Position numbers and translations under genes: made by a program. Below are positions 1-64,000 of a stretch of DNA of 64,000 nt, one piece after another (within the stretch, counting starts at the first letter, position 1; each line of letters begins with the position of its first letter). Source of the stretch: Isoetes taiwanensis (Eukaryota; Streptophyta; Lycopodiopsida; Isoetales; Isoetaceae); the NCBI GenBank assembly GCA_021234155.1, contig JAJEKV010000025.1, forward strand, positions 13,439,437-13,503,436. The letters are read 5' to 3'. Under the pieces are notes generated by a model. It was not told the origin of the DNA. It searched no databases and was given only the letters and a program-made list of their open reading frames with translations.

Positions 1-1317
1 AGCTCCCAGCGTGCCACCCAAGCTTCACCAGCACCCCTTGGTGGCTCAAGCATCACGCTGAAGCACCAACATGCCACCAAGGCTCAAACATGCCAAGGTA
101 AGCTCCAAACATACCAGTGGGCTCCCAACATGCCACCTAGGATCCAACATGCCAAGGTGACTCAAACATACCACTTAGGCTCCAACATGCCACCTAGGCT
201 CAAACATGCCAAGGTGTCTCAAACATGCCACCTTGGGCTCCTACATGCCACCTAGGCTCCAACATGCCAAGGTGGATCAAACATGCACCATGTGAGCTCC
301 AACATGCCACCTAGGCTCCAACATGCCAAGGTAGCTCCAAACACTCTACACCTAGGCTCCAACTGACAAGGTGGCTCAAACATGCCACATGGGCTTCAAC
401 ATGCCACCTAGGCTCCAACATGCCAAGGTAGCTCAAACGCTCTGCGTGGGCTCCAACATGCCACGTGGGCTCCAACTTATGCCACCTAGGCTCAACACTT
501 CCCGCGTCAGGCTCCAACATGCCAAGGTGAAATACAACATACCTACCCTAGGCTCCAAACATGCCAAGGTGGTTCCAACATCACCACCTAGGCTCAACAT
601 GACAAAATGGCTCAAACATGCCACCTAGGCTCCAAGCGTGCTCAAACATGCCCTTGGGCTCCAACATGCCACCCTATGCTCCAACTTGCCAAGGTAGCTC
701 AAAATATGTCTGCTGATGGGCTCCAACATGCCACCCTAGGCTCCAACATTCCTAGGTAGTTTCAAACATACCTAGGCTCAAACATGCCATCACTGACTCA
801 CTTAGGCTCCAACATGCCAAGGTGGCTCCAACATGCCACCTAGGCTCATGCCAGGTGGCTCAGGCTTATACCACCTAAGTTCCCAGCGTACCACCTAGGC
901 TCGAAGATGCCAGTGGCTCGGACACTCTCAAGGTGAGCTCCAAACATGCCACCTAGGCTCCAACATGCAAGGATTGGCTCCAAACCTGCGTGGGCTCCTG
1001 TGCCACCTAGGCTCCAACATGCCAAGGTGTCTCACAACATGCCACCCTAGGCTTAAATATGCCAGGATTGGCTCAGAGCATGCCACCTAGGCACCGAGCA
1101 TGCCAAGGTGGCTCCAGAGCATCTGCAGAGTGGCTCCAACATGCCACCTAGGCTCAAACATGCCAAGGTGGCTCAACATGCCACCCTTGAGGCTCCAACT
1201 TTATGCCATCTAGGCTCCAGCACAGGTGGCTCGGGCATACCACTAGGCTCAAGCATGCCACACAGGCTTACCCAAGTGGTGACATGGCATGCCAAATGCT
1301 TCAAGGCCAAGTTTTGA
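1..1317. repeat. 19-bp minisatellite array, left block
   Basis: The block is built from 19-bp monomers of three main types: CTCCAACATGCCACCTAGG, CTCAAACATGCCAAGGTGG and a CCACGTGGG/CCATGTGAG variant. They often follow each other as a 57-bp trimer. Monomers vary by single indels and substitutions. The block is already under way at base 1 and ends near 1317, where the sequence turns to single-copy DNA starting around TTTTGACTAGGCC. The monomer carries no stop codon in the frames read, so open frames run through it on both strands; these are not genes. It is the same satellite as 5075-10850. Confidence 0.93.
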
Positions 1318-1337
1318 CTAGGCCAATTCCCCCTCAG

Positions 1338-1490
1338 GAGCTCAATTTTCCTATCAGGCCAGGTTGAATCCGTCATTTAAAGTAACTTTTAGCCGAGCAA
1401 GCTCAAAATCAAGATCAGTCTGGGAGAACTTATCAAACCACGAGAAGCGTCCTGGCAGGTTGACGCGCGGTGTTACGTAAATGAAAACCA
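1338..1490. other. Satellite-edge flank shared with 10841-10975
   Basis: The sequence beginning CTCAATTTTCCTATCAGGC, then a GATTGAATCC block and GAGCAAGCTCAAAA, follows the satellite here and again at about 10841. Farther out both flanks contain ACCACGA-GAAGC and a CAGGT segment. The two array blocks therefore end in the same flanking DNA in the same orientation. This suggests that a satellite edge has been duplicated, not that two arrays formed independently. No coding content is visible. Confidence 0.7.
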
Positions 1491-1599
1491 AGGTTGGGAA
1501 GTACTAGAAGCTTCCGCACAGAACCACCCCAATTACGGGTCCACACTTAAAACAACGATAATAAAAAGACACATATGGATTTGTTCCGAAATCTACATG

Positions 1600-2035
1600 T
1601 AGTTATGTGGAGGTGTGGTTCATTAAGAGGAAGGCGATGTAGTTTTTAGAGGAGCTATAATTTTTTTTTTTTTTTTTGGAAGGGTGTGTTCTTTTTGAGG
1701 TGTCATTTTTTTTTTTAAAAGAAGTGTTGCCTTTTTTTTTTGAGGGTGTTGTTTTCACGAGGATGTAGTTTATAACTAGGTGTAGTTTTTTTAGTAGTTG
1801 TTTTTATAAGTATATAGTTTTTGAAGTGTGGTTTTATAAGGAGGTGTGGATTTTAAGTGGATTTGTTTTGGGAAGTATAATTTTAGAAGTGAATTGTAAT
1901 TTTTTAATTGAGATATTATTTTTTTGAGGTGTGGTTTATAAGTGGGTGTAGTTTTAAATAGTTGTTTTTAAAGAAGTATGGTTTTTTGGAAATTAGTTTT
2001 TATAAGCTATAGTTTTAAGTAGTTGTTTTTATGGA
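1600..2035. repeat. G/T-rich low-complexity repeat, left half
   Basis: This is a degenerate repeat of the phrases GAGGTGTGGTTTATAAG, GTAGTTTTTAAG and GAAGTATGGTTTTT, with T runs of up to about 18 near 1660-1677. The plus strand is almost devoid of C. The same phrases in the same orientation recur at 4485-4975, so the two blocks were probably one array before the LINE fragment between them was inserted. Confidence 0.75.
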
Positions 2036-4484
2036 GACGCTGGAAAGTATAGCTTTCATCTTCAATAACTTTTATGTGACAGCAGGCACATAGTCTAAAC
2101 TTCTCGGCAATTCGCGGCGCTCCCATCTACTGTCTCAATGTGCTTTGTGGGACCGTCTTGAATTGATGGAATAGCTTCTAAGCTTGTTCTGGGCAATGAA
2201 GCAAGCAAAATAAACTTAGGGCCACACGGTGCGAGTGGGATTTATGTGTGCATGATAATGACCCGAGTTTTTCACTTGGAGCCACAAAGTAGCTAGCTCC
2301 CATATCTTTTGAGAAAAATGACCATTGAAGATTATTATTTGCAAAGCTTCGGGATCAAGCCCGGCAAGCATCGAGGCTGATTACTTTCTGATTGCACATT
2401 ATGAACCAAACCATATAGTGCAATGCTCTTTCTTATCGTTTCAAGCGGAGATTGACCATAGCCAAGTGCAAAACGGTACCTAACATCATCCATGTGAATC
2501 TTGCGGAATATAGTGGGAGATGGAGCTTCATGTGAGAATGTTGAAAGAGGCCAAAAACACGTCTCTTGTAAAAAGAATAGCGCGAGACCCACTTGGTTGT
2601 TTTAACTCAGAAATTTGGCAAAATTTGAGAAATGGCTTTTGCAAAACCAAGCTCTCCCAAGCACTAGCACTAATTGCAGGCCCCACACTTCAGAACCATC
2701 TGATGCATGAGGCTCTATCAAAGCCGAAACAAGAGTGGGCTTCGAAGTGGCCAATCATGAATTTTTCGCGCCAAAACAATTGTTTGCATTGTATAGAAGT
2801 GCTCTCCATCGAGAGCTGACCACACCTTGAAGTAATACTACTTTTATTCCCCAAAGTGTGTTCTTACAGAATTCACCAAGATACTTGTATCTATAACTTC
2901 AACCAGCGGCTATCATAGTGCATAGGGGAACATTGTGGCCCGAGAGTTGGTGCCCAGCTTGGTCTTTTGAGTGCTGCAATGAGCCTATGTTCTCCACCCG
3001 GAAGCGTAGAGAGCATGTAAATGTTCTTGCATACTAGCAGCGGTATGTGCGAAGTGAAACATCATCGGCATACATAAGTTTTACCTAATGATATAGTGTG
3101 CCAAATATGGGGCCTCGCGCCATGAATTATCAAGCCAATTTCTTCCAATTGATCAATGTACGGCAAAATTGTAGGAGATAAGGGGCAATACTGGCGAACT
3201 CAATATTGCTAGCGATTTGAGTACACGATCTTGTGGAAATTTAGCAAAAACCCTTTCATATGACGATAAGCGCATTTGAAGATCTTTGGACTAAAGTACA
3301 AAGTATTTGCCAAGAAGCTTCAGCGTGGTACTGTATGCAGCGAAGTAAATCCACAAAGCATATATAGAGTCTTGTTTCAAAACCGACTATGTTCAATAAG
3401 CATGCGCAATGTGAAAATATATGGTCTATTGTAGAAGGGCATGGGCAGCTTTTACTTTTGATCACCACAACACATTACACGGTATGTTACTTGCCCATGA
3501 TGTGTTTGCTTCTCGGTAAGGCGGCTAAGAGCTTTGAAATATGGAACTTACCATGATCATGCGATATTTAGAAGGGTCATGCTTATTACACTTTGTAAAT
3601 TAATTGCGACCTTACTAACTTGACCCAAGTTTACGGCAAACCTTCTTGCAAAGCGATTTAAAGAGTAGTGATGTTTGGGAAGCAATAGCGGACGCCCCAT
3701 TTAAAGCAGTGCGCTTGCAAACCCGAAGGTCGGGGAGACTTGCCATTAGATAGATGCCACGATCCTTCTTTGACTTTCCTCCTCTGTGGTGAAGAATAAG
3801 CACTACCAAAGGAGGCGGAATTAGGACCCGGGATGATCATATAAGTGGACCAATACATCCCATTCTTTTGCCTTAGAAATATGTCCAAGAGGGTAGGGTG
3901 GTAGTATATATAATATTTTCGCGGAAAGGTGGGGCTCCGTACTTGATGAATTCAAGCATTTGCTTCTGATGCTCGGCAACCAGCGTGCCTTCTTCGCGTT
4001 TCAAAGCAGGACTTATAATTAGGAATGGCATTATGTGTATGCGGCTCAACTATCATTGCGTAATTGTTTTAAGAACGCTTGCGGTCTTCATCCAAACCGA
4101 GGCATTTCTAGGAAAAGGATTTCCACTACCAACGCAGAGCAACACGGAAGTGTGTGTACCAAAACAGAGACAACGAAGTAAGCAAAGTATCGGCCAAATG
4201 CTGCGTACGCTCTTGAAGGAATTGGGTAATCAAAATACACATAGCCCAGAGCTAATGTCTGTTCATATTCAAAAGATCTAGAATAAGTCAAGCGAATCAC
4301 GAGGGGCCGAGAACTGGATAGCAATGGGTTGAAGAGGTGGAAAACGCCACTTTAATGACAAATAAAGTGGATAGTGATCCAATTTTATCTCCTCATCTCT
4401 ATGCCTTGTGCCAATTCGAAAATCTGAAATGAGATCCAAGGCTTGCACTTGGGAAATGGCATAATCAACACTATTTTCGCATAG
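2036..4484 (-). mobile_element. Degenerate LINE with reverse transcriptase
   Basis: Reading the minus strand from high to low coordinates, and allowing frameshifts, a non-LTR reverse transcriptase can be followed. About 3430-3290 has a segment like TLRMLIEHSR followed by a cysteine/phenylalanine-rich FVDL-type stretch. About 3200-3100 has CPLSPTILPYIDQLEEIG, the usual GCPLSPTLF..YIDxLEE block. At 3061-3072 lies YADD, the catalytic motif (in LMYADDVSL). Farther on are YKYLGEF (about 2890), GSEVWG (about 2690) and a PLETIRKSIALYG stretch (about 2440), which match the C-terminal part of such proteins. The element would copy its own RNA at the target site. At least three frame changes are needed, so it is inactive as read, although sequencing indels may contribute. 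The 5' part (3500-4480) shows no endonuclease that I can recognise. Confidence 0.75.
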
Positions 4485-4975
4485 AAGGGTGTAGTTTTGA
4501 AGTGGTGGTTTTTTTAAGGAAGTATAGTTTTCTAAAGTGGTGTAATTTTTAATTGAGATATGGATTTTTGAGGTGTGATTTATAAGTAGGTCTAGTTTTT
4601 AATAGTTATTTTTAAAAATTATAGTTTTGAAGTGTAGTTTATAAGGTGTAGTTTTTAAGTGGCTGTTTTTTTTCATGAGGTGTGGTTTTTAGAAGTGGTG
4701 TAGTTTATAACTAGATGTAGTTTTTAAGAAGCTATTTTTAAGGAAGTATGGTTTTTTGAGGTGTGGTTTTATATAACTAGGTGTAAGTTTTTAGAGTAAT
4801 TTGTTTTTTTTAAGTACTTTTTAAGGTGTGGTTTTAGTAGGTGTAGTTTTAAGTGGTAGTTTTTTAAAGAAGTATAGTTTTTCTAAAGTGCGTGGTTTAT
4901 AACTAGGTGTCATTTTCGTAGTTATTTCTTAAGGAAGTATGGTTTTTAAAGGTTTTCTTGAGGCTATTTCTTAAG
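4485..4975. repeat. G/T-rich low-complexity repeat, right half
   Basis: The same GAAGTATGGTTTTT / GAGGTGTGGTTT / GTAGTTTTTAAG phrases as at 1600-2035 recur here in the same orientation. Nothing coding is seen. The bases from about 4976 to 5074 lead into the satellite with single-copy sequence. Confidence 0.72.
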
Positions 4976-5074
4976 CAAAAGCACCACCGCTGGAATATTG
5001 TTAGTGTGCTCAAATTTGGGAATGTATGCATTATTATTTTACATTACGTGAAAAATACCTTCAACGGTTAGATC

Positions 5075-8000
5075 CAAAGGTGGCTCCAAACATGCCCGTG
5101 GGTTCCACTTTATACTACCTAGGCTACTTGAGGCCAAGGTGGCTCCAAGCATACCATAGGCAGCAGCAGCCACTAGGCTCAAACATCCCAAGGTGAAACT
5201 CCAGAGCTTGTACCCTTGTGGCTCCTACATCCCACCTCTGAGGAGAAACCAACATGCCACATGGAAGCTCCAACATGTAACCTAGGCTCCAACATGCGAG
5301 CGTGCCTAAAAACATGCCACCTAAAACCAACATGACACCTAGGCTCAAACATGCCAAGGTGGCTCAAACATGCAGCGTGGGCTTCTTGAAGATAATTCTT
5401 CCCATACAAAAAAGAATAATAGTTTAATTCTGAGATTTATGGTTTTCCCATTAGCTATAACTATATATGATGCCACCTAGGCTCAACATGTCAAGGTGGC
5501 TCAAACATGCCCATATGGGCTCAAGCATGCCACTGGAAATCCCAGCACACTTAAAAGGTGAAATAAAGTATCTTCACTAGACAGCATGCGCAAGGCTCAA
5601 AACATGCCAAGGTGGCTCAAACATACTGCCAGCGGCCAGACATGCGACCTAGGCTCCAACATGCCAAGCGTGGCTCAAACATGCTGCAAGGTGTCTCAAA
5701 CATGCCCGCCTTGGGCTCCCTCACGTGCCACCTAGGCTCCAACATGCAGGTGGCTCCAAACATGCCGCGTGGGTTTCAACATGCCACCTAGGCTCCAACA
5801 TGCCTCAAACATGCCATGTGAGCTCCCAACATGCCACCTAGGCTCCACGGCATGCCAAGGTGAAGCCAAAACATGCCACCTTGAGGCTCAACATGCCACA
5901 CGGGCTCGGAGCATGCCAAGGTGTCTCAAACATGCGGTAGGCTCCAACATGCCACCTAGGATCCAACATGCCAAGTTGCTCAAACATGCCACGTGGACTA
6001 CAACATGCCACCTAGGCTCCAACATGCCAAGGTGGCTCCAAACATCTACCCTAGGCTCCAACATGTCACCTATGCTCCAAACATGCCAAGGTGGCTCCAA
6101 ACATTCCGCAGCAGCTCCAAAATGCCACCTAGGCTCCAACATGCCAAGGTGGCTCAAACATGTAGTGGGCTCAACATGACATCTAGGCTCAAACATGCCA
6201 AGGTGGCTCAAACATGATACCGCGTAGGCTCCCAGCCATACCCACCTAGGCTCCAACATGCCAGCGTGCCTCAAACATGCCATCACAGGCTCCAACATGC
6301 CGAGGGGTGGCTCAAACATGCCATGTGAGCCTCCAGCGTGCTGCCACCCAAGCTTCCAACTGTAGAATTGGCTCAAGCATGCCTAGGCACTAAATATGCA
6401 CCAAGGCTCAAACATGCCACGTGGGCTCCAACATGCCTGGCTCCAACATTCCTAGGTGGCTCAAACATACCACCCTAGGCTCCAAGAGCATGCCATCTTG
6501 CCCAGGGCTCACTTAGGCTCCAAGCATGCCAAGGTGGCTCCAAGCAGCCACCTAGGCTCAAACATGCCAAGGTGGCTCAAACATGCCACCCTAGGCTCCA
6601 ACATGCCACCTAGGCTCCAAGCATACCCGAGGTGGCTGAGACATCACCAAGGTGGCTCAAACATGCCACCTAGGCTCCAACATTTAAGGTGGCTCAAACA
6701 CAACTCTGCACGATGGGCTCCACCATGCCACTGGCTCCAACATGCCAGGTGGCTCACAACATACCACCTAGGCTTAAATATGCCAAGGATTGGCTCCAGA
6801 GCGTACCACCTAGGCTCAAGCAGCCCAGGTGAAACCAGGCATCTGCCAGTGGCCAACATGCCACTGACTCCAGAAACATGCCAAGTGGGTTCCACTTGTG
6901 CCACTGAACACAGCAGTGGTGAAGCTCAGCAATATTTCACCACCTAGGCAGCAACCGCATACACCTAGGCTCAAACATCCCAAAGGTGGCTCAAACATGC
7001 CACGCAGGCTCCACCATCCCACCTCCTGAGGCTCCAGCACCACATGAGCCAACTTGTAACCTAGGCTCAACATGCAGGCATTGCCTAAAACATGCCATGC
7101 AAGGCTCCAACATGACACCTGGCTCCAAACATACCCAGGTGGCTCAAACATACCCGTGGGCTTCTTCGCCCATCTGGCTCCAACATGTCAAGGTGGCTCC
7201 AAACATGCCCATGTGGGCTCCAACATGCCACCTAGGCTCAACACCGCCAAGGTGAAAAACCAAGCATCTTTGCCTAGGCACCAATATGCCACCAAGGCTC
7301 AAACATGCCAAGGTGGCTCAAACATGCCACCCAGCGGCAGACATACCCACCTAGGCTCCAACATGCCAGCGTGGCTCAAACGCCTTCACCACAGAACCGG
7401 ACATGCAAGGTGTCTCAAACATGCCCGCGGGCTCCTCACGTGCCACCTAAACCAGCATGCCAAGGTGGCTCAAACATGCCATGTGGGCTCCAACATGCCA
7501 CCTAGGCTCCAGCACGCCAAGGTGGCTCAAACATCTTTGTCTAGGCGCAACATGCCACCAAGGCTCAAACATGCCAAGGTGGCTCCAAACATGCCATGAC
7601 GAACATGCAACCTAGGCTCCAACATGCCAGCGTGGCTCAAACATGCCAAGGTGTCTCAAACATGCCCGCCTTGGGCTCCTCGTGCCACCTAGGCTCAACA
7701 TGCCAAGGTGGCTCAAACATCACTGCGATGTAGGTTTCAACATGCCACTGGGCTCCAACATGCCTCAAACATGCCATGTGAGGCTCCAACATGCCACCCT
7801 AGGCTCCGGCATGCCAAGGTGGCTCAAACATGCTACAGCGGGCTCCAACATGCCACACGGAGCAGAGCATGCCCAGTGTCTCAAACATGCCAGTGGGCTC
7901 CAACATGCCACCTAGGATCCAACATGCCAAAGTTGCTCAAACATACCACGTGGACTCCAACATGCCACCTAGGCTCCAACATGCCAAAGGTGGCTCAAAC

Positions 8001-10850
8001 ATCACCACCAAGGCTCCAACATGTCACCTATGCTCAAACATGCCAAAGGTGGCTCCAAGCATTCCACCCAGCTCAATATGCCTGGGGAAACCAGCATGCG
8101 GGTGAAACGAAACATCTTGAGTGGAAAAGCAACATGACATCTAGGCTCAAACATGCCAGGTGAAACAAACATGATGCCGCGTGGGCTCAATATGCCACCT
8201 GAAACTTCAACGTATAGCGTGCCTCAAACATGTGCCATCCTGAGGCTCCAGCATGTAGGGGTGGCTCCAGAAGCATGCCATGTGAGCTCCAGCGTGCCAC
8301 CCAAGCTTCAGCACAGCAAGGTGGCTCAAGCATGCCGCCTAGCCACCAAGGCTCAAACATGCCAGCACGCGTGGGCTCCAACATGCCACTAGGCTCCAAC
8401 ATTCCTAGGTGAAGCAAACATCACCACACACAGGCTCCAAACATGCCATCTTGAGCTCACTTGAAGCTCCAACATGCCAAGGTGGCTCCAAACATACCAC
8501 CTAGGCTCCAAACAAAACATGCCAAGGTAATCCAAACACTCACCACCTAGGCTCCAACATGCCACCTAGGCTCAAACATGCCGGTGAAGCAGGACATCTG
8601 AGGTGGGCTCAAACATGCCACCTAGGCTCCAACATGCCAAGGTGAAGGCTCAAACCCCATACCACGTGGGCTCCACCACATGCCACCTAGGCTCCAACAT
8701 GCCAAGGTGGCTCACAACTATACCACCTAGGCTTAAATATAGGATTGGCTCAAACATGCCACACAATGCTCAAACATGCCAAGGTAGAAACCAAGCATCA
8801 CTGCAAGTGGCTCCAACATGCCACCTAGGCTCCAAGCATGCCCGTGGGTTCCAACATGCCACCTAGGCTAGCGAGGCCAGGTGGCTCAAGCTTCCCGCTC
8901 TACCTAGGCAGCAACAGCCCACCCTAGGCTCAAACATCCCAAAGGTGGCTCAAACATGCCCTTGCTTGAGGCTCTACATCCCACCTCTGAGGGCTCCAAC
9001 ATGCCACATGGGCTCCAACATGTAACCTAGGCTCAACATGCTGGCATTGCTTCAAAACATGCCACCTAGGCTCCAACATGACACCTAGGCTCAAACATGC
9101 CAAGGTGGCTCCAAACATCTTGGCCGTAGGCTTCTTCATGCCATCCCAGGCTCCAACATGTCAGTGGCTCAAATGCCATGTGGGCTCCAACATGCCACAT
9201 AGGCTCCAGCTTGCCAAGGTGGCTCCAACATCTTGCCTAGGCACCAATATGCCACCAAGGCTCAAACATGCCAAGGTGAAAAAACAAACATAGGCTCCAA
9301 CATGCCAGCGTGGCTCAAACGCTTGCCACCTAGGCTCCCGGACATGCAAGGTGTCTCAAACATGCCACTTGCTTGAGCTCCTCACGTGCCACCTGGAAAC
9401 CAACATGCCAGGTGGCTCAGAGCATACCCGTGGGTTTCAACATCACCACCTAGGCTCCAACATGCCTCCAAACATGCCATGTAGAAGCAACATACCACCT
9501 AGGCTCCGGCATGCCAAGGTGAAACCAAACTGAGGGCTCCAACATGCCACAGGCTCCAACATGCCAAGGTGTCTCAAACATGCGGCTAGGCTCCAACATA
9601 CCTAGGATCCAACATGCCAAAATTGCTCAAACATGCCGCGTGGACTCAGGCATGCCACCTGGCTCCAACATGCCAGGTGGCTCAAACATCACCACCTACG
9701 GCTCAACATGTCACCTAAAACAAACATGCCAAGGTGGCTCAAACATTCATAAAACCAGCATGCCACACAAACCAACATGCCAAGGTGAAGCCAAGCATCA
9801 CCGTGGGCTCAACATGACATCAGGCTCCAACATGCCACCTAGGCTCAACATGCCACCTAGGCTCCAACATGCCAACGTGCCTCAGAAGCATGCCATACAG
9901 GCTCAACATGCCAAGGTGGCTCAAAGCTGTATGACTCCAGCATTTCAAGCTTCAGCACGCCAAGGATTTGCTCAAAAACATCTTGCCTATATAACTGCCA
10001 AGGTAGGCTCAAACGCTCTACGTAGGCTCCAACATGCCACGTGGGCTCCAACTTTATGCCACCTGAAACCAGCATGCCGCGTGAAACCAACATGCCAAGG
10101 TGGCTCTAACATGTACCACCTAGGCTCCAGAAACATGCCAAAATTAGTTTCCAACATCTACACAGGCTCAACATGACAAAAATGGCTCAAACATGCCACC
10201 TAGGCTCCAACGTGCTCAAACATGCCACGCGGGCTCCAACATACCACCTATGCTCCAACTTGCGAGGTGGCTCAAGCCATCACCACATGGGCTCCAACAT
10301 GCCACCCTAGGCTCCAACATTCTAGGTGGCTCAAACTGTCTACCACCTAGGCTCAAACATGCCATACCCAGGCTCACTTAGGCTCCAACTTGCCAAGGTG
10401 GCTCCAACATGCCACCTAGGCTCAAACATGCCACCTAGGCTCCAACATGCCACCTAGGCTCCAAACATGCTGGGTAGCTCAGGACATCTCAAGGTGGGCT
10501 CAAACCATGCCACCCTAGGCTCCAACATGCCAAGGTGGCTCAATCATACCACGTGGGCTCCACCATGCCACCTAGGCTCAACATGCCAAGGTGGCTCACA
10601 ACTATGCCACCTAGGCTTAAATATGCCAGTTGGCTCAAACATGCCACCTAGGCTCCAAGCATGCCAAAAGATTGGCTCAAACCTTCTGCAAGTGGCTCCA
10701 ACATGCCACCTAGGCTCAAACATGCCAAGGTGGCTCCAACATGCCTTGAGGCTCCAACATGCCATCTAGGCTCCAGCATACCAAGGTGGCTCAGGATACA
10801 CACCTAGGCTCAAAGCATGCCACCTAGGCATACCAAGGTGGCTCAATTTT
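5075..10850. repeat. 19-bp minisatellite array, main block
   Basis: This is the main array of the 19-bp family: CTCCAACATGCCACCTAGG, CTCAAACATGCCAAGGTGG and CTCCAACATGCCACGTGGG monomers, mixed with divergent ones. Many junctions read CCTAGG or CACGTGG, both short palindromes. A 75-bp AT-rich non-satellite stretch at about 5397-5471 interrupts it. Because 19 is not a multiple of three, all three phases of the monomer are translated in succession over 57 bp. None holds a stop, which yields open frames of up to 210 codons with periodic NMPPRLQHAK-type translations. These are not evidence of protein. The array ends near 10840-10850. Confidence 0.95.
5397..5471. other. AT-rich interruption of the satellite
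   Basis: A short single-copy-looking segment (GAAGATAATTCTTCCC ... CTATAACTATATATGATG) lies inside the 19-bp array. It has no monomer similarity and no coding signal. It could be a small insertion or the remnant of a read-level error. Confidence 0.5.
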
Positions 10851-12880
10851 CCTATCAGGCAGATTGAATCCATGCATTCAAGTAGCACCTTGAGCAAGCT
10901 CAAAAACCACGAAGCATCAAACCCGCGAAGCATCTGCCCGGGTTGGCCAGGTGTAGAAAACCAAGTGTTTTGTCGTTGAGGTGATTACAAAGGCTGGAGA
11001 TGATTTGGAAGCTTAAGCCAATATGCGTCCGGAATGGCCGAAATTACCCCGGACAAGTTACATGGTCATTTTGGCAGCGAAAAATACGAACCTACATATA
11101 GCGGTGATACTTGTACCTCCTAGGCCAATTATTCTGAGAGCGTGTTGGACATGAGCTACTTTGGTGCTTCTTGGAGAAGGGGTGGTCTTACGCCCGCGGA
11201 ACTTGGTCCCTGAGGGTAAAGTCGACATTTTTGAGTCCATTGGCAGAGTCGGTTCACGGAGTTTTGGAGTGAGTTGCGGTCCCGTGTGAGGACTTTGAGA
11301 GAGAGGAGAGGACCTTTGGAAGTGAACTACTTAGGAAGGTTTTAAGGGGTCAGATATTACATCAACACCCTCCCTCTATGTGATGCGAGATCTGGTCGAA
11401 TCGACTAGGATCACGACCTCGAAATGTAAAACCTTGTGTCTTGCTAGGTTATTGAAGGTTCGTTATGGAGGTCGAGTTTTAGTTAGTTGCACTTGGGACA
11501 TGATTAGAAAGGCTGCGGAGTTAAAAATGTGAAGCAATATAGGAACAAGGGAATGGGATTTGGATTTATCTTCCTCCCGATTATTGGCAATTAGAAGAGC
11601 ACCTTTTGCAATAGTAAAATTGTTTGGGATCATGCCATGCGTTTGGCTAGTTCTCTAGCCTTTCTCCTTAACTCATCTTTTGCCTTAGAAAGCTATACGT
11701 TCAATGGCTTGTTTTATCGAGCTCCTCTGCCTTTTTCTCCTCCTGCGCTTTAGCTGTATCCTTTCTTATTTTCATATCAAAAGAATGTCAAAAGCTTGAC
11801 TGCTCAACAGATATTTCTTATAAAAGTGTTGTATGTCTGGATCATCAGATGTATAAATCTTTTCAAAATTTTCGAAATTTCATTTTACTTCCACACTACA
11901 TGCTTGGGTTTCATATACGGATTACATTGGATTAGCGACTTTTCCACATCCCAGAGAGTTCCCACTTTCCATAATTTCCTTGTTATATAAGGCGATTTTT
12001 TGCATTTCTACGATCGCCCGGTCTTGGCGTTGAGACTTAGGATGGATAATTTTTATTAACTTTAGTGTGATACTTGTCGGGCTTCCTTTACCATAGGTCA
12101 AAGGCATGTCAATGAAAAAAGATGATGGAAGTGATTTGCCTTTACATCATGTAAAGAAGAAACATTTAGATGGAGATATAAACTCTTTACATTTTCTAAT
12201 AGAACAACTACTAAGCTTATATTTCTAGAAGCCCATTCAAAAAAGGAAGCAAAGCCTAAAGCTTCATAATGCACTTACTCCACATATATCCAAAACATAA
12301 TCTGGTCTCTCTTCAATAAACCTTGAGGACTCTGACATTATAGCACGATATTATTATGATAGGCATCTTTTTGTTTTATTAATTCAAAATTTTTATGAAG
12401 TTACACATATTTATAGACTATATATCTTTATACCTCCAGAGACAAGGTTTGCAATCATCATCAACATAACATCTAGACCAAGCAACTCAAATCATGAACG
12501 TTTGTGTCATCTTCAATAAGACAACTTCTATAGTTATGGGCAAGAAGTGGAACAGTAGCAACTATAGCACAACCATTTGCTTGATGTCCTTCTCAATCCG
12601 TTTGACATCAATACCTTTAGCCTGCCAAGGCTCTTAGAAAGGAAACTTAAGAGTCCATTTACTACCTCTATCTACTTCTTCTATGCTTTAGTTGAGCTGG
12701 AAACTTGGGGCTATATTTGTTCAAAGAGTAATTTGTCAAATGCATACAATACGACTTTTAGATTGCGCGGTGGGCTTCTCACATTTTTAAAGGTTATTCA
12801 AAGGTTAAATTTTGCATTGGCGTGCAGTATTGCATTTGCATAACCAATATTACAGAAATTAAAGATAGAGGATGATGGCG
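10851..12880. other. Single-copy DNA, no gene recognised
   Basis: This stretch starts with the shared satellite edge (to about 10975), contains the reverse-oriented relative of the 1.08-kb repeat described separately, and then becomes AT-rich. Open frames are short (under 90 codons) and none has a recognisable domain. Confidence 0.4.
11190..11375 (-). repeat. Diverged, reverse-oriented relative of 1.08-kb repeat
   Basis: Read on the plus strand, this segment has GAACTTGGTCCCTGAGGG, GAGTCCATTGGC, GTTGCGG, GAGAGGACCTTTGG and ATCAACACCC in order. The reverse complement of the 51240-63967 repeat has AACTTGGTCCCTAGGG, GAGTCCATTGGCGAG, GAAGTTGCG, GAGAGGACTTTTGGG and GTCAACACCC in the same order and spacing. 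It is therefore a single diverged copy in opposite orientation about 40 kb away. Just beyond lies ACACCCTCCCTCTATGTGATGCG, which the array units lack, so this copy may preserve more of the ancestral element. Confidence 0.7.
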
Positions 12881-12887
12881 GATCTGG

Positions 12888-12990
12888 TACATTTGTACTC
12901 CGGCAAATTGCCAACTTCTTTGAAGGGTATGATTTCTTTGAAGCGGATTGGCGAAGGTGCTGGGCAAGCAATTGTTTTCCAATGCGGGAG
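12888..12990 (+). pseudogene. Protein kinase N-lobe fragment (glycine loop)
   Basis: At 12941-12985 the plus strand reads KRIGEGAGQAIVFQC, a kinase glycine-rich loop (GxGxxG-type followed by hydrophobic residues). The preceding bases, from ACTCCGGCAAATT through TTTGAAG and TATGAT, match the bases before the glycine loop of the kinase at 14390. It is thus a second, shorter copy of the same first exon about 1.5 kb upstream. Past 12990 the similarity fades (GGGAGGTGGGCGGGG) and the Lys-containing AAK segment is missing. I infer a partial tandem duplication that is not functional. Confidence 0.6.
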
Positions 12991-13252
12991 GTGGGCGGGG
13001 AGGTATTATAGGAGATGAAATGGGATTGGGAAGAGACCATCAAATCATAGCCTCTCTGCATGCAATTGTTTCGAATGCAAAATTGGACATGAGAATGATA
13101 TAGGAGATGAACGTGGGGTTTTGAGATTAAAAAGGGCCTTAAAAACATACCAACTAAATAAATGAAGATAAAATGAACTACTAATCGAGGAAATCGGGCA
13201 CGAAGCGGGTCCGATAAAAGCAAAAGCTGATTTATAACTAACTCCTTTGGAT

Positions 13253-13451
13253 CACATTTTCTAGCATAACTATTGATAGAAAAGTCAAATGAGCTCGTTT
13301 AGTGCAATAGATAGATCTAGTTGAGATCTTTCCAGCATAGGTGCTTTGCACATATTTTAACCACTTATGATTGTCAAAACTCCAAAAATATCTGTGCACC
13401 AAACCACGAGCTCATTTGGACTTTTCTATCAACACTTATGCTGAAAATGTG
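13253..13451. mobile_element. Foldback MITE-like element with ~50-bp inverted ends
   Basis: The left end reads CACATTTTCTAGCATAAC, then TTGATAGAAAAGTCAAATG and AGCTCG. The right end, reverse complemented, reads CACATTTTCAGCATAAG, then TTGATAGAAAAGTCCAAATG and AGCTCG. The arms match over about 54 bp with few differences. The inner part also pairs (GTGCTTTGCACATATTTT with AAAAATATCTGTGCAC), so nearly the whole 199 bp can fold back on itself. It has no coding capacity. A non-autonomous DNA transposon of MITE/foldback type is the best reading. I could not define a clear target-site duplication. Confidence 0.68.
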
Positions 13452-14389
13452 TCAGTATGGTCAGACCCTATAGCTAGATACAGGTCCCAATTTTCGATTA
13501 TTGAATATATAACTGTCGGTAGTTCATAGAAGGCCCTTTTATGATCTCCAAAAATCCCTAATGATGGGATTGGAAAGACCATTGCTCTCCAAATTGAAGT
13601 GGTGCTTATGCAAAGAAGTTGAGCAAATATCTATTAGGCGAGGGTGAGAGAGAAATCATGAATGCAATGTGGATTTGTATTTGTTCCCTGCGTCTAAGTG
13701 GCATCTTTGAAAGCTGGTATGCAAAACTTAAATTGCATGCTGCGTGCGCCGATAGTTAATGATTCAGTTGCCAATGATATACATCAGGCTTTTATGTCTT
13801 AGTTTGTTGAACATGTTAACAAGCATTTTGTTATATTCACGTTTTACATGTTTAGGCTTGTCTCTTGTAATGGGGAATGTATCACGAGGGCTTGAGCTCT
13901 TGAAATGCTAATGTTTGGATAGAGAACACACAATGCTCAAGCTATTGGAAATTCAATCGAGCATTGAAAATACTATCAAAATTACTTGCGACAAAGTGCA
14001 ACCATTTTAAAACTGCGGTTGAAGACATAATTCGGCACTACTAAAGCGTTGCACGAGCATCTATAGGGGCCTAGTACTCACCAACATGTTGTCTGGCGAC
14101 AAAAGGTTTGTTCAATTGCTTATTTACATGTTACATGTTCAAATTATTAAATCCCTTCCAGCTTAGCCGATGACAAGTTAGCAGCTTGTTACTACAATTG
14201 GAAAAGCTAACAATATTAAGAGCAAAACAGCAACCTAAAATCAGGAGTTTGCCATTGTCATGGAAGCAGCGGCCCTTAAAGGGTTAAAAGGGTTGAAGCT
14301 TTGCATTACGTGCATTTTGCATTACAATTGCGGGGAGTTTAGAGATGGAGAAGGGTTTAGAATGAAGATGGCCGAAGGATCTGAGCGTT

Positions 14390-14663
14390 GTATACTCCGG
14401 CAAATTTCAGTATTTGGAAGACTATGATCTACTCAAGCAGTCGGCGAAGGTGGGCAAGCTATTGTTTTCAATGCAAAGAGTGGAGGGCGATAAATTTGCT
14501 GCAAAAGCTACCTCAAGAACAAATATGCCAGAGCGGAGATGGAAATCATGCAAAAATTAGCGGTTGCCACGGCGTTGTGCATCTAGAAGAGGTGATCGCG
14601 ACAATGATTGTGGCATTTTATTGTAGACTCTGCGAATGCAACTGTGAGGCAATTGAGAAAAAG
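14390..14663 (+). CDS. Ser/Thr protein kinase, N-lobe exon (frames broken)
   Basis: The translation begins FQYLEDYDLLKQ at 14405, followed after a one-base slip by GEGGQAIVFNAKSG (ATP-binding glycine loop, from 14443). Then comes DKFAAKA, whose Lys (14504-14506) is the likely ATP-anchoring residue. EMEIMQKL at about 14536 is the helix C segment with the conserved Glu, and CHGVVHLEEVI is the usual HxNIVxLxEV block. The exon ends with AATTGAGAAAAAG followed by GTAAGA, a good splice donor at 14664. The order and spacing fit a CaMK/CDPK-like kinase N-lobe. Two to three single-base slips break the frame; these may be sequencing errors. The C-lobe follows at 15130-15615. I infer one kinase gene, possibly a pseudogene. 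Confidence 0.72.
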
Positions 14664-15129
14664 GTAAGAAACTTTGGGGCGAGGAATCACGGCTCTTCTT
14701 ATTAATCCCGGCAAGGAACGATGGGATTTGCGCAAAATGGAGTTGTTATGCGTTCTAACGACATGCCCTTAACCAAGTAGGGGCGCGAAAGCGTCTGAAG
14801 CGTTTATGAGTAGTAAAGCTTCTACTCATTTTATCTTAGGTGTCGGGAATGCCCCACGAGGGCACATTCAAGGTTGAATACTCGGCGGTCTACATGGGCG
14901 ATTCTGGTCGCTTCCACTAGAATTATGCTGCGTCTCGAGCATCAAGGCGCTACTCATGTCTATGCCATACCATGTCATGATTACCAAGTCTTTGCAAAAT
15001 TACCCAAGCATATAGGTACCAATGGAGACTTCGAACTTCGAGACACCTTTCGATACCAAGCTAATAGCGTTCCTAACCGACATACATAACCAAGCTGGGC
15101 AAAGCGAGTCTAGGCGTTTATGGGTAGTC

Positions 15130-15615
15130 CGCGGTCTACCATGGGCCATTCTGGAGTTGTGCATCGTGATCTGGCTTACAAAATATTACGATGTAAGCTC
15201 AGATGGAGAAAACCCTCACGATGTTAAAATTAATGCGATTTTTGGTCTTTTACCCTTTGTTTTGAGTACTTTTACAGATACTCCATATTTTTACGAAGTG
15301 CTACCCAGGAACTCAAAGATATTTGGCGGAGGTTGTTGTGGGTGAAGATACTCCAAGGAGGTTGATGTTGGGGTTGGGATTATTCTTTGCCATAGAGGCA
15401 TACGGTGGGATGCATTTCGAAACTCATATGTTGAAGTTGGCGCTTATGCTGGTTAATGGGGAGGATCGGCGGTTTCCCATTTAAATTTCCTGCTCATGTA
15501 TCATCAGAAGCAAAAGATGTTGTTACGGCCATGTTGCAGCCTAATCGAGAAAAAGAATATCGTTCGCGGCATATTTTATCCCATCTTTTGAGTGTTGAAA
15601 CAAGCCGTCAGTGGG
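15130..15615 (+). CDS. Ser/Thr protein kinase, C-lobe (frames broken)
   Basis: GVVHRDLAYKIL is encoded at about 15154-15188, with HRD at 15162-15170 (catalytic loop). Then, with a frame slip, come DGENPHDVKIN and FGLLPFVL (the DFG position reads IFG), then DTPYFYEVLPRNS (the GTPxYxAPEVL activation-segment end), then YSKEVDVGVGII (normally YSKEVDVWGxGxIL). KFPAHVSSEAKDVVTAML and EYRSRHILSH (kinase subdomain XI) follow at about 15485-15600. The motif order is that of CaMK-group plant kinases and continues the N-lobe at 14390. The gap 14664-15129 is likely intron, though its part around 14880 repeats some bases of the 15130 region. Loss of the DFG Asp and several slips suggest a pseudogene, or a real gene read with indel errors. 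Confidence 0.7.
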
Positions 15616-18600
15616 CAGCAAGCGAGAATTAGAAACAAAGCGTCAATGTCAGAAAGAAAATCAAGAGTTAGGCACATTGCCCCATGTGCTTTCGTTAAAC
15701 TCCAAAAGATTAAATGGCCGAATGGCAAGCTATATTTCCATCGTCAATGACAAATTTCCTCTTCTTGGAAAGGTTTTGCTGATATGGGTTCCTTGATCAA
15801 AGAAAAAATTATGTTTAAGACATGTTGTTATTGTTGCGATTCGAGACATGTTAAGATTTTATTTGTACATGATTTTCCCTTTGCTTAAGGGGACTCTTGG
15901 AAGTATTATTTCTTTCTCAATGTTATTGACTTTTCTATATTCTTTGATGAGCTAGTTGTAGCTCACTGTTGTACATACAAGAATACAAAGATGTGAGATA
16001 CCACCATTCATCTTGAGATTATCTTTCTTTTTCTATTCGGTAATAATACTTTCAAAGACACCCTCCACATAGAGAATTCCATTCATCTCATGGGGCTGAA
16101 GAAGCATCACACAAACCATTAGTGAATTGATTTGTTCTTGTAGGCGGAAAACATGAATTTTGTTTTCATTTATGTTAAATTTGTTAAAATGGAGAGAATA
16201 GACGAGGGGTTTTAATAGATAAAGTTTCACATAACATGTATTTTGTTTCCATTTATGTTAAATTTGTTAAAATGGAGAGAATAGACGAGGGGTTTTAGTA
16301 GATAAAGTTTCATATATGTAGTGGAAAACCCATCTTTGGTCAACTATACTTTGTAAATGCCACACTTGTGTAAAGGTTTTTGACATTATACACAATGTAC
16401 ATTAAATGACATCAAGTGAAAATTCCTTCATGTACTTTATGTTATCTTTTATTGTTTGAATTGAATTTAAGAGCATTACATCAAAATTTCCTTTTAGAAG
16501 TGCATCTTATTCTTATATGGACAGCATGGTTCTTGTATCCATTGGCTTTTCACATGTCTTTTTTTCTTAGCGTCAATTTTGTTTTAAACATTCACTTTAG
16601 TTTAATTTTACTCCTTTGCATCTTTTCACCCGAATTACGAATTATTTTCATCTGCAGATTATCTTTGTCTAGGTTGTCCAATCATAGCAACCCATATTCT
16701 ATGATCCCAAAGAATGAGCTGCATCATTAAGCACAAACATGAGAAACTTTAGTTATGTTCAAAATACATAAAACATGAATACATAAATACATAAATACGC
16801 TAAATCTGAGTTTCAAAATCCGCCAAATGAATTTCAGTTATAGTATCTCGATTATAGAAACGTGGATTTAAATTTGAATTGAAGGTTGACTCAATAGTAT
16901 AGTCATCAGTTAACTCAAACACCAATACCCAAATGGGTTAATTAGGACCATCTTACTTTCACGGTTAATATGGTGTATGTCCACGGTGAACTCAGAACAA
17001 CATTGCAAAAGGATAGGGAGAAACCTTTGGACCATACACACTAGGGTTAACTAAAGTTTATGTAGAGGTTAACTAAAAGTATTCTAAGAATTAATTCATG
17101 CGTATACTTTGTTATGGAAAGGTTTAGACCAGCTAATGGGAATACAATTTACACAAACCAATGGAAAGCTAAGGCGAGAAAAGAAATTGCAATTACGAAA
17201 TATTATTAATTTATTTATGCTTGCTTATTCACAGTCTTGGGCACAAATTTGTCCCTTGTTTCTTGATTCCCATGTCGCTGGTGGATCTTGCTGATACATG
17301 CTCATTCGTCGAGATCGGCTCATTGGTCAGTGCGTAGGTTTCTTTTCATAAAGAATGTTTGGAAATGGTTTCACGACATAGTCTAGGATTGAAATTTGTT
17401 TTACTGGTTTTTTTCCCTTCAATTTAAGTCAAAAGTTAGCACAATATCAGAGACGAGACATGCCTCGGAATTTATCTTGGTTCTTAAACTTTGTAGCCTA
17501 GTTTCTCCCAAAACAAATTAGGTTTTCTTTTGAGAGATTAGAACATACGGAATCTAGATTAAATTTTTTAGTCACGGGTCCGAATCTTGATTGTAGGCCA
17601 TATTGAGGATTTTTGAATCTTGAATGTAGGTTAATACATTATCCAAAGCGAGAGCTCAACCCATTTGGTGCCCAAGCATGGTTGTGGAGAACGCAAATTC
17701 TTACTCGAAATTGCTTTCACATCTCAGGTTGTAGAATGCTTAGCCTTTGTTTTAAAACCACTTAATTTTAAATGCTTCTTAGATGACTAGAAATGGTGCT
17801 GCAATTACATCACGCAAAAGATGTATGAAGGTATGATCATAGGAGGCATGGAATTTTTCTCATGGTTCCTTTCTTTGAGGTAGAATGGTGAGGAACAAAT
17901 GTACTAGCACTATTAATCTCAATGCCTGATTTTGAAGGTATCCCGAGGGATGTAGGAGAATCTCTAGAGCTTTAGCAATCAATTTTCTTCTTGTGAGAAT
18001 GTTGTAAAATAGTTTATGAGTGCAGTTGCTCACTTGAAAGATGTGGCCTTGAGTAGGTCATTGAGGATGAAGTGAAGCTCTTCTTGAAGGATTTGAATTT
18101 AACCGAGGTACTATCTTGCTTCTACTATTATCTTTAATTTCAGTTGTAACGCTATATAGTTCACCATTTTATGCATAGAAGTACCATTATGTCTTAGAAA
18201 TCAAACACAATCGGGGAGACCATGTTAGGAGTTTACGTTGAAGTGGTTGAAATCAGTTTTAAACTTCATTTGAAGAGGGAATAGAAGGTGATGTCATGTG
18301 CCAAATGCTACCTTTCATTAAGAGAGCCGAGAATCTATAGTATTTTAGGTTGCATCTCATTTTACATAGATTGTTATATGGGTTGTATCAAGGCTACTTA
18401 ATACTTCAAATATAGCCCTATATGCATAGATTGATTCCTAGAATGAAGATGTAACGTATGTGATTTGTAGTAGTCTTGTTTTAAGGCTTTAAATTACGTG
18501 CACGTAAGGGTTTCATTTGAAACATTGGCGATACATCTATCACGAGAAAGTGATGCATTATCGTCCATTTTGAATCATAGCGTCTGCAAAGCACATCTTG

Positions 18601-18780
18601 GTTCATTTTGGATTATATAAGATGCCTTAAGAAACCATCTCTTGGTTCATCCTTGTGTTAAATCTTTACTTGGCCATATTCCAAAACCTTGGTTGGTTCA
18701 TCCTTTAATGAGCGACACAAAACACAAACATATGAAAGCTAACTAATATTTCTTGTAAGATAGACGGGCTTGTACTATAA
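15616..18780. other. AT-rich single-copy DNA, possible kinase 3' region
   Basis: This stretch is AT-rich and contains only short open frames. The first few hundred bases may be the 3' part of the kinase gene. An 83-bp tandem duplication at 16156-16321 and a short run of ATACATAA units near 16770 are the only structures noted. No gene could be supported. Confidence 0.35.
16156..16321. repeat. 83-bp tandem duplication
   Basis: The block TTTATGTTAAATTTGTTAAA...GAATAGACGAGGGGTTTTA..TAGATAAAGTTTCA occurs twice in a row with a period of 83 bp (CATTTATG at 16167 and at 16250). The copies differ at only a few bases, so this is a recent local duplication. It has no coding meaning. Confidence 0.85.
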
Positions 18781-18789
18781 ATGGAGACA

Positions 18790-19450
18790 TCGTCACGGGA
18801 TCAACTAAAAAGCAATTCATGAAACGGACCGGACATTGCTAAGCTTCCTGGCGCAAGGCACTACGAATGGAAGCAATCTTAACCTTGATGTTGCCAAGAG
18901 GTCAGGATGTAGTCGGTCGAAATCTCAGCGGCGATGTTGTCGAGAGAAGGTCTTCTTGGTGAGCTTGTTAGGACCAGAGACGTCGAAATAAATCTCAAGG
19001 CTTCTTCTTGGCCTTGGTGCGTCATGGAGCTCAAGGTACCTTGATCTTGCGGGAGCATATTCGGCGAGCGACCACTATACTGCGGGGCCAGCGGTTTTGG
19101 ATCTCAAGGCCATTCAACGTGCTTACCTCCTTGTCTTGGTTTGGGTAGTCATACCATTTTCCCACAATAATCGACTTTGCATTCATCACGGTATAGATCC
19201 GGGCCGGTAAGTTATGTGTAGCGCCAACCCACTTGCGTATCGCTTAAATTTCGCGGCGGCGTACAACAAGATCCTATATATTCATTCATTTTATCACATT
19301 CAGATTAACTTAAGCTTTGCTAGGCCTACTTACATTTGAAATCGCTTCCTTTTCAAGGACTGCATACGTAACCTTGACACCCATTGTGGCCACTAGGATC
19401 GAGAAGCATTACAAGCTGGACGTGGCCATCCAGTTCGAATGAATTAGTGC
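18790..19450 (-). other. GC-richer island, possibly exonic, unidentified
   Basis: Between AT-rich flanks this segment is clearly richer in G and C. On the minus strand it gives several stop-free stretches in changing frames, for example one containing EIYFDVSGPNKLTKKTF. No domain is recognised. It may be exons of an old gene with indels, or part of a retroelement. I place it on the minus strand only because the open stretches there look less random. Confidence 0.25.
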
Positions 19451-19719
19451 TTGACTAGAAGAACTGTTAAATACCCTTGAGCTTGCTAGGAATAAAATGA
19501 GCGCTAATTATTGATCTTCGTGGCAAGCCCTGTGCATGTTAAACATGCTTTCTTGATCACAAACAAGAATGGCAGCTTTATCTACGTGTATATGTATATA
19601 TGCCGCGTTAGACCTATCTTTGCTGCTTCTTAATATTGTGATGAAGCGATGAGGCATTACATTTTCATGTATACATGGCCCGATTGGCGTGAAAGTGACC
19701 ATTTAGTCTGATGGCCGTT

Positions 19720-20870
19720 ATGACATTTTAATACATATTGATGGGTGGCCATTTCATATACAAGAAGCTTGGAATTAATTTGCTTAAAATTATTTTCCAT
19801 GTCATAGGTAGGACCTTAGCGATAATAGCCCTTGAATCCTTTAGAAACCCGAAACGGCCGGGGCCCAAACTCCTCAAGTCTTGAGCGTGGTAAGTACGAT
19901 ACCTTAATACATTATATGACATTATGACATTAATAGGGCACATGTTTTTAATACATGACATTATGTTGTTTTAATACATGACATTAATAGGACACATTAA
20001 TTTTCCACGCGTCATAGGTGGGACCTTCAGCGACCAATGGCCACTTAGATCCTTTAGAAACAAACGTGAGGGGCCCAAACTCTCAAATTCTTGAGCGTAA
20101 GTAAAGTCGTGCCTTAATACATTATGACATTTACTTAACATTAATAGAGACTGTTTTTAATACATGACATTAATAGGGCACATTATGGTATTTTCCACGT
20201 CATAGGTGGGACCTTGACCAATAGCCACTTAGATCCTTTAGAAGCAAACGGCCCGAGGGGCCCAAACTCTCAAATTCTTGAACGTAAGTAGAAATCACGT
20301 GCCTTAATACATTATGACATTTATGACATTATGACGTAATAGGGCACATGTTTTTAATACATGACATTATTATGTTTTTTAATACACATGACATTAATAG
20401 GGCACATTATGAGTATTTTCCCGTCATAGGTGGGACCTTGTGACCCATAGCCCTTTAAACAGAATAGCGAGGGCCCAAACTCTCAAATTCTTGAACGTAA
20501 GTAAGTGCATTACTTATAATACATTATGACATTTGCCAACATTATGACATTAATAGGGCACATGTTTTAATACATGACATTATATTTTTAATACATGACA
20601 TAATAAGGGCACATTATGGTATTTTCCGTCATAGAGTTGGGACCTTAGCGACCAATATTACCCAGATCCTTTAGAAGCAAAAACTGGCCGAGGGGCCCAA
20701 ACTCTCAGGTGAACGTAAGTAAGTACGTACCTTAATACATTATGACATTTATGACATTATGACATTAATAGGGCACATGCTTTTAATACATGACATTATG
20801 ACATTATGTTTTTAATACATGACATTAATAGGGCACATTATGGTATTTTCCACGTCATAGGTGGGACCTT
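19720..20870. repeat. Tandem repeat of about 210 bp, ~5.5 copies
   Basis: Each unit contains CATAGGTGGGACCTT, GATCCTTTAGAA, GGGGCCCAAACTCTCAA, CGTAAGTAAGT, then a run of TTAATACATTATGACATT and TTAATAGGGCACATG phrases. The CATAGGTGGGACCTT anchor occurs near 19805, 20011, 20204, 20425, 20629 and 20858, giving periods of about 193-229 bp. Inside the unit, the phrases GACATTA and AATACATGACATTA form a smaller inner repeat, which explains the length variation. No coding content is seen. Confidence 0.9.
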
Positions 20871-21264
20871 CGCAGGTTAGAAAACTCATAATTTCACTTT
20901 GGAAATATTATTTAGATTGCATCGTAGATAATTGGTAGGTCAAGCCCAAGAAGTGAAAAGGTGCTAACAACCACAAATGTCATACATCACGTATAAACCG
21001 TTTTAAAGTTGCTCCTATATATCAAGACTTCAACAAACCATTGAAATTTCATATATTCGAACAATGTTGTGGAGCACAAAACACACGCAGCTATACTGAT
21101 TTAAGTGGATTAGGTGGCTATATCGAAACAAATTTACTAGTGAATGAAAGTTTACTAGGTCAAGGGATTTTAACGTGAATATGTTCTCCACATTAATACG
21201 CCAACCCTAAAAAAAGTAGTAGCGACCGCTTAAACAGCTTTAAAGGAATATGCCAAGATTCGCC
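20871..21264. other. Left flank of the 7.1-kb tandem, matches right flank
   Basis: The bases at 20912-20974 (TTAGATT..ATAGATAATTGG, then CAAGCCCAAGAAGTGAAAA and GTGCTAACAACCAC) recur at 43759-43816 on the far side of the tandem units, in the same orientation. The rest of this stretch is AT-rich and shows no gene. Confidence 0.6.
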
Positions 21265-24200
21265 AAAAAAACCTGACTCTTAACTATCGTGACAACAATC
21301 CTAGCCAATCAAACTACCGCCAACCCTAAGTAAATTAATCATTCTATACATTGTCTTCAGCTTAGACAAAGATACGCATCATATCCGTGCCCACACAAGT
21401 TATATGCAACTTCCAATATAATATATCTTCGCGATTCTTATCTACCATTTCTTTTTTAATACCTTAGAGTCCACGTTAAGCGCGCTCTCATGTGTGTATG
21501 ATTTTACTTTACGTGCATGTATAATCAAGTACTTGTATTCATGTATATGTATCAAGTCCAAATGTTTTTTAATGGTCTTAAAAAGTCAATTTGAACTTGA
21601 CCATGCAAAATGCGATACTACTTTTTACAAGAAAGGAAAAAATACGTATCTATATGTCACTTTTATCTTTTTGCATGCTTTTCCGTATGTCATTTACTTT
21701 TACAAAGTTTCCCTTTAAAACCAAAACTATAACCTGCCATAAACATGCACATGAGTATTATATTCTTAACTCCTTTTTTAATTTCCCTTATTGTACTCTT
21801 ACCTTTTTAAGGTAGCTTATCCAAATTTTCGATTTTAAGGCCTGGGATATACCCATAATTTGCAAATGTTATGCCTATTTTTTTCACACACATATCCAAA
21901 TTTTCATTTTTCTGCTTTTGCATTTCATGGCTAACTTTAAGTAGTCAATATTTACACTTCATTGAACAGAAGGAATATATTTCTATTCTTGCTTTTAAAT
22001 CTATATCTAGCTAGCTATTATATAAAAGTAGAGTTTCTACCTCTTTCAACATAAGCATGCTCACATTACCTTTTACTAAGAAGTTTACAAATAAGCCTAA
22101 ATACATTTGTAGGCTTAGCTCTTTTCGTACCATCATACCAAACTAAAGCAAATTATACGCTGGTAATATGCCGGAGCTAGGAAGAACTCAGATTTCTGGG
22201 CTAATATTGGAAATTGCCTTGAACTTAACAAAATATGTTTGCAAATGGTAGGTTAAAATACGTCTATGCATGCTATGCCGCTACCATCCTTCATTTCTAC
22301 TGCTTGAGTCCAGGATCATCCTCGCAGTTCAAAAATTTTCTTCGATACATAATTTCAAAACTTTTTAAATACCTCGTGAGGTTTTGCCATTACTCCTCCT
22401 ATCCTTCTTCTTATCCCTCGGCATATACAAATTTGCCTACTTATCATACTTGAGATTTGTAAAGTCCATATATTTGCTTCCATTCATCTCGAGTCCTAAC
22501 TTCCTCATAACAAAGACAAAAGAAAAAGCACAATAAGAAAAGAAATTCCACTGCACTGTACCAATCATGTAAACGCTTAGCAATAAAGGTACATTGGGAA
22601 TTTCTTTTGGCTCTTCGCCTCTTCACCCATTGTACCTCTTTTATGCCCTTGATTCGCTCAAGCTCGAGCAAAATGAAACAAATAATGGACAATCATATAC
22701 TAAAAGATAAGAGAAAACCGCTCAAACAACCCTGCTATTTATTTTACCATATCTCAGAAGCAGCATGTCATCATATTAAGGCAAATGCAAAAAGACCTTT
22801 ATACTATAGTCTTAAATCTTTATGTTAACATTTGATCTACTCCTCTTTCAATTAATGTTGGAACATCTTCTACTTTTTTTAAAAAAGGAAAACCCACGAC
22901 CACTATCTTTACCTATTCCTAAATCACAATAATGTAAGATACAACAGTCATCTGCCTAAAGTAAATATTAAAACCCTGTAATAATAGAAGGCTGGGCTTA
23001 TTTGCATATTTGAAGTTATCTACAATGTGCCCATATTGTTATACATCCTCACAAAGATGCCTAGGCATCAGATTATACCACATATATGATACTACAGGAC
23101 CATTAAAGAATTTTTCTCAAGTCCTAGGGTATTTGGAAACCCCGCATACTACAAGGTTTATTTTTTTTTTTTTTTTTAAATTCTTAATCAGTTCTAATCG
23201 ATAGCAGATATCTATCTACCATAGCAGGCATGGTAACAATAATTATAATAAGGTACTAAATCCTATGTGCTACTTCCTCTCGATCCTTTTCTTTTAACTA
23301 GTGTTAACAAGTCCGCTTATTTAGACCAACTCTTAAGTGTACCGGCTATGGTCATTTGGAAACCATAGGCCTCAATGATCTTTTATCTAATCCGCCTCTA
23401 ATAAAAATGGGACTTATTTTTCGTTATCTAACTTCATCTTCACTCCGAAGATACATCCAAGTCTTGTTGTGTTTTCGAACAAAAGTGTTCGGCACGGGAT
23501 TTGCTCGCCATAACCATCACTTTGTGGTCTATTAAACCGCTTCTTGGCCGCTTGCCCCAGATAAGCATCACCATAGCCTTCTTCTAGGGTGCAAAGCACT
23601 ACCGCTTCCTTTCCATTTCTTAATGCTTCAACCACCTCCCTATCACATCAAGCAAGTTCTTCTTCTAAAACTCACGCTTCTCCTCGCTTCGAGTAAAACC
23701 TTCACCTCCGCCTTTAACCCGCCTCCCATCTTTGCGCTATGCCTCTAATACCGGGGTTTTGGTCATAAAGACCGGTTATCGCCGCCAGCAATCCCACCGC
23801 CATCTCCTCGAACCGATATCCTCGTGATCGACTCACCGAACCCTAAATACCTTATAATTTTATGACCGTCGCCTCACATTAAGCCCCTTAGGGGTCAATA
23901 CTATGGTCATACTCGAGTGTCTTAGGTTAAACATATGCTCCTTAGCTTCAAAACCTAGCTGCCCGTTTGGTTTTAACATATAAATCTAGGTCTTAGGTTA
24001 TCTATTTTGCCCATAGGTTAATTAAATGTTTAGGCCATATATATCCTTTTCTACTAATAAGTAAGCCTAACATTTATACTTGGTAGTTATTTTTACCAAG
24101 TAGCTGCTGGGTGCACAATCATTTAACCCATCTCTTTATATTTTTTATAAAACCCTACCCCCATCCTCGTGAGGGATTGTATTAAAGACCCTCAGATCTT

Positions 24201-24384
24201 TTAATCATTTTATCAGAATCTATAGGAGTAGACCTCACGCTTAGGGCCTACAACCCTATAATTACCCAACATTACTTATAGAACTGAATTATTGTACTAT
24301 CTGACTATACTTGAACCAAATTAGTAAATCAGCAGGAATTCATACCTTTTAGTACTCCTTTAGCATTTGTAACATCGTATATTT

Positions 24385-24500
24385 TAAGCCAGGGAACATG
24401 TTGGCTCCAATGTATTTAAACACTCTTCTTTTTACTCCCTTTAAATCAAAACCATTGCTCACAAACTGTTTATCACCTCTTGAATGTCCCGCGTTATCTG
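24385..24500 (-). pseudogene. Unidentified gene, exon-like island (copy A)
   Basis: The minus strand reads NAGHSRGDKQFVSN, then GFDLKGVKRRVFKYIGANMF and PGLKY, an open, amino-acid-balanced stretch. In copy B (about 38215-38345) the same stretch is present with slips. A possible splice donor (GTATG) follows it near 24348. I do not recognise the family. It belongs to the same putative gene as the other minus-strand islands of the 7.1-kb unit. Confidence 0.4.
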
Positions 24501-26029
24501 TGGTCGCCGCTTACATACATGCATGGCATTATCTCAGGACAAAATCACATTCCTAGCTTGAAAATATGGTTCATGCCTTTTGCCGCATGCAATGGGGCCT
24601 CTCATGGCCTCAAAGGGCGTAGAATTCCCTTTATCATTTAGTGGTTTGGAAGATGCCACACTTTGCCTGGCCAATCTCAATTGTTATATTCAAGAAGCTA
24701 GTTTTGCCGCTACCAAAACTCCTCGGGCATTTCTTTCAAAGTACTTCGCCTCTTGATTCCCTAACCTCCAAGTCATATATTTGAAGTTCTTGCCTCATTG
24801 TCCAGCCTCTTACCCGTGACATCGCTTTATTAGGCGCTTTATGGGCTAGGTAAATCATCCATACAATACCCAAAACACATATTGAAACAATTTTATTTCA
24901 ACCGCCTGCCATAGATTTATAATGAAGTTTAGCTCAAACCACGCCAGATATAAATTACACCAACTCTATGAACGTTGAAAAACCCATCAGATTCCACAAA
25001 CTTGCTGCCATATCCCTTGTCCTAGACCTACAAAACAACAATTATTAAAGTTGTACCAAATTGTTGGTTTTAAATGAACCTTTTCTCGCTCATCATTGTC
25101 CAACATTTTCCTTTGCGCCGATTTAAACCATTTAGTCAGTAAGTTAGGTATCAAGATTTACTCTTTTCGCCTACGCTCATACCTTTTGTTCTTTTCTTCA
25201 TGTGCCTGTGCTTCAACTACTATTTTTCACCGATTCTCGCTGGTGATGCCGCTTTCTCCTTGTAAAGCGAATGCTTTCATAAAGATTTATGAAGTTATAT
25301 CGCCTACTTAAAACTTTTACCTTTGCCGGTATGTTTAAGGTAACATCATATACCTAATTTACTATCCGGCTTAGCATTTCATTTTTCCTCGCGCAGAAGG
25401 TAGCTTCATCATAGCACAATGGTCCTTTGAAATTTCGCCACAATTCTAGAATGGAATTCAGAACTATTGTAATAGTTTTGTTTATTTCTCAGATACACCT
25501 GCCTACGCGCTGGTGATCCATCTATACTATTTTTATGTGCTTTAAATGTCCTGCCAGATATGGCGTAATTTATCCTCTTCTTATAGTTACAACTTCCAAT
25601 GCAATCAAATATTCCATTTTGGATGTCTCTATATTAAATTTTCCTTTCCCGTCTCTAGTGGTATAAAATCCGGGCTGCTCCAAATTTTATCAGGCTATGT
25701 CTCTTATATGTTCCCGACGTATAAAGGCCAAGGTTGATGCCTCATCTACCCCCAGATGTACAAGTTTTGGTTAACCATTCAAAGTTGCTACTCTATTATC
25801 TCGCATCATTGAATGGGAATTTTTTATTTTTTCTTTTCTCAAGCAGCATCTCCTTTATCATTGCACTGTACTTCCTCCCAAGCATAATCCATTATGACTT
25901 CTCTTTTCTATGTGATCTTCACATATGTCCGAAACTGAATCGTAGCTCAAAATAAGGTTACATGTTTTTTCTTAGCTCATATTTACTTCTCCGCATTAGA
26001 ACTTATCCCCGATATATGACTAAGGCTCC

Positions 26030-26333
26030 TTAGCAAAAGATTTCGGTACTGCTTTCAATAATTTTTAGGTCGGGTAGGTCCTCAATATGCTCCCATTCCC
26101 TGCCACAAAAATTCCCTGAGATCTCGCAAGTTATTGCATGGACAGCAGACTTCAACATCCTGTGCAAAGACGTAATAAGGCTTATAGGCAAGTTCCTTAA
26201 GGCTTTCAATATATTTCCATGAAAACATGGTATCCTCCATAATTTTCTCCCCAATATCTCCAAGGACTTTTTTTCTCGCGCTTTTTATGCACAATCTTTG
26301 GATGATCTTATCCAAAGACTTTGATGAAAACAA
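26030..26333 (-). pseudogene. Unidentified gene, exon with KVLGDIGEKI (copy A)
   Basis: Two overlapping minus-strand frames give SKSLDKI, then KKVLGDIGEKIMEDTMFSW, KYIESLKELAY and LRDLREF. Copy B has the same at 40065-40215, with the variant SKVLDKI before KKVLGDIGEKIMEDTMGSW. Conservation of the protein-level pattern between copies supports a true exon. The KVLGDIxE block and an LRDLREF about 47 residues later resemble the RNase III segment of plant Dicer-like proteins. No other island looks like Dicer, so I leave the family open. Confidence 0.42.
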
Positions 26334-26970
26334 GCAGCACTATCTTTTTCTTGTTTTTATCCCTGTTTTCACTCATTCTTAGTCTCCCTTGGCAATCCTT
26401 ACGAATTATCCTAGATACCTGTATATAATAAACATAGAGGGATTAGGGTTAAGCCTTACATCACTCTATCCACTCGTTCGGCTCAAAGGTGATACCCATT
26501 TGAATACTTTATCATTCTTATTGGAGTAGCATGGTATACTAGCATGCTATCAATTTTTATTCCGGTGTACTGTTTATTAGAAAGTCCAACATTTGGAGTG
26601 ATGACTAGCACTCGATATATTTAATATCATAAAGCATCCCTGCATTGTAAGCTACAACCAAAAGCATGTACTATACAAGATGTAAACATAATTTAATTGA
26701 ATCAAGTTTGCCATACCTTATTTACTGCTATGTGAGCTTGTGTGCCACTTCACATCGCCGATGTTGTTTTCGCTTCCTCGCCTTGGGTTGACTCCATTTT
26801 TTCCAGTACTAGGTGTGCCAAGCCGCTTCCAATTACCCAATTATCGCTAATGCCGACCGCGCCTCCGAGGTGTTTCGGATAATGGAGTGAGTATAACTTT
26901 CCCACTGCTCAATGATAGTGCCTCAGATCTTCCTAGTAATTTTGTTCTCCTTTTTTTTCCATACCAAGCA

Positions 26971-27255
26971 TTAGATCCAAATTTCAATATCCCGCATGAA
27001 AGTCACAGTTTGATACTCTTTTTCACAAATGACCTTACCTTTTAAATTTGAAGTTAATCTTAAATGTGACCATGGGTCAGCTGAAATGAAAAATGTCATG
27101 TTAATAAGTGCCATCCTCGACTTCCAAATATGACACAGATATGCAATTATGCTATCCCCCGAGTGTGGTTTTCGCACTTTCATAGAGACCATTTGGGCTA
27201 CCAATGATATGTCGTGGAAGATGCCGTCTAAATTATTGAACATAAACAAACCCAA
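26971..27255 (-). pseudogene. Unidentified gene, exon-like island (copy A)
   Basis: The minus strand is open over about 94 codons: FNNLDGIFHDISLVAQM, VRKPHSGDSIIAYLCHIW, DPWSHLRLTSN, then KGKVICEKEYQTVTFMRDIE. Copy B shows the same pieces at about 40830-41110 in shifted frames. The composition looks like a folded protein domain, not random translation. I do not recognise the family. Confidence 0.42.
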
Positions 27256-27819
27256 GTATTGTCCAAATGCATGTCATGCCGTTTTACATGCATTTCCTTT
27301 TGCCTCGGTTCACAAACGACTTGAAGTAGGGACAAAAGGTCCTCCGCACTGCTTCAAGTAAAAATGCATCCTCGAATTGTAGAATAAGCCATGGCCCTTT
27401 TGTCTTACATAAATACAGCCATCAATGCTGCGTGTTTTATCAAAGAACCTCGTGGGTCAATCTTCAATTTGAACTTTTCTTTATGTATTATCTTTTCCAT
27501 TTTCATTGCAGCTAGCTTCGCCATCCTTTCCCTCGCTCAGGTAATATTTCCTAGCATGACCCAAGCCCCCTACTACTGTGTGTAGTGCTCCAAAATTTTT
27601 GTGCTTCATATGCCTTGATTACAAACATCATGCGGTCCTTCCACCGCCCTCTCGTATTATAGGAAAAATATGGCACAGTAATGTGAAGTTAAATTCTGTC
27701 ATCTTCTTCTTTTGTTCCTAAGTGTTCGTTACCCATAGCAATTTTGTCCTCGCTCGACAGCGCAGTGGATTCGCCAAAATGGATCAATATCATCCACATC
27801 ATCTTCATCTTTTGTCACC

Positions 27820-27937
27820 ACGCTGCGACAATGCACATTACTCGTGCAAGATTTTTAATTTTGTTTGCCTTTTTCAAGGCTGTATCCCCTGGTGAAAACT
27901 CAGGTTTTAGTAAGTAAAGATCTTCTTCTATAGTCCA
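27820..27937 (-). pseudogene. Unidentified gene, exon-like island (copy A)
   Basis: The minus strand reads WTIEEDLYLLKPEFSPGD, then TALKKANKIKNLARVM. Just upstream, in another frame, is LLEEVYEELPNKVYGI (about 27945-27995). Downstream a KDEDDVDD-type acidic stretch follows (about 27770-27815). Copy B shows equivalent DNA at about 41690-41860. The joined picture is a charged, helical protein region. No family is recognised. Confidence 0.42.
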
Positions 27938-28993
27938 ATTCCATAGACCTTATTTGGTAATTCTTCATATACTTCCTCCAAAAGATTTTACTGGTAGCAT
28001 CCTTAATCAATACATACTTTGTTCACCTTTGGTACAAGCTCCAAACAAATGCTAAAGCCCGATGTGAGATGGCCTGATACCGCTCAGGGTCCTCATTGCT
28101 TCTTTTTCAAATAAAGAATATATGTACTTTGGGCCTTTAAGACATGTTAATAGTGTCTCAGACCGCATTACTGACATATAATCTTGCTCAAACCATATCC
28201 CATTGGTCCGAGGTCTCTATTCCAGCGCCGGAAAATTAACTCAATCGTTGCGGTCTCATCATCATCCCGCAATTATACATCTCAAAATTTTTAAACATAT
28301 ATCTATAATCTCCCAACTTGCTCAAATCTTTACTAATAGATATGATGCCTCACCGGTAAGACTAATGAAATGAATTATTTAAAACCCTGACTTAACTGGG
28401 CCAGACAACAATCCTTCTAGCCAATCAAACTACCGCTAGCCAATCCCAAGTAGTTTAATCATTCTATACATTGTCTTGAGCCAGTGACAAAGATAGCGCG
28501 ATCATATCCGCCAAAGTTCGCTACTGTTATATAACTTCAAATATAATATATCTTTGCATTCTTATCTTTACCATTTTCTTTTACCTTTAGAGTCCACGCA
28601 TAAGTGCTCTCATGTGTATGATCTTTTACTTTTATGCATGTATAATCGCTACTTTCAGGACCATGCATATGGTCAAGTCCAATGTTTTGAATGGTCTTAA
28701 AAGTCAATTTGAACTTGACTATGCAACAGATACTACTTTTTTTACAAGAAAGGAAAAATTACTGCATTTATAAGGGTCACTTTTTATCTTTTGCATGCTT
28801 TTCCGTGACATGTCATTTATACTTTTATTGTGTTTCTTTTTAAAAACCAAAACTATAACTCGCCATAAACATGTATTTATATTATATTCTTAACTCCCTT
28901 TTTACTCTTATTGTACTCTTTTACCTTTTTAAGGTAGCTTATCCGCCTTCTCGATTTTAAGGCCCCCGTGATATACCCATAATTTGCAAATGT

Positions 28994-29013
28994 TATGCCT
29001 TATTTTTTTTTTT
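28994..29013. repeat. Poly-T (LINE poly-A tail) and left target duplication
   Basis: TATGCCTTA followed by about 12 T residues marks the junction between copy-B DNA and the LINE 3' end (minus-strand poly-A). The right junction at 35695-35710 reads TATGCTTCATTTTTTT. Uninterrupted copy A has TATGCCTATTTTTTTCAC at the corresponding place (about 21875). The pair is therefore a plausible target-site duplication of about 15 bp. Confidence 0.7.
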
Positions 29014-30099
29014 GAAGTAACTACAAAGGATATTATATTACATGCAAATACATAGTAATACAAAAAGAACAAGGAGGCTCCAGAGAGTCCTTGCTTAACA
29101 GGCTATGCTTATCAAAACCTACCATACACCTGCAGGAGGAATATAACCAAAATTAAAACCATCAAGCTAAGTACTTAAACCACAAGAAGTTAAAACATAA
29201 CTATAAGGAAAATCATGCAAAGATTATAGTTCTGCGGTTTTCGGTGATTTCATATCTCAGCCTTCGCTCACACCATCTAAGGTGTATACGCAAAAGCCCG
29301 ACAAGTATATTTGAAGAGAAGCAAGATAGTCCAACTCCCTACCCATATGTGATAGCCCAAGATGTGGAGGATCCAATTTAATCTACACGATTCACAACCA
29401 AGCTCGAATAGTGTTGAGCTCATGCTTCGAATCGCCATATATCCTCATCATCGAAAGCACAATGCTTAAGCCGCTCAATCATGATCAATTTGCTTACCCA
29501 CGCTAATGCTTCAAGAACTTGCGCGGTGAGGGGCTTTTCTGCTTCCTTCCGACCTCCCCGGCGCCTCCGCCTTCATGATGCTTCAACCGTATAGTCTCGC
29601 AGAAACCACACGTAAAGGTTGTTAAAAGTAAAGAGAAAAAAATGAGAAGAACTCCTTGATAAGAGCCCAAAGTATCCCATTTTTTGTCATAACGCACCCT
29701 TAAGTAAAATATGTGCTATAGCCGTGATCCGCAAGTTCCAATTGCAAAGGTAGTTTTTGAGGTAGTTCAAGACCGGGCCGAATGGTTAATGGCCACTCCA
29801 TTTTGTTTCCATACCGGCCCGCTGCAGACAGAGAGTCCTAATAGTACACAAAAAGGTAGAGCCGCTGAAAGGAATTCAAGCAATTCAAATTCATTGCTTG
29901 GGACAACCCAATATATGCCTATCCAATTCCGTGAAAAGGGATAGCCAAGGGCGACATGAAGATATGTGTGGAAGATTCAGCCTTTGACCACACCCAAGAG
30001 GGCATCTCGTCTGGAATTTGTGGATTGAATTTAGCTCGACAGCATTAGGACTTCTGTGACTTTTTATTCAACAGAGCTATCCTCAATAAGACGCTTTCC

Positions 30100-30750
30100 C
30101 GCACTCGTAGTTTCCATCCCTTTCTCAATGATAGCACAAGATCTCGACTTCCCGAAAGCAACCCACCGACTAGAAACCTTTGTCTCTTGGACTACTACCA
30201 AGAGTGAATATATTCATACACCGCATTCCTTACCATCAAGTGCCCAATTAGACCGCTTGATCTCAACTCTGCTCCTCTCGTGGTGTGATGGTAAGTCAAA
30301 GTATTATAGATATTCCTACCGTAGCGTAATTCCTTAGCAGCCGTATACTCTCCCCGCCAAGTTTCTAAGCCGATCCATTTGACATAATGCCAACCGTGTA
30401 GCCTCTTTTTGCCGCCCATTCCTTTGTACTTCCTTGGGTGTTTCAGTATAAACATCCATCATCTTCATCCTAAGTAAGCCCCTCATGTAAGAAATTCAAA
30501 GTCATCTCGACACTTTTATCTATGGGGTGAGCTTTAAAGCATACCGAGACTTTGTTCCAAGCTTGAATAACTTTTCTCATTATAGTTGATGTGTTCCCCG
30601 AGCCAGATCGTTGGTAGAAAGCAGTAATCTCAGCTATACGTGAAGGACATCCTATCGTGTGAAGTTTTGCCAATCCAAAATTTTGTGAGCAAATGTGAAA
30701 GGAGAGATTTGATCGGGGAGAATACGACTTCCATACCAAATTAGCCGCTA
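30100..30750 (-). pseudogene. LINE ORF2 C-terminal part
   Basis: Minus-strand open stretches, for example one at 30470-30739 containing KLHTIGCPSRIAEITAFYQR and KVIQAWNKVSVCF, lie downstream of the reverse transcriptase, where L1 ORF2 continues. I see no clear RNase H or zinc-knuckle motif. The frames are interrupted. Confidence 0.45.
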
Positions 30751-31149
30751 AGGTCCGCTTGAAGAAATAATAGGTCCTTACATCCTAACCTCCTTTTTCT
30801 TAGGCAAGGTAAGATAATGCCATCCAACCATATGTGACCCCCGCCAGATAAAACTCCTTCATGATGACTTCAGCTCTCCTCGAGCAGGATTTTTATCCGC
30901 AATTATTGGCCGAGGAGAAGCTGTTCATGTGAGCTTGCAATGACACTATTGATGATCTCTACTCTTTTCTTGCTTAGATAAGGATTTAGGATAAATATGC
31001 AGTTTTTCTTTTTTATCTTTGCTAATATAGTTCCTATGCTTCTCATGCAAAAGCTCATGTTTAAAGAGGTAGACTCCAATAGTTTTGTGGCAAGATGATG
31101 CCTACATACCTTAATTCCCTTCAATATAATTCTTCGAAGCCAAGTTCGA

Positions 31150-32171
31150 GATGATCAGACATTTATCCTTATTGAGGAAAACTCTGGACAAGCTTCCAAA
31201 TAGTTCCATAGCAAAGAGAGGAAATTTGGGATGTCAAGCTCGCTCTTCGTAGCGAATTTGTCATCCGGTGATACCGTGACACCGATAATGATTCATTTGC
31301 AAAAGGCAGTTTTGAGACAACTAACACTTCTATCTCCGGCCAGATTTTCATGATGATTCTCGTAACCATCTCTACTATGAGGAAAAAGGTAGGGGCCAAG
31401 GGACACCTCTCTAACCCTCTTTTGCATTCAAAGAAGGAAGAGGGAGCCATTTACTAAAAACCGCAGAGCAACCTCGTGAATATTGAAACCTCAAGTATCT
31501 TCTTCAACACTTCTTTGAAAATCCCATTTGCTTCTCAGCGGCTCTGAAGAAAATCTTACTAATCAGATCATATGCTCTTTTGAAATCTTAGCTTAAGGAG
31601 CACACAACCCCGGGACCGTATTCGCTTCCAATGTAGGTCACAGTAAGTTCCAATGAAATTATCCAAAAATACTTCCTCCCAGGAGAAACCCCGATCGAAC
31701 ACTTACCGACCTTTTCCCTGCATTATCCTTCTTGAGTCTATTGGCAAAAGATCTTAGCCAAAATTTTATATGTAACATTTGTTAGTGATATTGGCCTCCA
31801 ACCAGAAGGTGGTGGGCTTACCTTAGGAACTAAGGCAATTAGACCAACATTGATGGTCGGATGTAGCTTCTCCGCCTTTGCCAAGTACCGGATAAACCTC
31901 GCAAGATCTTTTCCTATTACATTCCGTAACTCGCCAAAAAATTCTCAAGTAATCCATCGTGCCCGTGGCTTTTCCCATGAGCCATACTTTTAATGACTCT
32001 CCAAATCTCATCCTCCATCGAGTTGTCAACAATCGACATCATCAATAAGTTGATCTTTGGGCCTAGATAATCAAAGAACTCTTTTACTTTGTGTTCATCA
32101 CTTCGTTTAAAAGAAAAGAGGTCCTTGTATTTCTTGAAGAACATATCCTCGTGATATCCTTGCTTCGACAA
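31150..32171 (-). pseudogene. LINE ORF2 reverse transcriptase domain
   Basis: In minus-strand order: EDEIWRVIKSMAHGKSHGHD (32050-31980; the family's EEExxxAxxxMxxxKAPGPDG block), then TINVGLIALVPKVSPPPSGW and RPISLTNVTYKILAKIF (about 31860-31745; the hallmark IPKxxxPxxxxxxRPISLxNxxYKIxxKIxxxR motif). GLERCPLAPTFFLIVEMVTR follows (about 31410-31355; the GxxQGxPLSPxLF block). The region of the catalytic FADD-like motif (about 31255) reads PDDKF in one frame, so the catalytic site is altered or misread. Three frames are used, so it is inactive as read. It would prime reverse transcription at nicked target DNA. Confidence 0.82.
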
Positions 32172-32619
32172 ATTTTGCTGTTATCAATGACGTAAATAAT
32201 CCCATTGTTCATTAGTCCGCTTTTAAAAATTTTAAAGAAAAATTTAGAACTGCCAATCATCCATATGATTGATATGCTGCTTCCTACTCTTGATTGCCAA
32301 ACTTCGCTTCCATGTTCTTCAACTCAATTTCTACTCTTTTCTTTTCTAAAACTTCTCCCTCGCCAAGTAGCAAGATATTCCCTTTATCTCAGAAACAAAC
32401 TTTGTCTCTACATTTTTTATTTCCATATACACCCTCATTCCTTTTTTCGCTTTTTTTTCTCTCGCCTATTCCTTGCCCTTAATGTTTAATCTAGCTTTTT
32501 GATCTCGCTTGCATCTACCTATAAATTCCTTCTATCAACCCACTTGTATCTACGTAGCAAGGCGTAATAAAACCTTGTAAAAATTCGCAAAAGGATTGCC
32601 GTTCAACAGCCGGTATTGA

Positions 32620-32980
32620 ACTGAAATGGAGTTTCAAAGAAATTTTCTTTTCGAGGGAGAGACCCTGCATTCAAGATCCGGAGGTGGCAGTGATCCGATA
32701 TAGAATTACCGCAGTCATTGGTAACAAATGATTATCCCAACCATCAATAGTGGAAATATTAGTGTGGTAATACCTATCCAATAGGCAAAGACACCCTATC
32801 TCTGCTCTTCTTTCCATGAGTAAGCATTGAAGAAGATGGGGCATGATAAATAAAAGCATGCATTAATTCTGTTGTCCCATTGAGCTCTTTTCTCCTTTTG
32901 ACATATTGCTTTTGCTCGCTGCTTCCCATGAAGGGGTGTTGGTTAAAATCACCACTCAAGATCCGCTTAACATTCCCTCA
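32620..32980 (-). pseudogene. LINE ORF2 endonuclease, C-terminal part
   Basis: SGDFNQHPFMGSSEQKQYV (from 32959) matches the GDFN catalytic segment of APE-type LINE endonucleases. About 240 bases farther on, NSISDHCHLRILNAG (about 32705-32660) provides the SDHxP-like end of the domain. These spacings fit the family. The N-terminal part is not clear. This enzyme would nick the target DNA. Confidence 0.72.
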
Positions 32981-33399
32981 CCCCTCAGAGCTACCGGTTA
33001 TATCCTTCCATCGCTTCCTCTTTCTTCGTGGGAAGTAGAAGCATACACATTGCCATAACTCCACCATTTCTTTATCTACTTCCGTAAATGCCACTTGCCA
33101 TCTTCTTCCCCGTGAGGGATGAGAAGGAGCCAACTTTCTCGGATCCTATCTCCAAGCAATGCATCCCAATTTTAGTGCCACGCTAGGCCCATATCGACTT
33201 CCATCGTGAAAAATCCAATTCCTAAGTTTGATGCTTCCAAAGGTGGGGAGCTCTATGCTCTCGAGCGTGATTATGTTCTGCTTTAACTTCCTTTGAGAGC
33301 AACGAGCCCTTTTCCTCTTTAGGGACTCCTGATACCTCTCAAATTCCATGAAACAATTCTCATTGGATTTTGGAGCCGCACAAAGCCCATACTCACTTG

Positions 33400-34800
33400 G
33401 AGTGTAGACCTTCTTCTTTTCTAATTTACAGGGAGGGAGTTATAAAGAGTTTTCCTTTTCCTCATCACTTCCATCCCCATCATCCTGCATCTCCCCTGAT
33501 AGGATAGATTAGTTGATCTTTCAATTCCTCACCGGAAAGCAACAGTCTTGAATACTTCCTCCTTCGACAAATAAGTTTTCCTCGCTGTTGGGGGTATCCA
33601 AGTCCTCCCTCAAATTCTCTCCTCAATTGGGTTTCCTCAAGTACCGCCGTGATTGTCAGCTGAGGATCCGGGGCTGGTTGCTGAGTTAATTTGTTCACAG
33701 TCCTGAGGGGACTCAGACCCTATCAGACTCCAAATCCTCGCTTTGTTTTGCCCTCCTCTTTTCGATCCCGATTTTCCTCTCTCGCTTTCTTGCCCCTCGC
33801 TTCCCCGAAGAGTTCCACATCGAAGAGGACCTTGATTTTGAGTGACTTTTGGTGAGCCGGGTCCCTTCCCCTGCTCTCTACCCCGAGGAGTTCTAAGATG
33901 AGTAAGATTTGCCATGGGACAAATCAGTTCTCTAATTCGTCGTGTCATGATCTGACTACCTCGTAGGTGTAAGGCTGGGTCCATCCTCCCGCCCATCCAA
34001 AACACCTTTTCCTTTCGAATGGGATTGTTGGAGCACTTTGACCTTGGCCGAAGCCTTCATGAATTGACTTTTCTTTCCACTCGTCTCGGAAGATTTTTCT
34101 CCACTCTTGCCCCCGCTCCATTCTCGCTTTTTTTCCTCTTCTCCTTTTTCCCTTTATTTTTTTGCCTTCTTCTCCTCCTTTTTTCATCGCCATTTTGTTT
34201 TGTCTTTTGTCCCCGCTCCTGTCTCTCTTGTTTCGTTTGGTGTGATCCATGCACTTTCCCCTGCTCCTCGTGACTTTGTAAGTTCTGTTTTTGCCATTTG
34301 ATTCACTCGACACCACCTTCTCTACATACTCTCCCCATGCAATCTAATACCACGGTGAAGGACACTACTGGGAAGTCCTCGCCAAGCAAGCTTTAGAGTC
34401 TTAGGATTACCAAAAATAGTCCACATAAACTCTATTTCTCCCGGATTGGTTTAAGTAAGCTCATTCATGCTTCGCATCTCTAAGCTTTGTCCTCGGTGAG
34501 ACTTCAAATGATTACATTATCAGCCACGGGGAACAGCAGTCAACATCGTCGCCCAAAGACATCGTTCAAGCCTTGTAGGAGGTCCATGCAGATGGTATAA
34601 TCTTAAAAGTTTGTGGATCAAAAAGAAGGATACCATTTCGAAAAAGAATAGGTATCGCTTTTGAGATGGTACTCGCTTAAGAAGGAGGGAGGCACCGATT
34701 ATTCCTACATTCAACCGAAGAACTGAATTCAATCCAGCCATATATTACCGACCACTCATATTCCCTCGCTCCATCCTTTCGAAGTTCTCCTTTATGTAAT
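33400..34800 (-). pseudogene. LINE ORF1-like region, strongly basic
   Basis: The minus strand carries a Lys/Arg-rich stretch (about 34254-34057, with runs such as KRRRRRQKNKGKKEKRKK) and a Ser/Gly/Glu-rich stretch (34005-33640). Farther 5' a segment at 34741-34520 (FLIHKLLRLYHLHGPPTRL) may correspond to the hydrophobic WxRLxxLP-type block of plant L1 ORF1 proteins. ORF1 binds the element's RNA. Family assignment here rests mainly on position. Confidence 0.5.
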
Positions 34801-36960
34801 CGTAGCCTAACCCCCTCATGTCGAAGACATCCATAAGACCTCGAGATTTAAGGAATTTCAATTTACTCTCTACAAATGCTGCTTTCTCGAAGGGCTTACC
34901 AAATAATGCAGCGGACCTTTTTCGCTATTCTTCCTGACGCCCTCGCAGATCCGATTTGCATACCCGTAATTCTGGAGGTCAGCCTTTTTCTACCGCAGGT
35001 TCCCATCCTGATGACCGCCTAGTTGCTCACTCATGTCTTTGAGCGAGGTGAGGAAATCTCCAAAAGCAACGGCCTCACGCTCTTCTCCAATGCAACAAAT
35101 GAGCAAAGGATTCCCAACTGCCTTAACCCCTCGGCTGAGAGTATACGTGAGCGTGAGCCAAATCCTAACCTCGGCTATTATTCCTCCTCATTCCTATTAT
35201 TTTATTCCCCAAATCCGAAATTCTTCTTGCACATTCCCCTCGCAGATCTCTGGCCCCTGACCGACTCAAAAGATTGCATTTTCCCAAACTCAATTCCAAC
35301 TAGATCATTTTTATTATTTTTCCAATGTTTCTACCGACACCTACTCTTTCCCCTATTAAACTATAAACTTTCACTACAATCCGCTTGTCAACCCAATGAA
35401 AGCAATGCAAATGGAAGATGCTCACAAGTAGTTATACGCCTATCTCCTGCACAAATTCCTCCTGCAACCATGATTCACAGTTCTACTGGACAGGGTCGCG
35501 GAAAACGTAGGGCAAATAGTTCTTCCGGGAAGAATCTATAGAACACCAAGCTTTCCGGCCGCACTCTCCCCTGCCATCCACATGGCAATCTTTCTCCCCG
35601 GATCAAGATCGAAGAATTTCATGGTTTAGGCCGCCACCACTCTCCCTGGCCAGGGCCGGGCCAGCTTCTCCCATATTTCCCGCAACCCCTCTCCTATGCT
35701 TCATTTTTTTCACATATCCAAATTTCTTCTTATTTTTTCTCGTTTTGTATTTTCATGGCTAACTTTTGGGTAGCCAATATTTACACTTCATCAATCAGAA
35801 GGAATATATTTCTATTTCTTGCTTTTAACGATATCTTAGTTTAAATATTATATGTGCTAGAGTTTTACCCCTTCAACATAAGCATGCCTTAAAGATTACC
35901 TTTACTAAGAAGTTTACAAATCAGCCTAAATACATTTGTAGGCTTAGCCTTTTCAACATCACAAACTAAAAGCAAAATTATACAGCTACAGTAATATGCT
36001 AGAGCTTAGAAGAACTCCGTGATTTCAATATTGGAAACTGGCTCTCTGAACTTAACAAAATATGTTTGCAAATGGTAGTTAAACATGTCTATGCATGCCA
36101 TGCCGCTTACCATCCGCCATTTCTACTGCTTGAGCTTGTGGACTATCTCAAGTAAGTTCAAAATTTTTCTTCATACATAATTTCAAAAACTTTTAAATAC
36201 CGTGAGTTTCGCTTATTACTCCTCCTATCCTTCTTTTCTTATCCCTTGCATATACAAATTTGCCTACTTATCATACTTGAGATTTTTGTAAAGTCCATAT
36301 ATTTGCTTCCATTCATCCTTTTGAGTCCGAACTCCTCATAACAGCACAAAAGAAAAGCACAATAGTAGAAGAAATTCCACGTACCTGCAGCCAATCATGT
36401 AAACGTTATCAATAGGCTTGGTAACGATACAAGGGCCAAAAGGTACATTGGGAATTTCTTGGCTCTTCGCCCTTGATTCGTTCAAGCTCAGATAAAATGA
36501 AAACAAATAATGGACAATCATATACTAAAGATAAGAGAAACCGGTTCAAACAACCTGTTATTTATTTACCATATCTGTAGCAGTATGTCATCATACAAGG
36601 CAAATGCAGCACCTTTATACTAAGGCATGCAATCTTTATGTTAACATTTGGATCTACTCCTTTCAATTAATGTTAAACATTCTACTTTTTTTTTTAAAAA
36701 GGAAAAACTCGTCTTAATCAGCTATCTTTTACTGTCCTGAAATCACAATAATGTAAGAGATACAACAGGCCTATCTGGCCTAAAAGTAAATATTGAAAAC
36801 CTGGAATAATAGAAGGCTTATTTAGACATTAGTTATTTGGCCAGGTCTATTGGCTGTTATACATCCTCACAGCATGCCTAGGCATCGTATTTATAATACA
36901 TATGATACTAGGGACCATTAAAGAATTTTCTGGCCTGCAAATAGGTATTTGGAAACCTGG

Positions 36961-37440
36961 CATACTACAAGGTTTATTTTTTTTTTTTAAATTCCTTAAC
37001 TGTTCTAGACTGATAGCAGATATCTATCACCATAGCAGGGCATGGTACCACAATTATAATAAGGTACGCAACCTATGTGCTTACCTCTGGATCCTTTTCT
37101 TTTAACTAGTGTTAACAAGTCCGTTTATTTAGACCAACCTTAAGCAGCTGTCATGTATCATTTGGAAACCATAGGCCTCAATGATCTTTATCTAATCTGG
37201 CCTCTTAATAAAAATGGGACTTATTTTTCGTTACCTGAACTTCATCTTCATCGGAAGATACATCCAAGTCTTGTTGTGTTTCTGGAACAAAGTGTTCAGT
37301 GCTGGGATTTGCTCTGCCATAACCACTTTGTGGTCTATTAAAACCGCTGCTTCTCTTGGCCGCTGTTCCGATTACATCACCATAGCCTTCTTAGGTGTGC
37401 AAAGCTACTCTGCCTCTTTCCATTTCTAATGCTTCTCCAA
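36961..37440 (-). pseudogene. Unidentified gene, Asp/Glu-tail exon (copy B)
   Basis: The minus strand from about 37438 reads GEALEMERGRVALHT, then (one stop) EGYGDVIGTAAKR, SSGFNRPQSGYGRANPSTE, HFVPETQQDLDVSSDEDEVQ, and ends at a GTAACG splice donor (37234). Copies A (23414-23635) and C (about 42740-42960) carry the same exon with slips. A hydrophilic linker ending in an acidic SSDEDE patch is typical of nuclear proteins. The family is unknown. The part from 37232 down to 36961 is intron-like. Confidence 0.5.
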
Positions 37441-38494
37441 ATCTCACCTCCCTATCACACCAAGCAAGTTCTCTCAAACTTTCACACAAAATTCGCCTTT
37501 TCCTCGTCAGAGTAAAACCTTTCACCTCTCGCTGTAATCAGCTTCCCATCTTTTGCAGCTTATGCTCTACTAGCTGGTTTTTTTTTGTCATAAAGACCGG
37601 CTGGTCGGCCAAGAAGCAATCCACCCCTCACATCTTCAAACTCATATCCTCGTGATCACTAATGAATCCCTAAATACCTTATACCTTTACATCGGTCGCT
37701 TCTTACATTAAGCCTCTTAGGGTCAATACTATGGTCATACTGAAAGTGTCTTAGGTTAAACATATGTTCTTTTTAGCTTCAAAACCTAGCTGCCCGCTTG
37801 GTTTTAAATACATATATAAATCTAGGTCTTAGGTTATCTATTTTGCCCATAGGTTAATTAAATGTTTGAAATATATATATCCTTTCTACTAATAAGTAGT
37901 TTCCTAACATTTATACTCTGGTGGTTATTTTTACTCAAGTAGCCGGGCCAAGTAAGTACACAATCATTTAACCCATCTCTTTATATTTTATAAAACCCTA
38001 CTTCCATCCGTAGATTGTATTAAAGACCCCTCAGATCTTTAATCACTTCATCAGAACTATAGAAAAGTGAGTAGACCCCTACTTACAAAGAGGGGTCTTT
38101 TACAACCCTATAATTACCTACAACATTACTTTTATGAATCAATTATTGTACTATCCGGGACTATACTTGAACCAAATTAGTAAATCAACAGGAATTATAC
38201 CTTTTAGTACCTTTTTAGCATTCAGAATATCAGATATTTTGCCGTGGAACATGTTGGCTCCTAAATACGTATTTAAACACTCTTCTTTTTACTCCTTTAA
38301 ATCAAAACCATTGCTCACAAACTTGTTTATCGCCTCTTGAATGTCCCTGCGTTATTCATAGGTCATTGCTACATACATGCATGGCATTATCCGTGACAAA
38401 ATCACATTCCCGCTTGAAAAATATGGTCTACAAATTTTGTCGCATGCACAATTTCTTTATGGCCTCGTGCGCGTAAATCTCTTTATCATATTAT

Positions 38495-38650
38495 TTAGTG
38501 GTTTGGAAGATGCCAAGCACTTTGTCATACACCTGAATTGTTATATTCAAGAAGTTAGCTTTGCTGCCAGTCAAAACTCCTTGGGCATTTTCAAAGTACT
38601 TCGTCTCCTCTTTGATTCCCAGAACCTCCAAGTCATATATTTGAAGTTCT
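38495..38650 (-). pseudogene. Unidentified gene, exon-like island (copy B)
   Basis: This is an uninterrupted minus-strand stretch: LQIYDLEVLGIKEETKYF, ENAQGVLTGSKANFLNITIQ, VYDKVLGIFQTTK. It is preceded in the same frame by ELQ and a possible acceptor region. Copy A holds the same island at about 24640-24795. The alternation of hydrophobic and polar residues supports a genuine exon of a folded domain. I could not match it to a family with confidence. Confidence 0.48.
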
Positions 38651-39019
38651 TGGCTTCATTGTCCAGCCTTCATTCGTGATATCAAGGCTTTTTATATTAG
38701 GCAGTTAAGGGCTAGTAAATCATCCATATACCTAAACACATATTGAAACAATTTTATTTCCTCAAATCTGCTCTGCTTTGCTAGATTTATAATGAAGTTT
38801 AGCTCAAACCACTGTGATATAAATTACAATTCAACCTCTAAGTAGAACAAAGAAAACCCATCGATTCCGTCAAACTTGTCAGCCATATCCCTGTCCTAGA
38901 CCTACAAAAATTATTGCCAGCCAGCTTTGTTGGTTTTAATGAACCTTTTCTCGCTCATCATTGTCCAACATTTTGCGCCGATTAAACCATTTAGCCGCTA
39001 GTGGTATCGCGATTTTTAC

Positions 39020-39345
39020 CTTCTACCACAACTCATATCTTTTGTCTTTTTCTTCATGTGCCTCCGTGCTTCAACTACTATTTTCACCGATTCCCAAGTA
39101 GATGTCGCTTTCCCTTTTGTAAAGGAATGCTTTCATAGTATTTAGTTATATCAGCCTACGTAAAACTTCTTTTTACCTTTTGCTTCAGATGTTTAGTGCA
39201 ACATCATATGTCAATTTACCATCCAGCTTAGCATTTACTTTCCGGCAGAAGGTGCTGCCGGATCATAGCACAATGGTTCCTGGAAATTTTCGCCACACCT
39301 CTAGAATGGAATTTAACTATTGTAATAGTTTGATTGTGATACACC
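39020..39345 (-). pseudogene. Unidentified gene, two exon-like islands (copy B)
   Basis: The first island (about 39320-39190) reads SILEVWRKFPGTIVL, then STFCRKVNAKLDGKLTYDVA. The second (about 39155-39025) reads ITKYYESIPLQKGKATSTW, ESVKIVVEARRHMKKKTKDM. Equivalent DNA in copy A is at about 25130-25460. Both look like exons of the same unidentified gene as the other islands. Confidence 0.42.
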
Positions 39346-41289
39346 TGGCTCCATGGCGCTTGGTGATCCATCTATACTCATTTTTATGTGCTTTTAAATA
39401 GCCCCAAAGCAGATATGGTAATTTATCCTTCTTCTATAGTTACAACTTCCAATGCAATCAAATATTCCATTTGATGCTCGCTACAAATTTTCCTTTTTCC
39501 ACCCCTAGTGGTATGTGTGTAAGTAACTGGGTCGCCTACCTTTATCGCGGGCTATGCCCTTAAGTATGTCTCGGATGTGATAAAGGCCGGGTTGTTGATG
39601 CCTTATCTAACCCCTCGATGTACAAGTTTCGTTAACCATTCAAAGCTAATTTATTATCCGTGACTACGAATGGGAATTTTTTATTTTTCTTTTTCTCGCC
39701 GCAGTAATCTTCCTTTACCGCTGCACTGCAAATTTTCCCTCCAAGACATCCATTATGATTCTCTTCTATGTGATCTTCACATATGTCCGAACCTGAATCG
39801 TGGTAGCTCAAAAATAAGTGTTACATGTTTTTTCTTAGCTCATATTTCATTTCCGTGATTAGAACTCTATCCGATATGACTAAGGCCTCTTAGCAAAAAG
39901 ATTTCAAGTGTTCTGCTTCTAATAATTTTTTAGGCCGGTAGCCTCCCAAATATGCGCCCCATTCCCGTCAATAAAATTCTTTTTGAGATTCTGTTGGCTG
40001 CATGGACAAAGGTGACTTCAACATCCCTCGCAAAGACGCATATGCCTTTACATGTGCAAGTTCCTTACACAATATATTTCCATGAGCCCATGGTATCCTC
40101 CATAATTTTCTCCCCAATATCTCCAAGGACTTTTTTCATGCTTTTATGCACAATCTTTGGGATGCAGATCTTATCCAGCACTTTGGATGAAAAAAAACAG
40201 TGCACTATCTTTTTCTTGTTTTTATCCCTGTTTTCACTCATTCTTAGTCTCCCTTGGCAATCCTTACGAATTATCCTGTGACACCGCATATAATAAACAT
40301 GAGGGATTGTTAAGCCTTTACATCACCTATCCACTGCTCTACCAAAGGTGATACCCATTTGAATACTTTATCATTCTTATTGGAGTAGCATGGTATACTA
40401 GCATGCTATCACTTTATTCCAGGTACTTTCATTTATTAGGAAAGTCCAGCATTTGAGTGATGACTAGCACTCTGATATATTTAATATCATAAAGCATCCT
40501 GTACTAGTTACAACCAAAAGCATGTACTATACAAGATGTAAACATAATTTAATTGGAATCAAGTTTGCCATACCTATTTATCATATGTGAGCTTGTGTGC
40601 CACTTCACACGTACCGATGTTGTTTTGCTCGCCCTTTTGGATCGCATTTTCCTTTCCCAAAGTACTAGGTGTGCCAAGTCGCTTCCACCACCTTTAATTA
40701 TCGAATGCTTGATCCGCTACCTCCCGGAGGTGCGGATACGCGGAGGAGCGCTAACCTTCCACCGCTTCACCGCATAGTGCCCTAGATCTTCCTAATTTTG
40801 AAAATTTTTCCATAGCCAAGCATTAGATTCAAATTTCAATATCCCCGTATGAAAGTCAGTTGTGTTTGATAATTTTTCACAAAATGAACGGCCATTTGCA
40901 ACTTGGATAGCTTAATCTTAAATCGCACTACGGGTCACAGCAAAAATGTCATGTTAATAAGTGCCAACTCTGACTTCCAAATAAGGATGTGATATAATTA
41001 TGCTATCCCCTGAAGTGTGGTTTTCGCTAATTTCTCATAGAGCACCATTTGGGGCCACTCAATGATATGTCGTGGAAGATGTCATTCAAATTATTAAACA
41101 TAAACCAAATCCAAGTATTATTTTGTCCAACCATGTCATGTCAGTTTTTACATGCATTTCCTTTTGCCCCTGGTTCACAAAAACGACTGAAGTAGGGACA
41201 AAAGGTCCTCCTGCATCAAGCTCAAGTAAAATGTATCCTCGAACAGAATAAGCCATGTGGCCCTTTTGTCTACATAAATACAAATATCA

Positions 41290-41440
41290 ATGTTGCAGTT
41301 TTATCAAAGAACCCAGGGTCAATCTTTCAATTTGAACTTTTCTTTATGTATTATCTTTTCCATTTTCATTGCGCCAGCCTTGGCCATCCTTTCCTCGTCA
41401 GGTAATATTTCCGCTGATGACCCGTGCCGTGCCCCTACTA
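41290..41440 (-). pseudogene. Unidentified gene, exon-like island (copy B)
   Basis: The minus strand reads SSAEILPDEERMAKAGAM, KMEKIIHKEKFKLK. It is a charged, probably helical stretch, conserved in copy A at about 27440-27560 in a disturbed frame. It lies between the DEDD-containing island and the KGHMAYS-type segment (41283-41086). Confidence 0.45.
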
Positions 41441-41900
41441 ATAAAGTGCAAGTGCTCCAAAATTTTTTGTGCTTCATATGCCTTGATTACAAACATTATG
41501 TTGTCCTTCCACCTCTCCTGTATTATAGGAAAAATATGGCAGCTGTGCAATGTGAAGTTAAATTCTTGTCATCTTCTTTCTTTTCGTCTTGGTTTCGTTG
41601 CCCATAGTACCTTTGTCCCGCTCTCGACAGCCAGGATTCGGCCAAATGGATCATCATCCACATCATTCTCATCTTTTGTCACCAATGCTTTTCGTGATAC
41701 CTATTGACAATACTCGTGCAAGATTTTTAATTTTGTTTGCCTTCCAAGGCCGGTACTCGTGAAAACCCCAGTGTTTTAGCAAAGATCTTCCTTCTTATGT
41801 CCACCTATAGACCTATTTGGTAATTCTTCATATCCTCCAAAGATTTATTGGTAGCATCCCAATCATCACATACTTTGTTCAAATTGCACAAGCTCCACCG

Positions 41901-42095
41901 CTAAAGCCTGTGATGTGAGATGGTCGATACTGCTCGTGGGTCCTCATTGCTTTTTCCAGCAGCAACATATGTACTCTCTGTAGCCCCTACACCCATTTGC
42001 TCAAACCACAAACTGTCCTGGTGTCTCTCAATTCCATGTTGGAGGCAATCTAACTCAATCGCTTGTGTTCCCATCATCATCCCCGCACCATACAT
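41901..42095 (-). pseudogene. Unidentified gene, most 5' island seen (copy B)
   Basis: The minus strand is open: GMMMGTQAIELDCLQHGIER, HQDSLWFEQMGVGATESTYV, AAGKSNEDPRAVSTISHHR, followed after a slip by ALAVELVQFEQ. Copy A (28030-28240) keeps the SNEDP..YQAISHRALA part but differs upstream. The family is unknown. It is the first exon-like island of the unit on the minus strand. Confidence 0.48.
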
Positions 42096-42185
42096 TCAAA
42101 TTTTAAACATATATCTATATAACTCCAACTTGCTCAAATCTTTTACCAATAGATATGATGCCTCACCGTAAGACCAATGAAATGA

Positions 42186-43507
42186 ATTATCTAAAAACCC
42201 TAATTTAACCAGTCGTGACAACAACTTCTTCTAGCCACCAAACTCAAATGCAAGTACCAATCCCTGGCAGTTTAACTCTGGCTCATATATTGTCTCTTGT
42301 TTTGATTATCCGCCTAAAAAAAGCAAATATTGAAAACCTGGAATAATAGAAGGCTTATTTAGACATTAGTTATTTGGCCAGGTCTATTGGCTGTTATACA
42401 TCCTCACAAAGATGCCTAGGCATCGTGATTTATAATACATATGATAATTAGGACCATTAAAGACCCTTTTCTCGGCCCCAAGAATAGGTATTTGGAAACC
42501 CCGCATACTACAAGGTTTATTTTTTTTAAAAATTTTAACTCCGTTTCTGTGACCGATATGATATCTATCACCATGCATGGTACCACACTATAATAAGGTA
42601 CGCGAACCTATGTGCTTACTCGATCCTTTTCTTTAACTAGTGTTAACAAGTCCGCTTTATTTAGACCAACCTTAAGCAACAATATGTATCATTTGGAAAC
42701 CATAGGCCCTGCAATGATCTTTATCTAATCCGCCTCTTAATAAAAATGGGACTTATTTTTCGCTACCTCAACTTCATCTTCATCTAAGATACATCCAAGT
42801 CTTGTTGTGTTTTCCGAACAAAGTGTTCGGCCGGATTTGTTTCCGGCCATATAACCACTTTGTGGTCTATTAAAATCACGCTTCTCTTGGCCAGCCAGTT
42901 CTCAGATTAAGCATCACCATAGCCTTCTCTAGGTGTAAAGCCACTACCGCCTCCTTTCCATTTCTAATGCTTCAAATCTCACCTCCCTATCAGCTAATTG
43001 GGCAAGTTCTCTCACTTTCACAGCTTCTTCCTCGCCGAGTAAACCTTCACTTCCTCGCCTTTAATCCGCCCCATCTTTGCAGCTTATGCCTAATAGCGGG
43101 TTTTTTTGGTCATAGCAAGACCGGTTATCGGGTTGCCAGCAATCCTAATTTCTCGCCATCTCTCGAACTATATCCCCGGTGATCGACTAACGAACCCTAA
43201 ATATCTTTTAGTTAATTTTGGCGACCGGTTCATTTCATATTAAGCCCCTTAGGGGTCAATACTGTGGTCATACCTCGAGTGTCTTAGGTTAAACATATTA
43301 TGCTCCTTAGCTTCAAAACCTAGCTGCCCGGCTTGGTTTTACATATAAATCTAGGTCTTAGTTATCTATTTTGCCCATAGGTTAATTAAATGTTTAGGCC
43401 ATATCCTTTTCTACTAATAAGTAAGCTCTAACATTTTATACTGTAGTTATTTTACCAAGTAGTCAGCTGGTACAATCATTTAACCCATCTCTTTATATTT
43501 TATAAAA
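42186..43507 (-). repeat. 7.1-kb tandem unit, copy C (truncated)
   Basis: Copy C starts like A and B (ACAACAACTTCTTCTAGCC), but after about 120 bp it jumps at about 42310 to GCCTAAA, then AAATATTGAAAACCTGG, which in copy B lies at 36778 and in copy A at about 22955. About 1.5 kb of the unit is therefore missing. It then runs in parallel with A and B until 43507 (TATATTTTATAAAA), where it stops at an A run. It keeps the exon with the Asp/Glu tail. Confidence 0.82.
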
Positions 43508-43514
43508 AAAAAAA
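43504..43514. other. A-tract at the end of copy C
   Basis: About 11 A residues mark the point where similarity to copies A and B ends (A continues TTATAAAACCCTACCC). The next sequence, GGAGGAACGCCGAACTCC, is not found in the other copies. It could be a recombination point, or the 3' end of a small retroposed sequence. Confidence 0.45.
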
Positions 43515-44829
43515 GGAGGAACGCCGAACTCCACTAGATAGATAGTATCTTTTAGGTCTCAAACACTAGAGGATCGCTGGCTATATGAAAAATTTTATAG
43601 TCCAATGGAAGATCTTGCCGCTAACATTAAATGAGGTGGGGGTAGTAACTTCAAACATTAATTGCAAATGGTTTGAGCCGGTACACAAGTAAATTCGTCT
43701 CAACTTCGAACATTAATTGCACATGGACTTTAAGGAGTACACAAGTAACTTGATTGGATTAGATCATAGATAATTGGCAGCTCAAGCCCAAGAAGTGAAA
43801 AAGTGCTAACAACCACTTTGAGAACGTCTAGTAGATACTGGCAAAATGCATCTGCACTTCAAATCTTCTACAAATATATATCAAAAATCTTTGCTTAAAG
43901 TTTAAAGAGGGAACATCAATAATTATCTAAATGTAATAAAAGTATATGCTTACCAACCGGCCTTTGGTGTTTCAAAGATGTGCGCTTTGACAATAAGAAA
44001 ATAGACAATAAGAAAATAAGAACCTCTTTAAACCACCAAAATGTAGAATTCATTTGTTTATGAGATCTTTGATTTCAAAATGATCCCCCTTCAGCTTTTT
44101 CAATCATGCCTCCCTTCACAAACCTTTAATAAAGATCTAACGTGTGTTTAAATTATAGTGTTACGCTTTAAAATTGTCTCATATTAAGGGTAGCAAAAGT
44201 TTGTCCACTTGAAGTAACTAAATAACCAATAGTGTTATGCTTTAAAATTGTCTCATATTGAGTGGAAGCAAACTTGTCCACTTGAGGCACTAATAATCAA
44301 ACAAAGAACAAACCAATCTGCTATAATGGCTATGCCAAAATGAAGATTAATTAGTTCCATCCATTGAGAATACTAATTGTTTAGCTTCTTTAAAAGCAGC
44401 TTTGAAGAAAAAATTCTTAGAAGATAAGTAGGGTTATCTTCCTCGAAATTGGAAGCTATAATTACCGGGCTATAAATTATGGGTTTCCAACTTATACCAA
44501 CAAGGCTGGGCAACATCACTAGTTGTATTTGTGTCCCATAAACCATACAGACAATAAAAATTATTCGAATTAAAATCGTGCAAACACCCATACCTTATAA
44601 TTATTGTCCTTTGTGTGCCCATGGTAGGATCAGCATGTAACAAGTATATTTCCTCTATATACTTTATCAACTAGATAGAAGGGGCCTATAAAAATCTGGA
44701 TTTCATCGGGGGAAATAAAAAGAAATCCACGATTTTGACCAGAAAACTTAGTGAGATTTTTTTTCTCCCTGGAAAATTCTCAATTTCAACAAACAAGTAG
44801 GATATCCTGGCATAGCCTAACATAGTTTA
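43515..44829. other. AT-rich spacer with small tandem duplications
   Basis: There is no gene here. A 54-bp duplication lies at 43648-43755 (ACTT..AACATTAATTGCA phrases). The segment 43759-43816 matches the left flank of the 7.1-kb tandem. A 74-bp duplication occurs at 44158-44305 (GTGTTA.GCTTTAAAATTG). The rest is AT-rich with short open frames. Confidence 0.5.
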
Positions 44830-44830
44830 A

Positions 44831-44955
44831 GTGTTTATAAGGACTGGGGTGTCCGGACATGGCCTTCAAATTGCTGTTAAACTATGGGATGCTAGTGTTT
44901 ATAAGGACTGGGGTGTCCGGACATGGCCTTCAAATTGCTGTTAGACTATGCCAGG
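44831..44955. repeat. 64-bp tandem duplication upstream of lipase
   Basis: GTGTTTATAAGGACTGGGGT, GTCCGGACATGGCCTTCAAA, TTGCTGTTA-ACTATG occurs at 44831 and again at 44895, almost without difference. It lies just 5' of the lipase coding stretch and may be within its first exon or 5' leader, where plant lipases of this family often begin with a similar WKD-containing segment. Confidence 0.82.
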
Positions 44956-45085
44956 CTTGCTTACTTTTGCTGGTATGTCAAGAACACTGTAGTTGCCATG
45001 ATCATTTCCTGTGAATTGTCTACTATAAATGTCTCAGCAGAATACTTAGCTAATATAACTAGGCCATCCTCTTCTTATTGGTGTA

Positions 45086-46066
45086 ATGGATATGCCTGCG
45101 CCTTCATTAGCAGTAGTTAGCGAAGAAGACATCATGCCTGTGCCTGTAACTAAGGAGGAGATAATTCGCAAGGCCCAATTGGTGGAGTGTCTATGACTCT
45201 ATAGAGCCTGGCGAGAATAAGTACAAGGGCTACTCAGTTTTTCGCAAGAGCCAGTTGCTCTAAAAAGTTGGTCTAATCAGCCAGTCCCGCACCAGCAAAA
45301 TCAGTCGCTAACTTTACATGACTGTAAAGGATATATTTTTTAGCAGCAACACCAACTGGTTAGCCTACGTTGCAATCGATGATTCTGTGCAAACCGGGGC
45401 ACGATGACGACAGGTGAGTGGTGGAAAGACTTAAACTTTGGAAAAACACAATTTTCCTTTGTCGAGGAACCGTGCGAGGTGCATTCAGGATTCAATAGCA
45501 TGTATTCATCAAAAGATCCAAGTAATCTGTTTGGGGATAAATCCCTGAGAGATCAGGTAATCGATGAGCTTACTGTCATCCTTGCTGGCACTCCTAAGGA
45601 TAAGAAGGTGAAAATCACCATAGCTGGACATAGCCTGGGTGGTGCTCTTACCGCACTGGCTGCCTGTGACATTGGAAACAATTTTGCACAGCAGAAAAAC
45701 ATCCCAGTCAGTGCCTTCACCTTCGGATCGCCCAAAGTTGGTGGCAAATCGTTCAAAAAGATCGTTGAGGGGTTTAAAAATGTTGGCATACTGCGGTTTG
45801 AAAATGTTGGCGATGTGGTTCCATCACTTCCACTGTGGTTCCAAGGGTATGTTGCCGTTGGTACTTTGCAAAGGGTGGATTATACAACAATATGGAAACA
45901 GGGTCGCATTTATTCCCTGGCGTCCATTCTGCTGCTGACACGTGTCAGCCCCCTACAATCCGGAATGGAAGTTGGGTCTTCCAATTCCCGGATGATCGGT
46001 TTAGCGGTGTTTCCATGCTTTTTCTCACAATCGCTTTTCATGTTATTTTTCACCGCTTATTACTAA
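45086..46066 (+). CDS. Class 3 lipase (phospholipase A1-like), frames broken
   Basis: The family hydrolyses acyl esters of phospho- or galactolipids. An open stretch starts at ATG 45086 (MDMPAPSLAVVSEEDIM). A slip near 45190 leads to YDSIEPGENKYKGYSVFRK (45194-45260), a further slip to TNWLAYVAIDDSVQTGAR (about 45345-45400), and then the main open frame runs to the stop at 46064-46066. RGT just before the ATG at 45404 is the conserved WRGT block, so that ATG is internal. In the main frame (residues from 45404), GHSLGG at 75-80 holds the nucleophile Ser77 (45632-45634), FGSPKVG is at 108-114, and GDVVPSLP holds Asp137 (45812). These are two of the three catalytic residues; the His is not certain because similarity weakens after residue 145. 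The order and spacing fit the plant DAD1/PLA1-II-like group. Confidence 0.85.
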
Positions 46067-46395
46067 TCAAAACTTACACTCAAACTTACAATCAAACTTA
46101 CACACCGATTCAAAAACATCAAAACATTCAAACATCACCGTGATTTAAAACAACGCTTATAACAAAATCCAACAAGAAATCCACAAGAAATCGCCACTGC
46201 GATGCTAACCAACAAGAAATCGCCCGCGACAAGCAATACTTAACAAGAAATCACCGCATGCTAAATCCAAATAAGAAATCGCCGTGATGCATTTTCTTTC
46301 ACCTGAAATCCACAAGAAATCGCCTCGCGACAAGAAATCCAACAAGAAATCGCCGCATGCTAACCAACAAGAAATCGCCAAGATGTCGTGATTTT
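46060..46395. repeat. Minisatellite downstream of lipase
   Basis: First comes a run of CAAACTTACA-type units (46066-46140), then about nine copies of AACAAGAAATCGCCGC with spacers such as GATGCTAACC or GCGACAAG (46150-46385). The spacing varies from about 17 to 40 bp. The repeat begins within about 100 bp of the lipase stop, so it may lie in the 3' region of that gene. Confidence 0.8.
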
Positions 46396-47862
46396 CACCG
46401 GAATACTTCCTCAACTAAGCCGCTTAACCGATTCGATGTTTAAACTCATGAAGATCTGCGAAAACTCCTCAAGATTCACTAGAAACTCGGGCCAATATCA
46501 ACAAGCACTGCGATTATTTCACCTACTACTCCAACTTTGCTCAAAGAAATCACCGCTAAAGCTAACGAAGAAAAAATCTCGCCTTGCAAAGCCACAAAAA
46601 CCCACATCGCAAAAATCAAGATAAAATGTAATCAATAAGCTTATCGAGCCACGCATTCAAGTGAAATCATGCCGGATGCACAAAGGCCTCCTCGAAGGCG
46701 ATCAACGCGAGCTTACGGTCAAGTAGGAAAAGGGGGAAATTTTGCTCCCCTGCTTTCCTTATATTGATGGGGAATTGTCCTTACTTTCTGGCCCAGTTTA
46801 AAGCGGGACTCCGGCTTACCGCTTCTACCGCGGACCTCACCGGCCGGACCGTGGGAAATTGGTCCCCAATTTTTCCCCATACATCATCATATGTGAAGCC
46901 CCCAAATTCCGGCAGCCAAGAATAAACATGATCTTGAACTTTCCATGCATGGAATTTCACTAGAAACTGTGTAGCATCACTAGATAACTGGTTGGAGAAG
47001 ATGGCCATCTCGGCGATCTTTTATCTGTGGAAGATCTAAGCCATGAGTCACTAAGATGGCTATCAAATAGCCAAACAAATAGCCGCTGATCGGGCTTGGT
47101 GTCCAAGAGTCCGCTCGTGGATGAAGATGGAAAGGAGGATACGAGTTCCTTTGCATTAGTCAAAATCGTCGGTCGTGAAGATCCCGGGTTGTCGACTATG
47201 GTATTATGAACAAGGGCTAGATTCCCTCAAATCAACGCTTGAGGTTCCCTTTACTATTGCGGATTCATTCTAACAATGATGCAACAAGATCCACTTCAAG
47301 CAAATGGCTTCCTGCCTTAAGGCTACACAAGATAATCCGATTCCCTTCAATCCTGAATATAACTAATTGATAGTTATTAGAAATAAAAGGCACATGCTTT
47401 TTCCTAGAGTGTCGACTCTAATCGCGCTAAAGGACGGTAGACCATTGAGTATTGTTTCTTTTATGTGTTCATCTCCGTACCTCTTTGGTCTTGGCCGCTT
47501 TTCATGTGACATTGACAAGTCACAAGTGCTTCCGGCTATTTATCCTAATACTTTTGAATAAGTTAAGGAGCCAAGCATCCATTTAGCATCAGGATAGTTG
47601 CTGTGGTCCATCCGGAAGTGCGTAAGACTGCCTATCTTTCGTGGTTTGATATTCCTCCCCAGCTTGTCCTACAGACGCATTACAAGCTAGAATCAAGTAT
47701 AATAATTTCATTGCTCGCCTACTCCTACCGCTTACGCTTGATATTTGAGTCCTATTTGAGTGTGTTGTTCATGCATAGGTCGTGGTTTTACTCAATGGAT
47801 CGTGGATTATCCTCGGTATTCTATTCTCGGCCTCGCATTTGTATTTTGCTTTTGGCTTGAGT
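46396..47862. other. Mixed DNA, possible retroelement fragments
   Basis: Two minus-strand open stretches (46781-47008 and 46960-47163) and one plus-strand pair (47367-47561, 47603-47860) have reasonable composition but no recognised domain. Because a putative poly-A signal and A-run follow at 47866-47892, the plus-strand part may be the tail of a LINE-like element. I see no RT motif here. Confidence 0.3.
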
Positions 47863-47893
47863 TTCAATAAAGTTTGTCGTTTCAAAAAAAAAA
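47863..47893 (+). other. AATAAA signal plus A-run, probable retroposon 3' end
   Basis: CAATAAAGTTTGTCGTTTC is followed directly by about ten A residues. A polyadenylation signal about 15 bp before a genomic A-run is what a reverse-transcribed 3' end looks like. I could not find a matching target duplication upstream, so the 5' end is unknown. Confidence 0.5.
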
Positions 47894-50800
47894 GGAGTTT
47901 GCTCTTTCACCATCGTTTACCAGCCACATAGCGACAGCTTCAAAGCAAATTCTCATAGTGCTTTGCATTTTGAACTTCATATCTCTATCTAAACACATAG
48001 GTTTTTGTTCGCCAATAATTTGTCCCAAATATTCTTATATTCGAATATGTTTTGCAAGCCAATGTATCAAATAGTATTGGCTTGTGCAAACTATATAATT
48101 TTAATTCTTCTCTCTTTCATCTTATTATATCTTTTTTTTTTTTTTTTTAAGAAATGCCACCTACCATGTACCGAATTTGGCAAATTCTAATACGTGAATT
48201 TGTAGATACAAATTTAAACTTCTTGGAGCAGGTTTGCTGCTACAAAGAAGCATGGGAAAACGATATGGAAGGATGCTGAAGAATATTTCCAATATTGTGT
48301 GCAACTCGCGAATATTTGGAGCAAAAATACTCGTAGTTTCAATTGTGTCAAGCATCAGTTTCCAATTGTCGCATGCTTTAACATACATGTAAGATATAGG
48401 TAACTCTAATTCTCTTGCAAGTTTCTGCAAAGTGAAGCATGATATTTGTAAATGATTTGCTTGCAGCTACATTCTTTGGTTTTCCATTGCGGATATCATG
48501 TACATGACTTTCTTGCAGCTGCTTATTTTGGTTTGCATGGATTAGCATATCCACATAAAGCTTATGTGCATCTTGAAAAACTAATATTACCATGACATGG
48601 TCCAATTCCTTTTATATATGTCCACCATTAAAACAATGAGACTCCAAGAAAAGTCTAAAGATTTCAATTGAACCAGCCCTTTACAATCTGAGCACATAGC
48701 TCTATATTTGGTTTCTACAACTGAACATTAATATCCCAACTAACTTTAGAATATATCATATTTACAATGTACACTTTTTAATAAGCAGAATCTAAGTCTG
48801 TTAAGGAACTCATATGTTATTGCTGTAAAAATGACTTTGAAGGTTGGAAATTACTAGAAGCTTCATATTATAATACTTATTGTTATGGTGTCAGCCATTG
48901 GCCGATATGGGTTAGAAACACGTAAGTGTCCCAAGCAGCTGAACATCCATATTAATAACATATGAGCAGCCCATCATTTTACAAGTGTGTTAGTAATTTC
49001 TTATTTTAACATATCCGTACGTCCTTTTGATGGCTGCCAATTGACCAAAGATAAGAAACTAAAATTTTACTGCTATGGTCGCTTAAGGTGGTTTGAGGTG
49101 GACATAATCTTGAATTCTCTAAACAATGTCAATAAAATACACTAGAAACGCCAAGTACCGGGCGCATGCCGCATTATTCGAGGAGATGAATGGGTGGAGC
49201 CGAAAATGTAACGCATGGAATTTAGGTTTCGGTGGTTTAAGATTTCATGGAAGATCACATATCCACCGCCAATCTGAAAAGAAATCACATCCAACAAATA
49301 AAATGTAGGCAAAATTTAACCATGCAACAATTTACATCCCACCACTTACCATTTACATCCCTCATAGCACACACATTAGTAGCAAAGAGATCGCAACAAC
49401 GATTAGTCTTTACTAGCGTAAGATTATTGCTACAACTTCTAAACGCTAGGATCTAAGCCACTTTATTTCGATGCTTTTTAATGGTTTAGATTTGTGTAGT
49501 TAGTCAGTTGAGCCATGCTCTATACTAAACACTTATGCTTGAAGTACATGCATTATTGAAACAATGGATCATCTTTATTATAATGTTTTAGGTGTAGTTC
49601 AACCACTTCTAATTTCGACGGCCGACATTTCACGCTCCTAATTTCGGTTTCGGCCGAGATTCGCTTCTTTGCGCTTCGAGGTAACTTTGCAAAGAGCTTA
49701 ACTACTACAGCAGCTTCAGGTCGTTTCCTCGATCGACAATCGGCGGGCTCCTGGGTGGATTCAAACTTAATTCTTGGAAGGTGAGGAGATTCTAAGAGCA
49801 ACACATCCGCTTTGTGTTGCAGAAGTTTGATTCTGGAGCTTTTCCAACTGAAAGCTTGAGCCTACGCATTCTAGCTATGGCGCTCTGGACATTCAAGCAT
49901 GGATCTTTGAGTTCAGAGTCAGCCTACAAACTTTTCCTTCATGTTTTGAAGTAAGGGATCCTTATGCCCTTATGTTTCCGCTAATCCGCAGCGGATCTCT
50001 TATGCCCTTTTATGGTTGGTGTCATCCTGATCGGGTTTGCCAATGCTTTATATAGTCCCGATTCCTTCCTTAGTTCCTCCCTCCTCTCCACTCATCCTCC
50101 TCGAAGGTCTCATCTTCCATCGAAGATTGGAATCCCATCTCTCAATCTAAAAGTGAATTGCAGAGGGCCTCGAATGACCTTCAAGATCCAATGTATAAAT
50201 CATCCACAAAGCTCTTCCAATCGGCACTTCTTCTATGAGAGAAGCTATAGGGTTTGGAGTAGTATTCATGCAAGATTTCCATTAGCCTAGGAAAGTTGGT
50301 CACCACCGCTTCAAGATACAACTATATTTGCCAAATAATGCATCCATATCTCATGGGTATGCCCGTGCATAAGAAAACCCTAAATTAACTCTTTTCTCAA
50401 ATATCCCCACACCAAGTAGGATAGGAAAGAAAACATCCACCGCCTCTATACCAAATTAATGGCAAAACGTACCGTGGTTAAGACAACAACTATACATGAT
50501 AAAAGTTTGATTTTAGACTTTGATAGCATTTGTCAAGCACTCAAGACTTCCGCGATATGCATCTATTGCTCGAAGTTTTAGCTTCTGTAAGCAAGAATCC
50601 ATGCATTTCATTTCAATCTTCTTTGAAAAACTTCTTATTGGGGACAAAGAAGCAAACCGACATTTTCTCGCTTATAAGAATGGCGCTTGTTCTTCTTGCA
50701 TAAAGGGTTTTTGGCATAAATAAGCCTGATCCAGGACTTCTTGGCCATGATTATGCAATTGCTTTGAAATTCCACCTAAATTGCAAACAACTATTAGAAT

Positions 50801-51239
50801 GCAACTAATTGCAAACATTAGCCACTTGTCGTTAGTTAAATTCTCAAACTTTTACTTGATATGGCGTAATCAAGCAAAAATTCAGGTCCAAAAGCTTACA
50901 TATGCAATACTTCTACGATTTTCAACCAAAAAGCATAAAAAATCACAGTAAATGGGACAGAGCTGCTAGGAAACAAAATGGAAACCTAATCAAAGGTTCC
51001 GCCTTAATGCGTGGGTTGCCATGGTAAAAAATTTAGTTAGAAAAAAGACTCCTCACGCGGCAAATAAACTTCGTGCGTTAGGACCAAGAAAACAATATGC
51101 AAACACATAGCAAACATCAAAGAACTAAGCCAAAAGACGATTACTTATGATTTTGAATGTGAATGATAATAATAAATTCATAACTCCATTCTTTGAAGAT
51201 AAATGATTATAAATTAGTAACTAATTGCCTCGCTTCCAA
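47894..51239. other. AT-rich single-copy DNA, no gene recognised
   Basis: The stretch is AT-rich with a 19-T run at about 48130-48149 and only short open frames. The minus-strand frame at 49553-49804 and the plus-strand frame at 50012-50290 are the longest, and neither shows a domain. Nothing further can be supported. Confidence 0.4.
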
Positions 51240-54200
51240 AAGTTATTGGCTAGACCTTGTACCGTCTTGACGAGGGGGTGCTTGACGCCGTGAGCACTCC
51301 GGACCCTAAAACTAATTCTAAGCAAATTTTGCCCCAAAAGTCCTCTCCAAGGTTCCCCGGGCGACTTTTACTCCGCAACTTCCTCCCGGAATCAGACCGC
51401 TCGCCAATGGACTCTAACGCCGACATTGCCCTAGGGACCAAGTTTTCAGGCTGCTCCACCCTTCTTGAAGAAGCGCCAAACTATCTCATGTGCAACACAC
51501 TGTGAGTCAATTGGCCTAGAGGTATTTGAATACCGCAATGTAGGGCGAAGTGTTTCTTCTTTGCAAAACCCACTGCAACTTGGTCCTGTGGGTAATTTTA
51601 GCATTCCGGTGACGATGTGGCGAAGTCGTGGATCTAAGATTTCGGAGCTTCCTCCGCGAATGTCCCAACGACAAAACACTTTGGTTTCTAAGCACCGCCG
51701 CCGCAGACGCTTCGCGGGCTTGATATGTTCTCCCTGGACGGATGTTGATTTTTTGACCTTCACTGTGTTCCTTTGAACAAAGGATTCAATGGTCGGATAC
51801 CGGAACCTAGATCGTGGAGGTGGTCTTTAGCGTGACGCATGAGCCGCCAGAAAGGTCGCCTTTGGGAAGCTTTTGGGGCTCTCCTCGGGTTCTACTCTCC
51901 TCTAATGAGGAGGTCTTGCAAGGTCCTCGCCTTGTTTGACTTGGGCAAGTGTGCTACTGGCTGCCCAACAACAGTCAGCCCAACCGCTCTAGTGCAACCA
52001 TTTTTGATCTAAACTTATCCAAAATTTTGAAAGTTGGCCTCACAGATACATGTATGACTTAGGAAGCAATGACAAAAAATCAATTTAAGTCCTGTACTAT
52101 GCATTAATTACTTAATTTACTTAATGTCTTGCTAATGCAAAAGCGCCCTTGACTTAACCGCCACAACGAGGAGCATGTGTCCAAACTCCATTCCACACTT
52201 TGCTTCGCTGCTTCAATCGGGTGATGGATCGGCCACGCCCTGCGCAAAAGACTAAAATCCCAAGACTCCAAAAATCTAAAACCCCAAGTAGAACCTCGCA
52301 ACTCATGTGGTTTACATTTCGAGGTGGCTCTATCCTTGTCGTGATTTTGAATATGACCTTGCGCCGGTCTTGACGAGGGGTGTTGACGCCGTGAGCACTT
52401 TAATCTCTAAAACCACCCTAAGCAAATTTTGCCCCAAAAGTCCTCTCCTCGATAGCTCCCCCGGGCTACTCTGACGGCAATCTCCTCTCCTCGAACCACC
52501 GGATCTCGCTTAATGGACTCGTGAATCGCCGACATTGCCCTGTGGGACTAAGTTTTGTCGCTGTAAGCCCAATTTCTTCTCAAGAAGCGCCCAAACTATC
52601 TCATGTGCAACACACGCTTTAATACCGCAATTTAGGGCGAAGTGTTTCTTTCTTTTGCAAACTCATCGTAACTTGTCCCTAAGGTAATTTTGGCATTCAC
52701 GGACGATGTATGGCTCTGGATCCCATTTCGAGTCTCCGCACGTCCTAACGAATAAAACACTTTGGTTTCTACATCACGCCTAGACGCTTTCATGGGTTTG
52801 ATATGTTCTCCCTGACGGATGTTGGATTTTTCTGGACTTCTAATTGTGTTCCCCGAACAAAGATTCAATCTGGCCGATACTGAACCAGATCCGAGTGTGG
52901 TCTTTAGCGACACGTACGGAAAGGCCGCCAGAAAGGTCAGCCTTCGAAGCTTTTGGGGCTCACTTCCTGGTTCTGGACTCTAATGAGGAGGCCTCGAAGG
53001 TCCTGGCCTTTGACTTGGGCAAGTAGCCGCATTGCCCAACAACAAAGCGTCTTTAACTGCTCTCTAGTGCAAACTATTTGATATATAAACTCCATCCAAA
53101 AATTTTGAAAGTTGGCCTGTGATAAGCTACGGCGACTTAAGAAGCTAGCCGACAAAATATCGTAATTTAAGTCCTGTGATTACGCATTAATTACTTAATT
53201 TACGGTCTTGCTAAAAAGCGCTTCTTGACTTCTAATCGCCATATAACGGAGGAGGCTGTGTCCAAACTCCATTCCGGCTGGCCTCCTTGCTTCGCTTCCT
53301 CAATCGCATGATCCGCCATGTCCCCAAGTGCAAAAGACTAAAATCTCAAGACTCCAAAAATGCAAACCCCGCTAGACCCCGCAACTCATAGGGTTTACAT
53401 TTCGAGGCTCTATCCTTGTCGATTTTGAATAGGACTCATGCCATGTCTTGGACATAGGGGGTGTTGACGCCAGAAAGCACTCCGAACCTTAAAACCACCC
53501 TAAGCAGCTTGCCCCAAAGTCCTTTCTCCCGGCGTCTCCCCGGCGACGACGGGCAACTTCCTCTCCGTAATCCATGATCTCTGCCTCTCGCCAATGGACT
53601 CGAACGCCGACATTGCCCTAGGGACCAAGTTTTGTAAGGGGCAGCTTCCACCCTTCAAGCAAAGCCAACCACTTGCGCAACACACTCGAGTCAATTGGCC
53701 TAGGAGGTGGCCAATACCTGAATGTAAAGTAAGTGTTTCTTTTTATTTTGCAAAAACCGGACCTGTAACTTGGTCCCTAGGGTAATTTTGGCATTCCTCG
53801 ACGATGGCGAAGTCTGGACGCATTTTGATCCTCCAAGAATGTCCTAACGACAAACACTTTTGGTTTCTAATCGCTTTCCAGACGCTTCACCGCTTTGATA
53901 TGTTCTCCCTACCTGATGTTGGATTTTTGACCTTCGCACCAGTTCCTTGAACAAAGGATCACGGTCTATAATGGAACCGAGATCCGAGGTGGTCTTTAGC
54001 GCATTTCTGGCCGAGCGCCGCAGCGGAAAGGCTACCGCCGAAGCTTTTGGGGCTCGGCCTCGGGTTTGGACCTCTAATGAGGAGGCCTTGCAAGGTCCTC
54101 GCCTTGTTTGACTTAAAGCAAGTGTGCTGTACTGCCCAACAACAGTCAGCCTTGACCGCTCTAGTGCAAACTATTTGATCTAAACCTTTATCCAAAATTT

Positions 54201-57200
54201 TGAAAGTTGGCCCAGATCTTGCTGTATGACTTGTGAAGCTAGTCGATAAAAAACTGTAATCGGTCCGCATTCATGCATTTCATACTTAATTTACTTAATG
54301 TCTTCAAGCACGCAGTTTTTTACTTTGACTTCTAATCGCTTTCGCCAAATCTGAAGTGAGCAAAGTCCAAACTTCCATTCCGGCCGGGCTTCCTTGCTTC
54401 GCTTCAACTGCAGACATGTGATCGGCCACGCCCCAAGTGCAAAAGACCAAAGCTTGGCACCCAAACGCAAACCCCTAGAACCTCGGCTAACCCATGGCTT
54501 TATGTTTCTGAGGCTCTATCCTTGTCGATTTGAATAGGACTCATACTGGTGTCTTGACATGGGGTTAATTTCGAGCATCAACCCTAAACTAATCTGGGCA
54601 AATTTCGTCTCTAAAGTCCTCCTCGGTTACCGGCGACGGACGCAACTTCCTCTCCTGAATCAGACCGTCTCCTAAATGACCTTAACGCCGACATTGCCCT
54701 CAGGGACCAAGTTTTGTGGCCAGAAGCCCACCCCTTCTGAAGAAGCCAACCATCTCATGTGCAAATACACTCGTAGTCAATTGGCCTAGGAGGTGGGCCG
54801 AACACCGCAGAATGTAGGGCGTAGCGTTTCTTTCTTTGCAAAATGACCGTGTAACTTGGTCCCTAGGGTAATTTTGCATTCCGTGACGATGTGGCTTAAG
54901 TCGATCTGGGTGATTTCGGAGCTCCTCGCAATGTCCAACGACAAAACACTTTGGTTTCTACACTGGCTTCCGGCTTCGCAGACGCTTCAAGGCTGATATG
55001 TTCTCCTGACGGATCTTGGATTTTTTGACCTTCTGACTCAGGTTCCTTGAACAAAAGGATTCAACGGCTGGATACGGTCCCCAGATCCCGGAGGTGGTTT
55101 TAGCGCATCGGCCGTGAGCTGCCGCCAGAAAGGTCGGCCTTCGAAGCTTTTTGGGGCTCGGGCCTCGTGGGTTCTGGACTCTCTAATGAGGAGGCCTTGC
55201 AAGGTCCCGCCTGCTTGATTTCGGGCAAGGTGTCAAAATTTCTACGCTTCAACAACAGTCAGCCCGACCGCTCTAGTAAACCATTTGATCTAAACCTTAT
55301 CCAAAATTTGAAAGTTGGTCTGTGATAAGTTGCATGTAATTTTAGAAGCCAGTCGGGACAAAAATCGTAATCCTAAGTCCAGATTATGCATTAATTACGA
55401 ATTTACCAATGTCTTATACTCAAAAGGCTCTTGACTTCTAACTGCCACAACTGAGGAAAGTATTGTGTCCAAACTCCATTCCGCCTCTCAAGCTCAAGGT
55501 TTCTCAATCGCATGTGATCGGCCACGGCCCCAAGTGCAAAGACTCAAAACTCTAAGACTCCAAACGCAAACCCTCGCTAGAACCTCGCAACTCATAGGGT
55601 TTACGCTTCGGGAGGTGGCCTCATCCTGTCGTGATTTGGTCAGGACCTTTGCGCCTGTTCTGACGAGGGGGTGCTGACGAGCACTGACTCCTAAAACCAC
55701 TCCTGAAGCAGCCTTTGCCCTAAAAGTCCTTCCCCGGCTCCCGCCACTTTTACGGCAACTTCCCCTCTCCTAACCTGATCCGCTCGCCAATGGACTTAAC
55801 GCTGACATTGCCCTAGGGACCAAGTTTTGTGGCCGTAGCTTCCACCCTTCTAAGAAGCCAAATCCGTCTCATGTGCAACACAATTTAATCGTGAATGAGG
55901 GCGAAGTGTTTGTTTCTTTTGCAAACTCCATCGTAACTGGTCCCTAGTAATTTCGGCGATTCTGGACGATGTATGGGCCTGATCGGCATTTCTGAGCTCT
56001 CCGCAATGTCCTAACGACAAAACACTTTGGTTTCTATGACTGTCGCCAAGTAGGACGGCGGTTTGATATGTCTCTCCTGGACCTGATGTTGGATTTTTGG
56101 ACCTTCTTAATTCTGTGTTCCCCGTGGAAGCGGACTAACTGGCCGGACGGAACCGAGATCCTGAGTGTGGTCTTTAGCTGCATTTCTACGTAGTTTTCAC
56201 AGAAAGGTCAGCCTCTGAAGCTTTTGGGGCTCACCTGGCCTGGACCTCCCCTACAGGCCTTGCAAGGTTCTGGCCTTATTTTGACTTGGGCAAATGTGCT
56301 GCCGGGTCAGCCTAACAAATGTGTCAGCCCGGACCGTCGAAGGTAAAACTATTCGATCTTAAACCTATCCAAAATTTTGAAAGCAATTATGTTGGCGATG
56401 ATCAGAAACTAGTCGACAAAATATCGTAATTTAAGTCCTACTATGCATTAATTACTTAATTTACTTAATGTCTTGCTAATGCAAAGTTTACTTTGACTTC
56501 TAATCGCCAACGAGAGTGGCTGTGTCCAAACTCCATTCCGCCGGGCCTCGCTTCGCTGCTTCAACTCGCATGTGATCCGCTACCTCCTGCGTAAAGACCA
56601 AAATCCCCAAGACTCCAAATGCAAACCCGCTTAGAACCTCGCAACCCATAGGTTTACGCTTCGTGAGGCTCTATCCTTGTCGATTTGAATAGGAGTCATA
56701 CTGCAGGTCTTGGATACAAAGCGACGCCAGAGCATCTTTAATTCTAAAACCACCCTGGCAGCCTTTGCCCTAAGTAAAAGTCCTCTCCCGGCAAGGTCAA
56801 GCATCGACGCAACTTCCCTCTCCTGAACTCAGATCTGCCTCGCTTAAATGGACCTTAACGCCGACATTGCCCTAGGGGACCAAGTTTTAGGCCGTAAGCC
56901 CACCCCTTCGCTGGCGAAGCCAACTATCTTATGTGTGCAACACACTCTCAGAGTCAATTGGCCTAGGAGGTGGTCAGCCATCACCGCAATGTAGGGCGAA
57001 GTGTTTCTTTATTTGCAAAACCGACCGTAACTTGGTCCCTAGGGTAATTTTGGCACGGACGATGTGGCTTAAGCTCCGATCGGGTGACGGAGCCTCCTAA
57101 TGTCCGGAACGACAAAACACTTTGCCTTAATCGCTACCAAGTAGGATCTTCACCGGGTTTGATATATGTTCTCCTGACGATGCGATTTTTCGGACCTTCT

Positions 57201-60200
57201 CGAATTGCAGGTTCCTGGAACAAAGGATTCAACCTGGATACGGAACCAGATCCGGAGTGTGGTCTTTAGCGATTTCTGGCTGAGCTGCCGTGAAAGGTCG
57301 CTTCTGAAGCTTTTGGGTCAGCCTCCGGGTTTGGACTCTCCTAATGAGGAGGCCTGTCCCCGGCCTTGTTTGACTTAGCAAGTGTGCCAAATACCAACAA
57401 CAAAGCCACCGACCGCTCAGTGCAAACTATTTGATCTAAACCTTATCCAAAATTTTGAAATGGTCTGTGATGTTGGCTTGTATGACGAGGGAAGCTAGCC
57501 GACAAAAATCAATTTCAAGTCCATTTTATGGCATTAATTACGAATTTACGAATGTCTGCTAATGCGAAAGCTTTACTTCGGGATTTAATCGCCACAACGG
57601 AGGAGCCAGTCCAAACTCCATTTCGCCTTTGCTTCGCTCTCAATCGCATGTGATCGCCACGCCCTATGCAAGACTAAGATCTAAAACGCAAACCGCTAGA
57701 ACTCCGGGTAACCTATGGTGTTTGATGAGGCTTCTATCCTTGTCGATTTGATCGACCTTCCATACCGTGGTCTTGACGTGAGGGTGTTGACGAGCACTTA
57801 CCTTAAAACCACCCGGAAGTAGCTTTGTCCCAAAAGCCCCTTCCCGGCTGTCTCCGGGCGACGGACGCGCAACTCTCCCGAATCGGATTCGCCTCCCCAA
57901 TGGACTCTGCAATGCCTACATTGTCTCTGTGGACTAAGTTTGCGGCCGTAAGCCCACCCTTCGGTAGCCAGCTAAACTATCTCATGTGCAACACACCAGA
58001 AATAATCGGGTCAGGAGGTGGTCACATCACTACAATGTAGGGCTGAAGTGTTTCTTTCTTCTTTGCAAACTCACTGCGGTAACTTGGTCCCTAGTGGTAA
58101 TTTTCGGCATTCCAGACGATGTATGGCCTGACGCAAGATTTTCCGAGTCTCCGCGAATGTCCTAACGACAAAACACTTTGGTTTCAATCGCGCCTTCAGA
58201 TTTCTCAAGGGGTTTGATACAAATTTCTCCGACTCGGATGTTGATTTTTTGGACCTTCTGATCACTGTGGTTCCTTGAAACGATCTAACTACGATACCGG
58301 AACCGATCCTGAGTATGGTCTTTAGCTGCATTTTTCCCGGACGAAGCTTTTTGGGGCTCACCGCCCTGACTCTCCCCTCTAATAAGGAGGGGTCTTGCAA
58401 GGTCCTCGGGCTCCTTGTTTGACTTTAAGGGTGTGCCGCTTCTACGTGTCTAACAACAAAGTTGCCCTGACCGCTCTAGTGCAACCATTTGATCTGTAAA
58501 CCTTATCCAAAATTCTGAAAGTGGGCCAGATGTTGGCGATGACTTAGGAAGCTAGGCCGGACAAAAATCGTAATTTAAGTCCTGCATTTATGCATTAATT
58601 ATTAATTTATGTTCCTATACTGCAAAAGCGTCTCTTGACTTAAACGCCATAACGTGGGAGGAGTATTGTGTCCAACTCCCCATTCCGCCACTTCCTTGCT
58701 TCTCGCTCAACTGGTACGTGATCCACTAATGTCCTGGGCGTAAAGACTGTAACTTCTAAGACTCAAAACGCAAAACCCCTGAACTCCTGCAACTCATGTA
58801 TTTTACGCTTCTGAGGCTCTATCCTTGTCGATTTGAATAGGACCTTGCGCCGCGGTCTTGACATGTGCCACTTTGTTACCCGACTCAAAACCACCCTAAG
58901 TAAAATTTTGCCCCTAAAAGTCCTCTCCCTGCTGGCTCCGCTAATTTCCGATGGGCAACTTCCTCTCTCCTCCTGAATCGATCCGCCTCTCCATCGGACT
59001 CCGTAACGCCGACATTGCCCTTAGGGACTAAGTTTTAGGCCAGAAGCCCACCCCTTCAAGAAGCCAAATATCTTATGTGCGCAAATACACTCAGAGTCAA
59101 TTGGCCTAGGAGGTGGTCAATAATACCTAAATGTAGGCTTAGTGTTTCTTTATTTTGCAAACCCACCGTAACTTGATCCCTAGGGTAATTTTGGCATTCC
59201 TGACGATGTGGCTAAGTCGACGCAGATTTCGAGCCTCCGCGAATGTCCGAACGAATGTCACTTGGTTTCTAATCGGGTCGCCTGGTGATTGGCACGGCTT
59301 GATATGTTCTCCCTCGACGGATGTTGATTTTGACTTCTCGACCGTGTTCCTTGAACAAAGGATTCAACGGCCGATACTGAACCGATCCGGAGTGTGGTCT
59401 TTAGCTGCGACGTACGGGAGAGCGCCAGAAAGGCTCGAAGCTTTTTAGCTCACCTCCTCGGGTTTGACTCTCCTCTAATGAGGAGGCTCTTGCAAGGTCC
59501 TCGCCTGGTTTGACTTGGGCAAGTGTGCTGCATTTTTCCAAATAAATGTAGTCAGCCTGACCGTGCTCTAGTGCAACCATTCATCTTAAACCTTATCCAA
59601 AAATTTTTGAAAGTTGGCCTCAGATAAGTTACGATGACTTAGAAGTTAGCCGACAAAAAATCAGAACTTAAGTCCGTACTATGCATTAATTACTTAATTT
59701 ACTTAACGTCTTGCTACCGCGTGCTGCCCTTGACTCTTAACTCCGCCACAACGAGGAGGCTGTGTCCAACTCCATTCCGCCGGGCCTCTTGCTTCAAGGC
59801 TCTCAACTCCGCATGTGATCGCCACGCCCCAAGTGCGTGCAAAAGACCAAAAACTCTAAGACTCCAAACGCAAACCCCCAAGAACCCGCAACTCATGTGG
59901 TTTTACTGCCGGAGGCTCTCTATCCTTGTCGATTTGAATAGGACCTGGCGCCGGTCTGATCGCAGAGGGGGGCGTTTACTCTTCGTGAGCACCTGACCCT
60001 AAAAACCACCCTGCCCCTAAAAGCCCTCCGGCTGCCCCGGCGACGGACGCAACTTCCTCTCCCAACTTGATCCTGCTCGCCAATGGACTCAGAATCGCTA
60101 TACGCTCCTCAGTGGACTGCTTCAGGGCTTAAGCCCACCTCCCTTCTCAAGAAGCGCCAAATCATCTCATGTTGGTCATTAATAATCGCAATGTAAAGTA

Positions 60201-63200
60201 AGTGTTTTTTCTTTGCAAAACTCCATCGTAACTTGGTCCCTAGGTACTTTTGGCATTCGACGATGTATGGCCTGACGCAAGATTTCGAGTCCTCGCACGT
60301 CCCGCAACCACAAACACTTTTGGTTTAATCGCCGCCTCGCTAGACGCTGGCGTGTTTGATATGTTCTCCCGGACGGATGTTGGATTTGACCTTTCTGACT
60401 CAGGTTCCCCGAACAAAGGATCTAACTACGGATATCGGAACCGAGATCCGGAGTGTGGTCTTTAGCGACGTCAGCGGAGCGCCAGAGTTACCGCCTCGAA
60501 GCTTTTTGGGGCTCATTCCTGGTCTGACTCTCCTCTAATGAGGTGAGGTCTTTGCAAGGTTCTCGGCCCATTTGACTTAAATGTGTTAGCTCTACCAACA
60601 ACAGCGTCTTGACCGCTCTAGTGCAAACTATTTGATCTAAACTCTTATCCAAATTTTTGAAAGGTCTTATAAGTTGGATGTATTAATTTAGGAAACTAGT
60701 CAGACAAAACATTTCCGTAATCAAGTCCGTACTATGCATTAATTACTTAATTTACGTAATCGTCTTACACGCGAAAAGCGCCCTTGACTTCAACTCGCTT
60801 TATAACTCGTGAGTATGCGTCCAAACTCCATTCCGCTGGGCCTCCTTGCAGCCAAGGCTCTCAATCGCATGTGATCCGCTACCTCCTGCGTGAAAGACCA
60901 AAATCCCCGCGACCTAAATGCAAACCCTCGCTAGAACTCCGCAACTCATGTGGTTTACGCTTCGGTGGGCTCTATCCTTTGTCGATTTGAATAGAGCTAG
61001 TACGGTCTTGACATGGGTGTTGACGCCGTTAATTCCGGACCCTAAAACCACCTCGGCAGCCTTTGCCCCAAAAGTCCTTCTCCCCGGCCCCGGCGACGGA
61101 TTTCCGCAACTTCTCCCGAATCGCGGATCCGCTCAATGGACTGTACCGACATTGCCCTAGGGACCGCTTTGCGGGCCGTATTCCACCCTTCGGCTATTAG
61201 TTTAACCATTCATACACTCAGAGTCAATCGCTCTAGGAGGTGGGCCGAATAATGCGAAATGTAGGGCGTAGCGTTTCTTTATTTTGCAAACTCACCGTAA
61301 CTGGTCCCTAGGGTAATTTTGGTATTCCTGACGATGTATAAGCTCGGATTCATTTCTGGAGTCTGCGAACCGAACGACAAAACACTTTGGTTTCTATTAA
61401 TCGCCGCCTGTGACGCTTCATGCTGATGTTCCTCCCGGACGGATGTTGGATTTTTCCGACCTTCCTAATTGTGTTCCCCGAACAAAGATTCAACTACGAT
61501 ACGGAACCGGTGATCCCGAGTGTGGTCTTTAGCGACGGGCTGAAATGCTTCGCCGTGAAAGGTCAGCCTCGAAGCTTTTAAATTCGGGCCTCCCCGGGTT
61601 CTGACTTCTCCCTCTTAATGAGGGAAAATCTCGGTATGTCCCAGCCTTGTTTGACGGCAAGGTGCTGCCTGCTTGCCCAACAAATGTAGTCAGCCTGACC
61701 GCTCTAGTGCAAACTATTTGATCTAAACTCATCCAAAATTTTGGAAAGTTGGCCTCAGAGGTTGGCTTATGACGAGGGAAGCTAGCTGGACAAAAATCAG
61801 ACTTAAGTCCGCATCATGCATTAATTACTTAATTTACTTAATGTCTTGCTACCGCAGCCTTTGACTTCTAACCGCCACAACGGAGGAGTCAGTCCAAACC
61901 CATTTCAAGGCCTCTCGCTTCGCTTCAATCGCATGTGATCGCCACGCCCCAAGTGCGCAAAGCACGTTTACACCCAAAACGCGAAACCCCGCGAACCTCG
62001 CAACCATAGGGTTTACGCTTCGAGGCCTCTGTATCCTGTCGACGGATCAGGACCTTTGCGCCGTCTTGACGAGGGTGTTGACGCAGCACCTTTAATTTAA
62101 AAACCACCCTAAGTAGCTTGTCCCAAAAAGTCCTTTCCCCGGCTAAGCCCCGCTTACTCGACGCAACTTCCTCTCCTGAACTCTGATCCGCCTCTCTCGC
62201 CAATGGACTCGTAATGCTCCACATTGCCCTAGGGACCAAGTTTTGTGGCCGGTTTCCACTCTTCTTCAAGAAGGCCAACTATCTCATGTGCAAATACACT
62301 CAGAGTCAATTGGCCTAGAGGTGGCCGTATCACTTCAAGAATGTAGGGCGAAGTGTTTCTTTCTTCTTTTGCAAAACTGACCGTGTAACTTGGTCCCTAG
62401 GGTAATTTTGGCATTCCGCATTTATGTGGGCGAAGTCGATCTGCGATTGTGCCTCCGCAATGTCCGAACGACAAAACACTTTGGTTTCTACACCGTCGCC
62501 TCGCCAGACGCTTCGCTGATATGTTCCTCCTGGACGCGATGTTGATTTCTTTGGACCTTCTCGACTAAAGTTCCTTTGGAACAAAGGATTCAACTACGAT
62601 ACTCTGAACCGGATCCTGAGTATGGTTCTTAGCGACGCTCTCGACGAGCCGGAAGCTTTTGGGGCTCTCCCGGGGTCTCGACTCTCCCTCTAATAAGGAG
62701 GCCTTGCAAGGTCCCGCCTTGTTTTGATCGGCAAAAGGCCTGCTGCCCAACAACAGCTGCCCTAATCGCTCTAGTGCAAACTATTTGATCTAAACCTTAT
62801 CCAAAATTTTGAAAGTGGGCCTCAGATGTTGGCGATGACCTCTAGAAGCTAGCCGACAAAAATCGTAATTTAAGTCCGCATTCATGCATTAATTACTTAA
62901 TTTATGTCTTGCTACCGCAGCCGCCCTCAATTTAACCGCCACAACGGAGGAGTATTGTGTCCAAACTCCATTCGCCACTCTTTGCTTCGCCTTCAACTAC
63001 ATGTGATCCGACCACGCCCCAAGTGCAAAAGCATCAAAACTCTCTAAGACCCAAAACGCAAACCCCGCGAACCCGCAACTCATAGGGTTTTACGCTTCTG
63101 GTATTCTATCCTTGGTCGTGATTTGAATAGACTCATGCTCGTCTTGACATGAAGACTTGTTAATTCCGGGAATTTAAAACTTTCACCCTGGCCTTTTGCC

Positions 63201-63967
63201 CTAAAGTCCTCTCCTCCTCCCGCTATTCCTCTCGGGCGACGCGATGGGCAACTTCCCTCTCCCGAACTGATCCTGCCTCGGCCAATGGACTCAACGACAT
63301 TGCCCTAGGGACCAAGTTTTGTACGTAGTTTCCACCCCTTCAGCGTTTCCGCAACCATCTTATGCAACACACTCGAATAAATGGGCTCCAGGAGGTGGCT
63401 GCTTCATCACCTAAATGTGTATTTAAGTGTTTCTTTATTTGCAAACCTGACCGCGGTAACTTGATCCCTAGGGTAATTTTGGTATTCCTGACGATGTGGC
63501 GAAAGCTCTGACGGCAGATTTCTCGAGCTCCGCAATGTCCGAACGACAAAACACTTTGGTTTCTATTAATCGTCAGCTCGCAGGACGCCTTCACGGGTTT
63601 GATATGTTCTCCTGACGATGTTGATTTTTGACCTTCTCTAATTGTGTTCCTTGAACAAAGGATTCAACTACGGATACTGAACCGAGATCCCGGAGTGTGG
63701 TCTTTAGCGACACGGCTGAGCGCCGCCAGAAAGGTCACGAAGCTTTTGGGGCTCGGCCTCGGGTTTGACTCTCCTCTAATGAGGAGAGGCCTTGCAAGGT
63801 CCTCGCCTTTGTTTGATCGCAAGTGTGCTGGCCACGCCTGAATAACAAATCAGCCTGACCGCTCTAGTGCAAACTATTTGATCTAAACCTTATCCAAAAA
63901 ATTTTGGAAAGTTGGCCTGTAGTGTTGGCTTATGATTTAGGGAAGCTAGCCGACAAAAAAATCAACT
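51240..63967. repeat. 1.08-kb tandem satellite, about 12 copies
   Basis: The anchor GCATTAATTACTTAATTTA occurs near 52101, 53184, 54275 (variant), 55388, 56445, 57531, 58592, 59683, 60736, 61818 and 62886. Spacings are 1053-1113 bp. Each unit has a GC-richer part and a short AT-rich part with the anchor. The GC-richer part contains GTGTTGACGCC, GCCCCAAAAGTCCTCTCC, CGACATTGCCCTAGGGACC, TAACTTGGTCCCTAGGG, ACGACAAAACACTTTGG, GATATGTTCTCC and GAGTGTGGTCTTTAGCG. No long open frame is conserved across units. The copies differ mainly by short indels at C/G-rich places. The array starts at about 51240 and is cut off at the adapter. Confidence 0.95.
51423..51606. repeat. Inverted repeat inside each 1.08-kb unit (first copy)
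   Basis: In each unit ATTGCCCTAGGGACCAAGTT is followed about 130-150 bp later by AACTTGGTCCCTAGGGTAAT, its near-perfect reverse complement. The wider arms also match (CGACATTGCC...TTTTGGCATTCCG). Coordinates are for the first unit, where the right arm (51577-51600) is slightly altered. The same pair is seen, for example, at about 56862 and 57027. The structure could fold into a stem-loop or mark the ends of a short element captured in the unit. Confidence 0.75.
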
Positions 63968-63990
63968 AGCAATACGTAACTGAACGAAGT
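63968..63990. other. Nanopore ligation-adapter sequence (artefact)
   Basis: The bases from 63969 begin GCAATACGTAACTGAACGAA and continue GT, which is exactly the bottom strand of the Oxford Nanopore ligation Y-adapter known from adapter-trimming tools. It interrupts a 1.08-kb unit just after GACAAAAAAATCAAC, where other units continue ATCGTAATTTAAGTCC. It is not genomic. The final ten bases (63991-64000) come from whatever was joined to the adapter. Confidence 0.95.
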
Positions 63991-64000
63991 GGCATACCAA

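Follow-up and report, generated by a model that had tools for sequence, protein, structure and literature searches.

The 22 bases that follow the tandem array at the right end of the window (the whole 64,000-base stretch analysed here, C1029:13439437-13503436, from an Isoetes taiwanensis genome of 1.66 Gb in 1,110 contigs) very probably, at about 97%, represent an untrimmed nanopore adapter on a read end, located at the end of a contig in front of a scaffold gap, and are thus an ordinary artefact. The original prediction had offered two origins for them: a chimeric join, with two molecules sequenced as a single read, and a read end that kept its adapter and was built into the contig. The second is supported by a run of N beyond the window and by a stub of adapter, TCAGTTACGTATTGCT, on the far contig. 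The adapter, the A in front of it, the N run and the far-side stub all stand in the assembled sequence, and a like pattern is found at other contig ends.

The last 33 bases of the window consist of an A, the 22-base adapter and ten further bases (Table 1). As had been claimed from the sequence, the 22-mer is an exact match to the bottom strand of the nanopore ligation adapter. It is the sole match in the window with up to three mismatches, and none of 100 shuffles of the window contains one. With the A included, the match covers 23 bases and corresponds to the complemented 3' end of the top strand. The top strand of the ONT ligation-kit Y adapter ends in AATGTACTTCGTTCAGTTACGTATTGCT and its bottom strand is GCAATACGTAACTGAACGAAGT, both as printed in PMC9965538 and PMC7490894; a longer form of the bottom strand, ending in ACAGG, is printed in a passage of PMC12886913. 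All 22 bottom-strand bases are present at the window end with an A before them, and a truncated top strand is present across the gap. Where the Y adapter would continue past the 22 bases with a clean ACATT, the calls here are noisy.

Table 1. Features at the right end of the window (window positions).
Feature	Position	Strand	Basis
Tandem array, ~11.8 units of ~1.08 kb as called, cut by the contig end	51246..63967	+	Alignment of the consensus of other arrays; unit comparison
A between insert and adapter	63968..63968	+	A precedes 275/288 exact copies in the genome
Nanopore ligation (Y) adapter, bottom strand, equal to the complement of the top-strand 3' end	63969..63990	+	Exact match, 0 expected; published sequences
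Noisy adapter remainder (read-start tail), then N from 64001	63991..64000	+	Near two tails at other contig ends; N run

The adapter had been described as lying inside the assembled sequence. Instead, base 64001 onward, directly after the ten-base tail, is N, which puts the adapter at a contig end. All 18,000 bases read to the right of 64000 are N, as are 16/16 probes, each 100 bases long, as far as C1029:13701536, both probes at C1029 13704000 and 13706000, and the last 263 bases of the run (C1029:13706020-13706282). The run measures 202,846 bases if unbroken, its middle having been probed at points and not read throughout. The far contig opens with TCAGTTACGTATTGCT, which equals the final 16 top-strand bases; it runs opposite to the window adapter, oriented as at the start of a read, and ordinary sequence follows. 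With the adapter at the window end and this stub opposite, both contigs that flank the gap appear to be capped by untrimmed read ends. N alone could also mark masked sequence, and it is the adapters at both edges of the run that lead us to read it as a gap, the size of which would derive from a long-range map. A search of the opening 7.7 kb of the far contig for a continuation of the array found no match with the unit consensus (E up to 0.001), and none with the window sequence (E up to 1e-5). Farther along the scaffold, all 11 probes in C1029 13850000-14400039 are N, as are those at 14700000 and 15500000, while 7 of the 20 probes in that set are bases; the N probes at 13.85-14.4, 14.7 and 15.5 Mb mark further large gaps, or masked stretches, in the same scaffold.

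These elements suggest the following course of events. The last nanopore read to extend the contig into the array would have begun, seen in reverse, in the middle of a unit, and its ligation adapter would have been left untrimmed. The assembler would have kept this read end, giving a contig that ends in insert, A, adapter and a few noisy bases. The scaffolder would then have placed the next contig ~202,846 N away, and the first read of that contig would likewise have kept a truncated adapter. The contig end would accordingly be a read start seen in reverse, an orientation that we infer, and the terminal stretch of the contig is presumably supported by few reads.

The ten bases after the adapter, which do differ from the tandem unit as originally noted, look like noisy calls from the start of a nanopore read. 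The tails of 44 adapter copies at contig ends are A-rich (170/321 bases), and 41 of them begin with A, against G in the window tail, GGCATACCAA. Pooled, the 44 tails resemble ACATTAAA, which is complementary to the top-strand bases that come before the 22 and is the continuation that served for the comparison in place of the ACAGG form of PMC12886913: the mean normalised edit distance is 0.440, compared to 0.566 (sd 0.019) for shuffled tails, with 0/2,000 shuffles as low. For GGCATACCAA alone the distance to ACATTAAA is 0.50, no better than chance (380/2,000 shuffles as low). The window tail is, in turn, within two edits of GCTACCAA (L025) and GGCTACTAA (L041), two of the 43 other tails; in a control, 21 of 3,000 random 10-mers from the window came within two edits of any of these 43.

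A natural genomic 22-mer that equals the adapter by coincidence can be practically discounted. Nothing beyond the presence of the bases speaks for it, and the genome contains 288 exact copies (136 on one strand, 152 on the other), where ~0.0002 are expected by chance and the reversed-pattern control gives 0+0. An A precedes 275 of the 288, as dA-tailing would give; the A at 63968 is likewise such as dA-tailing before ligation leaves, though it could also be genomic. A 16-base stub consisting of this A and the first 15 adapter bases, AGCAATACGTAACTGA, occurs 556 times (279+277; reversed control 0+0; ~0.8 expected). These 556 sites include the 275, and the remaining 281 are truncated or altered copies. 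Surroundings were read for 51 copies. Ten of these head the list and all lie on C907, 40 come from taking alternate entries among the following 90 (the first 40 of the resulting 45), and one is the window's own. In 44 of the 51, a run of N begins 4-17 bases past the adapter (median 7), so that contig ends are the usual location of the adapter among the copies read, and internal copies are a minority. The genome counts of the 22-mer and the 16-base stub, set against their reversed controls, and this association with contig ends together rule out natural sequence. Residual adapter at assembly termini is on record for Escherichia phage YF01 (PMC9965538), in which, as here, adapter remained at the end of the assembled sequence. 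The YF01 authors trimmed theirs, as that paper describes, whereas in the present case the adapter survived into the assembly, beside scaffold gaps and in many places.

In chimeric nanopore reads, genomic sequence flanks the internal adapter to the left and to the right. If the window adapter stood between two molecules in this way, the sequence to its right would belong elsewhere. Such configurations do exist in this assembly: bases flank the adapter on both sides in 7 of the 51 copies read (L008, L009, L033, L035, L038, L044 and L049), and in L009 the last 12 top-strand bases come 10 bases after the adapter. These seven are the real candidates for mis-joins of the assembly. No duplicated flanks, as an overlap join would leave, were found at them in 1,500 bases per side for two and 200 per side for the other five. 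The window site carries the same adapter, but it has no genomic sequence on both sides: only ten bases stand between it and the N, and a second adapter stub opens the far side of the gap, where the next contig starts. A chimeric join at this site, as the original prediction proposed, is therefore very improbable; the N run and the second stub rule it out unless the N hide real sequence from 64001 onward. The untrimmed read end fits both observations.

The array in front of the adapter is known from other places. A consensus of 26 units, drawn from four arrays elsewhere (on C703, C1055, C1029 at 12.24 Mb and C321), aligns to the window from 51246 to 63960, and the array end at 63967 was set by the adapter. 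The earlier caution that the window does not give the true length of the array is right, as the contig end cuts it. The 1.08-kb unit length also described earlier holds for the array as printed (mean 1,079 over the 11 window units), but the units of the four other arrays, which are better called, average 1,112-1,123 (~1.115 kb). The unit is found in tandem at other places in the genome, with at least 80 matches, which come from the 16 of 2,605 candidates that were scored. Rfam returned no match on the window at gathering thresholds. Upstream sequence is alike in three of the four other arrays, at 84-93% over 1.2-1.8 kb. Of these three, one has ~1.5 kb more array in between, and the 3 kb upstream of the fourth are all array. 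Approximately 600 bases downstream are alike in all four (67-74%). With flanks alike between arrays, a dispersed element may carry the 1.1-kb array; in the 3 kb that precede the array of the window, nothing matches the flanks of the others.

The rest of the window contains several further features. The segment 10916-11277 is a 73% match to a portion of the tandem unit, inverted, and lies just past a 19-base satellite that ends at 10829. This satellite (consensus CCAACATGCCACCTAGGCT or a rotation of it) occupies 66-1219 and 5640-10829, where copies match each other at only 62% and 58%, and these stretches are possibly badly called as well. An open frame of 220 amino acids at 45404-46066 matches Lipase_3 (PF01764, E 1.5e-25). 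As this frame is kept open, base calling there appears to be good enough, unlike in the array.

Within the window array, the units are 71.1% identical to each other (55 pairs), and adjacent ones 70.5% (10 pairs), compared to 75.3-75.7% with the units of each of the four other arrays (286 pairs). Units within and between those four arrays are 85.8-90.5% identical. The G+C content is 48.4% in the window units and 52.0-52.6% in the other arrays, and indel bases per substitution amount to 1.53 and 1.28, respectively. The window units are thus closer to units of other arrays than to each other, shorter, and richer in indels, which suggests that most of the apparent divergence is probably sequencing noise, as expected of a stretch with poor base calls and weak polishing. 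A consensus built from the 11 window units shares 85.4% identity with that of the other arrays. Five simulations of independent noise at a matched level, with copies 75.6-76.5% identical to the consensus (76.8% observed), gave 86.8-87.8% for the same comparison; an earlier simulation, in which the noise was set too low, gave 89.6-91.6% and overstated the shared part. With the observed value below all five matched runs, random noise explains most of the divergence, and a small part common to the window units remains; purely random noise does not quite account for the whole. That the low identity between window units reflects real, old divergence, a reading that concerns the array only, is unlikely. 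This small common part favours it, as does the excess of indel bases over substitutions in the other arrays, but the low mutual identity of the window units, their shorter length and their own still larger excess of indels all argue against it.

In practical terms, the final 32-33 bases of the window do not belong to the genome, have no biological meaning and are to be trimmed, and the several hundred further sites with adapter in the assembly warrant the same screen. Near such contig ends, claims about the divergence of repeat units, the length of arrays or sequence variation are not to be trusted.

The differences of the window array from the unit consensus are biased towards the sequence contexts CpG and CHG. 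Per copy and site they amount to 0.353 at CpG and 0.429 at CHG, compared to 0.218 and 0.148 at the control contexts GpC and GHC. The other four arrays (L073-L076) show the same bias in a weaker form (CpG 0.163, CHG 0.207; GpC 0.055, GHC 0.052). Because they share it, base-calling error linked to methylation and real decay of methylated cytosines are indistinguishable here. Methyl groups are described in PMC7501810 as making base calling harder. As a tentative reading of these base differences, somewhat short of an even chance, the poor calls in the array may unintentionally record dense cytosine methylation of the plant type, which would have misled the base caller; such methylation may also contribute to the breaking of contigs in arrays of this kind.
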